Assembly: GCF_003955715.1 (NCBI RefSeq)
Contig: NZ_CP034463.1
Span: 5,580,001 to 5,644,000, forward strand
Reading direction: 5' to 3'
Source: Streptomyces aquilus
GTDB taxonomy: Bacteria; Actinomycetota; Actinomycetes; Streptomycetales; Streptomycetaceae
DNA length: 64,000 nucleotides
The first letter of the stretch is position 1. Each line of letters starts with the position of its first letter. Both the position numbers and the translations under genes were made by a program. Below the pieces are notes generated by a model. That model was not told the origin of the DNA and searched no databases. It worked only from the letters and a program-made list of their open reading frames with translations. Of the stretch, positions 1 to 64,000 are shown in pieces.

Positions 1-2803
<2,803 letters not shown>

Positions 2804-3112
2804 GAGGGCGGCACTCTAGCCCGGCTGCCTGTCCCGGCCGGGGTGTGGGGGCCCCGCACTGCATGCTCTGGGAGCAACCTCATCGGCGCGCGGGACCCCC
2901 GGGTGTATCCCTACCCCCCACAGGAGGGATACGGCGGCTCCCGTCCCGAGGGGCATGACCCTGCCCTGCTGCTGGCCAATGTTCGGAACAGGGCCGAGGG
3001 GGACGACCTTAGGCAGCGACCGTTACTGGCGAATTACTGAGTCTTGGGGTCCGTAATGCGGACGATTCGGTGCGTGAGTACCCGTATTCCGTACGCATGT
3101 TGACCGTTCATT

Positions 3113-3157
3113 GACCGGTTCCCGGGGGATTCCAGACCGGTTCGCGGGCGAGTCCAG
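3113..3157. repeat. Two tandem copies of a ~23-bp GACCGGTTC...TCCAG element (22-bp period)
   Basis: Copy 1 (3113-3135) and copy 2 (3135-3157) share GACCGGTTCnCGGGnGAnTCCAG with three mismatches. A degenerate third GAACCGG follows. The 22-bp period is two helical turns, which fits adjacent binding of a regulator on one DNA face. The repeats lie just upstream of the -10 element at 3172. Confidence 0.55.
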
Positions 3158-3171
3158 AACCGGCCCGGCCC

Positions 3172-3177
3172 TAGATT
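3172..3177 (+). promoter_or_regulatory. -10 element TAGATT, 6 nt before ATG (leaderless start)
   Basis: TAGATT followed by six bases and then the ATG at 3184 places transcription initiation at the start codon, as in many streptomycete leaderless mRNAs. I see no convincing -35. The tandem repeats occupy that position. Confidence 0.5.
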
Positions 3178-3183
3178 CGGCGC

Positions 3184-3858
3184 ATGCCCCCACACCCCTC
3201 CGGAACGCTGCCCGTTCTCCCGTACCGCAAGCCCACCAAGGGCCGCGACTACTGGGTCCTGGACGATGTCCTGCCCGACGCGCACGCCGTACGGGAACGG
3301 TGTCTGGCCAAGGACGACTGGGTGGAGGGATACCCGCACCGGCCGGAGACCTGGCCGGGGCTGCGCGCCATGCCCGGTCTGGAGCCGGGGGAGCTGGCCC
3401 GGGTCGAGCGGCTGGTGCGGCAGGCCACCGGCGCCAAGGAGCTGTGGGTGCAGTCGGCGCCCGGCGGCGGCACCCTCAACCACAACTGCGTCCAGGTCGT
3501 CGGCGAGGGCGAGAGCACACCCCGCCCGCACACCGACTCACGCGCCCTGTGCCGGTACGCGGCGGTGCTCTACCTCAACCCGGACGTCCCCAAGGACTGC
3601 GGGACCAGCTTCTACCGCCAGTCCCTGCCCGGCGGCCGGCTCGGCGGCAATGTCGTGCAGGCCCCGCACAACAACCTCGTCGAGGCGCTCGGCACCCGGT
3701 TCGTGGCGCCGGACGCCTTCGAGGAGGACGTACGCGTCCCGCACCGCTTCAACCGGCTGCTGCTCTACAACGCCAACCTCGTGCACAGCGCGACCGGCTA
3801 CTGCGGTACGACGCTGGAGGAGAAGCGGATGACGGCGGTGTTCTTCTGGATGGCCTGA
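3184..3858 (+). CDS. DUF6445 family protein, 2OG-Fe(II)-oxygenase-like
   Basis: The 224-residue protein looks like a DUF6445 cupin/oxygenase-like fold. It has a PHTDS stretch (H and D near residues 116-118) and a distal LVHSATGY histidine near 200. These resemble the HxD...H iron-binding triad of 2-oxoglutarate dioxygenases of the prolyl-hydroxylase type. A basic residue expected to bind 2-oxoglutarate may lie in the C-terminal EEKRMTAVFF segment. The substrate is unknown. The gene stands alone, is probably leaderless, and is followed by a convergent lipoprotein gene. Confidence 0.75.
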   Translation: MPPHPSGTLPVLPYRKPTKGRDYWVLDDVLPDAHAVRERCLAKDDWVEGYPHRPETWPGLRAMPGLEPGELARVERLVRQATGAKELWVQSAPGGGTLNHNCVQVVGEGESTPRPHTDSRALCRYAAVLYLNPDVPKDCGTSFYRQSLPGGRLGGNVVQAPHNNLVEALGTRFVAPDAFEEDVRVPHRFNRLLLYNANLVHSATGYCGTTLEEKRMTAVFFWMA

Positions 3859-3877
3859 GCCGTCCTCGGCGGCGGGC

Positions 3878-4357
3878 TCAGTAGCGGACCGCCCGCGCGA
3901 CCTCGGTCTTCACGGTGCCGGACAGGTCGCGGTTGCTGCGGGCGGTGGCCTTCCCGGTGCCGCCCGCCGGCACGTCGGAGACGGTGACCGCGGCCGCGTC
4001 GGCCAGGTCGCCGCCGCCGTCCCTGAAGTTCACCTGCACCAGGAACGACTTCTGCGAGCCGGCGGTGTTCCTGACGGTGATCTCGACCGTGGTGCGACCG
4101 TCGGAGCCGGCCCGCGGGGTGCCCAGGGTCACGTCGCCCTTGACGTCGACACCGTTCTTGACGTCGTCGAACTTCTTCCCCGCCGCCGCCGTGGCCGACG
4201 CGAACACCTCCGTGGCCCGGGAGGCGACGGAGGCCGCCTTGCTCGCCACCGAGGACGGTGTGTCGTCGTCCGAGCAGCCGGTGAGGGCGGTCAGGGCCGT
4301 CAGCGCGGCGATCGTGACGAACGTGATCGGGGCGCGGTGCGTCCGGTTACCGGTCAT
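3878..4357 (-). CDS. Secreted lipoprotein, FxLYD-like beta-sandwich, function unknown
   Basis: The 159-residue product has a lipoprotein signal peptide with lipobox LTGC (Cys28). A short Ser/Ala-rich spacer is followed by a beta-rich domain reading GDVTLGTPRAGSDGRTTVEITVRNTAG, typical of Streptomyces cell-surface FxLYD-like domains. The start at 4357 is chosen because GGAGGG lies a few bases upstream and the signal peptide begins there. Longer upstream frames have no ribosome site. It should sit on the outer face of the membrane. Confidence 0.75.
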   Translation of the reverse strand: MTGNRTHRAPITFVTIAALTALTALTGCSDDDTPSSVASKAASVASRATEVFASATAAAGKKFDDVKNGVDVKGDVTLGTPRAGSDGRTTVEITVRNTAGSQKSFLVQVNFRDGGGDLADAAAVTVSDVPAGGTGKATARSNRDLSGTVKTEVARAVRY

Positions 4358-4506
4358 GCCCTCCAGTGAAGGTCCTCGCACTCGCCGCCGCACTCGGGCC
4401 GTCACCCGAACGGCGCAGCCCCTCGGGCGCCGCCCCCGTACCGCGCGGATGGTCGAAGCATCACCGACACCGACGCGCGGACCCGCGCGAGAGACGGGGT
4501 ACGGAC

Positions 4507-4998
4507 ATGACCCAGCAGCCGCACACGACACCTCCCAGCACGTCCCCGGGGTGGGACCAGGGCCGGCAGCAGGCCGAACCCGCCCCGCCGCCCGACCGCC
4601 CCGGCAGCGGCTGGGCCACCGGCGGAGTCGTCTTCGCCGGTGTGCTGATGCTGGTCAACGGTGTGCTGGCGATCCTCCAGGGCATCTCGGCGCTGGCCAA
4701 GGACGACGTGTACGACCGGATCGGCGACTACGTCTACAAGATCAACCTCACCGGCTGGGGCTGGATCATGCTGGTCCTGGGCGCGGTCCTGGTGGGCGTC
4801 GGCTACGGCGTCCTCAAGGGCGCCTGGTGGGCCCGGATGACCGGCATCTTCCTGGCGTCGGCGGCGATGGTGCTGCACTTCCTGTTCCTGCCGTACTCGC
4901 CGGTCTGGTCCGGGCTCATGATCGGCGTCGACTTCTTCGTGATCTGGGCCCTCGCGACGGCGCCCGACACCTCCGGCGCCCGGCGCGGCACGACCTGA
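4507..4998 (+). CDS. DUF7144-like integral membrane protein
   Basis: The 163-residue protein has a polar Pro-rich N-terminus (about 35 residues) and four predicted membrane helices (about 37-60, 82-103, 107-127, 131-150). The pattern GVVFAGVLMLVNGVLAILQGISAL followed by a DDVYDRIGDYVYKINLTGWGW loop is characteristic of the DUF7144 family. The ATG at 4507 has GAGACGGGG upstream. Its role is unknown. A strong hairpin downstream ends transcription toward the convergent neighbour. Confidence 0.75.
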   Translation: MTQQPHTTPPSTSPGWDQGRQQAEPAPPPDRPGSGWATGGVVFAGVLMLVNGVLAILQGISALAKDDVYDRIGDYVYKINLTGWGWIMLVLGAVLVGVGYGVLKGAWWARMTGIFLASAAMVLHFLFLPYSPVWSGLMIGVDFFVIWALATAPDTSGARRGTT

Positions 4999-5024
4999 GC
5001 GGCCCGAGCCGGGCCGCGTGAAGA

Positions 5025-5058
5025 GGGGCTGCCCCGCCGGTGCGGCGGGCGCAGCCCC
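5025..5058. terminator. Bidirectional rho-independent-like hairpin
   Basis: GGGGCTGC-CCCGCCG pairs with CGGCGGG-CGCAGCCCC with one bulged base and a short loop, between two convergent genes. As usual in Streptomyces it has no long T-tract. Confidence 0.7.
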
Positions 5059-5070
5059 TGGTGGTGTCTG

Positions 5071-5436
5071 TCAGACGTGGCCGAGGCCGCCGCTGCCGAA
5101 GCCACCGCTGGAGCCTGGGAGCCAGCGTCTGCGGTTCTGGTCCTTTCCGCGTTTGCTGCCCGAGTGATGGAGCTGGTGCGGCATGAGCCGTTCCTGCTCG
5201 GTGAGCGGGAGCTCGTCCGGTTCCCGCATCTCTCTGATCTCGCGGATCGCGCCGGTGCTGGGAAGTCTGGGCTGTTCCTCGGGACGCGGCCGGGGAAGTT
5301 CCCGGTCCCGGACCCGCATGCCGAACTGTACGGCCCAGATCAGTGCCCCGGCGATGACCGCGCCACCGACGAATGCGGCGACCACGTTGAGCACATCGCT
5401 CCCGGCGGCCGCGACTACGAACGCTGCCGTACTCAT
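5071..5436 (-). CDS. DUF6479 family membrane-anchored protein
   Basis: The 121-residue protein has one N-terminal membrane helix (VLNVVAAFVGGAVIAGALIWAV) and a charged cytoplasmic tail with PRPRPEEQP, IREIREMREPDE and a conserved basic region ending LPGSSGGFGSGGLGHV. This arrangement is diagnostic of the Streptomyces DUF6479 family, whose function is unknown. The ATG at 5436 is chosen so that the helix begins near the N-terminus. Longer frames add an unrelated polar extension. Confidence 0.8.
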   Translation of the reverse strand: MSTAAFVVAAAGSDVLNVVAAFVGGAVIAGALIWAVQFGMRVRDRELPRPRPEEQPRLPSTGAIREIREMREPDELPLTEQERLMPHQLHHSGSKRGKDQNRRRWLPGSSGGFGSGGLGHV

Positions 5437-5520
5437 ATCGCAATTATCCACCCGCACCCGCACCACGCGCCTGCTCGCCATACTGGACGCCGACGACGGC
5501 GACCGGCAGGAGGAGCGCGG

Positions 5521-6579
5521 GTGGGCGACGTGGACAGAACGGCGCCGGTCCTGGTGACCGGCGGCAGCGGCTTCGTCGGCAGCCATCTGGTGCTACGCCT
5601 GCTGGAACGCGGCTACCGCGTCCATGCGACGGTCCGTTCGACCGCCGACTCACCGAAGACCAGGCCGCTGTCGGCGATGCGGGACCGGTTCCCGGGCAGG
5701 CTCGACCTGTTCGCGGCGGACCTGCTCGTCGAGGGCTCCTTCGACGAGGCGGCTCGGGGCTGCGCGACCGTCTTCCACGTCGCCTCCCCGTTCCTCATGC
5801 CGGAGAAGATCAAGGACGGCCGGCGGGACGTCGTCGAACCGGCGCTGCTCGGCACCCGCAACGTCCTCGGGTCGATCGAACGCACCCCGACCGTCCGCCG
5901 CCTGGTCTTCACCTCCACCGTCGGCGCGATCTTCGGCGACTACGTCGACGTACTGGAGACGATGACGGACCAGGTCCTCACCGAGGAGTACGTCAACACC
6001 ACCAGCACGGTGGCGAACAACCCGTACCACTACGCCAAGACGGTCGCCGAGCAGGCGGCCTGGGAGGCGGCGAAGGCGCAGGACCGCTGGCGGATGGTGG
6101 CCCTCAACCCCGGCCTGGTCCTGGGCCCTTCCCTCACCCCCGCCTCCGAGTCGGGCAGCCTCTTCCTCCTGGAGGAGCTGTTCAAGGGCTACTTCTTCTA
6201 CGGCGCCCCGGACTTCAGCTTCACCACGGTCGACGTACGGGACGTCGCCGACGCGCACATCGCGGCCGCCGAGAACGAGGACGCGCACGGCCGTTACATC
6301 CTGGCGGCCGAGACCATGAGCTCCTTCCACGACATGGCCCGCGTCCTGCGCACCGCCCACCCCCGCGACCTGCGCCTGCCCCGAACCCGCCTGCCGCACT
6401 GGCCGGTTCGGCTCCTGGGGCCCGCCTTCGGGCTCACCCAGGACTACATCCGCAAGCACCTCGGCATCCGCTTCCGCGTCGACAACAGCCGCAGCCGCAC
6501 CGAACTCGGTGTCACCTACCGCCCGTTCGAGGAGACGATCCTCGACCACCACCGGGCCTGGCGGACGCCGACGGGATGA
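5521..6579 (+). CDS. NAD(P)-dependent epimerase/reductase (extended SDR, DFR-like)
   Basis: The 352-residue protein begins at a GTG preceded by AGGAGGAGCGCGG. A Rossmann TGGSGFVG motif lies at residues 13-20, and the YxxxK pair is Y169-K173 (PYHYAK). The sequence NPGLVLGPSL and a FTTVDVRDVADAH segment match dihydroflavonol-reductase-like extended SDRs such as aldehyde/ketone reductases. The substrate cannot be inferred. Its 3' end overlaps the convergent DUF5519 gene by 68 bp. Confidence 0.85.
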   Translation: MGDVDRTAPVLVTGGSGFVGSHLVLRLLERGYRVHATVRSTADSPKTRPLSAMRDRFPGRLDLFAADLLVEGSFDEAARGCATVFHVASPFLMPEKIKDGRRDVVEPALLGTRNVLGSIERTPTVRRLVFTSTVGAIFGDYVDVLETMTDQVLTEEYVNTTSTVANNPYHYAKTVAEQAAWEAAKAQDRWRMVALNPGLVLGPSLTPASESGSLFLLEELFKGYFFYGAPDFSFTTVDVRDVADAHIAAAENEDAHGRYILAAETMSSFHDMARVLRTAHPRDLRLPRTRLPHWPVRLLGPAFGLTQDYIRKHLGIRFRVDNSRSRTELGVTYRPFEETILDHHRAWRTPTG

Positions 6580-6934
6580 CCGTCACCCGACGGAAGTTGC
6601 ACACGTCCGGGGCTTCGGACTGCGGCGCCTGATGGGCCTTGAGGGCCATGCTGACCAGGCTCATCAGCAGGTCGATGTCGGTGTCGCAGTCCAGGTGGAC
6701 GGTGACCCAGCGGGAGCCGGGGACCAGCCGGATCGCCGTCGACTCCGCGAGGTCGACGCCGAAGCGGTCGAGCGCCCGGTCGGTGAGATGCAGGTCCACG
6801 TCGTGGGCGGAGTGGAAGTGCACGATCTCGCTGCGACCGGCGCGCAGCGCGCTTCCGGTACCGCAACTGGCCTGTCCCGTACGGAGGTCGGGCCAGACTC
6901 GCAGGCGCTCCAGGGCGCGCTCGGCCAGCGTCAT
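6512..6934 (-). CDS. DUF5519 ('luciferase family') protein
   Basis: The 140-residue protein contains EIVHFHSAHDVDLHLTDRAL and VPGSRWVTVHLDCDTDIDLLMSLVSMALKAH. These are the signature segments of the small DUF5519 domain, named for a stretch shared with Oplophorus luciferase annotations. No enzymatic activity is established. The C-terminal 20 residues lie inside the convergent epimerase gene, so the true end may be a poorly conserved tail. Confidence 0.75.
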   Translation of the reverse strand: MTLAERALERLRVWPDLRTGQASCGTGSALRAGRSEIVHFHSAHDVDLHLTDRALDRFGVDLAESTAIRLVPGSRWVTVHLDCDTDIDLLMSLVSMALKAHQAPQSEAPDVCNFRRVTVIPSASARPGGGRGSSPRTGGR

Positions 6935-7177
6935 GCGCCCATGGTCGCCTGATCACCGCCTGGCAACCAGGGGTTGAGCAAAACGTAACCGTCCCTCCTT
7001 CGGAGGAACTCCAGCGGGACTTTCGGTTCAACAGGCAACCTCGACACATCGTTTACCAGTCTCACAGGTTGCTCACAGAACCGGCCCAGGCGCGTTGGGG
7101 CGCGCCCGTACCAGCGGCCGTCCGGTGAGCTGTCCAGTCCGATGCCACTGACCATGGCACTCGCAGACGAGGAACCG

Positions 7178-8872
7178 ATGACCAGTCAGCACCATCGCAG
7201 CCGCGCCCGACGCGTGGCGCTCGCCGCCTCGGCGGCACTCACCGTCGTCGTCACCGGCGCCGGGGCCGCTCCCGGCGCCGGCGCGGCGCAGGCCGGCACA
7301 CCCGGCAAGCCGAAGCTGAAGCTGATCGCCGCGTCGAACGCCGTGACGCTCGACCGGTGGGAGGGGGAACCCGGGGTCTACCTCGACCTCGGGACGTACG
7401 TCACCGTCGACAACGCGCCGCTGGAGTTCCAGGTGAAGCGCAAGTCGTACAAGGACCCGGTCGTCGCGCAGCAGATCCTGCGTGACGCGAAGGGCAAGAA
7501 GATCGGGAGCAAGGCCCTGCCCGCGGGGCTGGTGAAGGACTTCTCCGGGCTGCCCGACTTCCTGGAGGTGTCCATCAAGAACGCGCAGGGCCAGGAGGTG
7601 GCCAAGCCCAAGGGCACGTTCTGCCCGAACAACGCCTCCGGCCGGCTCCGCCCGGACGCCCCGGCGACCTCGCACTACCCGGAGAGCTGCCCCACCAACC
7701 CGTTCACCCTCGGTTCGGTGTGGGGTGTCGAGAAGGGCTGGGCGGCCAACTCCTCGACCGTCGACTACGACAAGCCGGTCGACCTGCCGGCCGGTGAGTA
7801 CACCGCCAAGGTGGGCGTCGCCAAGAAGTACCGCGAGCTCTTCGGCATCCCGAACGACCAGCGGACCATCAAGGTGACCGTCCGCCAGATCTCCAACGGC
7901 GGCGGCGAGGGCCGCGGCATGTCCGGCATGCACGGCGGCCACTCCATGAGCGGCATGAGCGGCATGAGCGGGATGGCGGGTCACTCCATGGCCCACCACT
8001 ACGGCCCGCGCGGCGCCGACGAGCCCACCCCGGGCGCCCTCTCGCACGCGCTGGAGGACCGCGGCCTGGCCCACCACCTGGGCGACGGCACCGGCCACAC
8101 CGACGGCTCCCGTATCGCGCCCGCGCTGAAGCCGGCGAGCCAGCGGCCCACCGGCCGGGCGGGCGCCCCCGCGGGCGTGCCCAAGCCCGACCTGCGGTCG
8201 CTGCCCGCCTGGGACATCGCCATCACCGACGGCGAGGACGGCGACGCGCCGGGCAAGGACTACCTCGCCTTCAGCGCCAACGTCTGGAACGCGGGACCGG
8301 CGCCGCTCGTCGTCGACGGCTTCCGCAAGCCGGGCGCCGACCTGATGGACGCCTACCAGTACTTCTACGACGCCAAGGGCAAGCAGGTCGGCTACGCGCC
8401 CACCGGCACCATGGAGTGGGACCCGCGCGTCGGCCACGAGCACTGGCACTTCACCGACTTCGCCAGCTACCGGCTGCTCGCCGCCGACCAGCACGAGATC
8501 GTGAAGAGCGGCAAGGAGGCGTTCTGCCTCGCCAACACCGACGCGATCGACTACACGGTGAAGAACGCCAACTTCAAGCCGTACAACACCGATCTGTCGA
8601 CGGCCTGCGGCCAGCAGAACTCCATCTCGGTCCGTGAGGTCCTCGACGTCGGTTCCGGCGACACCTACACCCAGTACCGCCCCGGCCAGTCCTTCGACGT
8701 GACGGACCTGCCGAACGGCACGTACTACATCCAGGTCATCGCCAACCCGGAGAAGCGCCTCCAGGAGACGAACCTGAAGAACAACGTCGCCCTGCGCAAG
8801 GTGATCCTGGGCGGCGAGCCGGGCAAGCGCACGGTCCAGGTCCCGCCGGTCGACCTGGTCAACGCGCCCTGA
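7178..8872 (+). CDS. Secreted lysyl-oxidase-family protein with Met/His-rich insert
   Basis: The 564-residue protein has an N-terminal signal peptide (about residues 1-38). The C-terminal half contains the lysyl oxidase copper-site signature WDPRVGHEHWHF (His420, His422 and His424 in HEHWHF) followed by TDFASYRL, and a CARF-like NGTYYIQVIANPEKRLQETNLKNN segment. Residues about 247-275 form a Met/Gly/His/Ser-rich insert (GMSGMHGGHSMSGMSGMSGM...), a likely extracellular copper-binding tract. The start at 7178 has GAGGAA upstream; the in-frame ATG at 7142 lacks this. It probably acts outside the cell. The canonical substrate, peptidyl lysine, is not proven for bacterial members. A hairpin follows the stop. 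Confidence 0.85.
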   Translation: MTSQHHRSRARRVALAASAALTVVVTGAGAAPGAGAAQAGTPGKPKLKLIAASNAVTLDRWEGEPGVYLDLGTYVTVDNAPLEFQVKRKSYKDPVVAQQILRDAKGKKIGSKALPAGLVKDFSGLPDFLEVSIKNAQGQEVAKPKGTFCPNNASGRLRPDAPATSHYPESCPTNPFTLGSVWGVEKGWAANSSTVDYDKPVDLPAGEYTAKVGVAKKYRELFGIPNDQRTIKVTVRQISNGGGEGRGMSGMHGGHSMSGMSGMSGMAGHSMAHHYGPRGADEPTPGALSHALEDRGLAHHLGDGTGHTDGSRIAPALKPASQRPTGRAGAPAGVPKPDLRSLPAWDIAITDGEDGDAPGKDYLAFSANVWNAGPAPLVVDGFRKPGADLMDAYQYFYDAKGKQVGYAPTGTMEWDPRVGHEHWHFTDFASYRLLAADQHEIVKSGKEAFCLANTDAIDYTVKNANFKPYNTDLSTACGQQNSISVREVLDVGSGDTYTQYRPGQSFDVTDLPNGTYYIQVIANPEKRLQETNLKNNVALRKVILGGEPGKRTVQVPPVDLVNAP

Positions 8873-8888
8873 CGCCGACGTGAGCGAC

Positions 8889-8918
8889 GGTGCGGGCCTC
8901 CCTCGGGGGGCCCGCACC
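8889..8918 (+). terminator. Hairpin terminator after the lysyl-oxidase-like gene
   Basis: GGTGCGGGCC (8889-8898) pairs perfectly with GGCCCGCACC (8909-8918) across a 10-nt loop and is followed by CTTGCC. Confidence 0.75.
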
Positions 8919-9084
8919 CTTGCCATGCACGGGAATTGTGAAACATGGCGTGACGGCTGGGGGAGATTCCGCACCCCACTCCTGGGAGCGGCCCGCGCGC
9001 GAGAGGCTCGGATCCCGCAGGGCTGATGTCGCCGTGACGTGACCCGGCCGCCCTGCCGCGCAATCGCCCGGAAGGCCCTGGAAC

Positions 9085-10209
9085 GTGAACGCTCGTACCC
9101 CCCACAGCACCGCCCTTCGTCTTGCCCTCGCCGTCGGCTCCGCCCTCCTGCTCACCGCCTGCGGTGTCGTCGACGCCGCGGAGGGCGGCGGCAGCACACG
9201 GAGCCCCGCGAAGGGCGACGACCTCACGGTGGGGCTGCTCCTGCCGGACAAGGAGACGACGCGTTTCGAGAAGTTCGACCACCCCCTCATCAAGGCCCGC
9301 GTCGCCAGCCTCACGCACGGCAAGGGCACGGTGCGCTACGCCAACGCCGGGGCGAGCGCCAAGCGGCAGAGCCGGCAGTTCGAGCAGATGATCTCCGCGC
9401 GCGTGGACGCCGTCCTCGTGGACGCGGTCGACGCCAAGGCCATCGAGCCGGACGTCGAGAAGGCCAAGGACGCGGGCATCCCCGTCATCGCGTACGACCG
9501 TCTCGCCCAGGGCCCGATCGACGCGTACATATCCCACGACAACGAACTCGTCGGCGAGGTGCAGGGCCGCGCGATCATGGAGGCGCTCGGCGACAAGGCC
9601 GAGAGCAGCAAGATCGTCATGCTGAACGGCTCACCGGCCGACCCCAACACCGCCCGCTTCAAGCAGGGCGCTCTCGGCGTGCTCCAGAACAAGGTCGCCA
9701 TCGCCAAGTCGTACGACGTCGAGGAGTGGCTGCCGAAGATCGCCGAGGCGGACATGAAGCAGGCCATCGCGGCCATCGGCCTCGACAACATCGCCGCGGT
9801 CTACTCCGCCAACGACGGCATGGCGGGCGCGGCGATCGACGCCCTGAAGAAGGCGGGCGCGACGAAGATCCCACCGGTGACCGGCCAGGACGCCGACCTG
9901 GCGGCGGTCCAGCGGATCGTCTCCGGTGAGCAGTACATGTCCGTCTACAAGTCGTTCCTGGAGGAGGCGAACAGCGCCGCGGACATGGCCGTCGCCAAGA
10001 TCCAGGGCCAGGACATCATGTTCGACGCCCTCACCCAGGACACCGTGGACAGCCCGACCGAGAAGGACATCCCGTCGATGCTGGTCCCGGTGGTGGCCCT
10101 GACCCAGGCCAACATCAAGGAGACGGTGATCAAGGACGGCGTCTACACGGTCAAGGACATCTGCACGCCGGCTTATGCGGCGAGGTGCGCGGCGATCGGC
10201 CTCGAATAG
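9085..10209 (+). CDS. Sugar ABC transporter substrate-binding lipoprotein (XylF/ChvE-like), orphan
   Basis: The 374-residue protein has a lipoprotein signal with lipobox LTAC (Cys26). It is followed by a periplasmic-binding-protein fold of the sugar-binding class (LTVGLLLPD, DAVLVDAVDAKAIEP, GIPVIAYDRLAQ, SANDGMAGAAIDAL, VTGQDADLAAVQ), which resembles xylose-type receptors. The start is a GTG with GGAAGG upstream. No permease or ATPase gene is adjacent, so it must use components encoded elsewhere or act as a sensor. Confidence 0.85.
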   Translation: MNARTPHSTALRLALAVGSALLLTACGVVDAAEGGGSTRSPAKGDDLTVGLLLPDKETTRFEKFDHPLIKARVASLTHGKGTVRYANAGASAKRQSRQFEQMISARVDAVLVDAVDAKAIEPDVEKAKDAGIPVIAYDRLAQGPIDAYISHDNELVGEVQGRAIMEALGDKAESSKIVMLNGSPADPNTARFKQGALGVLQNKVAIAKSYDVEEWLPKIAEADMKQAIAAIGLDNIAAVYSANDGMAGAAIDALKKAGATKIPPVTGQDADLAAVQRIVSGEQYMSVYKSFLEEANSAADMAVAKIQGQDIMFDALTQDTVDSPTEKDIPSMLVPVVALTQANIKETVIKDGVYTVKDICTPAYAARCAAIGLE

Positions 10210-10304
10210 GGCGGCCCGACAGCCGACGAACGGGACTGGGAAGGCATAACGGCGCGGAGCAAGCGGCCTGGTCTGATCCACAACCGCCGCCTAGGGTCGG
10301 GGAC

Positions 10305-11258
10305 ATGTCTCCGACCCTGACGGACGTCGACCGTTTCGAGGCCTCCAGGTATCGCCTTCAGGCGCTGGCCTACCGTCTGCTCGGCTCCGTCGGCGAGGCC
10401 GAGGACCTCGTGCAGGAGACGTTCCTGCGCTGGCAGGCGGCGGACACCGAACGGATCGAGGTGCCGGAGGCCTGGCTGACCAAGGTCCTCACCAACCTGT
10501 GCCTCAACGAACTGACCTCGGCCCGCGCCCGCCGCGAGACCTACGTCGGCCAGTGGCTTCCCGAGCCCCTCCTCGGCGGCGACCCCATGCTCGGCCCCGC
10601 CGACACCGTCGAACAGCGCGAGTCGGTGTCGTACGCCGTCCTCACCCTCATGGAACGGCTGACCCCCAACGAGCGCGCGGTGTACGTGCTGCGCGAGGCC
10701 TTCGACTACCCGCACCGCGAGATCGCCGAGATCCTCGACCTCACCGAGGCCGCCAGCCAGCAGATCCACCACCGGGCGAAGAAGCACGTGGCCGACGGCA
10801 GGGCCCGCAAGGCCCGCCGGGAGATCGACGAGGCCGCCGCCCGGCAGCTCGTCGAGGAGTTCCTCGCGGCCGCGACCAGCGGCGAGACGGCCTCCCTGAT
10901 CCGGCTGCTCACCGACGACGCGACCAGCGTCGGTGACGGGGGCGGGAAGATCCCGGCCCGCGCCACGCCGTTCAGCGGTGCCGTGGCGGTCGCGAAGTTC
11001 CTGTGGGGCCTGTTCAGGCCCGCCCGGGTCAAGCGGGACTACGCGGGCGGCCGGCCCGAGATGTACGCCTGGACGGCGAACGGCGAGCCCGCCGCGGTGG
11101 CGGTCGTGGACGGCCGGGTCGTGGGGGTGATGTGCCTGGAGGTCACCGCCGAGGGCATCGTCGCGGTCCGCAACCAGATCAACCCCGACAAGCTGACGCG
11201 GGCGACCGAGTGGTGGGCGACGCTGGACCACGGGAAACCCCTGTTCACGGCCTTCTGA
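10305..11258 (+). CDS. ECF sigma factor of the SigJ type with C-terminal SnoaL-like domain
   Basis: The 317-residue protein has sigma region 2 (YRLQALAYRLLGSVGEAEDLVQETFLRW, residues about 12-40) and region 4 (LTPNERAVYVLREAFDYPHREIAEILDLTEAASQQIHHRAK, about 122-165). It continues into a ~130-residue SnoaL/NTF2-like domain that replaces a separate anti-sigma factor in this group (ECF41-like). A TAGGGT box (10292-10297) lies 7 nt before the ATG, suggesting a leaderless mRNA. The next gene, an FAD oxidoreductase, is a typical target for this sigma class. Confidence 0.85.
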   Translation: MSPTLTDVDRFEASRYRLQALAYRLLGSVGEAEDLVQETFLRWQAADTERIEVPEAWLTKVLTNLCLNELTSARARRETYVGQWLPEPLLGGDPMLGPADTVEQRESVSYAVLTLMERLTPNERAVYVLREAFDYPHREIAEILDLTEAASQQIHHRAKKHVADGRARKARREIDEAAARQLVEEFLAAATSGETASLIRLLTDDATSVGDGGGKIPARATPFSGAVAVAKFLWGLFRPARVKRDYAGGRPEMYAWTANGEPAAVAVVDGRVVGVMCLEVTAEGIVAVRNQINPDKLTRATEWWATLDHGKPLFTAF

Positions 11259-11317
11259 CAGACCTCTTCGCCTGGGGTGACGCAGGTCACTTCCGGAATC
11301 TGTCAGGAATCCACGGG

Positions 11318-11371
11318 CTGTCCGGTTCAAGGTGCGGAACCGAACAGGAACGCCGTTTTGAACCGGACAGG
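11318..11371 (+). promoter_or_regulatory. Three copies of GAACCGGACAG forming an inverted and direct repeat over the RBS
   Basis: CTGTCCGGTTCAA (11318-11330) is the exact reverse complement of TTGAACCGGACAG (11358-11370). A third copy with one mismatch, GAACCGAACAGG, lies in direct orientation at 11337-11348. The right-hand copy overlaps the Shine-Dalgarno AGGAG (11368-11372) of the next gene. The array could be an operator for a dimeric regulator, or an mRNA stem (13 bp, 27-nt loop) that hides the ribosome site. Confidence 0.65.
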
Positions 11372-11381
11372 AGCCCGAACC

Positions 11382-12578
11382 ATGAAGCACCGCATCGTCG
11401 TCCTGGGCGCCGGCTACGCCGGAGCGACCGCCGCCGGGCGCATCGCCCGCCGCCTGCGCCGCGAGGACGTCCGGATCACCCTCGTCAACGCCGAGCCCGA
11501 CTTCGTCGAACGCGTCCGCATGCACCAGCTGGCCACCGGACAGGAGCTGAAGCCGCGTCCGCTGGCGGACGTGTTCAAGGGCACGGGCGTCGAAGTCCGC
11601 ATCGCCCGCGTGACATCGGTCGACACCGACGCCAAGACGGTCACGGTCACCGCCGCCGGCACCGAAGACCGCCTGGAGTACGAGTACGACACCCTCGTCT
11701 ACGCCCTCGGCAGCGGCTGGACCGACCAGGGCGTCCCCGGCGTCACCGACCACGCCCACCAGATCGCGAGCCGCCCCGGCGCGCTCCGGCTGCGCGAACG
11801 CCTCACCGAACTCACCGCCGGCGCCCCCGTGGTCGTCGTCGGCGGCGGCCTCACCGGCCTGGAACTCGCCACGGAGCTCGCCGAGTCGCGGCCCGACCTG
11901 GACATCGCGCTCGTCGCCCGCGACGGCCTCGGCGCCTGGCTGTCCCCGAAGGGCCGGGCCCACGTCCGCAAGGTCGCCGAGGACCTCGGCATCACGGTCC
12001 ACGAGCACACGACGGTGACCGCGGTGGAGGCGGACGCGGTGCGGACGGACGCCGGCGAGCTCCCGGCCGCGGTGACGATCTGGACGGCGGGCTTCGCGGT
12101 CCACCCGCTGGCCGCGGCGACGTCGTTGAAGGTCACCGACACCGGCCGCATCATCGTCGACGCCACCATGCGCTCGGTCTCGCACCCCGACGTGTACGCC
12201 ATCGGCGACGCCGCGTACGCCCTGGGCCACAACGACAAGCCCCTGCGCATGTCCTGCGCCTCGGGCATCCCGGCCGCCTGGCACGCGGCGGATGTGATCG
12301 CCGCCCGCCTCACCGGCACGAAGGTGCCCCACACCGTGATCGGCTATACCCACCAGTGCATCAGCCTGGGCCGCAACCAGGGCCTCATCCAGATGGTGAC
12401 CCCCGACGACACGGTGAAGGACCGCGCCTGGACGGGCCGCGGCGCCGCCCGCTACAAGGAACTCATCTGCAAGGGGGCGTACTGGTCGGTGGCGAAGCCG
12501 GTGATGTATCCGGTGCGGCGGCGGAAGGTTGTGGGGCAGCGGGTCGGGGGGCGCGCGTTTGACGCTACCTCTGCGTGA
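11382..12578 (+). CDS. NAD(P)/FAD-dependent oxidoreductase (NDH-2-like)
   Basis: The 398-residue protein has an N-terminal FAD-binding GxGxxG (VVLGAGYAGATAAG, residues 6-18), a second dinucleotide site (VVVVGGGLTGLELATELAE, about 147-165) and a FAD-contacting YAIGDAAYA segment near 283. This is the pyridine-nucleotide disulphide reductase / type II NADH dehydrogenase architecture, without an obvious redox-active cysteine pair. AGGAG precedes the ATG. It follows the SigJ-like sigma gene and has a repeat-rich leader, so sigma-dependent induction is likely. Its last 14 bp overlap the convergent DUF397 gene. Confidence 0.85.
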   Translation: MKHRIVVLGAGYAGATAAGRIARRLRREDVRITLVNAEPDFVERVRMHQLATGQELKPRPLADVFKGTGVEVRIARVTSVDTDAKTVTVTAAGTEDRLEYEYDTLVYALGSGWTDQGVPGVTDHAHQIASRPGALRLRERLTELTAGAPVVVVGGGLTGLELATELAESRPDLDIALVARDGLGAWLSPKGRAHVRKVAEDLGITVHEHTTVTAVEADAVRTDAGELPAAVTIWTAGFAVHPLAAATSLKVTDTGRIIVDATMRSVSHPDVYAIGDAAYALGHNDKPLRMSCASGIPAAWHAADVIAARLTGTKVPHTVIGYTHQCISLGRNQGLIQMVTPDDTVKDRAWTGRGAARYKELICKGAYWSVAKPVMYPVRRRKVVGQRVGGRAFDATSA

Positions 12579-12741
12579 CGAAGGCGGCCCAGGCGGCGGG
12601 GGTGACCTTGAGGTGGGGGGTGGTGGGGGTCTTGGAGTCGCGGATGTGGACGGTGGCCGGCTGGACGGCCACCTCCACGCAGGCGCCGCCTTCACCACTG
12701 CTGTAGCTGGACTTGAACCACGTGAGTTCGGTGTCGCTCAT
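12565..12741 (-). CDS. DUF397 small protein
   Basis: The 58-residue protein has the family signature: WFKSSYSSGEGGACVEVA near the start, VHIRDSKTP in the middle, and LKVTPAAWAAFV at the end. DUF397 proteins are partners of DUF5753 helix-turn-helix regulators in actinobacteria (the Scr1-type toxin-antitoxin-like pairs). The ATG overlaps the stop of the upstream HTH gene as ATGA, so the two are translationally coupled. Confidence 0.9.
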   Translation of the reverse strand: MSDTELTWFKSSYSSGEGGACVEVAVQPATVHIRDSKTPTTPHLKVTPAAWAAFVTQR

Positions 12742-13576
12742 CGCTCTCCCAGAAGACTGTCCAACAGGTCCCTGGTGTCTTCCTCGTTGAGGGCCTGCGT
12801 CCGCAGCATCGCATACTTCTGGGCCACGATCCCCACCTCGTCGGGATCGGCGATCAAGGTGCTGCCACGCTGGGTCTCGCTGTACGCGAGCCGCTGGTGC
12901 TCGGGGGTTTCCAGCAGGACGAGGGGGCCTTCGAGACCCGCGTGTGAAGTGCGGCCCAGCGGAAGGATCTGCACGGTGAGGCCCGGCAGTTCGGAGTACT
13001 CCAGCAGGTGCCGCACCTGGTCCACATACACGTCCTCGCCGCCCAACCGGTCCCGGAGCACCGCTTCCCAGATGACGAAGCTCGCCATCGGCGGCGCCTT
13101 GCGGTGCAGGATGTCCCGCCGCTCGATGCGCTTGGCGACCAACTGCTCGATCTCGTCCTCGTCATAGAGCGGCACGCGGTTGCGGAACACCGCCCGCGCG
13201 TACCCCTCCGTCTGCAACAGGCCGGGCACCACCAGGCTCTCGTACCACGAGATGGCAATGGCCTCCTGCTCCCGGTCCAGGTACTCCTCCGCCCACTGCG
13301 GTACGAGATCCACCTCCGGCAAATGCCTGAGCGCCGCCGCCAACGCCCCTTGGTGTCGAGGAAGTCATCCAACTGCTCGGCGAGATCCGGCTTCAACCGC
13401 CGTCTGCCCTGCTCGATCGACGCGATCGTCTCCTCGCCGATGACGAACTCGTCCCCCAGCGACCTCTGCGTATATCCGGCGGCCGTACGGAACACGGCGA
13501 GCAGCGCGCCCACCATCCGCATCGCCGACGCGTTCCTGCGTGCCTGCCGTGACCGTGGCCCTGTCGTCGTCCCCAT
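12738..13576 (-). pseudogene. Helix-turn-helix/DUF5753 regulator with a single-base frameshift
   Basis: The HTH half (MGTTTGPRSRQARRN..., with SLGDEFVIGEETIASIEQGRR) runs from 13576 to about 13347. The DUF5753 half (ALAAALRHLPEVDLVPQWAEEYLDREQEAI... to LLDSLLGER) continues in another frame to 12738. Adding one G to the minus-strand run GGGG (plus-strand C-run 13346-13349) would restore a continuous ~280-residue protein reading DTKG-ALAAALRHLPEVDL. This is either a real inactivating indel or a homopolymer sequencing error. The complete homologue at 43254 shows the normal architecture. The coupled DUF397 gene downstream is intact. Confidence 0.8.
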
Positions 13577-13655
13577 GGGTGAGAACTCCCCACTGATCCC
13601 CGTACGTTCACCATTGCCCACCCGTACAAACGAGTTGTACGGGTGGGTGTGCGGC

Positions 13656-16600
13656 TCACGGCCGAGTCAGCTTCGGCGCGCCCTTGGGGGGACGGCGCCA
13701 CCTGCGGTTGTCGAGGGTGTGCTGGGTGGCCGGATGGTTCTCTCCGAGTACCTGGAATTGGCGGTCGAGGGTGTCCACGCGGAGGTCTTCCGCCTCCGCC
13801 TGCCGGCCGAGGGCCGCGAAGTCCACGGCGAGGTTGTTGGCGGAGTGCAGGGTGTCGGGGTGGTCACGGCCGAGCACCCCCCGCTGGATGATCAGGTTCT
13901 TCTCCCCGAGGTCAGCCGCCTCTTGGTACCGGCCGAGGGCCGCCAGGTCGAAGGCGAGATTGGTGGCGGTACGCAGCGTGTCGGGGTGCTCCACGCCGAA
14001 CTCGCTCCGCTGCCGGTCGTGGAGCTCCGCGTCCACGACGTACGCGTCCTCGTGGGCACCCATGGCGGAATAGGCGTGCGCCAGATAGCCGGCAGCCGCC
14101 AGGGTGTCCGCGTCCTCGACGCCCAGCTCCCGTTTCCAGGTCTCGTACAGGTCCTCCAGCCTGGGCAGTGCCTCGGCGAAATCGCCGAGGTTCATCAGGT
14201 ACCAGCAGGCCTCGAGCGTCGCGAGCCGCGCGCGATCGGTGACGACGTCGCTCGGGGCGATGGCCAGGTAATGGGGCAACAGGTCACGCCAGCGCTGCCC
14301 GGCGTCCGGGGAGTCGTCGTCGGGGGCCATGTTGGCCAGCAGCTGGCTGGCGAATGTGGCCGCCGGGCCCCGTGTCGCGTCGGTGAGCTGGTCGCGCAGG
14401 ACGGCCTGGGTCAGCCGGGCCATCTGGGTACTGCCTCCGGAGACCCGAGCCAGCCCCACCCGCTCGACCGTCATCAGAAGCTGTCGGAAGTCGTATGGGG
14501 TGGACCCCAGGGCGGACGGCGTCAGAGGAAGCGCCTCGGGGGCGAGCAGCGAGCACGCCCGCACCAGGAGGGCGGCTCCGGGGCTCTCCTCGGCCAGTTT
14601 GGTCGTGCTCTTCGCCAGCTCGGCGGCCAGGGATCCCTTGTAGTCGGGTGGCCCGCCGTCCTGGAGTGTTTCCGCGACGCGGTGCCTGAGCAGGCCCAGG
14701 TATTCGTTCGGAGGGAAGAGGTACAGAGCCTCCGTGGCCTGGGCCAGCGCGAGCGGCAGGCAGTCCAGCGCATCGGCCAGGGCTGCCGCGTCCTGAGGGG
14801 TCAGGTCGGGACTGCGGGAGGTCAACAGGGTGACCGCGTCCGCGCTGGGCAGGACAGGGACGTCGAGCGTCGTGGCGACCTGATGCCAGCGCGGATTGCG
14901 AGAAGTGATCAGCACGTGTCCCTCACCGCTCGGCAGATGTCTGGTCAGGTCGGTCGGCTTCTTGACGTCATCGAAGATCAACAGCCATCGCGACAGCCTG
15001 CGCAACTCCTGATGGAGGGCGCGCACGGCTGCGGGAGGTGAGGTGTCGGACCGCGCGCAGCCGAGGGCCACCGCGAGATCCGCCAGACTGCGGTCCCGGT
15101 TCTCGCCCGCCGGTACATGCCAGACCAGGTCGTACTCACCGCTGAACCGGTGCGCGTACTCGAAGGCCGACTGGGTCTTGCCCACCCCGCACGGCCCGGT
15201 CAGCGCCAACGGCGCCGCGGCGTCCACCAGCCTGGCCTTGATCTGCGGCAGCAGGTCATCCCGCCCGATGAAGCCGGCGTTGCGCGTGGGGACGTTCCAC
15301 ACGGTCGGCTGGCCCGCCCGTGTCACCGCCGTGCCTGACGCCGGGAACACGGGCGGAGTCCTGGGCATGCCGCTCGGGTTGGCGACCGCCCGGAGCAGCG
15401 CCTCCCGCGCTTCCCGCTCGTCCACGCCGAACAGGTCGGTGTACCCGTGCCGTTGCAGAGATGCCGACATCTCGATCTCGTCGAGGCGCACCGGAACGAA
15501 CTTGTCCGGAGCCGCCAGCAGCGCCGACGACCATTCGCCGAACACCGCGCCCTCGTTGGCGAGCGCAGCGGAGTACAAGACCACGACCCGGTCCTCGGGC
15601 GGCAGCCTCATGAGAGTCGCGAGGAGGCTGTCCTCCTGCCGGCCCGGCCACTCCTGGTCGACTTCGTACCCAGCCTCCCGCAGGGTCCAGGCAACCCACT
15701 CCCCCCACGCGCTGTCCGCTGTCGAACGGACCACGAACACGCGCCCTCGACCCGATGAAGACGCACCGTCCAAACCCGCGGAAAGAGAGTCCGACCGAAC
15801 CCGCGCCGAGATTCCCCGCGCGACCTCCGCCAACTGATCCTCCGCAAGGCCGTACGACGGCAGCGCCTGCACCAGGGACGGCAGTTCACGCAGCACCCGC
15901 GTCGAGCCGACCACCGGGAACACCGTGCGGTCCGACTGCTCGTCCAGCGTCTGCCGCAGGAAGTAGTTCAGCTCGTCCCGGTGCCAGGAATCCACCGAGT
16001 CGCGGGCCAGCAGGACGAGATGGCGGCTTTTGTCGATGACCGACCGAAGGCCCTCGCGTGGGCCGGCGTCCGGCTGTAGTGCCGAGAAGCTGGACAGGCC
16101 CGACTCCGCCAGCAGTGCCCCGAGCCTGGCGGCCTCGTTCTCCGTCTTCGGCGTAGCGCTGATGAAGAAGTCGTACGCGTAGTGCCCACCCCGCCGTCCC
16201 GTCCGGATCGCCGCGTCCACATACGCGTCGCGGCTCTCCGTGAACAGCCGCGCGTCTTCCAGGTTGCGGGCGATCAGCGCGGCGATCGACGCGATGCTGT
16301 GGCTGATCAGCTGGGGGTTGCGGAAGTCCTCGGTGACGACCGGGAGGTCCTCGCCGAAGGACCAGTACGCGGAGTAGGGGACCGTGCAGTTGTCGAGGAC
16401 CCGTTCGACGGGGGAGCCGTCGGGGACCCAGGCGTCGTAGCTGGACCTGAGTTCGCCGCGCAGCTTCTCGCGCCATTCGGCGGCCCGTTCGTACTCCTCG
16501 CTCATGTCGAAGCGGCAGAGGAGGGGCAGGGTGAGGAGGCGTGAGCGGTCGTACGGGAGGGTGTTTCGGGTGACGGAGGCTCGGCGTACTACGTCCAGGA

Positions 16601-17138
16601 CACCGTCGAGGTTCTGCTGGTTCGCCGTGAACACGTAGGCCAGGATGTGCGGCAGCTGGGCGGTGCAGATGCCGCCGGAGTCCGAGATCCCGGTGCGGCT
16701 GTCGACGAGGATCACGTCGTAGGAGTCGAGCCAGCGCTCCCGCCAGCCCTCCAGCACATTGCCGAAGTCGTGCTCCAGGTACAGCTGTTCCCAGTCGATG
16801 CTCTGGAGCTTGGGGACGTAGTCGTTGCCGACGCCTCCGGCGGCGATCAGGTCGAGCCTCGCCCCGTCATCCAGGGTGACCGGTGTGATGTGGTCGAGCG
16901 CGCCGACGCGTTCCCCCTCGCGTACGGCGAGCGCCATGTCGGTCAGGCCGGTGGCGGGGACGTCCATGTACGGGCGGAAGTAGTAGTGCAGGCCGGGGGC
17001 TTCCAGGTCCCAGTCGATACAGAGGACCCGGTAGCCCCATTGAGCCAGCAGGACGGCGGAGTTGGAGAGCAGGAAGCTTCGTCCCACGCCGCCTTTGTAG
17101 GAGTAGAAGGTCGCGATCCGGCCCTGGCTCATCGTCAT
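13656..17138 (-). CDS. KGGVGR ATPase - double TIR - NB-ARC - TPR protein (FxSxx-COOH-type TPR family)
   Basis: The 1160-residue protein is a multi-domain STAND-type protein. Residues about 1-300 are a ParA/MinD-like ATPase with a variant Walker motif KGGVGRS (15-21), DWDLEAPGLHYYF and VDSRTGISDSGG. A first TIR-like domain (YDFFISATPK...SWHRDELNYFL) covers about 318-440, and a second (RVFVVRSTADSAWGEWV...VVLYSAALANEGAVFGEW) about 465-600. An NB-ARC ATPase follows (GFIGRDDLLPQI, Walker A TGPCGVGKT near 649, LLIFDDV near 715). The C-terminus (about 960-1160) has kinesin-light-chain-like TPRs with the EHPDTLRTATNLA pattern. The ATG shares one base with the stop of the upstream TIR gene (TGATG). 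The architecture resembles NLR-like immune or signalling sensors. No FxSxx peptide or radical-SAM gene is adjacent. Confidence 0.85.
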   Translation of the reverse strand: MTMSQGRIATFYSYKGGVGRSFLLSNSAVLLAQWGYRVLCIDWDLEAPGLHYYFRPYMDVPATGLTDMALAVREGERVGALDHITPVTLDDGARLDLIAAGGVGNDYVPKLQSIDWEQLYLEHDFGNVLEGWRERWLDSYDVILVDSRTGISDSGGICTAQLPHILAYVFTANQQNLDGVLDVVRRASVTRNTLPYDRSRLLTLPLLCRFDMSEEYERAAEWREKLRGELRSSYDAWVPDGSPVERVLDNCTVPYSAYWSFGEDLPVVTEDFRNPQLISHSIASIAALIARNLEDARLFTESRDAYVDAAIRTGRRGGHYAYDFFISATPKTENEAARLGALLAESGLSSFSALQPDAGPREGLRSVIDKSRHLVLLARDSVDSWHRDELNYFLRQTLDEQSDRTVFPVVGSTRVLRELPSLVQALPSYGLAEDQLAEVARGISARVRSDSLSAGLDGASSSGRGRVFVVRSTADSAWGEWVAWTLREAGYEVDQEWPGRQEDSLLATLMRLPPEDRVVVLYSAALANEGAVFGEWSSALLAAPDKFVPVRLDEIEMSASLQRHGYTDLFGVDEREAREALLRAVANPSGMPRTPPVFPASGTAVTRAGQPTVWNVPTRNAGFIGRDDLLPQIKARLVDAAAPLALTGPCGVGKTQSAFEYAHRFSGEYDLVWHVPAGENRDRSLADLAVALGCARSDTSPPAAVRALHQELRRLSRWLLIFDDVKKPTDLTRHLPSGEGHVLITSRNPRWHQVATTLDVPVLPSADAVTLLTSRSPDLTPQDAAALADALDCLPLALAQATEALYLFPPNEYLGLLRHRVAETLQDGGPPDYKGSLAAELAKSTTKLAEESPGAALLVRACSLLAPEALPLTPSALGSTPYDFRQLLMTVERVGLARVSGGSTQMARLTQAVLRDQLTDATRGPAATFASQLLANMAPDDDSPDAGQRWRDLLPHYLAIAPSDVVTDRARLATLEACWYLMNLGDFAEALPRLEDLYETWKRELGVEDADTLAAAGYLAHAYSAMGAHEDAYVVDAELHDRQRSEFGVEHPDTLRTATNLAFDLAALGRYQEAADLGEKNLIIQRGVLGRDHPDTLHSANNLAVDFAALGRQAEAEDLRVDTLDRQFQVLGENHPATQHTLDNRRWRRPPKGAPKLTRP

Positions 17139-17725
17139 CACAGCCTCGGGACGGAACGCTGGGGGGACTCCGCGTGCGCTGCGGGGCGGACGACCGGCCA
17201 GCCCTCCTGCCACTCGGGGGCGCAGGCCAGACAGGCCGCGACCTCCTCGGCGACGGTGCGCATCCGGTCCTGGAAGGCGAGATAGGCGGGGGTGTCCCGG
17301 AACTGGGGTCCGTCGTAGCCGTACTTGGTGAGTTCCTTGTACTGCTGGATCTTCTGGGCCTCCTCCGGGAAGTGCTCGCCGTCCATGAAGTTGATCGGGT
17401 AGACGAGCGTCGGCGCCTGACCGTTGACCTGCGACAGCGCCTCCTGGCGCAGCTGCATGCTCTTCCACTCCGCCATGCACCAGTCCGAACGGAAGTACGG
17501 CGGCGACCAGATGGCCACCAGACAGCGGCTGCGCAGCAGCGCCTGTTCGAGGCGGTCGGGCCAGGGCGAGCCCGCGGGTATCTCGAAGTCGACGAAGATG
17601 CGCGGGTCGGTGGGCAGCAAGTCCTCCAGGTACAGCTGGAGTTCGCGGCTGAAGTGGTTCTTCACCCAGTCCCGCACATGCCCTCTGTGGCTGTAACTGA
17701 TGAAGACGTCGTAGTCGTAGTCCAC
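17138..17725 (-). CDS. TIR-domain protein (FxsC-like)
   Basis: The 195-residue protein starts at a GTG preceded by GGAGGGGG. It shows the TIR strand A motif YDYDVFISYSHRG, a FVDFEIPAGSPWPDRLEQAL BB-loop region and SPPYFRSDWCMAEWKSM, with the Glu of the W-C-x-x-E motif that is catalytic in TIR NADases. It is the first gene of a two-gene operon and is translationally coupled to the large ATPase/TIR/NB-ARC/TPR protein. It may be the effector or an oligomerising partner of that sensor. A -10-like TAGATT lies at 17757-17762 on the minus strand. Confidence 0.85.
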   Translation of the reverse strand: MDYDYDVFISYSHRGHVRDWVKNHFSRELQLYLEDLLPTDPRIFVDFEIPAGSPWPDRLEQALLRSRCLVAIWSPPYFRSDWCMAEWKSMQLRQEALSQVNGQAPTLVYPINFMDGEHFPEEAQKIQQYKELTKYGYDGPQFRDTPAYLAFQDRMRTVAEEVAACLACAPEWQEGWPVVRPAAHAESPQRSVPRL

Positions 17726-17762
17726 CGTGCCCCCTCCGGCGTGCCGCACGGCGCCAAATCTA

Positions 17763-17799
17763 GGGCAGGAAGGCCGGACACGTCCTGACCTTCCTGCCC
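17763..17799 (-). terminator. Hairpin terminator after the pectate-lyase-like gene
   Basis: GGGCAGGAAGG (17763-17773) pairs perfectly with CCTTCCTGCCC (17789-17799) over a 15-nt loop, downstream of the minus-strand gene ending at 17816. It insulates the TIR operon. Confidence 0.7.
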
Positions 17800-17815
17800 C
17801 GGGGTACGGACAGTC

Positions 17816-19420
17816 CTACAGCGTGACCTGCTTGCCGCCGAACGTCACCACCAAGCTCCCGTTCGACGCGAAGGACCAGCCCAGGGCGCCCGTGTACGAG
17901 GCGCAGCGGGAGCCGTTCGTGCCGGACCAGAACTGGTTGGAGCTGTCGGCGTCGCCGGCGTAGCGGTCGTTGGCGCCGCTGTCGCAGGACGTGTTGGAGC
18001 GGAAGACCGAGGTGCCGGTCTCGAAGTTGAAGTTGCGTTCGGTGTTGGCGACGGCCACGTTGCTCGTGATGGTCATCGAGCCCGGGTTGCTGTTGTACGT
18101 GAACCCGTGGTGGCCGTTGCCGTAGGCGATGCTGTGCTGGACGACGTGGTTGACCGCGATGGAGTCGCCGCCGAGCTTGTAGCCGTTGCGGTCGCCGTTG
18201 CCGGACTGGGAGCCGTCGGTGAGCTTGCCGTTGTCGTAGGAGAGGGAGTACTCGATGGTCACCGGGCCGATCGCGCCGGTGTCCGTCTTGGTGTAGAGGT
18301 CCCAGCCGTCGTCGATGTTGTTGTGGGACACCGCGTAGCGGAAGACGTTGCCGGTACCCGTCGTCAGCTTCGCGGCGAAGCCGTCCGCGTCCTCGCCGTC
18401 GGAGTCGGCGTTGTCGTGCGACTCGGCGCTGAGGACGAGGTTGTTGGACGGCCACTGGCTGCTCGGCGTGGAGGAGGCGATGCGGCCCAACTGGAGTCCG
18501 GTGTCGCGGTTGTAGCGGGTCACCGTGCGTTCGATGACGTTGTTGCTGCCGCCGACGTAGATGCCGTTGTCGCCCGCGCGCTCGACGACGAGGCCGTAGA
18601 TCTTCCAGTAGTTGGCGAACAGCTGGAGCCCGCGGTTCGTCGAACTCTCGCTCTGGGCCGCGAAGTTGAGGACCGGCGTCTCGCCGGGGTACGCCGAGAG
18701 GAGGGTGCGGGCGGTGGAGGTGCCGTTGTTGCCGGCCGGGATCGTGATGGTGGACGAGTAGGTGTATGTCCCGCCGCGCATGTAGATCGTGCCGCCCGCC
18801 GCGATACGGCTGATCGCCGACGTCAGCGTCGTCGGCGCGGACGCCGTGCCGGCCGCGCTGTCCGTGCCGGTGGGCGAGACGTACAGGGCCGTGGCGGAGG
18901 GCGGGGTGGTGGTGCCGGACGTCGCCACGTCGATGTAGTCGATGTTGGCCAGGCCGCCCGCGCCGGTCGGGTTGAGGCGGATGGTGTTGCTGCCCGCCGT
19001 CACCGGCACGGTGAACGTCTTCGTCGCCCAGGTCGTCCACGCCCCCGTGCCCTCGAAGGAGGCCGAGGCGGCGGTCGTGCCGTTGACGACGACGTCCGTG
19101 GCGCGGGCCGTGGTGGTGCCGTTGGCGAAGCGGACGCTGACGGTCGCGGTGCCCGCGGTGGCGGCGGAGACGGTGAACTGGTTGTAGGCGCCGGAGGCGT
19201 TGGTGCCGTTGCAGTAGCCGCTGCCGGAGTAGCCGGTCCATTCCGTCTCGACGGCGCCGGTGCAGACCGCGGGTGCGGTCTCGGCTTCGTAGCGGGTGGT
19301 GGCGGCGTGCGCGGTGGTGCCGGACAGGGCGACCAGGGTGCCGGCGAGGAGGCCGACGGTGGCGACCGCGGATGACGCGGCGGCCAGAGGTCTCGTGCGA
19401 GGAGTGGAGAACTTGGTCAT
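17816..19420 (-). CDS. Secreted right-handed beta-helix protein with N-terminal CBM (pectate lyase PL9-like)
   Basis: The 534-residue protein has a Sec signal peptide ending AHA-ATTRYEAE. A CBM6/35-like module follows (about 40-165, YEAETAPAVCTGAVE, WTTWATKTFTVPVTAGSNTIRL, NIDYIDVA). A linker leads to a parallel beta-helix (about 178-534) with ISRIAAGGTIYMRGGTYTY and SHNNIDDGWDLYTKT. The D-D-G-W-D-LYTK stretch is typical of family 9 pectate lyases. It likely degrades plant pectin outside the cell. The region before the ATG reads CTCCTCCCC, which is anti-Shine-Dalgarno-like. The nearest purine-rich site (AAAGGG) is unusually far, about 13-14 nt upstream. Confidence 0.85.
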   Translation of the reverse strand: MTKFSTPRTRPLAAASSAVATVGLLAGTLVALSGTTAHAATTRYEAETAPAVCTGAVETEWTGYSGSGYCNGTNASGAYNQFTVSAATAGTATVSVRFANGTTTARATDVVVNGTTAASASFEGTGAWTTWATKTFTVPVTAGSNTIRLNPTGAGGLANIDYIDVATSGTTTPPSATALYVSPTGTDSAAGTASAPTTLTSAISRIAAGGTIYMRGGTYTYSSTITIPAGNNGTSTARTLLSAYPGETPVLNFAAQSESSTNRGLQLFANYWKIYGLVVERAGDNGIYVGGSNNVIERTVTRYNRDTGLQLGRIASSTPSSQWPSNNLVLSAESHDNADSDGEDADGFAAKLTTGTGNVFRYAVSHNNIDDGWDLYTKTDTGAIGPVTIEYSLSYDNGKLTDGSQSGNGDRNGYKLGGDSIAVNHVVQHSIAYGNGHHGFTYNSNPGSMTITSNVAVANTERNFNFETGTSVFRSNTSCDSGANDRYAGDADSSNQFWSGTNGSRCASYTGALGWSFASNGSLVVTFGGKQVTL

Positions 19421-19462
19421 GGGGAGGAGCCGTGCCCTTTCTGTCGCGGGTTGGGTGTGGTG

Positions 19463-19501
19463 GCAACGTGGCGGTTCGCGTGCAGGAACACGCCACGTTG
19501 C
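19463..19501. promoter_or_regulatory. 11-bp perfect inverted repeat in the pectate-lyase leader
   Basis: GCAACGTGGCG (19463-19473) is the exact reverse complement of CGCCACGTTGC (19491-19501), with a 17-nt spacer. It lies about 45-80 bp before the start codon and may be an operator or a leader hairpin. Confidence 0.55.
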
Positions 19502-19520
19502 GCAGCACCTCTTCCAGAGA

Positions 19521-19538
19521 GGGGAAAGCGCTTTCTCC
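19521..19538. promoter_or_regulatory. LacI-family-type operator GAAAGCGCTTTC
   Basis: A perfect 12-bp palindrome GAAAGCGCTTTC (19524-19535) with near-symmetrical flanks lies about 105 bp before the secreted lyase. A CG-centred palindrome of this kind is typical of LacI-family sugar repressors, which would couple the gene to oligosaccharide induction. Confidence 0.6.
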
Positions 19539-19624
19539 GGACCGTAAGGGCCTGCTCTGTACGCGTCAATAGACGTGTACGTGATTACCGTTCATGACCA
19601 TGAACGCAGGGGCGGTGACAGGGG

Positions 19625-19966
19625 TCAGCTGTCCTCGGCCTTGGGCGCCGCCTGCTGCACCACCTCGAAGGACCACAGCGTCGCCCCGGTGGACGCCGGC
19701 TTCGGCCGCTCGCCGCCCTCCGCGGCGCCGCCACCACCGCCGTGCGAGGCGCGCCCCGTCCCCGCCATCCACTTCTCGAAGTCCTCCTCACTGCGCCAGC
19801 GCGTGTACACGAGGTAGGTGTCGGTGCCCTCCACCGGGCGCAGCAGCTCGAACCACTCGAACCCGTCCGAGCCCTCCACCGCACCGGCCCGGGCGGCGAA
19901 CCGCCTCTCCAGGACCTCGCGCTGCTCTTCCGGAACGGTGAGAACGTTGATCTTGACGATGCTCAT
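19625..19966 (-). CDS. Antibiotic-biosynthesis-monooxygenase (ABM) domain protein
   Basis: The 113-residue protein is a ferredoxin-like ABM domain. MSIVKINVLTVPEEQREVLERRFA is strand 1 and helix 1, and DTYLVYTRWRSEEDFEKWM is the conserved second half found in HmoA/IsdG-like and ABM proteins. The last residues are a Gly-rich segment and a hydrophobic WSFEVVQQA. The ATG overlaps the stop of the upstream regulator (ATGA), so it is probably co-expressed with it. The substrate is unknown. Haem degradation or quinone chemistry are family precedents. Confidence 0.8.
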   Translation of the reverse strand: MSIVKINVLTVPEEQREVLERRFAARAGAVEGSDGFEWFELLRPVEGTDTYLVYTRWRSEEDFEKWMAGTGRASHGGGGGAAEGGERPKPASTGATLWSFEVVQQAAPKAEDS

Positions 19967-20982
19967 GCGCCCATTGTCCCCGTAGGTGACTTCTGGGCGG
20001 TGGCGGGCCGGGTGCGAAAGGTGCGGCGGTAGGTGTCCGGGGGGACGCCGACCGTGCGGTGGAAGTGGCGGCGCAGCGTCGTGGCCGTGCCCATGCCCGT
20101 CGCGGTCGCGATCGTGTCGACGCCGTCGTCGGTGGACTCCAGCAACTCCTGGGCGCGGCGGATGCGTTGGGTCAGCAGCCACTGCAACGGGGTGGTGCCG
20201 GTGGCCGCCCGGAAGCGGCGGGTGAGGTGGCGCGAGCTCATCCCGGCCCGGCGGGCCAGGTCCGTCACGGTCAGCGGCTTGTCCAGGCGTTCGATCACCC
20301 AGGGCAGCAGCGCGCCGAGCGGGTGGTCGTCGCGGGCGGGCACGGGCGCGGCGACGAACTGCGCCTGGCCTCCGGCCCGGTGCGGGGGTACGACGAGACG
20401 GCGGGCGGCGGCGTTGGCGACCGACGACCCGTGGTCGAGCCGTACGAGATGCAGGCACAGGTCCATCGCCGCGGCCTTCCCGGCGGAGGTGAGGACGCTG
20501 CCGTTGTCGACGTAGAGGACGTCCGGGTCGACCTCCACCTCGGGATGGCGGGCCGCGAGCTCCTCGGTGTGCGCCCAGTGCGTGGTCGCGCGCCTGCCGT
20601 CCAGCAGACCGGCGGCGGCCAGCACGAACGCGCCCGTGCACAGCGAGGCCACCCGTGCCCCCGCCGCATGCGCCGCGCGCACCGCCTCGACCAGCTCGGC
20701 GGGCGGTTCCACGTCGACGTCCGCCCAGCCCGGCACGATCACGGTGTCCGCCTCGCACAGCCGGTCGAGACCGTGATCGGGTTCGAGCCGGAACCGGCCG
20801 ACCCGCACCGGCGCCGAGCCGCAGACGGTGACCTCGTACCAGGGGACGGTCACCCCGTCCGGCACGGCGCCGAACACCTCGTACGCCAGGGACAGTTCGA
20901 AGTGCAGCATGCCGTCGGTGACGGCGAGGGCGACCGTGGTCATGTCCGTAATTGTATGGGGCATGTCGTTCCGGACACTCAC
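19963..20982 (-). CDS. GlxA-type transcriptional regulator (DJ-1/PfpI + AraC HTH)
   Basis: The protein of up to 339 residues joins an N-terminal DJ-1/PfpI amidase-like domain (MTTVALAVTDGMLHFELSLAYEVFG, with VASLCTGAFVLAAAGLL around the nucleophile elbow, Cys present) to a C-terminal AraC domain with two HTH motifs (TVTDLARRAGMSSRHLTRRF; VDTIATATGMGTATTLRRHF). A GTG at 20982 has GGAG eight bases upstream. Internal ATGs at 20964 and 20943 are possible starts. It is divergent from the saccharopine-dehydrogenase-like gene and coupled to the ABM gene. Confidence 0.85.
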   Translation of the reverse strand: MSVRNDMPHTITDMTTVALAVTDGMLHFELSLAYEVFGAVPDGVTVPWYEVTVCGSAPVRVGRFRLEPDHGLDRLCEADTVIVPGWADVDVEPPAELVEAVRAAHAAGARVASLCTGAFVLAAAGLLDGRRATTHWAHTEELAARHPEVEVDPDVLYVDNGSVLTSAGKAAAMDLCLHLVRLDHGSSVANAAARRLVVPPHRAGGQAQFVAAPVPARDDHPLGALLPWVIERLDKPLTVTDLARRAGMSSRHLTRRFRAATGTTPLQWLLTQRIRRAQELLESTDDGVDTIATATGMGTATTLRRHFHRTVGVPPDTYRRTFRTRPATAQKSPTGTMGA

Positions 20983-21056
20983 ACCGTGATCTCCGGGCCG
21001 CGCAGGATGGTCGTCGACGGATCAGCCGGTCGGGAACACGGGAGTTGGGGGACGCC

Positions 21057-22097
21057 ATGGGAGCGGAAGCGGGACGGACGGTCGCGGTGTTCGGCGCGTA
21101 CGGGCACACCGGGCGCTTCGTGGTGGAGGAACTGATCGCGCGCGGCTTCGTGCCGCTGCTCTCCGGCCGCGACGCGGTGCGCCTGAAGGCGATGGCCGTC
21201 GAGTACGACGTGCAGGCGCGTCCGGCGTCGGTCGACGACCCGGTCTCGCTGGACCGTGCGCTGGCCGGCGCGGCGGCCGTGATCAACTGCGCCGGGCCGT
21301 TCGCGACGACCGCGGCGCCGGTGATCGAGGCGGCGCTGCGGGCCCGGATTCCCTACCTGGACGTGGCGGCGGAGATCGAGGCCAACGCCGACACCTTCGC
21401 CCACTTCGCGGACCGCGCCCGGGCGGCGGGCGTGCCGGTGGTGCCCGCGATGGCGTTCTACGGCGGACTCGGCGACCTGCTCACCACGGCCGCGATGGGG
21501 GAGTGGACGGCGGCCGACGAGGCGCATGTCGCGTACGGCCTGAACAGCTGGCACCCGACGCCGGGCACCCGGATCGCGGGCGAGGTGTCGCGGGGGCGGC
21601 GGGACGGGCGGCGGGTGCGGTTCAGCGGCGGGCGGCTGGAGTACCGGGACGACGCGGCGCCGGTGCTGGAGTGGGTGTTCCCGGAGCCGATGGGGGCGCG
21701 GGAGGTCATCGGGGAGTTCACGATGGCCGACGTGGTGACGGTACCGAGCCATCTGTCGATCCCCGAGGTGCGGACGTACATGACGGTGGCGGCGGCGAGG
21801 GACCTGTCGGCGCCGGAGACCCCGGCGCCGGTCGCGGCGGACGGGGGCGGGGCGGGGCGGTCGGCGCAGACGTTCGTCGTGGACGTGGTGGTGCGGTCGG
21901 GCGGGGCGGAGCGGCGGGCGGTGGCGCGGGGCCGGGACATCTACGCCGTCACGGCGCCGCTGGTGGTGGAGGCGGCGGAGCGGGTGCTGACGGGGCGGAC
22001 CGAGGTGGGGTCGGGTGTGGTGTCGGCCGGGGAGATGTTCGACGCGGCGGACTTCCTGCGGGCGTTGGCGGGGCATGTGACGGTCGAACTGCCGTAG
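21057..22097 (+). CDS. Saccharopine dehydrogenase-like NAD(P)-binding protein
   Basis: The 346-residue protein has an N-terminal Rossmann motif VAVFGAYGHTGRFVVEELIARG and an INCAGPFATTAAPVIEAAL segment, typical of the saccharopine dehydrogenase / trans-acting enoyl reductase group. The following PYLDVAAEIEANADTF and YGGLGDLLTTAAM also match. GGGGG precedes the ATG. Family members are often annotated as dehydrogenases of unknown substrate. It is divergently transcribed from the GlxA-type regulator, which is a plausible controller. Confidence 0.8.
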   Translation: MGAEAGRTVAVFGAYGHTGRFVVEELIARGFVPLLSGRDAVRLKAMAVEYDVQARPASVDDPVSLDRALAGAAAVINCAGPFATTAAPVIEAALRARIPYLDVAAEIEANADTFAHFADRARAAGVPVVPAMAFYGGLGDLLTTAAMGEWTAADEAHVAYGLNSWHPTPGTRIAGEVSRGRRDGRRVRFSGGRLEYRDDAAPVLEWVFPEPMGAREVIGEFTMADVVTVPSHLSIPEVRTYMTVAAARDLSAPETPAPVAADGGGAGRSAQTFVVDVVVRSGGAERRAVARGRDIYAVTAPLVVEAAERVLTGRTEVGSGVVSAGEMFDAADFLRALAGHVTVELP

Positions 22098-22133
22098 TGG
22101 GGAGGGAAGTTGCTGCGATCCGCTCGGTCACCC

Positions 22134-22162
22134 TTGACGCCGGGGTGGCCGGTGGGCATCTT
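22134..22162 (+). promoter_or_regulatory. Promoter TTGACG-N17-CATCTT
   Basis: TTGACG (22134-22139) and CATCTT (22157-22162) are separated by 17 bp, and the CebR box directly follows the -10 hexamer. This arrangement resembles cellulase promoters of Streptomyces. Confidence 0.55.
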
Positions 22163-22175
22163 GGGAGCGCTCCCA
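22162..22175. promoter_or_regulatory. Perfect CebR operator TGGGAGCGCTCCCA
   Basis: This 14-bp palindrome is identical to the established CebR binding site that controls cellulose and cello-oligosaccharide genes in Streptomyces. It sits just after the -10 element and 52 bp before the phosphotransferase start. It would be repressed by CebR and relieved by cellobiose/cellotriose. Confidence 0.85.
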
Positions 22176-22227
22176 GACGGCTGGCCCCTCCGCTGTCCGA
22201 CGGCACCCCGGATTGGAAGCGTGGCCC

Positions 22228-23214
22228 ATGCAGAGTCAGACCAAACGCCGTATGTCCCCCGCCGATCTCGACGCCCTGCTGCGGTCCTCGGCCGGGATCG
22301 GGGGCCGGCTGGAGGCCGAACTGACCGACGGCTGCTACAACACGGCCTACCGCGTCCGCCTCGACGACGGCCGCCCCGCGATCGTGAAGCTCGCTCCGCC
22401 GCCGGACGTGCCGGTGCTGCGGTACGAGCGGGGCATCATGGCGACGGAGGCGATGGTCTACCGCCGGCTCACGGAGCTGCCGGAGGGACAGGTGCCGGGC
22501 CCCGAACTCCTCTACGCCGACGACGAGTTCCTCATGGTCTCCCTCCTGGACGGCACGCCCTGGGACAAGGTCGCCAAGACCCTGTCCCCGGCCGCCACCG
22601 GCACCCTGCGCCGCGAACTGGGCGCGGTCACCGCCCGCTTGAACACCCTGGTGTCCGAGGACGGCCGGTTCGGCTACCCGGCGGCCGCGTCGGGGCTGTC
22701 GGCGCCGGACTGGCGGACGGCGTTCACGACGATGGTGGACGCGCTGCTGGAGGACGCGGCCCACTGGAACTCGGATCTCCCCGAAGAGCCGGACACCATC
22801 CGGAAGTTGGTGGCCGAGGGGGGCTACGCGCTCGACGAGGTCACCGAACCCCGCCTGGTCCACTTCGACCTCTGGCCGGGCAACGTCTTCGTCGACGGCG
22901 GCGATCACCCTCGTGTCACCGGCCTCATCGACCATGAACGCGCCTTCTGGGGCGACCCGGCGGCCGAGCTGATCTCGCTGGCCTTCGGCGGCGACGCGGG
23001 CCCGGACAGCGACGTCGTCACCGGCTATGTCGAAGCCGGCGGCGCCCTGGACTTCACCCCCGCCCTCCACCACCGCCTCGCCCTCTACCAGCTCTACCTG
23101 GGCCTCATCCTGGTCATCGAGGACGGCCCCCGGGCCACGGACGACGCCGGGCATGTCGCCTGGACCCGGGAGTACCTGACGGAGGCGGTGGAGCGGGTGC
23201 GGGGGCTCGGGTAA
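22228..23214 (+). CDS. Aminoglycoside-phosphotransferase-family kinase
   Basis: The 328-residue protein is an APH/ChoK-type kinase. ELTDGCYNTAYRV is a degenerate glycine loop, IVKLAP carries the ATP-binding lysine, LVHFDLWPGNVFVDGG is the catalytic loop (H-x-D-x4-N), and GLIDHERAFWGDP is the metal-binding Asp loop. GGAAG precedes the ATG at 22228. The substrate is unknown and need not be an antibiotic. The perfect CebR box upstream suggests expression during growth on cellulose breakdown products, where sugar or metabolite phosphorylation would fit better than resistance. Confidence 0.8.
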   Translation: MQSQTKRRMSPADLDALLRSSAGIGGRLEAELTDGCYNTAYRVRLDDGRPAIVKLAPPPDVPVLRYERGIMATEAMVYRRLTELPEGQVPGPELLYADDEFLMVSLLDGTPWDKVAKTLSPAATGTLRRELGAVTARLNTLVSEDGRFGYPAAASGLSAPDWRTAFTTMVDALLEDAAHWNSDLPEEPDTIRKLVAEGGYALDEVTEPRLVHFDLWPGNVFVDGGDHPRVTGLIDHERAFWGDPAAELISLAFGGDAGPDSDVVTGYVEAGGALDFTPALHHRLALYQLYLGLILVIEDGPRATDDAGHVAWTREYLTEAVERVRGLG

Positions 23215-23297
23215 GACATCGGGGCGCCCACGGGCCCGGGCGGTCGGTCAGGCGCCGGGGGCGCCCAAGGTGCCTTTCACCCGGCGTCCGGACCCGC

Positions 23298-23714
23298 TCA
23301 GCCCTGTGCCGCCGCCGCGATGTTCACCATCCACGGCACCCCGAACCGGTCCGTGCACATGCCGAAGACGTCGCCCCACATCTGTTTGTCGAGGGGGACC
23401 GACACCGTGCCGTCGGCCGACAGTTTCTCCCAGTAGCCGCGCAGCTCGGTGTCGTCGTCGCCGCTGAGGCTGATCGAGTAGTTGGTGCCGACGGTGTTCG
23501 GCATGTCCGGGTGGGCGTCGGCGGCCATGAGGGTGAAGCCGGACGGGGTCTCCAGCATGCCGTGCATGATCTTGTCCGCCAGGGGGGTGTCCGCCTGGCC
23601 GAAGTCGCCGTACGTGTTCAGCGCCAGGGTGCCGCCGAACACCTCCTGGTAGAACTCCATCGCTTGTCGAGCGGTGCCGTCGAAGCTGAGATACGGGTTC
23701 AGGCGCGAGGCCAT
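23298..23714 (-). CDS. VOC family protein (PhnB/glyoxalase-like)
   Basis: The 138-residue protein has the SRLNPYLSFDGTARQAMEFYQEVFGG opening, HGMLETPSGFTLMAADAHPD, and the closing VPLDKQMWGDVFGMCTDRFGVPWMVNIA. These are standard for the PhnB/3-demethylubiquinone-methyltransferase-like VOC subfamily. GGGAGG precedes the ATG. Substrate and metal are not predictable. Confidence 0.85.
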   Translation of the reverse strand: MASRLNPYLSFDGTARQAMEFYQEVFGGTLALNTYGDFGQADTPLADKIMHGMLETPSGFTLMAADAHPDMPNTVGTNYSISLSGDDDTELRGYWEKLSADGTVSVPLDKQMWGDVFGMCTDRFGVPWMVNIAAAAQG

Positions 23715-23790
23715 GGAAACCTCCCGAAAAGGGGTGCCGGTGCTCCTTCGGAGGCTAGCCGGGGCCACTGACAACAGCATCCGGTGAGTG

Positions 23791-23808
23791 ATACCTTCAC
23801 GAAGGAAT
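23791..23808. promoter_or_regulatory. ARE-like operator ATACCTTCACGAAGGAAT (site 1)
   Basis: The 18-bp sequence fits ATAC-n-TTC-nn-GAA-n-GTAT, like the autoregulatory elements bound by ArpA/ScbR/MmfR-type butanolide receptors (MARE sites contain ACCTTCnnGAAGGT). It lies upstream of the HAD phosphatase gene and is identical, base for base, to site 2 at 32394-32411. Confidence 0.7.
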
Positions 23809-23856
23809 TTTTTAGTGCCCGGTACCGTGCCGGGCCCCGAGGGGGAGGTTCTGGGA

Positions 23857-24660
23857 ATGACGGTGGTAGCGGAGATATCCGGCGGGGTGCGGGTCGACAC
23901 GGCCCATCGGCCGGCCTACCTGGTCTTCTGCGACGTCGACGAGACGCTCATCAACTGCAAGAGCATGTTCGAGTTCCTGCGCTTCCAGCTCGTACGGCGG
24001 TTCGGCGAGGAGGGAGAGCACCGGTACCGGCTCGTCGAGGCCGACCTCAAGGGCCGCTCCGGCGCCGGGGTGCCCCGGGAGGACGTGAACCGGGCCTACT
24101 ACCGCTCCTACGCCGGGGAGAGCGTCGAGGAGATGGCCGCGCTCGGGCGGGAGTGGTTCGCCCTCGCCGCCGCCGACCCCGGCTTCTTCATCGCCTCCAC
24201 CGTCGACGAGCTCAACCGCCATCGCGCCGCCGGCGCCGAGATCGTGCTGGTCTCCGGGTCCTTCCCGCCCTGCCTCGACCCGGTCGCCGAGCGCGTCGGC
24301 GCCCGGCACGTCCTGTGCTCCTCCCCCCTCGTGCGCGAGGGCCGCTACACCGGTGAGCTGGCCGAGCCCGTGATCGGCGAGGGCAAGCGGGCGGCGGCCC
24401 TGCGGATGCTCGCCGAGCACCCCGGCGTCAACCCGCGCGACTGCTTCGCCTACGGCGACCACCCCTCCGACTTCCCCCTGCTCGACTGCGTCGGCCACCC
24501 CCGTGGCGTCGGCGACGACCCCGTCGTACGCGGCTATCTCGCCCGGCGCGCGGACCGGGCCGCGGCCGCCGTCTCCGGGTGCGCGCTCGCCTGCTGGTCC
24601 ATGGGCCGCGACGAGCACTCCGAGGGCTGCACCGGGGGCTGCGCCCTGCCGCTCTGCTGA
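23857..24660 (+). CDS. HAD-IB family phosphatase, ARE-controlled
   Basis: The 267-residue protein has HAD motif I DVDET (nucleophile Asp26, Asp28), motif II VLVSGS near 130 and motif IV YGDHPSDFPLL near 200. The cap segment is helical, as in HAD-IB/phosphoserine-phosphatase-like enzymes. The C-terminus carries four cysteines (GCALACWSM...GCTGGCALPLC). GGGGGAGG precedes the ATG. Its ARE-like promoter ties it to the hormone/biosynthesis island. By analogy with MmfP of the methylenomycin furan pathway, it may dephosphorylate a butenolide phosphate intermediate. That role is inferred. Confidence 0.8.
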   Translation: MTVVAEISGGVRVDTAHRPAYLVFCDVDETLINCKSMFEFLRFQLVRRFGEEGEHRYRLVEADLKGRSGAGVPREDVNRAYYRSYAGESVEEMAALGREWFALAAADPGFFIASTVDELNRHRAAGAEIVLVSGSFPPCLDPVAERVGARHVLCSSPLVREGRYTGELAEPVIGEGKRAAALRMLAEHPGVNPRDCFAYGDHPSDFPLLDCVGHPRGVGDDPVVRGYLARRADRAAAAVSGCALACWSMGRDEHSEGCTGGCALPLC

Positions 24661-24672
24661 GCATGCGTGAGG

Positions 24673-24708
24673 GGAGGGGCGGAGGCCGTCAGGGTCCTCC
24701 GCCCCTCC
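24673..24708. terminator. Bidirectional 13-bp hairpin terminator
   Basis: GGAGGGGCGGAGG (24673-24685) pairs perfectly with CCTCCGCCCCTCC (24696-24708) across a 10-nt loop, between the convergent HAD and small-protein genes. Confidence 0.8.
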
Positions 24709-24722
24709 ACTTGTGTGCGGGG

Positions 24723-24932
24723 TCAGTCGATGCTCCGGCAGATGTGGGGCTCCAGCTCCGCGTCGTCCGCGTCCCCCGCGAGGTGGAGGACGGGCCGCCG
24801 TGCCTCGGGGCCGGTGTTCAGCAGGTACCAGGTGCCGCCGTGCTGCACCGAGGCCAGGGTGCCGTTGGCCAGGACGTGCAGACGGGGGACCTGGGGGCGT
24901 GGGGCGCTCTCTGTCTTCTGCATGGTGATCAT
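24723..24932 (-). CDS. Small protein of unknown function, end of KAS III operon
   Basis: The 69-residue product reads MITMQKTESAPRPQVPRL, then LANGTLASVQHGGTWYLLNTG and DADDAELEPHICRSID. I do not recognise the family. A CAGGAG site six bases before the ATG supports translation. It lies 102 bp after the KAS III gene on the same strand and could be part of that transcript. The short beta-rich core could be a small cytoplasmic accessory protein. Confidence 0.6.
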   Translation of the reverse strand: MITMQKTESAPRPQVPRLHVLANGTLASVQHGGTWYLLNTGPEARRPVLHLAGDADDAELEPHICRSID

Positions 24933-25034
24933 GGCTGCTCCTGAGGGGCGTCGGTGGCGTCAGTGGTCTGTGCACGCGGGGTGGTTCTCCGTGGGAGTGC
25001 GTTCGGTGCCGGCGCGGGGGATGGTCGCCGTCCG

Positions 25035-26129
25035 CTACCTCGCCCCGGCCAGCACCGGCTCCCGTACGCCCGTGGTCGCCTCCGTCGGCGCCTGGGCTCG
25101 TGCCGGGCGGGCGTGGGCCGTCGGGGCCCAGCGGAACAGGGCCGAGCCGACCGACATGCCGCCCCCGAAGGCCGACAGCACCGTCAGGTCCCCCTCGGTG
25201 AACAGGCCCCGGCGGTGCGCCACGTCGAGGGTGATCGGGACGGACGCGGCACCGGTGTTGCCGTGGTGGGCGAGGGCCAGATGCATGCGGGCCGTGTCGA
25301 GGCCGAGCGCGGGCCACACCTCGGCGAGCATCACGCCGTTCGCCTGGTGCGGGACGAAGTGCCGTACCGCACGGCCCGGTACGCGTGCCTTGGCGAGCAA
25401 CTCGCCGATGGCGCCGGGCAGGTTGTCGTGCACGAAGCCGCGCACCCCGCGGCCGTCCATGGTGAACCAGTGCGCGCCCTCCGCGACCGTGTCCGCCGAC
25501 GCGGGACGCCTGCTGCCGCCGGCCGGGACGCTGATCAGGCGGTGCTGGTCGCCGCGGGTCGTCAGGCTGGTGGTGATGCCGCCGGTGCCGGCCGGCACCG
25601 GCCCGAGGACGACGGCCCCCGCCCCGTCGCCGAACAGGATGGCCGTCTTGCGGTCGGCCGGGTCCAGGATGCGGGAGTAGATGTCCGCGCCGATGACCAG
25701 GGCGTACGGTCCCTGCCCCGACGCCGTGCGCGGCTCGGCGCGCAGCATGCGGTCGGCGGCCGTCAGCGCGAACATGAAGCCGCTGCACACCGAGTTGACG
25801 TCGAAGGCGGCGGCCCGGCGCGCCCCGATGAGGTCGGTGACGAGGGCGGCGGTGGCGGGCTGGGGATGGTCGGGGGTGGAGGTGGCGACGACGACGTAGG
25901 TGATCTGGTCGGCCGTCAGGCCCGCCTGGAGCAAGGCCTGTCGGGCCGCGTGTGCCGCCAGGTCCGACGTGGCCTCGTGCGGGGCGGCGCGGTGTCGTCG
26001 TCGTATGCCGGTCTTGCGTTCGATCCATTCGGCGGTCACCCCCGCCGCGGCGCCGACCTCGTCGTTGTGGGCGACGGTCGCGGGCAGGTAGGAGCCGGTG
26101 GCGATGATGCCGATCGGGTGGTGGTCCAT
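25035..26129 (-). CDS. 3-oxoacyl-ACP synthase III (KAS III/FabH-like)
   Basis: The 364-residue protein carries the KAS III triad: Cys in DVNSVCSGF (near 115), His in PHQANGVML (near 262) and Asn in HHGNTGAASVP (near 291). GDGAGAVVLG near 165 is also typical. GAGGAG precedes the ATG. It lies in a minus-strand operon behind an AfsA-type hotdog gene and two unrecognised genes. The primary-metabolism fabH should be in a fatty-acid cluster, so this copy is likely a dedicated condensing enzyme. It may join an acyl-CoA to malonyl-ACP/CoA, comparable to MmyC in methylenomycin biosynthesis. That assignment is inferred. Confidence 0.85.
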   Translation of the reverse strand: MDHHPIGIIATGSYLPATVAHNDEVGAAAGVTAEWIERKTGIRRRHRAAPHEATSDLAAHAARQALLQAGLTADQITYVVVATSTPDHPQPATAALVTDLIGARRAAAFDVNSVCSGFMFALTAADRMLRAEPRTASGQGPYALVIGADIYSRILDPADRKTAILFGDGAGAVVLGPVPAGTGGITTSLTTRGDQHRLISVPAGGSRRPASADTVAEGAHWFTMDGRGVRGFVHDNLPGAIGELLAKARVPGRAVRHFVPHQANGVMLAEVWPALGLDTARMHLALAHHGNTGAASVPITLDVAHRRGLFTEGDLTVLSAFGGGMSVGSALFRWAPTAHARPARAQAPTEATTGVREPVLAGAR

Positions 26130-26166
26130 GGTCTCTCCTCAGGGAGCAAGTGGCTCATCGGGGCGG

Positions 26167-27060
26167 TCAGTTGGCGGGTTCGGTCGTGAACTCGCCGAAG
26201 CTCGGGCCCTGGAGCTTCAGCTGGGCGTGGATGTCGCCGCCGAGGCCGAAGTGGCCGATGGCGCCGCCGTAGTTCTGCTGGTAGCTCATCCACAGCACGA
26301 CCACGTTGATCACCCGGTTGGAGCCGGGGGTGCCCGGCGCCGGGAAGGGGTTGGGGAGGGTCGCCCGGTAGTGGGCCATGCCGTTGCTGTCGCTGATGAA
26401 GGCGTTCGGCACACCGAGCGGGCCGGGGCGGGTCGGGCCGGCCGGGTCGAGGTCGTGCTCGCGCAGCGACATGACCGTGTAGAGGCTGTCCGGGATCAGG
26501 CCGGTGAAGGCGAACGAGAAGTCGGCGCTGCGCCGGGTCGCCGGCACATGCACCTCCAACTGGCCGCGTGCCTTGGTCCATTGGCCGAGCGTGATCGGCT
26601 CCCGCACCTTGGGGCCGTCCTCCTCGCGCAGGTCCGGGATGGGTGCGCCGTGCAGCGGATAGCTCGGGCGGCGCACGTCGTGCGCGTCGGGGCGCTGCTC
26701 CGGGGCGAACAGCATCGGGTAGTTGTTGCAGGGCAGCGGCAGGGGCAGCGTGAACAGCTGGACCTGGGCGTCCGGGCCGGTCGGGTCGGTGAGGTCGAGC
26801 TCGCGGACGATGTCGTAGGGCAGGTTCTGGCCGAGCGGCGGCAGCGGGCTGTCCGGGGAGACCACCGCGCCGCCCCACGCGGAGACGGTGCCGCCGTCGG
26901 GGCCGGGCCGGTTGACGCGGCCGATGACGACGAAGTCGCCGTTCTCGTCGACGATCTCGCTCGGCGGGTAGAGCGGGCCCTGGGTGGTGACGCTCAGGTC
27001 GTAGGTCCGGGTCATGGGCGCGGCCGCGACGGGCGCGGGGGCCACGGGGGAGAGGGTCAT
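26167..27060 (-). CDS. Unrecognised protein in the KAS III/AfsA-hotdog operon
   Basis: The 297-residue protein has no family I can name. After a Pro/Ala-rich N-terminus it contains YDLSVTTQGPLYPPSEIVDENGDFVVIGRV, a polar central part rich in Pro, and a beta-rich C-terminal half (QLEVHVPATRRSADFSFAFTGL, SLYTVMSLREHDLD, VINVVVLWMSYQQNYGG, HFGLGGDIHAQLKL). No signal peptide or catalytic motif is obvious. AAGGAG precedes the ATG at 27060. It is 37 bp upstream of KAS III, so a role in making or binding the same product is likely. Confidence 0.7.
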   Translation of the reverse strand: MTLSPVAPAPVAAAPMTRTYDLSVTTQGPLYPPSEIVDENGDFVVIGRVNRPGPDGGTVSAWGGAVVSPDSPLPPLGQNLPYDIVRELDLTDPTGPDAQVQLFTLPLPLPCNNYPMLFAPEQRPDAHDVRRPSYPLHGAPIPDLREEDGPKVREPITLGQWTKARGQLEVHVPATRRSADFSFAFTGLIPDSLYTVMSLREHDLDPAGPTRPGPLGVPNAFISDSNGMAHYRATLPNPFPAPGTPGSNRVINVVVLWMSYQQNYGGAIGHFGLGGDIHAQLKLQGPSFGEFTTEPAN

Positions 27061-27193
27061 GTCGGTACTCCTTCGCGGACGCGAGGTGGAGAGGTGGACG
27101 GACGGGGGGAGCCGGATACGGCCGGCCGCGCAACGCCGCGCTCAGTGCACAGGGGTTCCGCGGCCGGCCGTGGGCGGGGAGGAGCGGACGGCG

Positions 27194-27823
27194 TCAGGCG
27201 GTGACGCGCTCGTAGATGCGGGTGTACAGGCCGTTGTCGCCTCCGGTGATGTAGGTGTCGCCCGCCTCGCGGACGATCTGCTGGTAGCGCGGGGAGGTGA
27301 AGGCCTCCATGTACTTCGCGGGGTCGGCGTCGAAGCCGGACACGAACATCACGCCGGGCTCGGTGCTGGCCAGCGAGTGGAACGCCTGGAAGCTCTTGAC
27401 CTCGTCGGTGGTGCGCACGACGTCGAAGATGGTCTCCTCGCGCCAGGCGCGGTACTGCCGGTAGACCCGCGGCACGACCTCGACGTGCCGCATCTGCACG
27501 TAGTGGGTGTCGGGCAGGGCGCCCGCGGCCGGCTTGGGCGCCTCGACGAACTGGAGGAACTGGCGGCGGAAGTCGCCCTCGCCCAGCGGGCCGACGGCCT
27601 CCCACAGCTTCCACCAGTCGGCGCGCAGCTCCTCCATCTGCTCGAAACCGCGGTGCAGCGGGGCGAGTTCGAGGACGGAGTTGCTCTCCAGACCGCGGTA
27701 GAGGATGCGGCCGTCGAAGCCGGACGCGTCGTTGTGGGCCTGCCAGGCCTCGGCGACGGCGTCGATCTGCTCGGGCTTGGCGAACAGCTCGGTGGCGGTG
27801 ATGAGGGCGGCGGAAGCGGACAT
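27194..27823 (-). CDS. Tandem ABM/dimeric alpha-beta barrel-like protein, function unknown
   Basis: The 209-residue protein appears to hold two ferredoxin-like halves. The first is ALITATELFAKPEQIDAVAEAWQAHN...GRILYRGLESNSVLELAPL. The second is THYVQMRHVEVVPRVYRQYRAWREE...VMFVSGFDADPAKYMEAF. This resembles duplicated ABM/NIPSNAP-like domains, often used in cyclisation or oxygenation of polyketides, but no specific family is certain. AAGGAG precedes the ATG. It lies between the AfsA-type hotdog gene (62-bp gap) and the unrecognised 297-residue protein. Confidence 0.65.
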   Translation of the reverse strand: MSASAALITATELFAKPEQIDAVAEAWQAHNDASGFDGRILYRGLESNSVLELAPLHRGFEQMEELRADWWKLWEAVGPLGEGDFRRQFLQFVEAPKPAAGALPDTHYVQMRHVEVVPRVYRQYRAWREETIFDVVRTTDEVKSFQAFHSLASTEPGVMFVSGFDADPAKYMEAFTSPRYQQIVREAGDTYITGGDNGLYTRIYERVTA

Positions 27824-27885
27824 GACGGTCTCCTTGAGTGAGTGACGTGCTTGGTTACGGGGGTAGTTGCGCGAGTGGGTGGTGC

Positions 27886-28683
27886 TCAGACGGCGGCCGG
27901 CACCGGCTCGGCGGGCGTGATCGTCACGCGTGCGTTGCGCACCGTGTGCTCGACGGCGAACTGCGCCCGGCGGTGCTCCTTGGCCTCGATGACCGGGGCG
28001 TCGAAGGCCGTGTAGGTGACGGTGGTGATGGAGGCGCGGCGGCCGGCCTGGTGGAGGGAGATCTCCGCGGCGAAGGACAGCCGGTCGGGGTCGTCGAGTT
28101 CGGCGCGCAGCGAGTGGTAGACGATCGTGGCGTCGACGGGGAAGAGGAAGTTCTCGAAGTCGGTGTTCATCGACTCGATGACGTAGTAGTACGAACGGTC
28201 GAGGTAGCGGCAGGCGTGGTAGCGCTCGCTGACCGCGAGGAACATCTGCCGGGCCGCCTCGACGGCGACCATGCCCTGGACGTGCTCGCCGGTCTGGTGG
28301 TCGATGAGCAGCTCGTTGTCGTTGTGGACCCGGAGGGTGGCGGAGAAGAGGTCCGCCCCGTCCCGCCGGAGGTCGGCTATCAGGGTGTTGCAGCTTCGGT
28401 GTTTGTGGGCCTCGCCGCGGCCGGCCAGGGCCGGCGCCCGGAAGTCGAGGTCGAGACGGTCACCGAGGCCGAGCAGCAGGGCCGCGTCCCTGACGATCTC
28501 CGCGTCCTCGGCGGTGACGCCCTGACCTGCGCGGACCCGGACCGGGCGGCTGTCCCAGGAGTACACCCCGAGGCGCATCTCCTCGATGAACTGGCTGACG
28601 GTGAGGACGTCCTGCTGGGCGGCGAATCCGGCGAAACGGTCACCGACGAGCAGCAGGGTCCGGAGGGTGGCTGTGGCTGACAT
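27886..28683 (-). CDS. AfsA-type hotdog-fold protein (A-factor synthase-like)
   Basis: The 265-residue protein shows the AfsA hotdog signature HQTGEHVQGMVAVEAARQMFLAV near 130-155, and a SMNTDFENFLFPVDATIVYHSL segment. AfsA/ScbA enzymes condense a beta-ketoacyl thioester with dihydroxyacetone phosphate; others in the family act on different substrates. The N-terminal half is diverged compared with the classical double-hotdog copy at 36409. GAGGAG precedes the ATG. It is the first gene of an operon with KAS III. Paired 16-bp operators lie immediately upstream, so the TetR protein encoded divergently should control it. Confidence 0.8.
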   Translation of the reverse strand: MSATATLRTLLLVGDRFAGFAAQQDVLTVSQFIEEMRLGVYSWDSRPVRVRAGQGVTAEDAEIVRDAALLLGLGDRLDLDFRAPALAGRGEAHKHRSCNTLIADLRRDGADLFSATLRVHNDNELLIDHQTGEHVQGMVAVEAARQMFLAVSERYHACRYLDRSYYYVIESMNTDFENFLFPVDATIVYHSLRAELDDPDRLSFAAEISLHQAGRRASITTVTYTAFDAPVIEAKEHRRAQFAVEHTVRNARVTITPAEPVPAAV

Positions 28684-28790
28684 GCGTTTCTCCTCAGCTG
28701 ACATGAGGGGCCTGCCGCCTCTTCCGCACCGGGTTTTCCGGGGTGGCGGGGCCGATGTGAAAGACCGTAGAGGAGTCGCGGCGGGAGTGC

Positions 28791-28828
28791 AACCATCTAG
28801 TTGGTTTTTCTGAACCATCCAGTTGGTT
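28791..28828. promoter_or_regulatory. Paired 16-bp operators AACCATC(T/C)AGTTGGTT (pair 1)
   Basis: AACCATCTAGTTGGTT (28791-28806) and AACCATCCAGTTGGTT (28813-28828) are near-palindromes 22 bp apart centre to centre, in the divergent promoter between the hotdog operon and the tetR gene. The first is the exact reverse complement of one site in pair 2. Confidence 0.8.
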
Positions 28829-28851
28829 GTGCGGTGGACTACGCTGTTCCC

Positions 28852-29454
28852 ATGGCTGAGACACCCAAGGCGCAGGCGACCCGCGCCAAGCTTCTGGAAG
28901 CCGCCGAGGCGGAGTTCTCCGAGCACGGGCTCGCGGGTGCGCGCGTGGACCGCATCGCCGAGCGCTCCGGCGTCAACAAGCAGCGGATCTACGCCTACTT
29001 CGGCAACAAGGAAGCCCTGTTCGCGGCCGTGATGACCAAGGTCTACGCCCATATGTCGGACGCGGTGCCCATCCCCGTCACGGAGGAGGGGCTGCGCTCG
29101 TACGTCGGCGAGGTCTTCGACTATCACCGCCAGTCCGACCTCGTGCGGCTGCTGGCCTGGGAGGGTCTGCACTACCGCGACAAGCCGATCCCGGACGAGA
29201 AGGAGCGCGAGGCGTACTACGTCCACAAGACGGCCGCGCTCAGCCTCGCGCTCGGCGTCGACGACCCCGCGACGGCCGCCCGCGTGCTCATCGCCCTGAT
29301 CGGCATCGCGTCCTGGCCGTTCATCGTGCCGCAGCAGCGCCGGCTGATGCTGGGCCCGGACGGGGAGACGGAGAGCGGGTGGGCGCTGCTGCGGGCGAGC
29401 GTGGTGGCGCACGGGCACTCGATCATCGACAACGTGCTACAGGGGGCGGTCTGA
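28852..29454 (+). CDS. TetR-family regulator, probable local repressor
   Basis: The 200-residue protein has an N-terminal HTH (RAKLLEAAEAEFSEHGLAGARVDRIAERSGVNKQRIYAYFGNKEALFAAVM) and a C-terminal ligand domain of the TetR type. TACGCT (28840-28845) lies six bases before the ATG, so the mRNA is probably leaderless. Two pairs of identical-type 16-bp operators flank the gene, upstream of its own promoter and upstream of the SDR operon. It therefore likely represses itself, the hotdog/KAS III operon and the SDR/tautomerase/MFS operon. Its ligand is likely a pathway product. Confidence 0.85.
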   Translation: MAETPKAQATRAKLLEAAEAEFSEHGLAGARVDRIAERSGVNKQRIYAYFGNKEALFAAVMTKVYAHMSDAVPIPVTEEGLRSYVGEVFDYHRQSDLVRLLAWEGLHYRDKPIPDEKEREAYYVHKTAALSLALGVDDPATAARVLIALIGIASWPFIVPQQRRLMLGPDGETESGWALLRASVVAHGHSIIDNVLQGAV

Positions 29455-29536
29455 GCATCTCCGCCTCGTAAGTCGGGCGTACGGCAAGGGAGTTCGGGAT
29501 TTCCCCGGGCTCCCTTTCTGCTGGTCAGGAAGGCGT

Positions 29537-29574
29537 AACCATCTGGTTGGTTCTGAAAAACCAACTAGATGGTT
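29537..29574. promoter_or_regulatory. Paired 16-bp operators (pair 2) before the SDR/MFS operon
   Basis: AACCATCTGGTTGGTT (29537-29552) and AACCAACTAGATGGTT (29559-29574) are again 22 bp apart centre to centre. The spacing and six-base gap equal those of pair 1. They lie about 120-160 bp before the SDR start. Confidence 0.8.
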
Positions 29575-29696
29575 GCGCCCGCTCCCGAACCGGGCTACCT
29601 TCTTCATCACCAGGCCGGACCCGCTTCGTTCGGGAGTCGCCGGTGTGATCTGACGCAACGTCAATCAGGGGCGCGGCCCCGGAAACTGAGGTCCCT

Positions 29697-30485
29697 GTGA
29701 ACAGCAGTACGCCCGTCATCGTCGTCACCGGCGCCACCGGCGGCATGGGCTCGGCCGTCGTCGAGGAGCTCGCCCGCTCGGACGCCACCGTCGTCCTCCT
29801 CGGCCGGGACGCGGGCCGCCTGGAGCGGACCCGGCAGGAGATCGACGCCCGCACGGGCGGCGCGGGCCGGCTCGTGACCTACGAGACCGACATCAACTCC
29901 GCCGCCTCGGTCGACGCCTGCGTCACCGCCCTGTTCGCCGAGCTCGGCCGGGTGGACGGCCTGGTGCACACCGCCGGCGACGGCCCGCTCGCCCCGCTCG
30001 CCGAAACCGACGACGCGATGTGGCAGGCCACGTTCAACGGCAAGCTGATGGGCGCCGTACGGCTCACCCGGGCGCTCGCCGGGCCGCTGGCCGAGGGCGA
30101 CGGCGGCTCGGTCGTGCTGGTCAGCGGCGTCTTCCGCAAGGACCCCGACCCGCTCTTCCCGGTGAACAGCGCGGTCAACGCCGCCCTCGCCGCCTTCGCC
30201 AAGGCCGTCTCCAAGGATCTCGGGCGCAAGGGCGTCCGGGTCAACGTCCTCGACCCCGGTGCCGTCCGCACGCCCCTCTGGGACGAGATCGCCAAGGCGA
30301 TCGGCGACCGCACCGGTGCCACCGCGGTGGAGGTCACCGCCCAGGTCGCCGCCCAGACCCCGCTCGGCAGGCTGGCCGACCCGGTGGACGTGGCCCGCGT
30401 GGCGGCCTTCCTCCTCTCGCCCGCCGCCCGCCACATCACGGGCGCCGCCCTCACCCTCGACGGCGGAGCCTCGGCCGGCCTGTAG
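29697..30485 (+). CDS. SDR-family protein with degenerate active site
   Basis: The 262-residue protein has the classical cofactor motif TGATGGMGSAV (residues about 11-21), a VHTAGDGPLAPL region and LDPGAVRTPLW. The position of the catalytic YSASK motif reads NSAVN (PVNSAVNAALAAFAKA), so both Tyr and Lys are replaced by Asn. VLVSG keeps the Ser. It may be a non-reducing SDR, for example a dehydratase, isomerase or structural protein. GTG start with GAGG upstream. First gene of the operon that also encodes a tautomerase and an exporter. Confidence 0.85.
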   Translation: MNSSTPVIVVTGATGGMGSAVVEELARSDATVVLLGRDAGRLERTRQEIDARTGGAGRLVTYETDINSAASVDACVTALFAELGRVDGLVHTAGDGPLAPLAETDDAMWQATFNGKLMGAVRLTRALAGPLAEGDGGSVVLVSGVFRKDPDPLFPVNSAVNAALAAFAKAVSKDLGRKGVRVNVLDPGAVRTPLWDEIAKAIGDRTGATAVEVTAQVAAQTPLGRLADPVDVARVAAFLLSPAARHITGAALTLDGGASAGL

Positions 30486-30544
30486 CCCGCCGCCCCCTCA
30501 TCCCGCTCGACCCTCAACCCCCGTACGCCACAAGGAGCTTCGCC

Positions 30545-30775
30545 ATGCCCATCCTCTCCATGACCACCTGGCCCAACCAGACCGACGAGAAGTGCCAGGA
30601 GCTCATCGAGGAGCTCACCGCCACCGTGCACCGCGTCATCGGGGCGCCCCTCGACAAGATCACCGTCTACATCCAGGAGATCCCGCAGAACCGCTGGGGC
30701 GAGGGCGGAGTGCTCGGCACGAACCCGGAGTTCGCCGAACTCAGCCGCCGCCGCGCCGCGCCGGTGGACGCCTGA
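30545..30775 (+). CDS. 4-Oxalocrotonate-tautomerase family protein
   Basis: The 76-residue protein starts MPILSMTTWPNQTDEKCQELIEELT. The Pro after the initiator Met is the catalytic base of the tautomerase superfamily, and the DKITVYIQEIPQNRWGEGG segment is also conserved. It would isomerise keto/enol or dienol forms of a small carbonyl compound. AAGGAG precedes the ATG. It lies 59 bp after the SDR gene and 52 bp before the exporter. Confidence 0.85.
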   Translation: MPILSMTTWPNQTDEKCQELIEELTATVHRVIGAPLDKITVYIQEIPQNRWGEGGVLGTNPEFAELSRRRAAPVDA

Positions 30776-30827
30776 CCGGCTCCCCGACCCTCGCCTCCCC
30801 CCACCCCTTCCTCCAAGGAGAGTTCCC

Positions 30828-32273
30828 ATGGCCATCCTGACCCGGCCCGCGCGGACCGACCGGACCCGGACCCCGGACGGACCGGCAACCGACCCGTCCG
30901 GTGGACCGTCCGCCGCACGGTCCACGTCCCCCACCACCGTCCTCGCCGCCGCCCTGCTCGCCTTCTTCGTCATCTCCCTCGACGGCTCGGTCGTCAACGT
31001 GGCCCTCCCGGCCATCTCCCACTCGCTGGGCGGCACGATGGCCGACCTCCAGTGGATCGTCGACGGCTACACCCTGATGTTCGCCGCGTTCATGCTGTCG
31101 GCCGGTACCTTCTCGGACCGGATCGGCGCCAGCCGCGCCTACGCCTGGGGCCTCGCCTCCTTCACCGTCGCCTCCCTGGCCTGCGGAATCGCCCCCAACC
31201 TCGGGACGCTGATCGGCGCCCGCATGGTGCAGGGCGGTGCGGCGGCCCTCATGGTCCCGGCCTCGCTCGCGCTGATCCGGCAGACCTACACCGACCCCGG
31301 CAAGCGGGCGCGGGCCATCGCGATCTGGACGGCCGCCGGTTCCGTGGCCGTGGCGGTCGGGCCGGTCATCGGCGGCATGCTCACCAGTGGCCTGAGCTGG
31401 CGCGCGGTGTTCTACCTGAACCTCCCGGTCGGCGCCCTCGGTCTCGCCCTGCTGACCCGCATCACCCCCTCGCCGCGCCGGTCGGCGCCGGTCGACCTGG
31501 TCGGCCAGCTGTCGGTGGTGGCGTCCCTGGCCGGTCTGACGTACGCCGTGATCGAGGGCGGCCGCGCGGGCTGGACGAGCGGGGACGTGCTGGGCACGCT
31601 GGCGCTCGCCGCGGTCGCGATCGCGGTGTTCGTGGTGACGCAGTCCCGGCGCGAGCAGCCGATGGTGCCGCTGAGCATCTTCAAGAACCGCACGGTCCTC
31701 GTCTGCCTCGCGGCCGGCTTCACCATCAACGCGGTCTTCTACGGCGCCATCTTCCTGCTCGGCATGTACTTCCAGCAGGTGCGCGGCGCCTCCCCGGTCA
31801 GCACCGGCGCGATGTTCATCCCGATGTGCGCGCTGATCTCCATCGTCAACATGGCGGGCGTGAAGCTCGCGGCCCGCAAGGGCGCGTGGGTGCCGATGAC
31901 GATCGGGCAGCTGGTGATGACGGCGGGCTCGCTGCTGATGCTGACGGTCACCTCCTCCACCTCGTACTGGATCCCGGTGCTGCTGCTGGTCCCGATCGGC
32001 CTGGGCGGCGGGTTCGCGGTGCCGTCGCTGACGGCGGCGATCCTGGAGAACGTGGACGGCGAGCGGGCCGGTACGGCGGCGGCGGTGCTCAACACCTTCC
32101 GGCAGGTGGGCAGTTGCATCGCGGTGGCGGCGTTCGGCGCGCTGATCGCGGACACGGGGCACTTCCAGCGGGGCTTCGACACGAGCTTCGTGGCGTGCGT
32201 GGTGATGCTGCTGGTCACGGCCGTGGGTACGGCGGTGCTGCTGCCTCGGGTCACCAAGAAGGCCGATGCGTAG
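30828..32273 (+). CDS. MFS exporter, DHA2 (14-TM) family
   Basis: The 481-residue protein has about 14 membrane helices after a polar, charged N-terminus of about 35 residues. Characteristic DHA2 motifs include LDGSVVNVALPAI, WIVDGYTLMFAAFML, GTFSDRIGASRAY, GARMVQGGAAALMVPASLALI and GPVIGGMLTSGLSWRAVFYLNLP. AAGGAG precedes the ATG. It is last in the TetR-controlled SDR/tautomerase operon and probably exports the island's product or an intermediate by proton antiport. Confidence 0.9.
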   Translation: MAILTRPARTDRTRTPDGPATDPSGGPSAARSTSPTTVLAAALLAFFVISLDGSVVNVALPAISHSLGGTMADLQWIVDGYTLMFAAFMLSAGTFSDRIGASRAYAWGLASFTVASLACGIAPNLGTLIGARMVQGGAAALMVPASLALIRQTYTDPGKRARAIAIWTAAGSVAVAVGPVIGGMLTSGLSWRAVFYLNLPVGALGLALLTRITPSPRRSAPVDLVGQLSVVASLAGLTYAVIEGGRAGWTSGDVLGTLALAAVAIAVFVVTQSRREQPMVPLSIFKNRTVLVCLAAGFTINAVFYGAIFLLGMYFQQVRGASPVSTGAMFIPMCALISIVNMAGVKLAARKGAWVPMTIGQLVMTAGSLLMLTVTSSTSYWIPVLLLVPIGLGGGFAVPSLTAAILENVDGERAGTAAAVLNTFRQVGSCIAVAAFGALIADTGHFQRGFDTSFVACVVMLLVTAVGTAVLLPRVTKKADA

Positions 32274-32295
32274 AGATTCGGCCGCGGGTTCGTCG

Positions 32296-32324
32296 TGGCT
32301 GGTCGCGCAGTTCCCCGCGCCCCT
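32296..32324. repeat. Streptomyces interspersed repeat (GGTCGCGCAGTTCCCCGCGCCCCT type)
   Basis: The stretch TGGCTGGTCGCGCAGTTCCC and its continuation match the very common short palindromic element found between Streptomyces genes. A second copy is at 48051-48083. It follows the exporter gene and may act as a transcription end. Confidence 0.75.
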
Positions 32325-32393
32325 CGGGTGGGTGCGGGGAACCGGCGTTTTCGGCGCACCGGACAGGGACCAGTTTCGCAAACAGCCGTTAAA

Positions 32394-32411
32394 ATACCTT
32401 CACGAAGGAAT
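32394..32411. promoter_or_regulatory. ARE-like operator ATACCTTCACGAAGGAAT (site 2)
   Basis: Identical over all 18 bases to site 1 (23791-23808), located 22 bp before the carboxylase beta-subunit start. Binding here would directly block the promoter of the carboxylase/epsilon/MerR operon. Confidence 0.75.
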
Positions 32412-32433
32412 TTAAAGAGGGCAGGATGGACTC

Positions 32434-34026
32434 ATGACCGTGATGGAAGAACGCACCCTTCCCCAGCCCCCACCGGACACCACCCGCACCCGCCTCGCCG
32501 GACTGGAGCTCATCCGCGAGCTCGCCCACGAGGGCCCCGCCCCCGGCGCGACCGACCAGCAGCACGCGCGCGGCAAGCTCACCGCCCGGGAGCGCATCGA
32601 ACTCCTCCTGGACCCGGGCTCGTTCACCGAGGTCGAGGCGTTGCGCCGGCACCGCGCCACCGGGTTCGGCCTGGAGGCCCGCCGCCCCTACACCGACGGT
32701 GTCGTCACCGGCTGGGGCACCGTGCACGGCCGGACCGTCTTCGTCTACGCCCATGACTTCCGCATCTTCGGCGGCGCCCTCGGCGAGGCTCACGCCACGA
32801 AGATCCACAAGGTGATGGACCTCGCGCTGGCCGCCGGGGCGCCGCTGGTCAGCCTCAACGACGGGGCGGGGGCCCGGATTCAGGAGGGGGTCTCCGCCCT
32901 CGCGGGATACGGCGGGATCTTCACCCGCAACGTCGCCGCCTCCGGCGTCCTCCCGCAGATCAGCGTGATGCTCGGCCCCTGCGCCGGCGGTGCCGCCTAC
33001 TCGCCCGCGCTCACCGACTTCGTCTTCATGGTGCGCGGCATCTCCCAGATGTTCATCACCGGCCCCGACGTCGTGCGGACCGTCACCGGCGAGCAGGTCA
33101 GCCAGGACGGGCTCGGCGGTGCCGACGTGCACGCCGATGTCTCCGGCGTCGCCGCCGCAGCGTACGACGACGAGGCGAGCTGCCTGGAGGACGTACGGCA
33201 TCTGCTGTCCCTGCTGCCGAACAACAATCGCGAACTGCCGCCCTACGAACCGCCGTCGGACGACCCCGAGCGGCGCTGCGAGGCCCTGCTCGACCTGGTG
33301 CCGGCCGAGCCGAACCAGGCGTACGACATCCACCGCGTGATCGAGGAGATCGTCGACGACGGCGACTTCTTCGAGGTGCAGCCCACCTGGGCGACCAACC
33401 TGGTGTGCGCGCTCGCCCGGCTCGACGGGCATGTCGTCGGCGTCGTCGCCAACCAACCGTCCGCCACCGCGGGGGTGTTGGACATCGCCGCCTCCGAAAA
33501 GGGCGCGCGGTTCGTGCAGTTCTGCGACGCCTTCAACATCCCGCTGGTCACGCTCGTGGACGTGCCCGGGTTCCTGCCGGGGGTCGGCCAGGAGCACGCC
33601 GGGATCATCCGGCACGGGGCCAAGCTGCTGTACGCGTACTGCAACGCCACCGTGCCGCGCATCTCGCTGGTGCTGCGCAAGGCCTACGGCGGCGCCTACA
33701 TCGTCATGGACTCGCGCTCCATCGGCGCCGATCTCGCGCTCGCCTGGCCCACCAACGAGATCGCCGTGATGGGCGCCGAGGGGGCCGCGAACGTCGTCTT
33801 CCGGCGCGAGATCGCCGCCGCGGACGATCCGGCGGCGGTGCGCGAACGTCGTATCAAGGAGTACAAGTCCGAGCTCATGCACCCCTATTACGCGGCCGAG
33901 CGCGGGTTGGTCGACGACGTCATCGACCCTCGGGACACCCGGGCCGTGCTCGTCCGTTCGCTCGCGATGCTCCGGGCGAAGCACGCCGACCTGCCCTCCC
34001 GCAAGCACGGGAACCAGCCGGTATGA
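32434..34026 (+). CDS. Acyl-CoA carboxylase beta subunit (carboxyltransferase)
   Basis: The 530-residue protein spans both halves of a biotin-dependent carboxyltransferase (LTARERIELLLDPGSF, GAGARIQEGVSALAGYG, GPCAGGAAYSPALTDF, TLVDVPGFLPGVGQEH, LRKAYGGAYIVMDSRSIGADLALAWPT). The specificity position after GGAY is Ile (GGAYIVM). In the S. coelicolor paralogues, PccB with Asp there prefers propionyl-CoA, while Ile permits acetyl-CoA. Malonyl-CoA formation is therefore likely. A 3-codon frame ATGGACTCATGA overlaps the start codon. An ARE-like site lies just upstream, and the epsilon subunit gene overlaps its stop by ATGA. Confidence 0.9.
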   Translation: MTVMEERTLPQPPPDTTRTRLAGLELIRELAHEGPAPGATDQQHARGKLTARERIELLLDPGSFTEVEALRRHRATGFGLEARRPYTDGVVTGWGTVHGRTVFVYAHDFRIFGGALGEAHATKIHKVMDLALAAGAPLVSLNDGAGARIQEGVSALAGYGGIFTRNVAASGVLPQISVMLGPCAGGAAYSPALTDFVFMVRGISQMFITGPDVVRTVTGEQVSQDGLGGADVHADVSGVAAAAYDDEASCLEDVRHLLSLLPNNNRELPPYEPPSDDPERRCEALLDLVPAEPNQAYDIHRVIEEIVDDGDFFEVQPTWATNLVCALARLDGHVVGVVANQPSATAGVLDIAASEKGARFVQFCDAFNIPLVTLVDVPGFLPGVGQEHAGIIRHGAKLLYAYCNATVPRISLVLRKAYGGAYIVMDSRSIGADLALAWPTNEIAVMGAEGAANVVFRREIAAADDPAAVRERRIKEYKSELMHPYYAAERGLVDDVIDPRDTRAVLVRSLAMLRAKHADLPSRKHGNQPV

Positions 34027-34226
34027 GCGGCACCGAGGGGCCCCTGCTCAGGGTGGAGCGCGGCGACCCGTCGCCCGAGGAGCTCGCCGCCGCCACCGCC
34101 GTACTGCTGGAGCTGGCCCGGCGGGCGCCTGCCGCGGAGGAGCCCGCGCCCGCCCGGACCGCCGCACCCACCTGGCACCGGCCCGCCCTGACCGCGCACC
34201 GCGCCGCCGCGTCCTGGCGCCACTGA
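34023..34226 (+). CDS. Acyl-CoA carboxylase epsilon subunit
   Basis: The 67-residue protein begins MSGTEGPLLRVERGDPSPEELAAATAVL, the conserved epsilon-subunit motif (V-x-G-x-P-x-x-E-E-x-A-A-x-x-A-V). A Pro/Ala-rich linker and a C-terminal W-x-R...SWRH follow. Epsilon subunits bind and stimulate the actinobacterial acyl-CoA carboxylase complex. ATGA overlap with the beta gene gives coupling. The biotinylated alpha subunit is not encoded here and must come from elsewhere. Confidence 0.85.
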   Translation: MSGTEGPLLRVERGDPSPEELAAATAVLLELARRAPAAEEPAPARTAAPTWHRPALTAHRAAASWRH

Positions 34227-34264
34227 AGCCCGACCTTCCCGACCCTCCCGACCGAAGGATCACC

Positions 34265-34741
34265 ATGTCCGTGAGCGACACCACGACCGAGTACGCGGGC
34301 TACGACCGCAAGCGGCCCACCGCGTACGTCACCACCCACGCCGAGACCTACTCCCTGGAGGAGGTCGTCCGCATCAGCGGCCTCGACGCCGACACCCTCG
34401 GCTGGTACGAGCGGCAGGGGCTGATCGAGGGCGCCGAGGAGGACCCGTACGGAGTGCGCGCCTACAGCCCGATCCATCTGCGCTGGCTGGAGTTCCTCAA
34501 CCACCTGCGCAGCACCGGGATGTCCCCCGCCGACATGAACCACTACGTCGAGCTGTACCGGGCGGGCGACTCGACCATCGCCGCCCGCCGTGAACTGCTC
34601 GAAGCGCACCGGGAGTTGCTGCGGCCGCGGGCGGCCGAGTTCGCCGCCACGCTGCGCTACCTGGACTGGAAGATCGGGTTCTACGCGGAGCGGGAGGCCG
34701 TGCTCGCCCGGTCCGCCGCGGCGAGCGCGGTGGAGGCGTAG
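34265..34741 (+). CDS. MerR-family regulator
   Basis: The 158-residue protein has a MerR-type winged HTH (YSLEEVVRISGLDADTLGWYERQGLIEGAEEDPYGVRAYSPIHLRWLEFLNHLRSTGM, about residues 30-88) and a dimerisation helix (RRELLEAHRELLRPRAAEFAATLRYLDWKIGFY). There are no effector cysteines, so it is not a metal sensor. AAGGATCACC precedes the ATG. It lies 38 bp after the epsilon gene and is probably co-transcribed. Its 3' end overlaps the convergent flavoprotein gene by 61 bp. Confidence 0.85.
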   Translation: MSVSDTTTEYAGYDRKRPTAYVTTHAETYSLEEVVRISGLDADTLGWYERQGLIEGAEEDPYGVRAYSPIHLRWLEFLNHLRSTGMSPADMNHYVELYRAGDSTIAARRELLEAHRELLRPRAAEFAATLRYLDWKIGFYAEREAVLARSAAASAVEA

Positions 34742-35802
34742 GCGGCGGCGACCGGCTCCAGGCGGAGCACACCGTGCGAGGCGACCGTGTGGACGTCCCG
34801 CCACAGGCGGGTGAGTTCGCCGGAGGCGTCGCGGATGTGGGCGCCGCCGGTGCGGAAGAGGCGGTCCACGGCGTCGGCGAGGAGGCCGGCGGCCACGGCC
34901 GCGTCCCGCTGGTTGCCGGTGACGAGGGCCGGGGTGACCGGCGCGGTGTCGGCGCGGTGCGCGGCCCGCTCCAGGAGCAGACCGGCCGCGTCGATGTGGG
35001 CCGAGGCCACGGTGAGCGTCTCGCGCACCGCCGCGCTGTCGTGCTGCGGGCGCCCGCTGCCGGGCGCCTTGGAGGCCGCCCATCGCGACCACACCGCCAG
35101 CGCCCGGCGGGCCGCGCCCAGCGCGGGCGCGCAGAACATCAGTCCGCCGGCCAGCTGGGCGGGCGCGGTGTGACAGCGGGGGAGGTCCGGGGCGCCGGCC
35201 CCACGCATCAACTCCGCCATCGGGAAACTGAGTTCGTGCGGGACAAAGGCGTCCCGTACGACCGCGGTGTGGCTGCCGGTGCCGCGCAGTCCGGTGGCGT
35301 CCCAGGTGTCGAGTACGTCGACGGCGGCGCCCGGCACCGCGAACACCCGCGTCTCCCCGTCGTCCGCCACGGGCGCGGCGACCAGCACCCACTCCGCGCT
35401 GTCCACACCGCTGACGCACCCCCAGGTGCCGGTCAACCGGCAGCCCCCCGGCGCAGGTTCGGCACGCCCGGACGGTGGCATCAGCGCCGCCGCTATCCGT
35501 ACGTCGGGGTGGGCGCCCCACAGTCTGCGCTGCCCCTCCTCGGGCAGCAGCGCGGCGAACCGGCCGTGCGCGGCCCACAGCATGCCGACCCAGGCGGCCG
35601 ACGTACAGGCCTCGCCGACCCCGGCGACCTCGTGCAGCAGGTCGGTGAACGTCCCTTCCGTACCGCCCCACCGGCGGGGCACGAAGTGCCGGGCCAGCCC
35701 GGTGGCGGCGAGTGCGGCGACGACCTCGGGTGCCAACCGGCCCTCACGGTCGGCGTCTTGGGCGTGTTCGGCGGCGGTGGCTGTCGCGGTGGTGGGGGGC
35801 AT
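34681..35802 (-). CDS. Acyl-CoA-dehydrogenase-fold flavoprotein (group D monooxygenase-like)
   Basis: The 373-residue protein has the ACAD N-terminal helical domain (EGRLAPEVVAALAATGLARHFVPRRWGGTEG), the middle strand domain (GGCRLTGTWGCVSGVDSAEWVLVAA), and a C-terminal LTRLWRDVHTVASHGVL motif. The last motif is typical of ACAD_2-type FMN/FAD hydroxylases and N-oxygenases rather than true dehydrogenases. The catalytic Glu of acyl-CoA dehydrogenases is not evident. The start at 35802 has AGGAG; an ATG at 35820 is less likely. It faces an ARE-like element shared with the receptor gene. Confidence 0.8.
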   Translation of the reverse strand: MPPTTATATAAEHAQDADREGRLAPEVVAALAATGLARHFVPRRWGGTEGTFTDLLHEVAGVGEACTSAAWVGMLWAAHGRFAALLPEEGQRRLWGAHPDVRIAAALMPPSGRAEPAPGGCRLTGTWGCVSGVDSAEWVLVAAPVADDGETRVFAVPGAAVDVLDTWDATGLRGTGSHTAVVRDAFVPHELSFPMAELMRGAGAPDLPRCHTAPAQLAGGLMFCAPALGAARRALAVWSRWAASKAPGSGRPQHDSAAVRETLTVASAHIDAAGLLLERAAHRADTAPVTPALVTGNQRDAAVAAGLLADAVDRLFRTGGAHIRDASGELTRLWRDVHTVASHGVLRLEPVAAAYASTALAAADRASTASRSA

Positions 35803-35844
35803 GTGACTGCTCCTAGTCATCTCTGTCAGGATCAGGTAAAAAAA

Positions 35845-35862
35845 GTGCGTTCAAGAAGGTAT
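35845..35862. promoter_or_regulatory. ARE-like operator GTGCGTTCAAGAAGGTAT (site 3)
   Basis: This 18-mer fits (A/G)T(A/G)C-n-TTC-nn-GAA-n-GTAT with a perfect right half. It sits between the divergent flavoprotein and receptor genes, an expected position for receptor autoregulation. Confidence 0.65.
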
Positions 35863-35893
35863 TGTTCGAGGCAATCGGCCGAAGGGGACCGTG

Positions 35894-36439
35894 ATGGCGA
35901 AACAGGCGCGCTCACTGCGCACCCATGAACTGGTCCTCGACGCCGCAGCGGCCGAGTTCGTCCGCCATGGTTATCCGCGCGCCAACCTCCAGCACGTGGC
36001 CGCCCGCACCGGGCTGACCAAGGGCGCCCTGTACGCCCACTTCGCCTCCAAGGAGAAGCTGGCGCGGGCGCTCACCGACCACCTCGACCGGGTCGTCGAC
36101 GAACTCCTCGCCCGGCACAAGGACGCGGACCTCCCGGCGAACGAGCGGTTGCGTGCCCTGTGCTGCGCCCTCGCGGAGCGTGTGGAGTCGGACGTACGGT
36201 TCAACGCGGCGCTGCGCCTGGTGATGGACGACGCCCAGTCGGCGCCCGAACCCCCGCGGCTCCCGGCGGACTTGAGGGCGTTGTCCGCGGAGTCGCTGGC
36301 CGATCTCGCCGTGGTGATCCTGGTGGGCGCGTACTACACGGCCCCCGATCCGGAGCGGCGCGGACTGGCCGAGCGGGTGCGGGGGCTGTGGGACGCGGTG
36401 GACGGGCGTCAGGCCGTAGAGGAAACGGGCGCCCGGTGA
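35894..36439 (+). CDS. ArpA/ScbR-like butanolide receptor (TetR family) 1
   Basis: The 181-residue protein begins MAKQARSLRTHELVLDAAAAEFVRHGYPRANLQHVAARTGLTKGALYAHFASKEKLARAL. The start matches ArpA/ScbR receptors, which share R-x-x-x-L-DAAA-x-F and G-Y-x-x-x-x-L-x-x-V-A-x-x-x-G-L-T-K-G-A-L-Y-x-H-F. It is somewhat shorter than the usual 215-230 residues in the ligand domain. AAGGGG precedes the ATG. Its 3' end overlaps the convergent AfsA gene by 31 bp, the classical receptor/synthase arrangement. Confidence 0.85.
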   Translation: MAKQARSLRTHELVLDAAAAEFVRHGYPRANLQHVAARTGLTKGALYAHFASKEKLARALTDHLDRVVDELLARHKDADLPANERLRALCCALAERVESDVRFNAALRLVMDDAQSAPEPPRLPADLRALSAESLADLAVVILVGAYYTAPDPERRGLAERVRGLWDAVDGRQAVEETGAR

Positions 36440-37506
36440 GCCGGGTGAGCGGTGCCGTCCGCCGCCTGGGCGCCCCACAGGGTGCGGCAGGTGGCCACCG
36501 AGGTGCCGTTCTGCACGGCGTCCAGGGTCATCCGGGTGGTGCCGGAGCCGGTGTCGGGCTGCCGCTCGCGCACCACCAGGTCGATGGGGGCGTCCAGTTC
36601 GCCGAAGGCCTGGCAGTCGACCTCCATGCCGAGCAGGCCGTGCCCGGCGCCGCGGGCCATGTCGCCGGGGTGCAGCAGGAGGTGGCCGAGCTGGCGGAAG
36701 CCCTCCAGGGTGACCATCAGCGGGACGTGGTCGCTGGGGTGGTCGAAGAAGATCGGGTGCTCGACGTCGATGAGCAACTGCCAGGGGGTGTCGGTGCGTT
36801 CGCGCACCAGCACGCTGTCCTTGGCGCGCAGCCGGCCCACCGCGGCCGGGTGCACCCGCTCCAGCGCGCGCGGCGCCGGGCCGGTGACGGCGACGCCGCG
36901 CGGCTTGGCGCCCCGGCCGCGCAGCATGGCGTACCGCTTGTCGTCGACGGCGACGACGTGCAGAGCGCCGCGTCCGCAGGCCCGGCCTGCCACGGTGAGG
37001 ACGACGTCGAGGCGCATGCCGAAGCGGTGCGGCGGACGGTTGCCGACCCACGCCCACTCGGCCTCCAGGACCACCGGGACCGGTTCGCCGCCGATGCGCA
37101 GGGCGGCCGGGTCGGTGATCTCGAACTCCGAGCCGAAGCCGATGAAGCGGTGGGTGAGCGGCACGTCGTAGTAGGCGTGCGCGAGGTAGACCAGGGCCTG
37201 GCGGATGGTCTCCATGAACAGCAGCGGGTCACTGGTGCCGTCGCTGCCCGGCGAGTAGAGGGCGTGGTCGCGCGGCCACTGGGCGGCGACCAGGAAGGAG
37301 TGCTCGTCGGTGCGGACGGCGTCGGTGAGGAAGACCTCGGCGATGGCGGCGCGGTGCACCATGTGGCGCGGGACCGGCTGGAGGTAGCTGAGCTGCGGAG
37401 CGTGCACTTCCGCTCGTACGGCGGTCGAGCCGGCCGTGGCGCGTATGGGCGTGGAGACGGGTGTCACGACAGGCTTGTGAACAGGTGTGACGACAGGCTG
37501 ATGCAT
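36409..37506 (-). CDS. AfsA/ScbA-type butanolide synthase (double hotdog)
   Basis: The 365-residue protein has two AfsA repeats. The first starts VPRHMVHRAAIAEVFLTDAVRTDEHSF and includes PLLFMETIRQALVYLAHAYYDVP; the second has HPIFFDHPSDHVPLMVTLEGFRQLGHLL. This is the family architecture of A-factor synthase, which joins a beta-ketoacyl-ACP to dihydroxyacetone phosphate. GGGGG lies about nine bases before the ATG at 37506. It is flanked by two receptor-type regulators and an ARE-like site lies upstream, so it is likely regulated by its own product. Confidence 0.9.
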   Translation of the reverse strand: MHQPVVTPVHKPVVTPVSTPIRATAGSTAVRAEVHAPQLSYLQPVPRHMVHRAAIAEVFLTDAVRTDEHSFLVAAQWPRDHALYSPGSDGTSDPLLFMETIRQALVYLAHAYYDVPLTHRFIGFGSEFEITDPAALRIGGEPVPVVLEAEWAWVGNRPPHRFGMRLDVVLTVAGRACGRGALHVVAVDDKRYAMLRGRGAKPRGVAVTGPAPRALERVHPAAVGRLRAKDSVLVRERTDTPWQLLIDVEHPIFFDHPSDHVPLMVTLEGFRQLGHLLLHPGDMARGAGHGLLGMEVDCQAFGELDAPIDLVVRERQPDTGSGTTRMTLDAVQNGTSVATCRTLWGAQAADGTAHPAHRAPVSSTA

Positions 37507-37595
37507 GGTCTGTACCCCCAGTGAACGATTCACGCAGACAGCAACACCGGCACAACACCGGCACAGGACGTCCGCCGGTCGAGCCGAGACTTACA

Positions 37596-37613
37596 ATACA
37601 TTCCCGAAGGTAT
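37596..37613. promoter_or_regulatory. ARE-like operator ATACATTCCCGAAGGTAT (site 4)
   Basis: The most symmetrical copy, with ATAC and GTAT arms and TTC-CC-GAA core. It lies between the divergent AfsA-type gene and receptor 2, within 25 bp of the receptor start. Confidence 0.75.
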
Positions 37614-37633
37614 ATTTCAAGGAACGCCAGAGG

Positions 37634-38305
37634 ATGGACAGCATGGCCGTGGAACGCAGCGCAGCCAGGTCCCGGCCCGCCCGGGACACCGCCCCCCGCC
37701 ACCGGGACACGGGCCTGAAGCAGGAGCGGGCCGTGCGCACCCGCGCCCAGGTCCTCGACGCGGCGGCGGAGGCCTTCGCCACCCAGGGGTTCCCCGCGGT
37801 GACCGTGCAGGACGTGGCCGCCCTCGCCGGAGTGACCAAGGGCGCGGTCTACTTCCACTACGCCAACAAGGAGGCCCTCGCGCAGGCCTGCGCCGAGGAG
37901 TTCTACCACCGGATCGGCGTCATCGGGCAGGAGGTCGAGGAGTCCGACCTCTCCCCGCTGCGGGCGGTGACCGAGCTGCTGGAGCGCACCGCGAGGGCGT
38001 TCCGGGACGAGACGATGGTCCAGGCCGGCGCCCGCCTCCAGATCGAACGGTCCCTGATCGGCGCCGAGATGCCCATGCCCTACCTCGGCTACACCGAGTC
38101 CCTCACGGCCTGGCTGCGCCAGGCCCAGGAGGCGGGCCAGCTCCCCGCGGGCACCTCGCCCGAGGCCACGGCCCGCGTCCTCGTCTCCGCCTTCTTCGGC
38201 GCCCAGCACATCTCCTGGGTCCTCAACGACCGCGCGGACATCGCGGACCGGGTGCGGGAGATCCTGACGGCGGTGGTCCCGATGGCGACCCGGAACGCGG
38301 AGTGA
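37634..38305 (+). CDS. ArpA/ScbR-like butanolide receptor (TetR family) 2
   Basis: The 223-residue protein has a basic N-terminal extension and then LKQERAVRTRAQVLDAAAEAFATQGFPAVTVQDVAALAGVTKGAVYFHYANKEALAQACAEE. KQERA-x-RTR-x-x-x-L-x-AAAE-x-F and T-K-G-A-x-Y-F-H-Y/F are hallmarks of gamma-butyrolactone receptors. A Trp-containing QHISWVL near 200 corresponds to the family's ligand-pocket region. The ATG at 37643 with GAGG nearby is an alternative start. It ends 1 bp before the IMPase gene start, so the two are an operon. Confidence 0.85.
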   Translation: MDSMAVERSAARSRPARDTAPRHRDTGLKQERAVRTRAQVLDAAAEAFATQGFPAVTVQDVAALAGVTKGAVYFHYANKEALAQACAEEFYHRIGVIGQEVEESDLSPLRAVTELLERTARAFRDETMVQAGARLQIERSLIGAEMPMPYLGYTESLTAWLRQAQEAGQLPAGTSPEATARVLVSAFFGAQHISWVLNDRADIADRVREILTAVVPMATRNAE

Positions 38306-38306
38306 G

Positions 38307-39098
38307 ATGACGACCCGCGTGGACCTGGACCGCGCCCTGGAGGTCGCGACCCGACTGGCCGACGAGGCGGCGGAGTTGATCCGTCGCCCGCGCCCCGAGG
38401 CGGTCCGGGAGAAGGACGGCCCCGCCGACATCGTCACCGACACCGACGAGGCCGTGGAGCGCCACGTCCGCGAGACGCTCGCGGCGGCCTTCCCCGGCCA
38501 CGGGATCGTCGGCGAGGAGTACGGCGTCACGGCGGGCGCCCCGGACGCCCCGCACTGGGTCGTCGACCCGGTCGACGGCACCACCAACTACGCCCACGGC
38601 ATCGGCTGGTGCTCCTTCTCCCTGGGCCTCGCCGCCCCCGACGGCACCCCGCTGCTCGGCGTGGTCGCGGACCCCTGGCGCCGCGAGACGTTCACCGCGG
38701 TCAGGGGGCGCGGCGCCCGCCTCAACGGCACCCCGGTCCACGCGGCCCCCCACACCACCCTCACCGGCCACGTCTTCCTCACCGAGTGGGCGGCCCACGC
38801 CCACTGGCCCGGCCTGGACGCTCTCCTGTCCGACCTCGCCGACCGCCACTGCACGGCCCGCGTGATGGGTTCGACGGCACTCTCCCTGGCCCAGGTGGCG
38901 GCGGGCCGGGCCACGGCGGCGGCGATCGGCTCCTTCCACCACGTCGACGGCCTCCCGGCCCTCCTGATCGCCCGCGAGGCGGGCGCGGTGGCGGTACCCG
39001 AACTCCCCTCCTACGGCGATCCGTTGCTGCTGGCGGCGCCGGGGGTGGCGGCGGAGGCGCTGGAGGTGTGGCGCACGCAGGTGACCGCGCGCCGGTAG
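38307..39098 (+). CDS. Inositol-monophosphatase-family phosphatase
   Basis: The 263-residue protein has the metal-site motif WVVDPVDGTTNYAHG (DPxDGTxN), GEE upstream, and the second motif VDGLPALLIAREAGA, in which the usual Trp before Asp is Val. It is coupled to receptor 2 (the stop and ATG are 1 bp apart). Together with the HAD enzyme at the other end of the island, it is a candidate for removing the phosphate from an AfsA product. Ordinary inositol phosphate or NADP phosphatase activity cannot be excluded. Confidence 0.85.
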   Translation: MTTRVDLDRALEVATRLADEAAELIRRPRPEAVREKDGPADIVTDTDEAVERHVRETLAAAFPGHGIVGEEYGVTAGAPDAPHWVVDPVDGTTNYAHGIGWCSFSLGLAAPDGTPLLGVVADPWRRETFTAVRGRGARLNGTPVHAAPHTTLTGHVFLTEWAAHAHWPGLDALLSDLADRHCTARVMGSTALSLAQVAAGRATAAAIGSFHHVDGLPALLIAREAGAVAVPELPSYGDPLLLAAPGVAAEALEVWRTQVTARR

Positions 39099-39131
39099 CA
39101 GGCGCCTACCGCCGGACCGACAACTCCGGGC

Positions 39132-42100
39132 TCAGCTCACGGACTTGTATCCACCCCACCCGGTGGCGATCTTCGTGCGGCCGCCGAAGGAGCCCGTGCC
39201 GTTGCCGTTGTTGCGCCAGAGGTAGCCGCTGGTGTCCCGGGACACGAGGTCGGCCTTGCCGTCACCGGTGATGTCCCCGACGCCGACGATCACGTCGTAC
39301 GAGCCGCCCCAGCCGGTGAACAGCTTCACCGGCGCCTTGAAGGTGCCGTCGCCCTTGCCGTCGTACCGGTAAAGGGTGTTGGCCTTGTCCTGGGCGAGCA
39401 GATCCCCGACGCCGTCGCCGTTGAGGTCACCGGTGCCGACGACCTTCTTGTACGTCTTCCAGTTGGCGTAGAGCTTCACCCGCGCCGACAGCTTGCCCGT
39501 GCCGGTCCCCTTGTAGAGGTACACGGCGCCGGTGGCGGAGTCGCGGGCGAGCAGGTCCGGGCGGCCGTCCTTGGTCACGTCACCGGGTGACGTCAGGACG
39601 TCGTACTGGGTCCAGCCGCTGGTGCCAAGGGTCGTGTACGGCGTCGACGGGGTGACCGCCTTGCCGCAGCCCGGCGTGTACCGCCGCAGCGCCCCGGAGC
39701 TCAGCCGCACCAGCACGTCGTTGCAGCGGTCGCCGTTCAGGTCGCCGTAGGACACGAACCTGGCGCTCGTCGGCCAGCCGCTGCCGGTGACCTTGCCGGA
39801 GAAGGTGCCCGTGCCGGTGCCCCGTTGGACGGTGAGCGCGCCGGAGGAGTTGAGGGTCAGCAGGTCGCCGATGCCGTCGTTGCCGGCGTGGTCGCGCGGC
39901 GCCGCCGAGCCGTCCGTCACCTTGGTCGCCCCGGAGCGGGTGAGGGCCGCGCCGGTGCCGTCGGCGGGGGCGGCGGTGAGGGTCCAGGCGTACGTGCCGT
40001 TCGGGACGAGGCGGCCGGTGGCGTCCTTGCCGTCCCAGGCGGCCGACAGGAGGCCTCGGGCCGCCGCTCCGGTCAGGGTGCGGACGGTGGCGCCGGACGC
40101 CGAGCGGATGGTGACCTTCCAGGAGGCGGCGGGCTTGGACAGCCACCAGGTCCCGGACCAGCCGGCCGGCTTGGGGGTGACGGTCGCGTCGATCGCGGTG
40201 AGGGCGGAGGTGGGGACGCCGGTCGGGACGATGTGGACGCGCTGCTCCCGGTCGGCGTAGGCGACGCTGCCGCCGAAGCGGTCCACGGTCCAGCTCGTGC
40301 CCGGTCCGACGTCGTCCGGGCCGATGTCGGTCCAGTCGGCGAGCTTGTGCTTCGGCAGGTCGGTGTAATTCCCGCTCGACGGAAGACCGTTGTGGAGGTC
40401 GAAGAGGGTCAGGCCGCTGACCGACTGGATACCGCCGAAGGCCTCTACGAGGTAGCCGTCGCCGAGCAGGACCAGGCCCTCCGGGGCGGTGGCCGTCTTC
40501 TTGGTCGTACGGTCGTACACGCCCGAGCCCTGGACGTCACCCCAGTAGTCCTCGCACACCCAGTACACAAAGCGGCCCACGGCCTGGAGGCGGGACGGGG
40601 TGCAGCCGTTGCGGGTGGTGAAGGACTCCCCGGCGGTGCCGGCGGGAAGCGTCGTCGCCGTCACCTTGCCGCCGCTCGCCGCGCCGCTCCACAGGGTGTC
40701 GCCCCAGACGGCCGCGGCGACCCGGTCGCGCTTGAGGAGTACCTTGCCCGCGCCGGTGAACTCGACGACGTACTGCTTGCCCGAGGAGGCACCGTCGACG
40801 ACGCCGTACCGCCCGGAGAGGTCCCGCAACCACGGAGTGCTGTCGCCGGTGTCGACGGTCGGGCCCCCATCGGCGTCGCCGTTGGCGCGCAGCATGGTCA
40901 GACCGGACTCGGTGGAGTCCCTGCGGCCGTGGAAGCCGGTGCCGTCGGCGAACATCTGGATGCAGCGGGGCTGGTACAGGGAGCAGCTGCCGTCCCAGCC
41001 GCTGACCAGGCCGTCCACCGTGGACTTGGCGATCCCGCTGCCGGTGAGCCAGGTGCTGCGGTAGGCGCCGATGATCGTGTCCGGCTCGTACAGCGTGCTG
41101 TTGTCGGCCGTGGTGAGGACGCCGCTGCCGAGGGAGAGGCCGTGGATCTGCGCGGGCATCGGGTCGACGGCCGTCACGCGGGTACGGGTGAGAGCGCCGT
41201 CGGCGCCCTGCGCGATGCGGTAGATGCCCCAGTCGAGGTCGCCGCGCTCGAGATACTGCGCGGCGCCCGCGACGAGGAGGGAGCCGTCGGGCGCTTGGAC
41301 CATGTTGTGCGCGGACGGGTTCATGACCTTGGCCATGTCGGTGTCCGTGCCGTCGGTGCTGAAGGCGAACAGCGGCTGGCCCCGGTACTTGTCGTCGCCG
41401 GGGGCGGTCGGTTCCCGGCCGATCAGCTTGTCGCCGACGACCTGGTACGACGCGTCGGAGCTCAGGGACGCCGTGTCGAAGATCCGCGGCGGGGCCGACA
41501 GGTCGTCACGGTCGTACAGGTCGGCCTTGCCGCGCCCGGGCCGGAGCCGCAGCACCGAGCCCTCGGACAGCCGGAAGCCGGTCACTTCCCAGTGGTCCGT
41601 GTCGTTCACCCGGTCGGGCAGCGCGCTGAACACGCCGGTGGTGAGGTCGATGATGCCCCAGTGGCGTTCGTCGCCGTTCTCGTAACGGAGGATGACGGAC
41701 CGCGCGTCGCCGTCCTCGACCGGGAGGTACTTCCTTCCCTCCGGCAGTCCGGTCACCGGAGTCTCGGCGACCCCGCCACCGTCCTGGGCGCGCAGCAACC
41801 GCAACGCGCCGGTGCTCCTGTTCGCGGTGAGGACCGTGTCTCCGAAGGTGCCCCGGTACTCGTCGTACTCCGACACCGGTACGACCGTCGAGCCGCCGCC
41901 CTTGAGGAGGGTGACCTGGTCGTCCTCCTCGGAGTAGAGGGCCACGGTGTCGGAACCTCGCCCGTAGTAACCGGTCTGGAAGGACGGGGACGACAGGTAG
42001 GTGCCGTGGTCGATGTCGTACTGGACCGGCACGTCCAGCCGTTGCCCCAGTTCCGTGGTGGTGCCGGAGGCGTAGTCCGTCCACAGGAACCGGTCGTCGC

Positions 42101-42311
42101 CCTCCTGCGTCCAGAGGAACCCGCTGGTCCCCGCGTTGAGGATCTGCGTGGCCCGGGGCACGGCCCGCGCGGCGGCCGGTACGACGACCTCCCCGGCCGT
42201 GGCGGCGACGGACGGTGACGGCAGCGCGGCGAGCGGGACGCTCAGCGTCAGCGCCGCCGCCAGGACGGCCGCCGTACGGGCAGAGGGTCTGTGTCGGCCA
42301 GGTCGGGCCAC
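39132..42311 (-). CDS. Large secreted FG-GAP/VCBS-repeat protein with FlgD-Ig-like domain
   Basis: The 1059-residue protein starts at a GTG with GGAGGAACC upstream. It has a signal peptide (to about residue 38, PSPSVAATA). A long beta-propeller-like region (about 40-690) is followed by a FlgD-Ig-like domain (WWLSKPAASWKVTIRSASGATVRTL, GKDATGRLVPNGTYAWTL). The C-terminus has FG-GAP repeats with Asp-rich calcium loops (YGDLNGDRCNDVL, GDVTKDGRPDLLARD, GDLNGDGVGDLLAQD, GDITGDGKADLVSRD). Such proteins are exported cell-surface or matrix proteins of unknown role. It is a single-gene unit. Confidence 0.85.
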   Translation of the reverse strand: MARPGRHRPSARTAAVLAAALTLSVPLAALPSPSVAATAGEVVVPAAARAVPRATQILNAGTSGFLWTQEGDDRFLWTDYASGTTTELGQRLDVPVQYDIDHGTYLSSPSFQTGYYGRGSDTVALYSEEDDQVTLLKGGGSTVVPVSEYDEYRGTFGDTVLTANRSTGALRLLRAQDGGGVAETPVTGLPEGRKYLPVEDGDARSVILRYENGDERHWGIIDLTTGVFSALPDRVNDTDHWEVTGFRLSEGSVLRLRPGRGKADLYDRDDLSAPPRIFDTASLSSDASYQVVGDKLIGREPTAPGDDKYRGQPLFAFSTDGTDTDMAKVMNPSAHNMVQAPDGSLLVAGAAQYLERGDLDWGIYRIAQGADGALTRTRVTAVDPMPAQIHGLSLGSGVLTTADNSTLYEPDTIIGAYRSTWLTGSGIAKSTVDGLVSGWDGSCSLYQPRCIQMFADGTGFHGRRDSTESGLTMLRANGDADGGPTVDTGDSTPWLRDLSGRYGVVDGASSGKQYVVEFTGAGKVLLKRDRVAAAVWGDTLWSGAASGGKVTATTLPAGTAGESFTTRNGCTPSRLQAVGRFVYWVCEDYWGDVQGSGVYDRTTKKTATAPEGLVLLGDGYLVEAFGGIQSVSGLTLFDLHNGLPSSGNYTDLPKHKLADWTDIGPDDVGPGTSWTVDRFGGSVAYADREQRVHIVPTGVPTSALTAIDATVTPKPAGWSGTWWLSKPAASWKVTIRSASGATVRTLTGAAARGLLSAAWDGKDATGRLVPNGTYAWTLTAAPADGTGAALTRSGATKVTDGSAAPRDHAGNDGIGDLLTLNSSGALTVQRGTGTGTFSGKVTGSGWPTSARFVSYGDLNGDRCNDVLVRLSSGALRRYTPGCGKAVTPSTPYTTLGTSGWTQYDVLTSPGDVTKDGRPDLLARDSATGAVYLYKGTGTGKLSARVKLYANWKTYKKVVGTGDLNGDGVGDLLAQDKANTLYRYDGKGDGTFKAPVKLFTGWGGSYDVIVGVGDITGDGKADLVSRDTSGYLWRNNGNGTGSFGGRTKIATGWGGYKSVS

Positions 42312-42450
42312 GGTTCCTCCGGAAGGCAAGAAGAAGCATGGCGGGACATACGGCGACCCACTGATCGCTTCCCCGGCCCCCCGGCCGCTCCCCCCACGCG
42401 GGTGGGGGGAGACTAACAGCATGGGCATGGCAAGGTGCCAGGCGGTCGGG

Positions 42451-42993
42451 TCAGACCGTCGGCGAGGCGCTGAACAGGTGCTTCTGGTCGCCGCCGCCGT
42501 CGCTGTCCCAGTCGAGGTGCAGCTCGCCGTCGCCCAGCCCCTTGCCGGAGCCGATCTTGTAGCTGATCGTGCCCGTGGTGTACGAGTTGTTGTAGTTGCC
42601 GTTGGAGTCGCTGTCCTCCAGCTTGTCCTCGATGCCGTAGAAGTTCTTGGACTTCTTCACCGGGTCCGTGCCGGACTGCGACTTCTTGATCTGGACCTTG
42701 AAATAGGCGGAGTCGAAGATCGTGTAGTCGTCGACCTGACCGTACGCCGGGCCGTCCCAGCTGATCTTGGCGTAGCTGTAGACGGTGGAGCCGGAGCGCT
42801 TCGCGCACACCTTGACGGTGAAGTCCCAGTTGTCGGCCCACGGACCCGAGTACGAGGGGTCGTCGACGGACTTCGTGCTGGTGGTGCACTTGTAGTCGGC
42901 GGCGGCGGCCGGGGTCGCGGCCGTGATCGCCGTGGTGCCCGCGAGCGCGGCGACGACAACCGCGGCGGACGTGGCGCGCTTCAACTTGCGCAT
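42451..42993 (-). CDS. Small secreted protein of unknown function
   Basis: The 180-residue protein has a signal peptide (MRKLKRATSAAVVVAALAGT..., cleavage after ATPAAAA) and a mature part rich in Asp, Ser, Lys and Tyr (DFTVKVCAKRSGSTVYSYAKI, NFYGIEDKLEDSDSNGNYNNSY, HLDWDSDGGGDQKH). Two cysteines in the mature part could form a disulphide. The ATG at 42993 is preceded by GAAAGG. I do not recognise the family. Acidic DSDSNG and DWDSDGGG tracts suggest calcium binding. Confidence 0.7.
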   Translation of the reverse strand: MRKLKRATSAAVVVAALAGTTAITAATPAAAADYKCTTSTKSVDDPSYSGPWADNWDFTVKVCAKRSGSTVYSYAKISWDGPAYGQVDDYTIFDSAYFKVQIKKSQSGTDPVKKSKNFYGIEDKLEDSDSNGNYNNSYTTGTISYKIGSGKGLGDGELHLDWDSDGGGDQKHLFSASPTV

Positions 42994-43253
42994 GATGGAG
43001 GGCCTTTCTCGGTGCATGTGGGGTTCACTCGCTGCACGGGAGGTGTGGGGGAGTACCTCGGGCGTGACCGCCCTGCGCGCGTCGTCATGCAGCGGGCTCG
43101 ATCGTAACCGGGCCATGATCAGCGGGAGTTGGCGTACCGGCCGGGAGCTCTGATCTTTCACGAGAAGCCCGTGAGGTTTCACATTCGTACCACCAGAGCG
43201 CTGTCGGATGGTTACTCTCGGCTATGAGTCGAGCATGCGAGGGGTGACCGCCC

Positions 43254-44105
43254 ATGGCACACGTCCGCCGAGACCTTGATCCCAGCGCGTCCCCGCTGGA
43301 CTACTACGGCTACGAGTTGCGGCGGCGCCGCGACAGCGCGGGGCTGACCCTGGGTGAGCTGGGGTCGATCATCTTCTGCACGGGGTCGCTGGTGGGCCAG
43401 ATCGAGTGCGCGCAGAAGGTGCCGACGCGGGAGTTCAGTGAGCGGGTGGATGCGGCGCTGGGGACGGAGGGGTTCTTCTCGGGGTTGGTGGGGCTGGTGT
43501 TGCAGAGCCAGTTGCCGAGTTGGTTCCAGCCGTACGCGGCGATGGAGGCGAAGGCGACGTACATCTCCACGTACCAGTGTCAGGTGGTGTACGGGTTGTT
43601 GCAGACGGAGGCGTATGCACGCGCCGTGCTCGCCACCGGCAATCCGGGAAAGCTCGATGAGCAGGTCGCGGCCCGGATCGAGCGGCAGCGCATCCTTGAG
43701 CGCGAACAGCCGCCGCTGCTTCTGGTGGTGCTCGACGAGGCAGTGCTGCGTCGTGAGATCGGCGGCGTGGAGGTCATGCGCGAACAACTCCGCCACCTGC
43801 TGGACCTCGGCGAGAGGCGGTGGCTGCGGATCCAGGTGCTGCCGTTCGGAATCGGTGAACACGCCAACCTGGTCGGCTCGTTCAACCTGCTCCGTTTCGA
43901 CAAGGACCCCGATCTCGTCTACACCGAGGACGTGATCTCGGGGCACATGACCGCCAGCCCGGAAACGGTTCGAGAGGCCACGCTTCGTTACGCTAGCTTG
44001 CAGGCAGCCGCGCTCTCCGTGGAGGATTCGGCGGAACTGATCAAGCGCGTACTGGAGGAACGTTATGGGCAGCACTCCGGACCTGACCAACTCTCCGTGG
44101 CGTAA
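43254..44105 (+). CDS. Helix-turn-helix / DUF5753 regulator (intact)
   Basis: The 283-residue protein has an Xre-type HTH (LRRRRDSAGLTLGELGSIIFCTGSLVGQIECAQKVPTREFSERVDAAL, about 24-72) and a DUF5753 domain (STYQCQVVYGLLQTEAYARAVLATG, RIERQRILEREQPPLLLVVLDEAVL, RHLLDLGERRWLRIQVLPFG). It overlaps the downstream DUF397 gene by 41 bp. Such pairs are related to the Scr1/DUF397 bacteriostatic toxin-antitoxin-like systems. It is the full-length counterpart of the frameshifted copy at 12738-13576. Confidence 0.9.
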   Translation: MAHVRRDLDPSASPLDYYGYELRRRRDSAGLTLGELGSIIFCTGSLVGQIECAQKVPTREFSERVDAALGTEGFFSGLVGLVLQSQLPSWFQPYAAMEAKATYISTYQCQVVYGLLQTEAYARAVLATGNPGKLDEQVAARIERQRILEREQPPLLLVVLDEAVLRREIGGVEVMREQLRHLLDLGERRWLRIQVLPFGIGEHANLVGSFNLLRFDKDPDLVYTEDVISGHMTASPETVREATLRYASLQAAALSVEDSAELIKRVLEERYGQHSGPDQLSVA

Positions 44106-44259
44106 GTCCAGTTACAGCGGCAACACGGGCGGCGACTGCGTGGAAGTCGCCCCCACCCCCACCACCCACATAGCCGTCCGCGACTCCAAGCACCCCACCC
44201 TGGGCCACCTCCGCGTCACCCCCGCCACCTTCACCGCGTTCGTGCACTGGCTCAAGTGA
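44065..44259 (+). CDS. DUF397 small protein
   Basis: The 64-residue protein has the DUF397 pattern: PWRKSSYSGNTGGDCVEVAP, then IAVRDSKHPTLGHLRVTPATFTAFVHWLK. It overlaps the 3' end of the HTH/DUF5753 gene, giving coupled translation. Its own stop meets the stop of the convergent membrane-protein gene (1-bp gap). Confidence 0.9.
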   Translation: MGSTPDLTNSPWRKSSYSGNTGGDCVEVAPTPTTHIAVRDSKHPTLGHLRVTPATFTAFVHWLK

Positions 44260-45594
44260 TCACCACCCCGTACGCAGCAGGTGATTGAGGAGCAACGCCA
44301 GCAACGCCTGCGCCAGCAGCCACCCCCGCGGCCGGGTCAGGAACGCGCACGCGGGGAGCAGCCACACCGCGAACGGCAGCCAGATACGCTCCGTCTCCGC
44401 CTTGCTCATGCCGGACAGGTCGGCGACCAAGAGGGCCAGCAGCGCGGCGGCCACCAGCAGCGCGAGGCGCCTCGCGTCGGAGCGGTCGCCGCGCTCCCGG
44501 CGTAGCAGCACCGCGCCCGTGCGGCGCAGACCCGCCGCCGTCGCCAGGCCGGTGATCAGGACCGTGCAGGCCAGGTTCGCCCACACCCAGTAGCCGTACG
44601 GGCGGATGCCGCCCGCGCCCTGGTTGTAGCGGGTCACCAGTAGGCGGTACGCCTCCCACCAGTCGAACCCGGCGAGCGTGAACACGGTCGGGACGACGGC
44701 CAGTCCGGCGAGCAGCGGTACCAGGAGGACGGGGCGCGGGCGGGCCAGGACGAGGACCGCCGCCGCGATCAGGGCGACGAGTGTGAGGCCGTAGGAGAGG
44801 TAGCAGGTCAGGCCGAAGAGCAGGCCGGACGCTCCCGCGCACCACAGTGACCCCCGCGTGACCGCCAGCGCCAGCAGCGCCACCGCCCAAGCCGCGACCG
44901 CGGCGAAGTACGCGTCCGCCGACGTGCCCATCCACACCGCCGCCGGGGCCAGGACCAGGAAGGGGGCCGCCCGGCGGGCGAGGGTCTCGTCGGCCAGGGC
45001 GCGGATCGTGACGAGTACGGCCACGCACGCCGTCGCGCCGACCACGATGCACCACACCCCGGCCCAGCCGCCGCCCCGCAGCCCGACGCGGTCGAGGAGG
45101 ACGAAGGTGAGGGTCGCGGCGGGCGGGTGGCCGGCGATGTGCGCGGGCCAGTGGTCGGGGGAGCCGAGCAGGATGTGGTCGGTGAAGGTGCGCAGGGTGC
45201 CGTGGATGTCGTCGAAGCGGTCGATGACCTGGAGGTATTCGTAGCGGGTGGTCAGGCGGCGGGCGATGCCGCGGTGCCAGCCGTCGATGAGGGCGAGGGA
45301 GAAGATCCATGCCGTGGCCGTGCCCCAGGCCGCCGGCAGCAGGGCCCGCCAGGGGAGACGGGCGGCGAGGGCGGGGCCGTAGACGATGGTCGCGGCGGCG
45401 ACGAGGACGGCCGCCGGGGTGCCGGGCCCGAGGTGCGGGTCCCAGTTGGCCAGGAGCGGGGGCCAGGACACGAAGAGCGTGTGGCGGGTGTCCTGGATGT
45501 GGCGGCCGACCAGGACGGCGGCCGTCACCAGCAGGGCCGCGGCACCGGCGGCGTACAGATCTCGGCGGAGGGCGCGGGAAGGCGAGCGGGTCAC
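44260..45594 (-). CDS. Multi-spanning membrane protein, GT-C glycosyltransferase-like
   Basis: The 444-residue protein has about 11-12 membrane helices. A hydrophilic loop after the first helices (RLTTRYEYLQVIDRFDDIHGTLRTFTDHILLGSPDHWPAHIAGHPPAA) is the kind of extracytoplasmic loop that carries acidic catalytic residues in GT-C mannosyltransferases. A TAGCGT box lies seven bases before the GTG, so the mRNA is probably leaderless. It is divergent from the molybdoenzyme gene and near two other glycosyl-transfer genes, so a role in cell-surface glycoconjugates fits. Substrate unknown. Confidence 0.7.
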   Translation of the reverse strand: MTRSPSRALRRDLYAAGAAALLVTAAVLVGRHIQDTRHTLFVSWPPLLANWDPHLGPGTPAAVLVAAATIVYGPALAARLPWRALLPAAWGTATAWIFSLALIDGWHRGIARRLTTRYEYLQVIDRFDDIHGTLRTFTDHILLGSPDHWPAHIAGHPPAATLTFVLLDRVGLRGGGWAGVWCIVVGATACVAVLVTIRALADETLARRAAPFLVLAPAAVWMGTSADAYFAAVAAWAVALLALAVTRGSLWCAGASGLLFGLTCYLSYGLTLVALIAAAVLVLARPRPVLLVPLLAGLAVVPTVFTLAGFDWWEAYRLLVTRYNQGAGGIRPYGYWVWANLACTVLITGLATAAGLRRTGAVLLRRERGDRSDARRLALLVAAALLALLVADLSGMSKAETERIWLPFAVWLLPACAFLTRPRGWLLAQALLALLLNHLLRTGW

Positions 45595-45708
45595 GCCGGA
45601 GACGCTAGGCCGGGTGGCGGCCCGTGACCCGTCTCCCGGGCCGGACGTCAGCGTTTCGTCATGGGTCGCGCACCCTTTCTTGGGGTGGTCCGGGCCTACG
45701 GTCGCCCC

Positions 45709-46974
45709 ATGCGAGACGATCCACGGCTTCCTTCCACCCCCGGTTTCTGGCGCAGCCCGCTGCGCGGTCCCTGGTTCACCTCGGTGCTGGGACTCGTCCT
45801 GCTCGTCGGCATCACCGTGCTGTTCGTGACGGGACTGGTCTCGTACGCCGCCTACAACCCGGACCTGTCGCCGGTGAACGACAAGACCCCGGACAAGGGC
45901 CTGCTCGGCTTCTACCTCTTCGCCTGGCCGACCCACCCGCACTGGCTGTACCGGCTCAACCAGGGCGTCCACGTCACGCTCGGGATCACGCTCATCCCGG
46001 TGCTGCTGGCCAAGCTGTGGTCGGTGGTGCCGAGGCTGTTCACGCTGCCCCCGGCCCGCTCGCTCGCCCACGCGCTGGAGCGGATCTCGCTGCTCCTCCT
46101 GGTCGGCGGCGGCCTGTTCGAGTTCGTCACGGGCGTCCTCAACGTCCAGCTCGACTACGTCTTCCCCGGCTCCTTCTACCCCCTGCACTTCTACGGCGCC
46201 TGGGTCTTCTTCGCCGCCTTCGTCGCGCACGCCTGCCTCAAACTCCCGGCGGCGCTCAGGGCCTTGAGACACCTGCGGGAGGAGCCCGGCGGCGGACACC
46301 TGCGAGATGAGCCCGGCAGCGACCTCGTCTCGCCGCGTCCCGCCGCCCCGACCGTCTCCCGCCGGGGCGCGCTGTGGTTCGTCGGAGGCGGCTCCCTGCT
46401 GCTCTTCGTCACGACCGTCGGCCAGAGCCTCGGCGGCCCCCTGCGCCGCACCGCGCTCCTCGCCCCGCACGGCGGCCGCGACCCCGGCAGCGGCCCGAAC
46501 GGCTTCCAGATCAACAAGACGGCCGCCTACGCCGGGATCTCCGCGAGCGAGACCAGCGCGGAGGCGTGGCGCCTCGTCGTGACCGGCCGCACCGGCACCG
46601 TCCGGCTGAGCCGCACCGACCTGCTCCAACTCCCGCTGCACAGCTCCGCGTTGCCCATCGCCTGCGTGGAGGGCTGGTCGACCTCGGACCAGTGGTGGCG
46701 CGGGGTGCGGCTGCGCGACCTCGCGGCCCTGGTCGGCTATGACCGTGACGATCCGCCGGACGTGTTCGTGGAGTCCCTCCAGCGCCACGGCGCCTTCCGT
46801 CGCGCCGCCCTGCGCGCCAACCAGGTCGCCGACCCGCGTTCCCTCCTCGCCCTCTTCGTCAACGGCGAGGAACTGTCCCCCGACCACGGCCACCCGGCAC
46901 GCGTCATCGTGCCCGCGGCACCCGGTGTGCTGAACACCAAGTGGGTGGCCCGGCTGACGTTCGGAGACCTGTGA
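45709..46974 (+). CDS. Membrane-bound molybdopterin oxidoreductase (MsrP/YedY-like) with cytochrome-b-like domain
   Basis: The 421-residue protein has four N-terminal membrane helices with conserved histidines (HPHWLYRLNQGVHVTLG, PLHFYGAWVFFAAFVAHA), like a haem-binding di-haem segment. After a twin-Arg-free linker, an extracytoplasmic sulfite-oxidase-type molybdenum domain follows, with the Mo-ligating Cys in SALPIACVEGWSTSDQWWRGV. TACGGT lies six bases before the ATG at 45709, indicating a leaderless start. A longer frame begins at 45661. It shares one base with the next gene (TGATG). Confidence 0.85.
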   Translation: MRDDPRLPSTPGFWRSPLRGPWFTSVLGLVLLVGITVLFVTGLVSYAAYNPDLSPVNDKTPDKGLLGFYLFAWPTHPHWLYRLNQGVHVTLGITLIPVLLAKLWSVVPRLFTLPPARSLAHALERISLLLLVGGGLFEFVTGVLNVQLDYVFPGSFYPLHFYGAWVFFAAFVAHACLKLPAALRALRHLREEPGGGHLRDEPGSDLVSPRPAAPTVSRRGALWFVGGGSLLLFVTTVGQSLGGPLRRTALLAPHGGRDPGSGPNGFQINKTAAYAGISASETSAEAWRLVVTGRTGTVRLSRTDLLQLPLHSSALPIACVEGWSTSDQWWRGVRLRDLAALVGYDRDDPPDVFVESLQRHGAFRRAALRANQVADPRSLLALFVNGEELSPDHGHPARVIVPAAPGVLNTKWVARLTFGDL

Positions 46975-47441
46975 TGCGCAAGGTGGTTGTCGGCAGCCCG
47001 CTCCACATCCTGCTGCTCGGCTGCTCGTTCGCCCTCGCCGCCTACGCGGGGGTACGGCTGCTCGCCGACGACTGGTTCGGGGTGGCGCTGTGGCTGGTGG
47101 GCGCGGCCCTGCTGCACGACCTCGTGCTGCTGCCGGTGTACGCGGTCGCGGACCGGGTGGTCGTACGGGGCCTGGGAGCGGCCGGGCGCCGGGAGTGGGC
47201 GATGTACGTCCGTGTACCGGCCGCCCTGTCCGGGCTGCTCCTGCTCGTCTGGTTCCCGCTGATCAGCGGCATGGTGGACCGGCGCTACCGGTCCGCGACG
47301 GGGCTCTCCCCGGACGGCTTCCTCGCGCGCTGGCTGCTGATCACCGCGGTCCTGTTCGGCGGGTCGGCGCTGTTGCTGGCGGTGCGGGTGCGGGTGCGGG
47401 TGCGCAGGGCGACGAAACTGCGTCCGCCGGCCGACCACTGA
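46974..47441 (+). CDS. Small integral membrane protein coupled to the molybdoenzyme
   Basis: The 155-residue protein has about four membrane helices (LHILLLGCSFALAAYAGV, VALWLVGAALLHDLVLLPVYAVA, VPAALSGLLLLVWFPLI, WLLITAVLFGGSALLLAV). The start overlaps the oxidoreductase stop by TGATG, so it may be its membrane partner. Its C-terminus is encoded by a GGTGCG tandem repeat (VRVRVRVR) and overlaps the convergent methyltransferase gene by 157 bp. Confidence 0.8.
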   Translation: MRKVVVGSPLHILLLGCSFALAAYAGVRLLADDWFGVALWLVGAALLHDLVLLPVYAVADRVVVRGLGAAGRREWAMYVRVPAALSGLLLLVWFPLISGMVDRRYRSATGLSPDGFLARWLLITAVLFGGSALLLAVRVRVRVRRATKLRPPADH

Positions 47442-48028
47442 CGTTCCCGCTCCCAGCCGCGTGCGTAGCGCAGCAACGCCGGGGTGCCCAGGCGCGCCCA
47501 GGGGAAGGGGGCGCCGGAAGTGGTGCGGGCGTCGGTGAGGTGGACGTGGACGCGTTCGTCGACGTCCACCGGTGCCGTTTCGGCGATCAACAGGCCTTGG
47601 GGCTTGAGGAGTTGGGCCACCCGGTCGAGCAGGGCGCTGGGGTCGCCGCCGATGCCCACGTTGCCGTCCATGAGGAGCACCGTGTCCCAGCGGGCCTCGC
47701 CGGGGAGGGGGTCGAAGACCGAGCGGTGCAGGGCCTGACCGCCCAGGCGGATGGTGTGGGCCACGGCGGCCTCGCTGACGTCGATGCCGAGTGCTGCGCG
47801 GGCTTGTGCGGCGAGTTCGGCGACGAGGCGGCCCGGGCCGCAGCCGACGTCCAGGACGGTGCCTTCGCAGTGGTCCAGGACCTGGCGGTCCACCTCGTCG
47901 GCGCGGGCGCACCAGCGTTCCACTTCCAGGGGCAGGAGCCAGCCGTCCGTGCGGCGGAGGAAGAGGGGGCCTTGGCCGGTGCGGAGGGCTTTTGCGTAGG
48001 GGTCTGCTGTGGCCCAGGCTGTGGTCAT
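47285..48028 (-). CDS. Class I SAM-dependent methyltransferase
   Basis: The 247-residue protein has the SAM motif VLDVGCGPGRLVAELAAQ (about residues 58-75), followed by LGIDVSEAAVAHT and WDTVLLMDGNVGIGGDP. The family normally ends soon after SFVALR. Here the frame continues through a GGTGCG repeat (RTRTRTRT) and another 35 residues inside the convergent gene. The ATG overlaps the stop of the DUF2064 gene (ATGA). It lies in a minus-strand operon with two nucleotide-sugar-type glycosyltransferase genes. Confidence 0.85.
   Translation of the reverse strand: MTTAWATADPYAKALRTGQGPLFLRRTDGWLLPLEVERWCARADEVDRQVLDHCEGTVLDVGCGPGRLVAELAAQARAALGIDVSEAAVAHTIRLGGQALHRSVFDPLPGEARWDTVLLMDGNVGIGGDPSALLDRVAQLLKPQGLLIAETAPVDVDERVHVHLTDARTTSGAPFPWARLGTPALLRYARGWERERQWSAGGRSFVALRTRTRTRTASNSADPPNRTAVISSQRARKPSGESPVADR
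47381..47404. repeat. Four tandem GGTGCG units at the overlap of convergent genes
   Basis: GGTGCG repeated four times encodes VRVRVRVR on one strand and RTRTRTRT on the other. It lies near the expected end of the methyltransferase, where slippage could have displaced its stop codon. Confidence 0.75.
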
Positions 48029-48684
48029 CGTTTGGCCGCGGGCCGGTGGGGGCTGGTAGCGCAGTTCCCCGCGCCCCTAAAAGCCTTGTACCTGGCGAGT
48101 GTTGAAGCGAACCGTCCGCCAGGGACCAAAGCCGCCACCACCCCCGCATCCTCAGCCGTATCCACATCCCGCAGCCTCGGCAGCTCCCGTACCCGCAACC
48201 CCGCCGCCACCAGCCGCTCCCGCTGCACCGCCCCCGTCACCGGCGTCGACATCGGCACCCCCAGGAGCAGCCTCGGATCGGGGGCCGCCAATCCCAGTGC
48301 CCAGAAACCCCCGTCCTCCGCCGGACCGAAATAGGCGTCGCAATCCGCGAAGTCCACCGTCAGCAGTTCCGGCGTCACCTGTGGGGTGTCCATGCCGATC
48401 AGCAGGGCCGGGCCCGTGCAGTGGGCGAAGGCGGCCGCCAGCCGTTCGTCCAGGCCGCCCGCGCACTGGCGTACGACCTCGAAGCCGGGCGGCAGCCAGG
48501 GGCCGGGCTCGCCGGCGAGGACCAGGACCCTGCGGTCGGCCGGGGTCGCCGCCACGGTGTCCAGGGTGTCCGCGAGGGACGCCTCCGCGAGGGCGGCCGC
48601 CTCCTCGGGGGTGAACGGTGGGGTCAGCCGGGTCTTCACCCGGCCCGGCACCGGTTCCTTGGCGATGACGAGCAGCGTGGTCAC
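48025..48684 (-). CDS. DUF2064 / TIGR04282-type glycosyltransferase-like protein
   Basis: The 219-residue protein begins MTTLLVIAKEPVPGRVKTRLTPPFTPEEAAALAEA, the family's phosphate-binding start. IGMDTPQVTPELL and GPAEDGGFWALGL follow. The family is GT-A-like and often lies beside a GT2 enzyme, as here. Its C-terminal 17 or so residues (FRGAGNCATSPHRPAAKR) are translated from the interspersed repeat at 48051-48083, so the ancestral end has been replaced. ATGA overlaps join it to both neighbours. Confidence 0.85.
   Translation of the reverse strand: MTTLLVIAKEPVPGRVKTRLTPPFTPEEAAALAEASLADTLDTVAATPADRRVLVLAGEPGPWLPPGFEVVRQCAGGLDERLAAAFAHCTGPALLIGMDTPQVTPELLTVDFADCDAYFGPAEDGGFWALGLAAPDPRLLLGVPMSTPVTGAVQRERLVAAGLRVRELPRLRDVDTAEDAGVVAALVPGGRFASTLARYKAFRGAGNCATSPHRPAAKR
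48051..48083. repeat. Streptomyces interspersed repeat inside the 3' end of the DUF2064 gene
   Basis: GGCTGGTAGCGCAGTTCCCC and the following GCGCCCCTAAAAG match the common intergenic element also found at 32296. Here it is within coding sequence. Confidence 0.75.
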
Positions 48685-49373
48685 CGTACGGCCCTCCCCG
48701 CGGTCGGAGCCTCGCCGAGCACGCGGCTCATGTCGCGTACCGCCTGCCAGGTGCCGCGCCAGGTGCCCGTCACCTTCGAGGCGCCGGTGCGCGGCAGGTA
48801 GGGCACGTCGTGCTCGGTGATCCGCCAGCCGGCGTCGGCCGCGCGGACGACCATCTGGAGGGGGTAGCCGCTGCGCCGGTCCGTGAGGTCGAGGGCGAGC
48901 AGCTGCTCGCGGCGGGCGGCGCGCAGGGGGCCGAGGTCGTGCAGGCGCAGGCCGGTGCGGCGGCGCAGCATGCGGGCGAGGGCGAGGTTGCCGGCGCGGG
49001 CGTGGGCGGGCCAGGCGCCGCGGGCCTGGGGGCGGCGCCGGCCGAGGACCAAGTCGGCCTCCTTCTCCTGGACTTCGCGGACGAAGGGGATGAGGAGCCC
49101 GGGGTCGAGGGAGGCGTCGCAGTCGCAGAAGCAGACCACCTCGGCGGTGGCGGCGGTCAGGCCGGCGTGGCAGGCGGCGCCGAAGCCGCGGCGCGGCTCG
49201 TGCACGACGGTCGCGCCGAGACTGCGGGCGAGGTCGGCGGAACCGTCGGTGGAACCGTTGTCGACGACGAGGGCGCGCCAGCCCGCCGGAATCCGGCTCA
49301 GCACCCAGGGCAGGGCCTCGGCCTCGTCCAGGCAGGGCAGCACCACGTCGACGTCGGAAAATGTCGTCGTCAC
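48681..49373 (-). CDS. GT2 family glycosyltransferase (polyprenyl-phosphate-sugar synthase-like)
   Basis: The 230-residue protein has the GT-A fold: DVDVVLPCLDEAEALPWVL, ALVVDNGSTDGSADLA, GFGAACHAGLTAATAEVVCFCDCDASLDPGLL (DxD-type), and LGRRRPQARG. It lacks C-terminal membrane helices. The GTG start has TAGGGT six bases upstream, suggesting leaderless initiation. It is the first gene of the operon with DUF2064 and the methyltransferase. It likely transfers a sugar to a lipid or glycan carrier. Confidence 0.85.
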   Translation of the reverse strand: MTTTFSDVDVVLPCLDEAEALPWVLSRIPAGWRALVVDNGSTDGSADLARSLGATVVHEPRRGFGAACHAGLTAATAEVVCFCDCDASLDPGLLIPFVREVQEKEADLVLGRRRPQARGAWPAHARAGNLALARMLRRRTGLRLHDLGPLRAARREQLLALDLTDRRSGYPLQMVVRAADAGWRITEHDVPYLPRTGASKVTGTWRGTWQAVRDMSRVLGEAPTAGRAVR

Positions 49374-49495
49374 GGTTTCACCCTACGAACGCGAATCGGT
49401 CATACCGGACTCCTGCTCCTTACGAAACGCGGACGTCGGCGGCCAGGCCCCGCTCGAGTACGGCATCGGAGGGTGCCCGGTGCCAGGCTGGAGGT

Positions 49496-50214
<719 letters not shown>

Positions 50215-50218
<4 letters not shown>

Positions 50219-51330
50219 ACGACACCCTCCTCATCGCCCTGTACGCCTTCCTCGGCGCCGCGGGCACCGGGCTGGCCGGCGCCGTCGTGCTGCGGGTGGT
50301 CCGGCACCGCTCGCTGACCGTGTCCATGGCGGTGGTGGCGGCCGTCGGCGTGGTGGCGATGCTGGCCGGGACCCTCGCCGTCGCCTGGGCGATGTTCCTG
50401 TCCCCGCACGACCTGACCGTGGTCACGACGGTCGTGGCGATGGCGGCCGTGGTCTCCCTCGCCACCGCGTTCCTGCTGGGCCGCTGGGTCGTCGCCCGCA
50501 GCCGTGAACTCGCGGTCGCGGCCCGCTCCTTCGGGGACGGCGGCAGCTTCGCCGCACCCTCCGTCCCGGCGACGGCCGAACTGGAGTCGCTGAGCCGCGA
50601 ATTGGCCGCCACCAGCGCTCGCCTGGCCGAATCCCGGGAGCGTGAACGGGCGTTGGAGACCTCCCGGCGTGAACTGGTCGCCTGGATCTCGCACGACCTG
50701 CGCACCCCGCTGGCCGGACTGCGCGCGATGTCGGAGGCGCTGGAGGACGGCGTCGCCGCCGACCCCGGCCGCTACCTCCGCCAGATCCGCACCGAGGTCG
50801 AACGCCTCAACGACATGGTCGGCGACCTCTTCGAGCTCTCCCGCATCCACGCGGGCACGCTGCCGCTGTCGTACGCCCGGATCTCCCTCTACGACCTGGT
50901 CGGCGACGCCCTCGCGGGCGCCGACCCGCTGGCCCGGGAGCTGGGCGTACGGCTGGTGGGCGACCGCATCGAGCCGGTGCCGGTGGAGGTGGACGGCAAG
51001 GAGATGAGCCGGGTCCTCGGAAACCTCCTGGTCAACGCCATCCGCCGGACCCCGGCCGACGGCACGGTCGCGGTGGCCGCCGAGCGCGCCGCCGACGGGG
51101 CCGTGGTCCTGTCGGTCACGGACGGCTGCGGCGGAATCCCCGAGGAGGACCTGCCCCGCGTCTTCGACACCGGCTGGCGCGGCAGCCACGCCCGCACCCC
51201 TCCGGCGGGGGCGGGCCTGGGCCTGGCGATCGTCCGGGGGATCGTGGAGGCCCACCAGGGCCGGGCGACGGTACAAAACATTCCCGGCGGCTGCCGTTTC
51301 GAGGTGGTGCTGCCCGTCGCCGCTTCCTGA
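50215..51330 (+). CDS. Sensor histidine kinase
   Basis: The 371-residue protein has about three N-terminal membrane helices (LLIALYAFLGAAGTGLAG, MAVVAAVGVVAMLAGTLAVAWAMF, TVVAMAAVVSLATAFLLG). A HAMP-like linker leads to the dimerisation box AWISHDLRTPLAGLRAM (His near 160), N-box VLGNLLVNAIRRTP, G1 VTDGCGGIPEEDLPRVF and G2 AGAGLGLAIVRGIVEAH. It has almost no extracellular loop, suggesting that it senses the membrane or a partner. GTG start overlaps the response regulator stop. Confidence 0.9.
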
Positions 51331-51358
51331 ACACGGGCAGCACCACCGGTCCTTGGGC

Positions 51359-52366
51359 CTATCCCTGTACGTCCCGCATGCCGGCCCGCGCGAACTCCGC
51401 CATGCCCTCCTCGAAGCCGACCTCGGCCTTCCACCCCAACTCGCCGCGCAGCCGCGCCGAGTCGGCGGTGATGTGCCGTACGTCCCCCAGCCGGTACTCC
51501 CCGGTGACGACCGGCGCGGGCCCGCCGTAGGCGTCGGCGAGCGCGCGGGCCATCTCCCCCACGGTGTGCGGCTCCCCGCTGCCGGTGTTGTAGGAGACGA
51601 GCGTGCCGGGGACCGAACCGGTTTCCAGGGCGGCGAGGTTGGCCGAGGCCACGTCCCGCACATGCACGAAGTCCCGCCGCTGCCGCCCGTCCTCGAACAC
51701 CCGAGGCGCCTCACCGCGGGCGAGCGCGGACCGGAAGAAGGAGGCGACCCCGGCGTACGGCGTATCGCGCGGCATCCCCGGCCCGTACACGTTGTGATAG
51801 CGCAACGCCACCGCCGAACCACCGGTACAACGGGCCCACGCGGCAGCCAGATGCTCCTGCGCGAGCTTCGTGGTGGCGTACACGTTCCGCGGATCTACGG
51901 GCGCGTCCTCACCGACGAGCCCGGGCACGAGGTCGGCCCCGCACACGGGACAGGGCGGCTCGAACCGCCCCGCGTCAAGATCCTCGACGGCCCGCGGCCC
52001 GGGCCGCACCACCCCGTGCCGCACACACTCGTACCGCCCCTCCCCGTACACGACCATCGACCCGGCCAGCACCAGCCGCCGCACCCCCGCCTCCGCCATG
52101 GCGGCGACCAGTACGGCGGTACCGAGGTCGTTGTGGGAGACGTAGTCCGCGGCATCGGCGACCCCGTTGCCGAGCCCCACCATGGCGGCCTGATGACAGA
52201 CGGCGTCGACCCCGCGCAACGCCCGCCGGACGCCTTCGGCGTCCCGCACATCGGCACCCGGATCGTCCCGGACGTCGTACACAACCGCCTCGTGCCCGCG
52301 CGCGCTCAGCGCCGCGACAACCTGGGACCCGATGAACCCGGCACCGCCGGTGACCAGTACACGCAT
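51359..52366 (-). CDS. NAD-dependent nucleotide-sugar epimerase/dehydratase
   Basis: The 335-residue protein begins MRVLVTGGAGFIGSQVVAAL (Rossmann site) and contains the active-site YATTKLAQEHL (YxxxK) and ALRYHNVYGPGM. A CPVCGADLVPG insert with two Cys is unusual and could bind zinc. DFVHVRDVASANLAAL is typical of UDP-glucose-4-epimerase-like enzymes. TAGCGT lies six bases before the ATG, so it is probably leaderless. Its neighbours suggest surface-glycan sugar supply. Confidence 0.85.
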   Translation of the reverse strand: MRVLVTGGAGFIGSQVVAALSARGHEAVVYDVRDDPGADVRDAEGVRRALRGVDAVCHQAAMVGLGNGVADAADYVSHNDLGTAVLVAAMAEAGVRRLVLAGSMVVYGEGRYECVRHGVVRPGPRAVEDLDAGRFEPPCPVCGADLVPGLVGEDAPVDPRNVYATTKLAQEHLAAAWARCTGGSAVALRYHNVYGPGMPRDTPYAGVASFFRSALARGEAPRVFEDGRQRRDFVHVRDVASANLAALETGSVPGTLVSYNTGSGEPHTVGEMARALADAYGGPAPVVTGEYRLGDVRHITADSARLRGELGWKAEVGFEEGMAEFARAGMRDVQG

Positions 52367-52437
52367 ACCGCCACGCTAGGTCCGCACCGGCGCACGGCCA
52401 GGGGAGCGCGCGGGTACGTCATGACTCCGTAAGGGGT

Positions 52438-53202
52438 TCAGCGCACCGGAAAACCGAAGCTGTACCCCTGCTCCTTCAGCCAGGGCAGCACCTGACGCAG
52501 GGCCGCCACGGTCTGGGAGCGGTCGCCGCCGGCGTCGTGGAAGAGGAGGGTCGGGCCGTTGGCGATCTCCTGCTGGACCGTGGTGACGATGGCCGCCGTG
52601 CCGGGGCGTTCGAAGTCCTTGGTGTCCACGTTCCAGCCGAGGGGGCGCATGCCGTGGGAGGCGGCGAGCTTGCGGCTGTACGGGGTGAACGCGCCGCCGG
52701 GGGCGCGGTAGTACATGGGGCGTACGCCGCCGGACGCCTCGGTGATCATGCGTTCGGCGTCGAGGATCTGCTGGGACTGGTAGGCCTGGGACTTCTTGTC
52801 CATGGTGGTGTCGTGCGACACCGAGTGGTCGCACAGCCGGTGCCCGGCCGCCACGACCTTCTTCACCAGGTCGGGGTGGGCCTGCGCCTGCGTCCCCACC
52901 ATGCAGAACGTGGCCTTCACCCCGTACTGCGCGAGCACGTCCAGCACCTGCGGGGTCCACTCCGGGTCGGGCCCGTCGTCGATGGTGATGTTGACGCCGC
53001 GCGGCCCCTTGTCGGAGGCGTGCACGATGGTCACGTCCACGGGCTTCACGGCCGGCTTCGCGGGCGCGCTCGCCTTCGGTGAGGAGCCGACGGCACCGGC
53101 CTGCGCGGTCCACATGGACGCGCCGGTGGCCAGGATCGTCACGCCGAGCGCCGCCCCGACGACCTTGCCGTACCAGCCCCGCCCAGCACCGTGCCGCGCC
53201 AT
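52438..53202 (-). CDS. Secreted polysaccharide deacetylase (NodB domain)
   Basis: The 254-residue protein has a basic N-terminus and a membrane or signal helix (VVGAALGVTILATGASMW), then a Pro/Lys-rich linker. The NodB catalytic domain contains metal-site residues NITIDDGPDPEW, the metal His pair in HSVSHDTTM, RAPGGAFTPYS and LLFHDAGG. It likely deacetylates peptidoglycan or another surface polysaccharide. The ATG at 53202 has GGGGCGG upstream. It is divergent from the SigK-type lipid operon. Confidence 0.85.
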   Translation of the reverse strand: MARHGAGRGWYGKVVGAALGVTILATGASMWTAQAGAVGSSPKASAPAKPAVKPVDVTIVHASDKGPRGVNITIDDGPDPEWTPQVLDVLAQYGVKATFCMVGTQAQAHPDLVKKVVAAGHRLCDHSVSHDTTMDKKSQAYQSQQILDAERMITEASGGVRPMYYRAPGGAFTPYSRKLAASHGMRPLGWNVDTKDFERPGTAAIVTTVQQEIANGPTLLFHDAGGDRSQTVAALRQVLPWLKEQGYSFGFPVR

Positions 53203-53393
53203 GTCCGCCCCATTCCCCCGCAGTTCCCCGCAGTTGCTCGCCCGACCTTCGCATGGCAGGACGGGCAACGGCGGCCCCGGGATCCGTCCGTTACCGATCA
53301 CGGACAATTCCGGGGAGGTTCACGGACAACCGGCAGGGCAGGACAGCACCCGCGCCTGTCCGGAGCGAGGTACCGCGATGACCGCCGGTCGGG

Positions 53394-53422
53394 CCAATCC
53401 ATCCCCCGACCGGCTCCGGATC
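53394..53422 (+). promoter_or_regulatory. SigK-type promoter CCAATCC-N16-CGGATC (site A)
   Basis: -35 CCAATCC (53394-53400), 16-bp spacer, -10 CGGATC (53417-53422), giving a leader of about 33 nt before the ATG at 53462. The same element precedes sigK (62387-62415). Mycobacterial SigK promoters have a comparable CCATCC / CGAATA pattern. Confidence 0.75.
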
Positions 53423-53461
53423 ACAGGTGACAGCCCTGATCACGGCTCGCGGAGGACAGAG

Positions 53462-54775
53462 ATGACGCGTACATCCCCGACGGTGTCGCCTGCGCCGGAG
53501 AGGGCGAGCGGGGTGCGGCGGCGCACCGCCGTGCTGGGCGCCGGGGTGGCGGGACTGACCGCCGCCCATCTCCTGGCCCGCACCCACCACGTCACCCTCT
53601 ACGAGGCGGACGACCGGCTCGGCGGACACGCCCACACCCACGAGCTGACCTCGGCGCACGACGGACGGGTGCGCCGCGTCGACTCCGGGTTCATCGTCCA
53701 CAACCGGCGCACCTACCCGCACCTGCTGCGACTGTTCGACGAACTCGGCGTCGCCACGCAGGAGTCGGAGATGAGCATGTCCGTGCGGTGCGAGGGGTGC
53801 GGGCTGGAGTACGCCGGCGCCCGCGGCCCGGCCGGGCTGTTCGCGCAGCCCCGCAACCTGCTGCGCGGCCCCTATCTGCGGCTCCTGTCGGAGGTACCGG
53901 CCTTCCACCGGGCGGCCCGGCGACTGCTGGCCGAGGGCGGCGACGAGACCCTGACCCTGGGCGGGTTCCTCGACCGGCACGGCTTCTCCGCCTACTTCCG
54001 CGCCCACTTCACGACCCCGCTCGTGTCGGCCGTGTGGTCCTGCGACGCCGCGACCGCGCAGCGCTACCCGGCGGCCTACCTGTTCCGGTTCCTGGAGCAC
54101 CACGGCCTGCTGTCGGTCGGCGGCTCACCGGTGTGGCGCACCGTACGCGGCGGCTCGCGCACGTACGTCGACCGGATCGCCGCACGCCTCCCCGAGATCC
54201 GCACCGGCACCCCCGTACGGGCCGTGCGCCGCCACGCCGACGGGGCGGAGGTGACGGCCGACGACGGGACGACCGCGTCCTACGACTCCGTGGTGATCGC
54301 GGTCCACCCCGACCAGGCGCTGCGGCTGCTCGCCGACGCCACCCCGCAGGAGAAGGAGGTCCTCGGCGTCTTCCGCTACTCCCGCAACTCCACGCTCCTG
54401 CACACCGACACCACCCTGCTGCCGCGCGCCCGCGGGGCCCGGGCCTCGTGGAACTACCTGATGCCGGCGTGCGAGGCGGGCGCCGACCGGGTGCGGGTCA
54501 GCTACGACATGAACCGGCTGCAACGCCTCGACGCCGCCGAGACGTACGTGGTCACCCTGGGCGGCGACGACCGCGTCGACCCCGGGCGGGTGCTGGCCCG
54601 GATGGTGTACGAACACCCCGTCTACACCCCGGAGTCGGTGGCCGCCCAGCGACGACTGCCCGAACTGAACACCCCCGTCTGCGCGTTCGCGGGCGCCTAC
54701 CACGGCTGGGGGTTCCACGAGGACGGCTGCCGCTCCGGCGCCGAGGCGGCCGCGGCCCTGGGGGTGCCGTGGTGA
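53462..54775 (+). CDS. FAD-dependent amine-oxidase-like protein (Rv0449c-type)
   Basis: The 437-residue protein has an N-terminal FAD site (RRTAVLGAGVAGLTAAHLLARTHHVTLYEADDRLGGHAHTHE, about 20-62) and the substrate domain of NAD(P)/FAD amine-oxidase-like proteins (DSGFIVHNRRTYPHLLRLFDELG, MSMSVRCEGCGLEY, SAVWSCDAATAQRYPAAYLFRFLEHHG). It is the first gene of a four-gene operon with DUF1365, a CFA-like methyltransferase and DUF1295, in the same order as M. tuberculosis Rv0449c-Rv0446c. GGAGGACAG precedes the ATG and the SigK-type promoter sits upstream. It probably modifies acyl chains of membrane lipids. Confidence 0.9.
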   Translation: MTRTSPTVSPAPERASGVRRRTAVLGAGVAGLTAAHLLARTHHVTLYEADDRLGGHAHTHELTSAHDGRVRRVDSGFIVHNRRTYPHLLRLFDELGVATQESEMSMSVRCEGCGLEYAGARGPAGLFAQPRNLLRGPYLRLLSEVPAFHRAARRLLAEGGDETLTLGGFLDRHGFSAYFRAHFTTPLVSAVWSCDAATAQRYPAAYLFRFLEHHGLLSVGGSPVWRTVRGGSRTYVDRIAARLPEIRTGTPVRAVRRHADGAEVTADDGTTASYDSVVIAVHPDQALRLLADATPQEKEVLGVFRYSRNSTLLHTDTTLLPRARGARASWNYLMPACEAGADRVRVSYDMNRLQRLDAAETYVVTLGGDDRVDPGRVLARMVYEHPVYTPESVAAQRRLPELNTPVCAFAGAYHGWGFHEDGCRSGAEAAAALGVPW

Positions 54776-55536
54776 ACACCGCCCCCGCATCCGCCGTACC
54801 CACCAGCCCGGTACCCGCGCTGTACCCGTGCACGATCACCCACGTGCGCACCACCCCCCGGCGCTACGCGCTGCGACACCGCACCTATCTGTGGCTCATC
54901 GACCCCGACCGGCCGCCCCGGCTGCCCCGTCCGCTGCGTTCGCTCGCGCGGTTCGATCCACGGGATCACTTCACCGGCGACCAGTCCTCCGTCCGCGCCG
55001 GGCTCGACGCCTTTCTCGCCGGGCACGGCGTCGGCCTGGACGGCGGCCGGGTGCTGATGCTGACCCAGGCCCGGGTGTTCGGGTACGTCTTCAACCCGCT
55101 CACCCTCTACTGGTGCCACGGCCCCGACGGCCGCCTGCGCTGTGTGGTCGCCGAGGTCCACAACACCTACGGCGGTCGGCACTGCTACCTGCTGCGCCCG
55201 GACGCGGCCGGGACCGCCCGCGCCGACAAGCGCTTCTACGTCTCGCCGTTCTTCCCGGTCGACGGCGGCTACCGCATGCGCGTCCCGCCGCCGGACCACC
55301 GCCTCGACCTGACCGTGCACCTGGACCGCGAGGGCGGCCGGGCCCTGACCGCGACGGTGCGCGGCACCCGGCGAACGGTCAGCGGCGCGGCGCTGCTGCG
55401 GCTGGCGCTGCGTCACCCCTGGTCCCCGCTCCTCGCCTCCGCCGCCATCCGCGTCCACGGCATACGCCTCTACCTGCGGGGGCTGCCCGTCCAGCCGCGC
55501 CCCGACGACCACCGCACACCGGAGAACGCCACATGA
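54772..55536 (+). CDS. DUF1365 family protein (Rv0448c-type)
   Basis: The 254-residue protein shows the DUF1365 pattern: ALYPCTITHVRTTPRRYALRHRTYLWLIDPD, ARVFGYVFNPLTLYWCHGPDG, VVAEVHNTYGGRHCYLL and KRFYVSPFFPVDGGYRMRVP. The function is unknown but the gene is nearly always beside an amine-oxidase-like FAD protein and a CFA-like methyltransferase in proteobacteria and actinobacteria. GTG start overlaps the previous stop (GTGA). Confidence 0.9.
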   Translation: MNTAPASAVPTSPVPALYPCTITHVRTTPRRYALRHRTYLWLIDPDRPPRLPRPLRSLARFDPRDHFTGDQSSVRAGLDAFLAGHGVGLDGGRVLMLTQARVFGYVFNPLTLYWCHGPDGRLRCVVAEVHNTYGGRHCYLLRPDAAGTARADKRFYVSPFFPVDGGYRMRVPPPDHRLDLTVHLDREGGRALTATVRGTRRTVSGAALLRLALRHPWSPLLASAAIRVHGIRLYLRGLPVQPRPDDHRTPENAT

Positions 55537-56849
55537 GAGCAGCACAACCCCGCACGGTCCCCCAGTGGCCCGCCGTCGCCGTCGACCCCGGCCGCTGGCC
55601 GGACGTCGCACACGTCCCGCGTGTCTCGTGGCCCCGCGTCGCGGTGACCGAGGCCGTCGTCCGCCGGGCGCTGCGGGGACTGCCGTTGCGGGCCAGGTTC
55701 GCCGACGGGCCCACCCTCGGCCGGGGCGGCCCGCTGCTGGACGTGCGCGACGCGAAGGCCTTCCACACCCGGGTCGGCGCACAGGGCCTGGTCGGCTTCG
55801 GCGAGTCGTACATGGCACGCGAGTGGGACGCCCCCGACCTGGTGGGCGTGCTGACCGTGCTCGCCGCCCACGCGGCCGACCTCGTCCCGGCCCCGCTGCA
55901 ACGCCTGCGCGGACTGTGGGCGCTGCGGCAGCCGGAGGGCGAGCGCAACACCCCGGACGGTTCCCGCGCCAACATCGGCCGTCACTACGACCTGTCCAAC
56001 GACCTGTTCGCCCTGTTCCTCGACGACACCCTCACCTACTCCGCCGCCCTCTTCCGGGGCTTCCCGGCGAGCTGGGACCTGCTCGCGGCGGCCCAGCACC
56101 GCAAGATCGACCGGCTGCTGGACCTGGCCGCCGTGGGCGAGGGCACCCGGCTGCTGGAGATCGGCACCGGCTGGGGCGAACTGGCCCTGCGCGCGGCGGC
56201 ACGCGGCGCCCGGGTCACCTCGCTCACCCTCTCCCGCGAACAGCAGGCCCTCGCGCGGGAACGGGTGCGCGCGGCGGGCCTCACCGACCGCGTCTCGATC
56301 GAGCTGTGCGACTACCGCGAGGCCCGCGGGGAGTACGACGCGGTCGTCAGCGTGGAGATGATCGAGGCGGTCGGCGCCGAGTTCTGGCCGGTGTACTTCC
56401 GCGCCCTGGACGAGCGGCTGGCCCCCGGCGGCCGGGCGGCGCTCCAGGCCATCACCATGCCGCACGAGCGGATGCTGGCCACCCGGGGCGGCTTCACCTG
56501 GATCCACAAGTACGTCTTCCCCGGCGGGCAGATCCCGTCCACGCGGGCCGTCGAGGAGTGCGCCCGCGACCACACCGCGCTGACCGTCGTCCGTCGTGAC
56601 GCGTACGGCGCGCACTACGCCGAGACGCTGCGGCTGTGGCGGGAGCGGTTCACCGAGCGGACCGCCGAGGTGGAGGCGCTGGGCTTCGACGAGACCTTCC
56701 GCCGCCTGTGGACCTTCTACCTCGCCTACTCCGAGGCCGGGTTCCGCTCCGGCTATCTCGACGTCCACCAGTACCTGCTCACCAAGGCGGGCGGCAGCCG
56801 CACAACTCCGAGCAGCCGCCCGCGGTACGAGGGGCCGGTGCAGCCGTGA
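55533..56849 (+). CDS. Cyclopropane-fatty-acid-synthase-like methyltransferase (UfaA1-like)
   Basis: The 438-residue protein has the lipid-binding N-terminus (GFGESYMAREWDAPDL), then NIGRHYDLSNDLFALFLDDTLTYSAALF and the SAM motif LLEIGTGWGELALRAA near 208, followed by SVEMIEAVGAEFWPVYF. These are typical of CFA synthases and mycobacterial UfaA1, which methylates oleic acid to tuberculostearic acid. It acts on unsaturated phospholipid acyl chains using SAM. ATGA overlap with the DUF1365 gene and GTGA overlap with DUF1295 indicate a tightly coupled operon. Confidence 0.9.
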   Translation: MRAAQPRTVPQWPAVAVDPGRWPDVAHVPRVSWPRVAVTEAVVRRALRGLPLRARFADGPTLGRGGPLLDVRDAKAFHTRVGAQGLVGFGESYMAREWDAPDLVGVLTVLAAHAADLVPAPLQRLRGLWALRQPEGERNTPDGSRANIGRHYDLSNDLFALFLDDTLTYSAALFRGFPASWDLLAAAQHRKIDRLLDLAAVGEGTRLLEIGTGWGELALRAAARGARVTSLTLSREQQALARERVRAAGLTDRVSIELCDYREARGEYDAVVSVEMIEAVGAEFWPVYFRALDERLAPGGRAALQAITMPHERMLATRGGFTWIHKYVFPGGQIPSTRAVEECARDHTALTVVRRDAYGAHYAETLRLWRERFTERTAEVEALGFDETFRRLWTFYLAYSEAGFRSGYLDVHQYLLTKAGGSRTTPSSRPRYEGPVQP

Positions 56850-57649
56850 ACGGCTTCCCGTGGGGCGCCTTCGCCCTCAACCTCGCCCTCGCCGCCGCCG
56901 CGGCGCTCGCCGTCATGCTCGGCACGTTCGCGGTGGCCGTCCGGGTGGGCGTGCACCGGATCGTGGACATCGCCTGGGGCGCCGCCTTCACGGCCGTCGC
57001 CGTCGTCACCTTCGCCGCCTCCGCCGGGCACGGCGACCCGGCCCGCCGGACCCTGGTCACCGTCCTGACCGCCGTGTGGGGTCTGCGGCTGGCCGTGCAC
57101 ATCGCCCGGCGCGGCCGCGGCCACGGCGAGGACCCGCGCTACGAGGCGATGCTGGCCAAGGCTCGCGGCAGCCGGAACGCGTACGCCCTGCGGTGGGTCT
57201 ACTTGCTTCAGGGCGGCCTGGTGTGGCTGGTGTCCCTGCCGGTCCAGGCCGCGCAGTACGTGCCCGGCGCCCTGTCCCCGCTCGCCCTCGCCGGTACGGC
57301 GCTGTGGGCGGTGGGGTTGTGCTTCGAGGCGGTCGGCGACGCCCAGCTCGCCCGGTTCAAGGCGGATCCCGCCCACCGGGGCCGGATCATGGACCGGGGC
57401 CTGTGGGCGTGGACGCGGCACCCCAACTACTTCGGCGACTTCTGCGTCTGGTGGGGCCTGTACCTGCTGACCTGCGACGAGCTCGCGGCGGCGGCCGTGT
57501 CCCTCGTCTCCCCCGTGGTGATGAGCCTGCTGCTGACGAAGGGCAGCGGGAAACGCCTGCTGGAACGTCACCTGCGCGACCGCCCGGGCTACGGCGCGTA
57601 CGTGGCCCGTACGAGTGGCTTCTTCCCCCGTCCGCCCAAGTCGCGGTGA
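56846..57649 (+). CDS. DUF1295 membrane protein (Rv0446c-type, reductase-like)
   Basis: The 267-residue protein has about six membrane helices and the C-terminal motif DRGLWAWTRHPNYFGDFCVWWGLYL, followed by LLLTKGSGKRLLERHLRDRPGYGAYVARTSGFFPRPP. This resembles steroid 5-alpha-reductase / isoprenylcysteine methyltransferase-like enzymes that bind NADPH. It is the last gene of the lipid operon. In M. tuberculosis the homologue Rv0446c lies between ufaA1 and sigK. It may reduce the methylene intermediate made by the CFA-like enzyme, by analogy with known tuberculostearate steps (inferred). Confidence 0.85.
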   Translation: MNGFPWGAFALNLALAAAAALAVMLGTFAVAVRVGVHRIVDIAWGAAFTAVAVVTFAASAGHGDPARRTLVTVLTAVWGLRLAVHIARRGRGHGEDPRYEAMLAKARGSRNAYALRWVYLLQGGLVWLVSLPVQAAQYVPGALSPLALAGTALWAVGLCFEAVGDAQLARFKADPAHRGRIMDRGLWAWTRHPNYFGDFCVWWGLYLLTCDELAAAAVSLVSPVVMSLLLTKGSGKRLLERHLRDRPGYGAYVARTSGFFPRPPKSR

Positions 57650-57661
57650 ACTGGGGGAGAG

Positions 57662-57687
57662 GGGGGCGGCGGCGACCCGCCGCCCCC
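57662..57687 (+). terminator. Hairpin terminator after the lipid operon
   Basis: GGGGGCGGCGG (57662-57672) pairs perfectly with CCGCCGCCCCC (57677-57687) over a four-base loop and is followed by TTGTC. Confidence 0.75.
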
Positions 57688-57717
57688 TTGTCGACCGTCG
57701 GAGCAAGGAGCGTCACT

Positions 57718-58437
57718 GTGCGGCGGAACGGAAATGACCAGGAGGCCTCACTGATCGCGCCCGGCAGTCCTCTGGTGCCCCACCTCCTCCCGGCCCGGCC
57801 CCGGGCCGCGGTGCTGTTGCTCCACGGCGGACGGGAGGCCGGCCTCACCCCGTCCCGCCCCTGGCACCCGGCGGCGCTGCGCATGCGCCCCTTCCACCGG
57901 GCCATCGAGGCCGCGCTGCCCCACGGGGACGTCGCCCTCGCCCGGGTGCGCTACCGGCTGCGCGGCTGGAACAACGACCGGGCCGACCCCGTACCGGACA
58001 CCCTCGACGCGCTGAACCGGCTCGCCGAACTGGCGGGGCCGGTGCCCACGGTGCTGGTCGGCCACTCCATGGGGGCCAGGGCCGCGCTGCACGCCGCCGG
58101 TCACCCGCAGGTGTGCGCGGTGCTGGCGCTGGCGCCGTGGTGGCCGGCGGGGGAGCCCGTGCGGCAGCTGGCGGGCCGTCATGTCGTCGTACTCCACGGC
58201 GAACACGACCGTGTCACCTCACCCGTCGAATCGGCCGACTGCGTGCGGCGGGCCCGGGGCACGGCCGCCCGTGCGGCGATGGCGACGATCCGCGGCGGCG
58301 ACCACGCGATGGTGCGGCGCCACCGCTTGTGGCACCGCACCGCCGCCGCGGTCGTCGCCCACTTCCTCGACCCGGCCACCCGCCCCGACCCGCTGCCGGC
58401 GGAGTGCTACGGGCCGGGGGACGGACCGCTGCTCTGA
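57718..58437 (+). CDS. Alpha/beta-hydrolase
   Basis: The 239-residue protein has VLLLHGGREAG (oxyanion strand), nucleophile elbow VGHSMGARAAL, acid GEHDRVTSP and catalytic His GGDHAMVRRH. It is small for the family and lacks a signal peptide. The GTG start has AAGGAG nine bases upstream. It follows the lipid operon after a terminator, so it may be separately transcribed. Substrate unknown. Confidence 0.8.
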   Translation: MRRNGNDQEASLIAPGSPLVPHLLPARPRAAVLLLHGGREAGLTPSRPWHPAALRMRPFHRAIEAALPHGDVALARVRYRLRGWNNDRADPVPDTLDALNRLAELAGPVPTVLVGHSMGARAALHAAGHPQVCAVLALAPWWPAGEPVRQLAGRHVVVLHGEHDRVTSPVESADCVRRARGTAARAAMATIRGGDHAMVRRHRLWHRTAAAVVAHFLDPATRPDPLPAECYGPGDGPLL

Positions 58438-58448
58438 GCCTTTCGGCG

Positions 58449-59111
58449 TCAGGCGCTCGGCATGAGCACCGTGTCGATGATGTAGACGGTGGCGTTGGCG
58501 GTCTTCACGTTGCCGCAGACCACCTTGGCGGAGTCGTTGACGGTGTAGGACTCACCGGAGCCGGAGGTGGTCAGCTTCGACTTCTCCAAGGTGTCGAAGG
58601 AGCCGTTCTCCAGGTCCTTGGGCGTGAGCTGCCGGCCGACGACGTGGTAGGTGAGGATCTTCGTCAGCTGGGCCTTGTCGTTCAGGACCTTGTCCAGCGT
58701 GGCCTTCGGGATCTTGGCGAAGGCGTCGTTGGTCGGCGCGAACACGGTGATGTTCTGGGCGTTGTTGAGGGTGTCGACCAGTCCGGCCTTCTTCACCGCG
58801 GCCACGAGCGTGGACAGGGCCGGGTTGTTGGAGGCGGCGGTGGCGACCGGGTCCTGGGCCATGCCGTCGAAGGAGCCCGCACCCGACGTGGGCACCGACG
58901 AGCAGGCCGGACCGAAGGGCTCGTCCGCGGTGGCGGTGCCGTCGGAACCGGACACGCTCCCGTCGGCGGCCGGAGCGGACGCGGACGCCTTCGACGACGA
59001 GCCGTCCGACCCGGCGGAATCGCTGCCGCTGTCGGAGCAGGCGCTCAGGGCGAGCGGCAGGACGGCCGCGGCGGCCAGGGTGGCGGCGGTACGGCGGATA
59101 CGAGTGGTCAT
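58449..59111 (-). CDS. Fasciclin-domain lipoprotein (MPT70/83-like)
   Basis: The 220-residue protein has a lipobox (LSAC, Cys25), a Ser/Ala/Asp-rich linker, and one fasciclin domain (MAQDPVATAASNNPALSTLVAAVKKAGLVDTLNNAQNITVFAPTNDAFAKIP, ILTYHVVGRQLTP, VVCGNVKTANATVYIIDTVLMP). It is a surface protein. In mycobacteria MPT70 and MPT83 are the main SigK targets. AAGGAG precedes the ATG and the gene lies 57 bp after the sulfite-oxidase-like gene, so it is probably co-transcribed. Two TGACAGTTGG repeats (59127-59136, 59145-59154) fill the gap. Confidence 0.9.
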   Translation of the reverse strand: MTTRIRRTAATLAAAAVLPLALSACSDSGSDSAGSDGSSSKASASAPAADGSVSGSDGTATADEPFGPACSSVPTSGAGSFDGMAQDPVATAASNNPALSTLVAAVKKAGLVDTLNNAQNITVFAPTNDAFAKIPKATLDKVLNDKAQLTKILTYHVVGRQLTPKDLENGSFDTLEKSKLTTSGSGESYTVNDSAKVVCGNVKTANATVYIIDTVLMPSA

Positions 59112-59168
59112 GTTCTTTCTCCTTGTTGACAGTTGGGTAGGGGCTGACAGTTGGTCAGGGAAGGGGGA

Positions 59169-60815
59169 TCAGTCGACGGTCACGACCACGGAGTGCCATC
59201 CGCTCGCGCCGTCGGGGACGGTCCGGGTGCGTTTCTCGGTCTGCACCCGGCCGGTGCGGTCGGTGGCGCGGACGGTCAGGGTGTGACCGCCCCGGGTGGC
59301 CTCCCAGGGGAAGGACCACTGACGCCAGGTGTCACGGCTGTCCTCGGCGGCGAGGCGGGCCTCCTGCCAAGGGCCGTCGTCGACCCGCACCTCGACCTTG
59401 TCGATGCCGCGGTGCTGGGCCCAGGCCACCCCGGCGACCGTGACCGGGCCGGCCTTCGGGCGGGCGAAGGGCCTGGGGGTGTCGATGCGCGACTGCGTCT
59501 TGACCGGCGCCCGCCGCGCCCAGCCGCGCTTGACCCAGTAGGGGTCGTAGGAGTCGAACGTGGTCAGTTCGATGTCCTCGATCCACTTGCAGGCGGACAC
59601 GAACCCGTAGAGGCCGGGCACGACCATGCGGACCGGGAAGCCGTGCGCGAAGGGCAGCGGCTGGCCGTTCATCCCGATCGCGAGCAGTGCGTCCCGGCCG
59701 TCCATGACGTCCTCGACGGGGGTGCCGAGGGTCATGCCGTCGACCGAGCGGGCCACCAGCTGGTCGGCCGGGCCGCCCTTCGACGGCGGTACGACCCCGC
59801 ACTCGGCCAGCAGGTCGGCCAGCCGCACGCCGATCCAGCGGGCGGTACCGACGTAGGACCCGCCGACCTCGTTCGAGACACAGGTCAGCGTGATGTCCCG
59901 CTCGATCGGCTCGCGCCGCAGCAGGTCGTCGAAGGACAGCGTGCGCGGGCGGCGCACCCCCTTGCCGTGGATGCGCAGTTCCCAGGTCGTGGCGTCCACC
60001 TTCGGCACCACCAGCGCGGTGTCGACCCGGTAGAAGGACCCGTTCGGGGTGAGGAAGGGACCGACCCCGGGCAGCCGCAGCCCGGCCCCCTCGGGGACGG
60101 CGGGCGCCGGTGACGCGGGCATCGGCAGGACCAGCCGGTCGCGGGAAGCGACCGCGCCCCGCCCGCGCGCCCCGTTCAGGCCCCGGCCCAGGGCACCGGC
60201 CCCGGCGGACGCGGCGGCGGCGGCCGACGCCGCGATCACGAACCGGCGGCGGTCCCAGCCCGTCCCGCCGGTATCGCCCGGACCGCCGGTATCGCCCGGA
60301 CCGCCGGTATCGCCCGGACCGGCCGGTGCGCCGGCCCGCACGCCCCGCGGCGCCGACAGGCCCGCGAGGAGATACAGCACCGCGGCACCGGCGCACGCGC
60401 CCACCAGGGAGGGCAGGGCGTCCCCCGGACCGCTGGAATCGGGCCTGCTGAGTGCCGCCGCCGCGCCGACCGCCCCGAACAGCAGAACACCGGCCGCGCC
60501 CGTGCGCCGGAACCGCAGGGCGACCATTCCCAGTACCAGCGCGAAAAGCGCCAGCACGGCGAGAATTCCGAGTTCCAGGACCAGTTTGTCGTTGGTGCCG
60601 AAATTCCGGATCGCCCAGTCCTTCACGGCGGTGGGCGTACGGTCGATCGCCGCACCCCCCACCGCGATGACGGGCCCGGCCTGCGGACGCACGGCCGCCG
60701 ACACCAGCTCGGCCACGGCGAGCGCCGCGAAACCGGCCACGAGACCGCTCGCCGCACCGGCCACCGGCCGTGTCCGGTAGCGGAGGTCGCGTGCTTCCTT
60801 CTTGTCGTCCGTCAC
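59169..60815 (-). CDS. Membrane-anchored sulfite-oxidase-like molybdoenzyme
   Basis: The protein of about 548 residues has about four N-terminal membrane helices, a Gly/Pro/Asp-rich linker and a second, TAT-like hydrophobic segment (DRRRFVIAASAAAAASAGAG). The Mo-cofactor domain has the ligating Cys in ITLTCVSNEVGGSYVG, near residue 310, then MNGQPLPFAHGFPVRMVVPGLYGF and a C-terminal Ig-like Mo-co dimerisation domain. The linker is encoded by three perfect 18-bp repeats. I prefer the GTG at 60815; an ATG at 60836 is also in frame. A quasi-symmetrical SigK-type motif lies upstream. Confidence 0.85.
   Translation of the reverse strand: MTDDKKEARDLRYRTRPVAGAASGLVAGFAALAVAELVSAAVRPQAGPVIAVGGAAIDRTPTAVKDWAIRNFGTNDKLVLELGILAVLALFALVLGMVALRFRRTGAAGVLLFGAVGAAAALSRPDSSGPGDALPSLVGACAGAAVLYLLAGLSAPRGVRAGAPAGPGDTGGPGDTGGPGDTGGTGWDRRRFVIAASAAAAASAGAGALGRGLNGARGRGAVASRDRLVLPMPASPAPAVPEGAGLRLPGVGPFLTPNGSFYRVDTALVVPKVDATTWELRIHGKGVRRPRTLSFDDLLRREPIERDITLTCVSNEVGGSYVGTARWIGVRLADLLAECGVVPPSKGGPADQLVARSVDGMTLGTPVEDVMDGRDALLAIGMNGQPLPFAHGFPVRMVVPGLYGFVSACKWIEDIELTTFDSYDPYWVKRGWARRAPVKTQSRIDTPRPFARPKAGPVTVAGVAWAQHRGIDKVEVRVDDGPWQEARLAAEDSRDTWRQWSFPWEATRGGHTLTVRATDRTGRVQTEKRTRTVPDGASGWHSVVVTVD
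60265..60318. repeat. Three perfect tandem 18-bp repeats (GPGDTG linker)
   Basis: CCGCCGGTATCGCCCGGA is repeated three times without mismatch at 60265-60282, 60283-60300 and 60301-60318. It encodes the linker of the sulfite-oxidase-like protein and is a likely length-variable site. Confidence 0.9.
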
Positions 60816-60884
60816 GTGGGGAATCCGATTCCGCATAAGCGGCGGCTTGGTGCGTCGCGCGATCGGATGAAATCTTTTTCCGGA

Positions 60885-60913
60885 CCAATCCGAGGCCTGT
60901 CCGGCTACGGATC
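60885..60913. promoter_or_regulatory. SigK-type promoter element, quasi-symmetrical (site C)
   Basis: On the plus strand it reads CCAATCC (60885-60891), 16 bp, CGGATC (60908-60913). On the minus strand it reads TTGATCC, N16, CGGATT, ending at 60887. The minus-strand reading would start transcription about 45-70 bp before the sulfite-oxidase-like gene. The plus-strand reading points at the terminator at 60964. Confidence 0.6.
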
Positions 60914-61003
60914 AAAGGGTTCGGGGGTATTCAGCGGATTCGGTGGATATTCGGGAAGAGAGCGCGAAAAACCGCCCGGCGCGGTGGCCGGGCGGTTTTT
61001 CGC
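60914..61003 (+). ncRNA. Candidate short RNA from site C to the terminator
   Basis: A perfect SigK-type promoter match on the plus strand is followed about 50-90 bp later by a 17-bp perfect hairpin with TTTTT. No convincing reading frame lies between them. If the promoter is active in this direction it would make a transcript of about 80-85 nt. It may also be only an incidental strand of the bidirectional element. Confidence 0.3.
60964..61003. terminator. Strong bidirectional terminator (17-bp perfect stem)
   Basis: GCGAAAAACCGCCCGGC (60964-60980) pairs perfectly with GCCGGGCGGTTTTTCGC (60987-61003) over a 6-nt loop. It has A- and T-tracts on both sides and lies 16 bp beyond the rskA stop on the minus strand. 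Confidence 0.9.
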
Positions 61004-61018
61004 GGTCCGCTTCCCCGG

Positions 61019-61771
61019 TCAGGCCGGGAAGGACAGCAGGGCGAGCGGGGCGGAGGTGGGACGCTCACTGCCGCCCGCCGGTTCGACCGTGACCCCCATG
61101 CCCGAGGCCCCGTCGACCGCGCCCCGCAGCAGGACGGCCTGGTCGGTCCGGCCGGGGTCCATCAGACCCGCCGACCGCATGGCGCCGTCCTCGTCGAACC
61201 ACAACTGGTAGACCTTGCCGCGCGCCGGATGCGGCATGCCCGCGACGACGAACACGGCCTGGTCCCTGCTCCGGGAGACGACCACCGTGCCGGTGGACCC
61301 GTCACCGAACGAGGCGGCCCGTGCCCTGGCGTCCGGCGCGGCCAGCACGGCGGCGATCTCGTCCGTCGCCTGCCGGGCCCGGCGGGCCTCACGGGTCGCG
61401 TCCTCGGCCCGCTGGTGCTGCCAGACCGCCGTACCGCCGAACGCGGCGGCGGCCGCGAGGCAGGCGGCCAGCGCCCACCGGGACAGCATCCGGCCGCGCG
61501 GCCGGACCCTGCCCGGGCGGGCCGGATCGGCCCCGTCCGGTGGCTGCTGCCGGACGCTGCCGATCCGGCGCAGCACCCGCTCACGCAGGGCGCCGGGGGG
61601 CGACACCGCGACGGCCAGCCCCAGCCGGGCCGCGGTGGCGGACAGTTCGGCGGCCTCCTGCGCACACGCCTCGCAGCCCGCGAGGTGCCGCTCGAACGCG
61701 GCCGTCTCCTCGCCGGACAGCGCGTGCAGGGCGTAGGCGCCCGTCAGCCGGTGCAGATCGGTGGTCGTCAC
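61019..61771 (-). CDS. rskA: Anti-sigma-K factor RskA
   Basis: The 250-residue protein has an N-terminal zinc-binding anti-sigma (ZAS) domain (LHRLTGAYALHALSGEETAAFERHLAGCEACAQEAAEL, with HxxxCxxC), one membrane helix (WALAACLAAAAAFGGTAVW, near residue 105) and the extracytoplasmic RskA domain (VFVVAGMPHPARGKVYQLWFDEDGAMRSAGLMDP). It holds SigK inactive until cleaved by regulated proteolysis. GTG start overlaps the sigK stop (GTGA-type overlap). The gene order sigK-rskA on one strand matches mycobacteria. Confidence 0.9.
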   Translation of the reverse strand: MTTTDLHRLTGAYALHALSGEETAAFERHLAGCEACAQEAAELSATAARLGLAVAVSPPGALRERVLRRIGSVRQQPPDGADPARPGRVRPRGRMLSRWALAACLAAAAAFGGTAVWQHQRAEDATREARRARQATDEIAAVLAAPDARARAASFGDGSTGTVVVSRSRDQAVFVVAGMPHPARGKVYQLWFDEDGAMRSAGLMDPGRTDQAVLLRGAVDGASGMGVTVEPAGGSERPTSAPLALLSFPA

Positions 61772-62352
61772 GCGGTCACCCCCAAGCAGTCGCGCAGCCG
61801 GATGAGTCCGTCCCGCAGCCGGGTCTTCACGGTGCCCAGCGGAAGCGACAGCGCCTCCGCGACCTGACGGTAGGTGAGCCCGCGGTAGTAGGCGAGCGTG
61901 ACGGCCTGGCGCTGGATCTCGGTCAGCGTGCGCACACAGCGCCGCACCTGTTCCCGCTCCAGCCGGGCCTCGACCTGCTCGGTCACCTCGTCGAACTCGG
62001 GCGTCCGGTCCAGCAGGGCGGCCTTGTGATCCCGCGCCGCCGCGGCCTCCACCGACCGCACCCGGTCGATGGCCCGCCGGTGCGACAGCGTGAGGATCCA
62101 GTTCATGGCCGTCCCGCGGTCCGGCCGGTACCGCGGGGCGGTACGCCACACCTCCACCAGGACCTCCTGGGCGACCTCCTCCGACTGCGCCTGGTCCCGC
62201 AGGACAGCCCGGACGACCCCGAGAACAGGCCCCGCGACGGCGTCGTATACGGCGGCGAACGCCTCCTCGTCGCCCAGCGCCACCCGGCCCACCAACTCCT
62301 GGAGACCTGGCTCCGACGAGGGGTTCGTGCCGATGTGCACGGCTTCTTTCAC
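61768..62352 (-). CDS. sigK: ECF sigma factor SigK
   Basis: The 194-residue protein has region 2 (LGDEEAFAAVYDAVAGPVLGVVRAVLRDQAQSEEVAQEVLVEVWRTAPRYRPDRGTAMNWILTLSHRRAIDRVRS) and region 4 (LTEIQRQAVTLAYYRGLTYRQVAEALSLPLGTVKTRLRDGLIRLRDCL), typical of SigK. GTG start with GGAGG upstream. The neighbouring rskA and the nearby SigK regulon homologues support the name. A promoter matching its own regulon motif sits 35 bp upstream, which implies positive autoregulation. Confidence 0.9.
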   Translation of the reverse strand: MKEAVHIGTNPSSEPGLQELVGRVALGDEEAFAAVYDAVAGPVLGVVRAVLRDQAQSEEVAQEVLVEVWRTAPRYRPDRGTAMNWILTLSHRRAIDRVRSVEAAAARDHKAALLDRTPEFDEVTEQVEARLEREQVRRCVRTLTEIQRQAVTLAYYRGLTYRQVAEALSLPLGTVKTRLRDGLIRLRDCLGVTA

Positions 62353-62945
62353 AGGGTGGCCTCCGAGGTCGGGCGTTTACAGACGTAATCCGGGCCGGAC
62401 GCGCGGACGGATTGGTTCCGGTACCACCGAAACCGCAGGTGGGTGCGCGGCGGTACCGCACGGCACCCGCGCCCGGCGTCCGGCCCACTCCACCCTTCGG
62501 TTCGACCGGCCGTCCCGGTTGCACCCTCGGGGCCCCTGAGCCACCGCGCGCCGGGCCGCCGGGCGAAAAAAACTGCGTCGGCGCGGCAACCTTCTCGTCC
62601 GCTGCGACAACTGGGAGCCGGAAGGCCGAGTCGAACTACCGGATGGACGGGCATGAGGGCAACACAGCACGCCGCGCCGCAACCGTGGCGCAGGCGCGGA
62701 ACGGTCAGGGGCATTCCCTTGGCGCGACCGGTCGTCGACGGCACCGCCGTACCGCCGGACGTCGTGCGGCCGACCGGCGTCCGGTTCGCCCGGCCTTGAC
62801 CAGCCCACCGGCCGGCCTGCGCCGCCCCGCACCCGTGCACGACCGCCGTTCGAATCCCGGGATGGGCCCTGTTAGGCTGCGCCCCCCGTTGTTGTTAAAC
62901 GCGCAACTAACGCACACTTCACGGCAAGGAGAGGGCGACCGGGGG
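62353..62945. other. Intergenic region between divergent sigma-factor genes
   Basis: 593 bp without a convincing gene. Besides site B it holds AT-richer patches (CGAAAAAAACTG near 62563-62574, GTTGTTGTTAAACGCGCAACTAACG near 62889-62913) that may contain the promoter of the plus-strand sigma gene, and a TTCGAATCCC stretch near 62850. Short open frames here have no supported start. Confidence 0.5.
62387..62415 (-). promoter_or_regulatory. SigK-type promoter CCAATCC-N16-CGGATT (site B), autoregulatory
   Basis: On the minus strand, -35 CCAATCC (62415-62409) and -10 CGGATT (62392-62387) are 16 bp apart. The start codon of sigK is at 62352. The match to site A is identical in the -35 and five of six bases in the -10. 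Confidence 0.75.
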
Positions 62946-63479
62946 ATGGTCCTCGATGACGCGTCCGCGGAGTTCCACGAGTTCTTCGAACGCCACTACG
63001 CCGAACTCGCCCGTCTGGCACACCTCCTGACCGGCGAGGCCGACGCGGCGGACGACCTCGCGGCGGATGCCCTGGTCGCCCTGTGGCAGCGCTGGGACCG
63101 GTTGCAGCAGGCCGATCACCCGCTCGCCTACGCCCGCGGTGTGGTGGCCAACCTGGCGCGGGGACGGATCCGCAGCACGGTCCGGGAGCGACGCCGGATC
63201 ACGCTGTTCTGGTCCCGCAGCCCCGAGAAGGTGGAGGGGCCGGACGCGGCGGCCGTGCTGGACGTCCGCGCGGCGCTCGCCCGGCTGCCGTACCGCAAGC
63301 GTGCCTGCGTGGTGCTGAGACACGCCCTCGACCTGTCGGAGAAGGACACGGCGGCGGCGCTGGGCATATCGGTCGGAACGGTGAAGAGCCAGACCTCGAA
63401 GGGAATGGCCGAGCTGCAGAAGCTCCTGGGCGCACACGCGGCCGGGGACCTGGTGCCTGGGAGGAGGAGGAACCGGTGA
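62946..63479 (+). CDS. SigE-family ECF RNA polymerase sigma factor
   Basis: The 177-residue protein has region 2 (FHEFFERHYAELARLAHLLTGEADAADDLAADALVALWQRWDRL) and region 4 (LARLPYRKRACVVLRHALDLSEKDTAAALGISVGTVKSQTSKGMAEL). These are typical of the Streptomyces SigE-70 subfamily rather than of SigK. The ATG has GGGGG directly before it and AAGGAG further upstream. A membrane protein gene overlaps its stop (GTGA) and is the probable regulator. Confidence 0.85.
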   Translation: MVLDDASAEFHEFFERHYAELARLAHLLTGEADAADDLAADALVALWQRWDRLQQADHPLAYARGVVANLARGRIRSTVRERRRITLFWSRSPEKVEGPDAAAVLDVRAALARLPYRKRACVVLRHALDLSEKDTAAALGISVGTVKSQTSKGMAELQKLLGAHAAGDLVPGRRRNR

Positions 63480-64000
63480 ACGAGGACATCGACCGTCGGC
63501 TGCGCGAGGCCGCGGAGGCCCACCAGCCCGACCGCGCGCGGATGCTGGCCCGGGTGGAACGCGGCATGGCCGGCCCCGCCGTCCGGCACCGCGCGCGACC
63601 GTTCGCGCGGTCCGGCACCAGGGTCGCCCTCGCCGGGCTCGCCGCCGGCGGCATCCTGACGACCGGCGGCCTCGCCGTCGCCGCCATGGTCGCGACCCCG
63701 CCGCCCTCGCCGAAGCCCACCGTGACCACGCCCGCCGACCTGCCCCCGGCCGTCAGCTCCCCGCCCCCGACCTCGGCCCGCCCCACCCCGGTCACGCCGC
63801 CCCCGGCCACCGCCCCGGGCAGCTCGCGTCCGACTCCGTCGGCCACGACCACCAGTCCCTCGCCGACCGTCGGCGAGAGCCAGGACGGTCCGCTGCGGTC
63901 GGCCGGGTCGGTGGATGCGAAGAGCACCGTCTACTGGACGCAGAGCGACCTCGTCCTCAAGACGACGCAGCCGCTCACCGCGCTCACGGTCGAGATCCGG
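63476..64000 (+). CDS. Single-pass membrane protein coupled to the sigma factor (3' end outside window)
   Basis: The visible 175 codons start at a GTG with GAGGAGGAGG upstream, overlapping the sigma stop. The cytoplasmic N-terminus (NEDIDRRLREAAEAHQPDRARMLARVERGM) is followed by a membrane helix (VALAGLAAGGILTTGGLAVAAMVA, near 48-72). A long Pro/Thr/Ser-rich extracytoplasmic linker leads into a new domain (STVYWTQSDLVLKTTQPLTALTVEIR). The order sigma then short cytoplasmic segment plus helix resembles an anti-sigma partner, though no zinc motif is visible. Confidence 0.75.
   Translation, partial: MNEDIDRRLREAAEAHQPDRARMLARVERGMAGPAVRHRARPFARSGTRVALAGLAAGGILTTGGLAVAAMVATPPPSPKPTVTTPADLPPAVSSPPPTSARPTPVTPPPATAPGSSRPTPSATTTSPSPTVGESQDGPLRSAGSVDAKSTVYWTQSDLVLKTTQPLTALTVEIR

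Follow-up and report, generated by a model that had tools for sequence, protein, structure and literature searches.

What does the SigK–RskA pair of Streptomyces aquilus control, and which DNA elements set the expression of its targets? In mycobacteria, the SigK–RskA regulon comprises Rv0449c–Rv0444c and mpt83-dipZ-mpt70, and the initial annotation of the DNA stretch analysed here (64 kb, G+C 0.719; the window) had proposed a similar regulon, composed of lipid genes, a fasciclin protein and a molybdoenzyme, on the basis of gene identities and order and of a repeated promoter motif.

Gene content of the locus

The gene identities and order expected from the mycobacterial regulon were borne out by family searches. 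The ECF sigma factor gene sigK (61768–62352, minus strand) passed the curated SigK family model NF007228 (283.7 bits, cut-off 226), and its best solved relative in the PDB was 4nqw (E 7e-42). Its Cys139 and Cys189, each conserved in 82 of 84 distinct SigK genes, aligned with cysteines of 4nqw, and their counterpart in M. tuberculosis SigK is the C133/C183 pair, whose role is given in PMC7509140. The adjoining rskA (61019–61771, minus) encodes an anti-sigma factor with PF10099 (RskA_C, 115 bits) and PF13490 (zf-HC2) above cut-off and PF22618 (RskA_N) slightly below it (26.9 vs 27).

The lipid operon on the plus strand is composed of a UfaD-like, Rv0449c-like FAD oxidoreductase (53462–54775; Pfam Amino_oxidase/NAD_binding_8), a UfaO-like DUF1365 protein (54772–55536; PF07103, 231 bits, cut-off 25), a UfaM-like SAM-dependent fatty-acyl methyltransferase of the CMAS/CFA family related to ufaA1 (55533–56849; PF02353, 283 bits) and an Rv0446c-like DUF1295 membrane protein (56846–57649; PF06966, 232 bits). 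An alpha/beta hydrolase gene (57718–58437; PF12146/PF20408) is possibly the last of the operon, and a relative of it abuts the lipid operon on one Rhodococcus and one Streptomyces plasmid. On the minus strand lie genes for an MPT70/83-like fasciclin-domain protein (58449–59111; PF02469, 126 bits), apparently a lipoprotein by a signal judged by eye, and for a molybdopterin oxidoreductase with a SorA/SoxC-like domain (59169–60815, GTG start at 60815; PF00174, 145 bits), whose membrane anchor was judged from the sequence and whose matches to the NCBIfam SorA/SoxC models fell below their cut-offs. Sigma and anti-sigma families, fasciclin targets, a similar promoter and the same FAD/DUF1365/CMAS/DUF1295 gene order are thus shared with M. 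tuberculosis, and the molybdoenzyme is a feature of the window that distinguishes it.

A promoter motif shared by the regulon genes

The motif CCAATCC-N16-CGGATY, which the initial annotation had placed at three sites, was found at exactly these positions: upstream of the lipid operon (53394–53422, plus, as CCAATCC-N16-CGGATC), upstream of sigK-rskA (62387–62415, minus) and at 60885–60912 (plus). It had no match over 100 shuffles of the window. Its 12-base core (CCAATCC-N16-CGGAT) occurred exactly three times in the whole genome of 10,393,987 bp, all in this 9-kb cluster, and the reversed pattern did not occur in it. By our arithmetic, a genome this large with 72% G+C should contain about one chance match to the core, so that a lone match would mean little, but three within 9 kb do count. 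A scan of 199 Streptomyces genomes revealed 143 occurrences of the exact N16 core in 67 genomes versus five for the reversed control; the 143 were counted by hand from the match list and include 12 variants of one recurring sequence (CCAATCC, roughly GGGGAACGCGGAGATG, then CGGAT).

A fourth site, overlooked in the initial annotation, was located at 60823–60850 (minus) as CCAAGCC-N16-CGGAT, with one mismatch. The site at 60885 was rejected as the promoter of the molybdoenzyme, since it points away from this gene; the minus-strand site fits, leaving 7 nt between the –10 element and the GTG. This distance is the commonest among relatives, and because it is so short the molybdoenzyme mRNA is probably leaderless.

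The search for the motif upstream of orthologues in related Streptomyces, which the initial annotation had set as a check, gave a positive result. With up to one mismatch, it was present within 200 bp upstream of 73 of the 84 distinct SigK genes, from pooled loci that include 30 retrieved for carrying paired motifs. With up to two mismatches, 74 of the 80 named Streptomyces loci had it upstream of the molybdoenzyme gene, and it was exact in 63 of the 73 distinct ones; these loci were the best 80 of 570 retrieved by protein similarity, and their genomes overlap with the paired-motif set. In relatives, the element was likewise found upstream of the FAD-oxidoreductase (lipid) operon and of fasciclin genes. 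All genomes compared are related, and the counts represent dependent events. This conservation supports the assignment of the window genes to one SigK regulon, with a shared predicted promoter preceding sigK, the lipid operon and the fasciclin/molybdoenzyme genes.

The likeness to the mycobacterial promoter held in part: the window has CGGAT at –10, and it is the more divergent SigK genes (at most 78% identical) that present CGAAT, nearer the mycobacterial form, in 12 of 14 site-bearing cases. No residue switching the choice between CGGAT and CGAAT scored above threshold among the 84 distinct SigK genes. As sigK's own promoter carries the motif, positive autoregulation is the natural reading, as had been anticipated. 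In M. tuberculosis, by contrast, it is the Rv0449c promoter that mediates the autoregulation of sigK (PMC7509140).

The lipid operon and its probable product

The lipid remodelling put forward in the initial annotation can be narrowed down to what is probably a furan fatty acid pathway. UfaO proteins carry DUF1365, UfaD and UfaO being RSP1091 and RSP1090, and the R. palustris genes RPA2571-2570-2569 are arranged in the order D-O-M (PMC7380195). The window has the same arrangement, with the DUF1365 protein present and the FAD enzyme and CFA-type methylase adjacent in D-O-M order. Its trio was 45, 34 and 45% identical to D, O and M homologues of Azospirillum, all three of which are neighbours of genes for an ECF sigma factor and for a cupin-domain protein; the likeness to Rhodobacter UfaD-UfaO-UfaM is one of domains and gene order. 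The operon would therefore probably yield furan (or related methylated, oxidisable) fatty acids.

It is rather unlikely, although deserving of consideration, that the product is instead a 10-methyl-branched (tuberculostearic-type) or cyclopropane fatty acid. The methyltransferase does belong to the CMAS/CFA family, in vitro synthesis of 10-methyl stearic acid was reported for UfaA1 of M. tuberculosis, and BfaA-BfaB, by its description, likewise pairs an FAD enzyme with an adjoining methyltransferase (PMC5660069). However, in the window a DUF1365 gene sits between these two, as in the proven UfaD-UfaO-UfaM, and the gene list in a figure legend of PMC5660069 names none. Literature searches found no paper tying the SigK lipid operon to furan fatty acids, the product preferred here.

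Neighbouring genes and the inducing signal

The Rhodobacter sigmaE-ChrR (ECF11) singlet-oxygen regulon is likewise an ECF/anti-sigma pair controlling homologous lipid genes. It differs from the window in ECF group and promoter, and the singlet-oxygen signal is that of Rhodobacter; moreover, ChrR carries a cupin-like domain, and a Pfam search (E ≤ 0.001) found no cupin match in the anti-sigma of the window, setting it apart from the ECF11/ChrR type. Genes for furan fatty acids belong to the targets of sigmaE-ChrR and are needed for the turnover of ChrR by singlet oxygen (PMC6852236). The stimuli of SigK have been called obscure, and fasciclin genes that carry putative SigK sites have been described as induced by light in M. 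kansasii (PMC9861118). We infer both the lipid product and the inducing signal: the SigK system probably responds to oxidised lipids of the membrane or to photo-oxidative stress.

Photolyase or LitR-like genes were found in 11 of 37 sigK-centred stretches of about 20 kb, drawn from 31 genomes (photolyase in nine, B12-type MerR in seven, LitS-like ECF in six). The LitR/CarH light-response clusters of Streptomyces thus adjoin sigK in a minority of relatives, and no light genes were found in the 64-kb window. In the molybdoenzyme-centred set (best 80 of 570), photolyase was present in two of 80 and LitR in none, and in a class-wide set photolyase was present in two of 40. The presence of such ECF genes nearby, here or in relatives, raises the question of whether the motif is recognised by a different ECF sigma factor, for example the product of the SigE-family gene at 62946–63479 or a LitS-like factor. 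This is highly improbable, since 73 of 84 sigK genes themselves have the motif upstream, and at the threshold used no LitS-like match was obtained in 31 of the 37 sigK-centred stretches. SigK is thus retained as the factor that would bind these promoters.

A palindrome between back-to-back promoters

The –35 boxes of the promoters at 60823 and 60885 are opposed and 34 bp apart, a conserved spacing, and between them lies the predicted operator TCGCGCGATCGGATGA (60855–60870), palindromic at 14 of 16 positions, 4 bp from the –35 of the molybdoenzyme promoter and 14 bp from that of its divergent partner. This module is conserved in relatives: the best palindrome score was at least 12/16 in 60 of 67 divergent spacers versus 0.6% of shuffled spacers, the consensus having been read by eye from the same spacers on which it was scored. 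Five of the seven pairs below 12 still had 34- or 44-bp spacers. The score also fell below 12 in 30 of 73 distinct named molybdoenzyme loci (best 80 of 570), including that of S. griseus. Laboratory species in this set that have the paired promoter include S. lincolnensis and S. antibioticus.

Across 113 distinct modules, scanned for gaps of 0–30 bp, 172 of 180 flanking SigK sites lay 3–5 or 13–15 bp from the palindrome, two preferred classes that are one helical turn apart; at the molybdoenzyme, the gap was 4–5 bp at 36 of 40 distinct sites. In the same set of 71 loci, 30 of them retrieved for carrying the paired motif, this gap was found at two of 14 non-divergent lipid-operon sites, and one of four divergent sigK sites has the palindrome. 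At divergent promoters, class I/II activators act from upstream sites in helical phase, and their operators likewise shift relative to the –35 element in steps of whole turns; unlike them, the operator of the window would work with an ECF promoter, and its binder is a candidate protein. Such a DNA-binding protein would work on one helix face at the palindrome and presumably activate transcription. The putative second layer of control is thus this palindrome, which also sets the window apart from M. tuberculosis.

Inheritance of the fixed spacing and palindrome from a single ancestral divergent promoter, with no functional phasing, is made conceivable by the fact that all genomes belong to one genus and that the molybdoenzyme takes part in most pairs. 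Nevertheless, it is quite unlikely, as the distance from –10 to the start codon (estimated by homology) is not constant at either sigK or the lipid operon, and the operator gaps take two values one turn apart across different gene pairs and differ even within the divergent lipid-operon/fasciclin pair (14/14, 14/15, 14/4, 4/14 and 4/4). The fixed distances from –35 could also be those of an upstream element of SigK-polymerase recognition rather than of the site of a separate protein. This is very unlikely: the palindrome was found at none of the 38 non-divergent sigK promoters of the 71-locus set despite the same motif, and it recurs elsewhere in the genomes, where 12 such loci were checked and none had an exact CCAATCC or GGATTGG box less than about 100 bp away. 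A separate, phased binding protein is therefore the preferred reading.

These other places, with genes named from our own readings of the sequence, include the region upstream of a gene adjoining an apparent lipA, that upstream of a secreted-protein gene beginning MGRHRRS, and a position 54 bp upstream of a small apparent ribbon-helix-helix gene. The latter gene was present in 27 of 28 genomes, with perfect half-sites preceding it in 10 of 27 loci, its start not being located in the other 17. It was not assigned as the binder because the core upstream of it does not follow the molybdoenzyme operator. LitR was also rejected, as the seven stretches with lit genes showed no palindrome of at least 13/16 inside these genes.

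The orphan promoter at 60885

The plus-strand promoter at 60885 has no gene downstream and faces a hairpin of 18 bp with A/T runs in both arms (60963–61004), a probable terminator located between rskA and this promoter. RNA folding of 60920–61010 gave a z-score of –6.8, and a simple terminator scan did not list the hairpin. The predicted plus-strand transcript has a length of about 85 nt. The exact motif, the operator at 14 bp and the strong hairpin would suit a functional small RNA ending at this hairpin, an improbable alternative given that the sequence just downstream is not common to the 12 orphan promoters compared and that, among 87 sides lacking a regulon gene, 33 had no recognisable promoter, although one with at most a single mismatch persists at 50. 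The idea that the orphan promoter serves a conserved gene or small RNA was accordingly rejected. By our own readings, what appears to be an ECF sigma gene is common to some of the orphan downstream stretches, and what appears to be an RsbW-like ATPase gene to others. As the window has neither, the simpler and preferred interpretation is that the 60885 promoter would be a relic of a lipid-operon promoter.

Proposed model and significance

In the proposed model, which we consider probable as a whole, RskA would restrain SigK until a membrane or envelope signal releases it, and SigK RNA polymerase would read CCAATCC-N16-CG(G/A)AT promoters of sigK-rskA itself, the UfaD-UfaO-UfaM-DUF1295 operon, the fasciclin protein and the membrane molybdoenzyme. 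The lipid operon would yield furan-type fatty acids, as part of a response to oxidised lipid or photo-oxidation like that of Rhodobacter sigmaE-ChrR. The palindrome layer would act on the promoters of the molybdoenzyme and fasciclin genes and on that of the lipid operon where it is divergent, the 16-bp site being bound by a candidate, probably dimeric protein that contacts polymerase from one helix face; with its centre near –47.5 or –57.5, one site could serve two back-to-back promoters. More tentatively, and with slightly less than even confidence, actinobacterial SigK may be an oxidised-lipid/photo-oxidative response in which furan fatty acids may signal to RskA, the Streptomyces regulon being gated by the candidate protein on one helix face between back-to-back SigK polymerases, 4 or 14 bp from each –35.

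The palindrome between divergent SigK promoters, as read from these genomes, appears as a new finding, and the phased operator offers a natural spacing series (24, 34 and 44 bp) for the cooperation of a regulator with ECF polymerase. If the model is true, a single regulon of harmless soil bacteria would couple one stress to a lipid antioxidant, a fasciclin at the cell surface and a molybdoenzyme of the envelope, and would suggest a possible function for the corresponding operon of mycobacteria.

Predicted SigK promoters and their target genes

The three sites with the SigK motif CCAATCC-N16-CGGATY proposed in the initial annotation (53394–53422, 60885–60913 and, on the minus strand, 62387–62415) proved exact in sequence and correctly placed. 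They were the only whole-genome matches to the 12-base core and fell within 9 kb; since about one match per genome of such size and G+C would be expected by chance (our estimate), the evidential weight lies in the clustering and conservation of the sites. The gene identities were also borne out by Pfam and NCBIfam, comprising the FAD oxidoreductase, DUF1365, CMAS methyltransferase, DUF1295 and alpha/beta hydrolase (possibly the last gene) of the lipid operon (53462–58437, +), the fasciclin, the molybdopterin oxidoreductase (molybdoenzyme; 59169–60815, –), RskA and SigK (61768–62352, –). SigK passed the curated SigK family model, and its nearest solved structure was M. tuberculosis SigK. Its Cys139 and Cys189 align with two cysteines in the mycobacterial factor, and across 84 distinct SigK genes from Streptomyces each residue is conserved in 82. 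A SigE-family ECF sigma gene (62946–63479, +; TIGR02983 above cut-off) lies divergent from sigK, and the window's own genome carries a second SigK-like gene, 63% identical (G000:C1:2483767–2484294).

The copy at 60885 is a real motif on the plus strand; it cannot be read as the molybdoenzyme promoter, being directed away from that gene (minus strand) and towards an 18-bp hairpin (60963–61004) located before the end of rskA. A fourth site with one mismatch (60823–60850, minus strand) is directed at the molybdoenzyme, and its –10 element is placed 7 nt from the GTG codon. Because this was also the most frequent –10-to-start distance at the molybdoenzyme among relatives, the spacing suggests a leaderless mRNA.

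Of 199 Streptomyces genomes, 67 contained the exact N16 core, with a total of 143 occurrences, including 12 variants of one recurring sequence, versus 5 for the reversed control. The highest number, 13 exact SigK-type sites dispersed across contigs, was observed in one genome (G059), possibly reflecting an expanded SigK regulon. A SigK gene (E ≤ 1e-55) was present in 156/199 genomes, a count that takes in paralogues of ~60–65% identity. The motif was found upstream of sigK, lipid operon, molybdoenzyme and fasciclin orthologues in the window and 40 fetched stretches, 37 picked via sigK similarity and three via motif pairs. Within 200 bp upstream of 84 distinct sigK genes, allowing one mismatch, a site with CGGAT preceded 59 and one with CGAAT preceded 14, leaving 11 genes without any; CGAAT occurred at 12 of the 14 sites of SigK proteins at most 78% identical. 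The best 80 of 570 molybdoenzyme loci by protein similarity, from named genomes partly common with the first set, carried the motif with up to two mismatches in 74 cases and lacked it in six; the 73 distinct loci comprised 63 exact matches, seven with one mismatch and three with two.

A phased palindrome between paired promoters

Opposed –35 boxes 19–49 bp apart, accompanied by one –10 element, were searched for in 392 Streptomyces genomes, and 62 had matches, with zero control matches. The spacers of the 67 distinct pairs measured mostly 34 bp (43), followed by 44 (9), 33 (7), 45 (3), 35 (2), and 24, 29 and 30 bp (one each). Inside them lay a 16-bp palindrome of about TCAYYCGATCGRRTGA, scoring at least 12/16 in 60/67 spacers versus 0.6% of shuffled spacers; its consensus was derived by eye from the same scored spacers, distances playing no part. 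The main lengths can be decomposed as 24 = 4+16+4, 34 = 4+16+14 and 44 = 14+16+14, and in the window the palindrome (60855–60870) leaves gaps of 4 bp to the molybdoenzyme –35 and 14 bp to that of the orphan promoter at 60885. Seven spacers scored low: those of 29 and 30 bp were near sigK-like genes and five retained 34 or 44 bp, so that spacing may outlive the palindrome consensus, or a variant operator may exist.

When gaps of 0–30 bp were scanned in 171 pooled loci (113 distinct modules; SigK sites with at most one mismatch), the –35 was separated from the palindrome by 3–5 bp at 89 of 180 sites, 13–15 bp at 83 and other distances at eight. Divergent lipid-operon/fasciclin pairs showed gaps of 14/14, 14/15, 14/4, 4/14 and 4/4, consistent with shifts by whole helical turns inside one gene pair.

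The palindrome (score ≥ 12) was unevenly distributed over 159 distinct SigK sites from 71 loci, 30 of which had been fetched for paired motifs. It accompanied 36/40 molybdoenzyme sites (4–5 bp from the –35), 8/9 fasciclin sites and 19/19 divergent lipid-operon sites (13–14 bp at 17 of these, with single cases at 4 and 36 bp), 2/14 non-divergent lipid-operon sites, 1/4 divergent sigK sites and 0/38 non-divergent sigK sites. As counter-evidence, the score was below 12 in 30 of the 73 distinct named molybdoenzyme loci, S. griseus included. In three loci of one non-Streptomyces genus (L220, L242, L243), opposed SigK-like sites with a 12-bp gap preceded the lipid operon, divergent from sigK in two.

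Three further palindrome places are possible leads to the putative binding protein. TCACCC-N4-GAGTGA occurred ~54 bp upstream of a small gene of apparent ribbon-helix-helix type, with an apparent MarR gene in divergent orientation to it (loci L275–L278 and others). TCATCCGATCGTGTGA was found at apparently one locus in 12 genomes (L155, L254, L263–L272, chosen by this match), with variable flanks and an apparent lipA and a possible regulator gene nearby. Finally, a perfect palindrome started 62–89 bp upstream of a gene for a secreted protein beginning MGRHRRS (L170, L173–L178, L182), which adjoins an apparent acylphosphatase gene in several loci.

Lipid operon function and the inducing signal

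The order FAD enzyme, DUF1365, CMAS is that of the furan fatty acid genes UfaD-UfaO-UfaM in R. palustris (PMC7380195). Homologues of the trio adjoin ECF and anti-sigma genes in Caballeronia, and ECF sigma and cupin-domain genes in Azospirillum, where the three homologues are 45, 34 and 45% identical to the window's proteins. A 39-kb plasmid of Streptomyces (NZ_CP108251.1) carries SigK together with an anti-sigma gene, both divergent from a complete UfaD-UfaO-UfaM-DUF1295-hydrolase set; organic hydroperoxide resistance and MarR genes are close by. DUF1365 was present in 86/296 genomes of the class. Outside Streptomyces, 71 genomes had a match; of 40 stretches fetched around the gene in 39 of them, 14 contained sigK-like and rskA-like genes. 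Possibly, the product is instead a 10-methyl fatty acid (PMC5660069). For a furan product, a lipid-borne signal to RskA would be a reasonable guess, because singlet-oxygen-induced turnover of ChrR depends on the furan genes, themselves σE-ChrR targets (PMC6852236).

Light-related genes, with examples checked by Pfam, occurred in a minority of the 37 sigK-centred stretches (31 genomes): photolyase in nine, B12-binding MerR in seven and LitS-like ECF in six, photolyase or B12-binding MerR being present in 11. All three were absent from the 64-kb window. Photolyase occurred in 2/80 molybdoenzyme-centred stretches, where LitR was found in 0/80, and in 2/40 of the class-wide set at the same threshold. 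In L242 and L243, photolyase has a nearly palindromic SigK-like promoter. Fasciclin genes of M. kansasii that carry putative SigK sites are reported to be modestly light-induced (PMC9861118), and V. cholerae to respond to blue light via ChrR-SigmaE and a MerR protein (PMC5241685). Light or singlet oxygen as the SigK signal is thus suggestive, not established.

A model for the Streptomyces SigK regulon

SigK-RskA regulons are already known, and the Streptomyces regulon is a variant of them. Searches of open-licence papers, not directed at helical phasing as such, turned up no description of a Streptomyces SigK regulon, furan assignment for SigK operons or phased operator. In the proposed mechanism, RskA would let go of SigK, switching on the regulon and sigK autoregulation. 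If transcription starts at the GTG, the operator would be centred at about –47.5 or –57.5, and a putative palindrome-binding protein would touch polymerase from a constant helical face, which such contact would need and simple occlusion would not. A single operator could act on two promoters.
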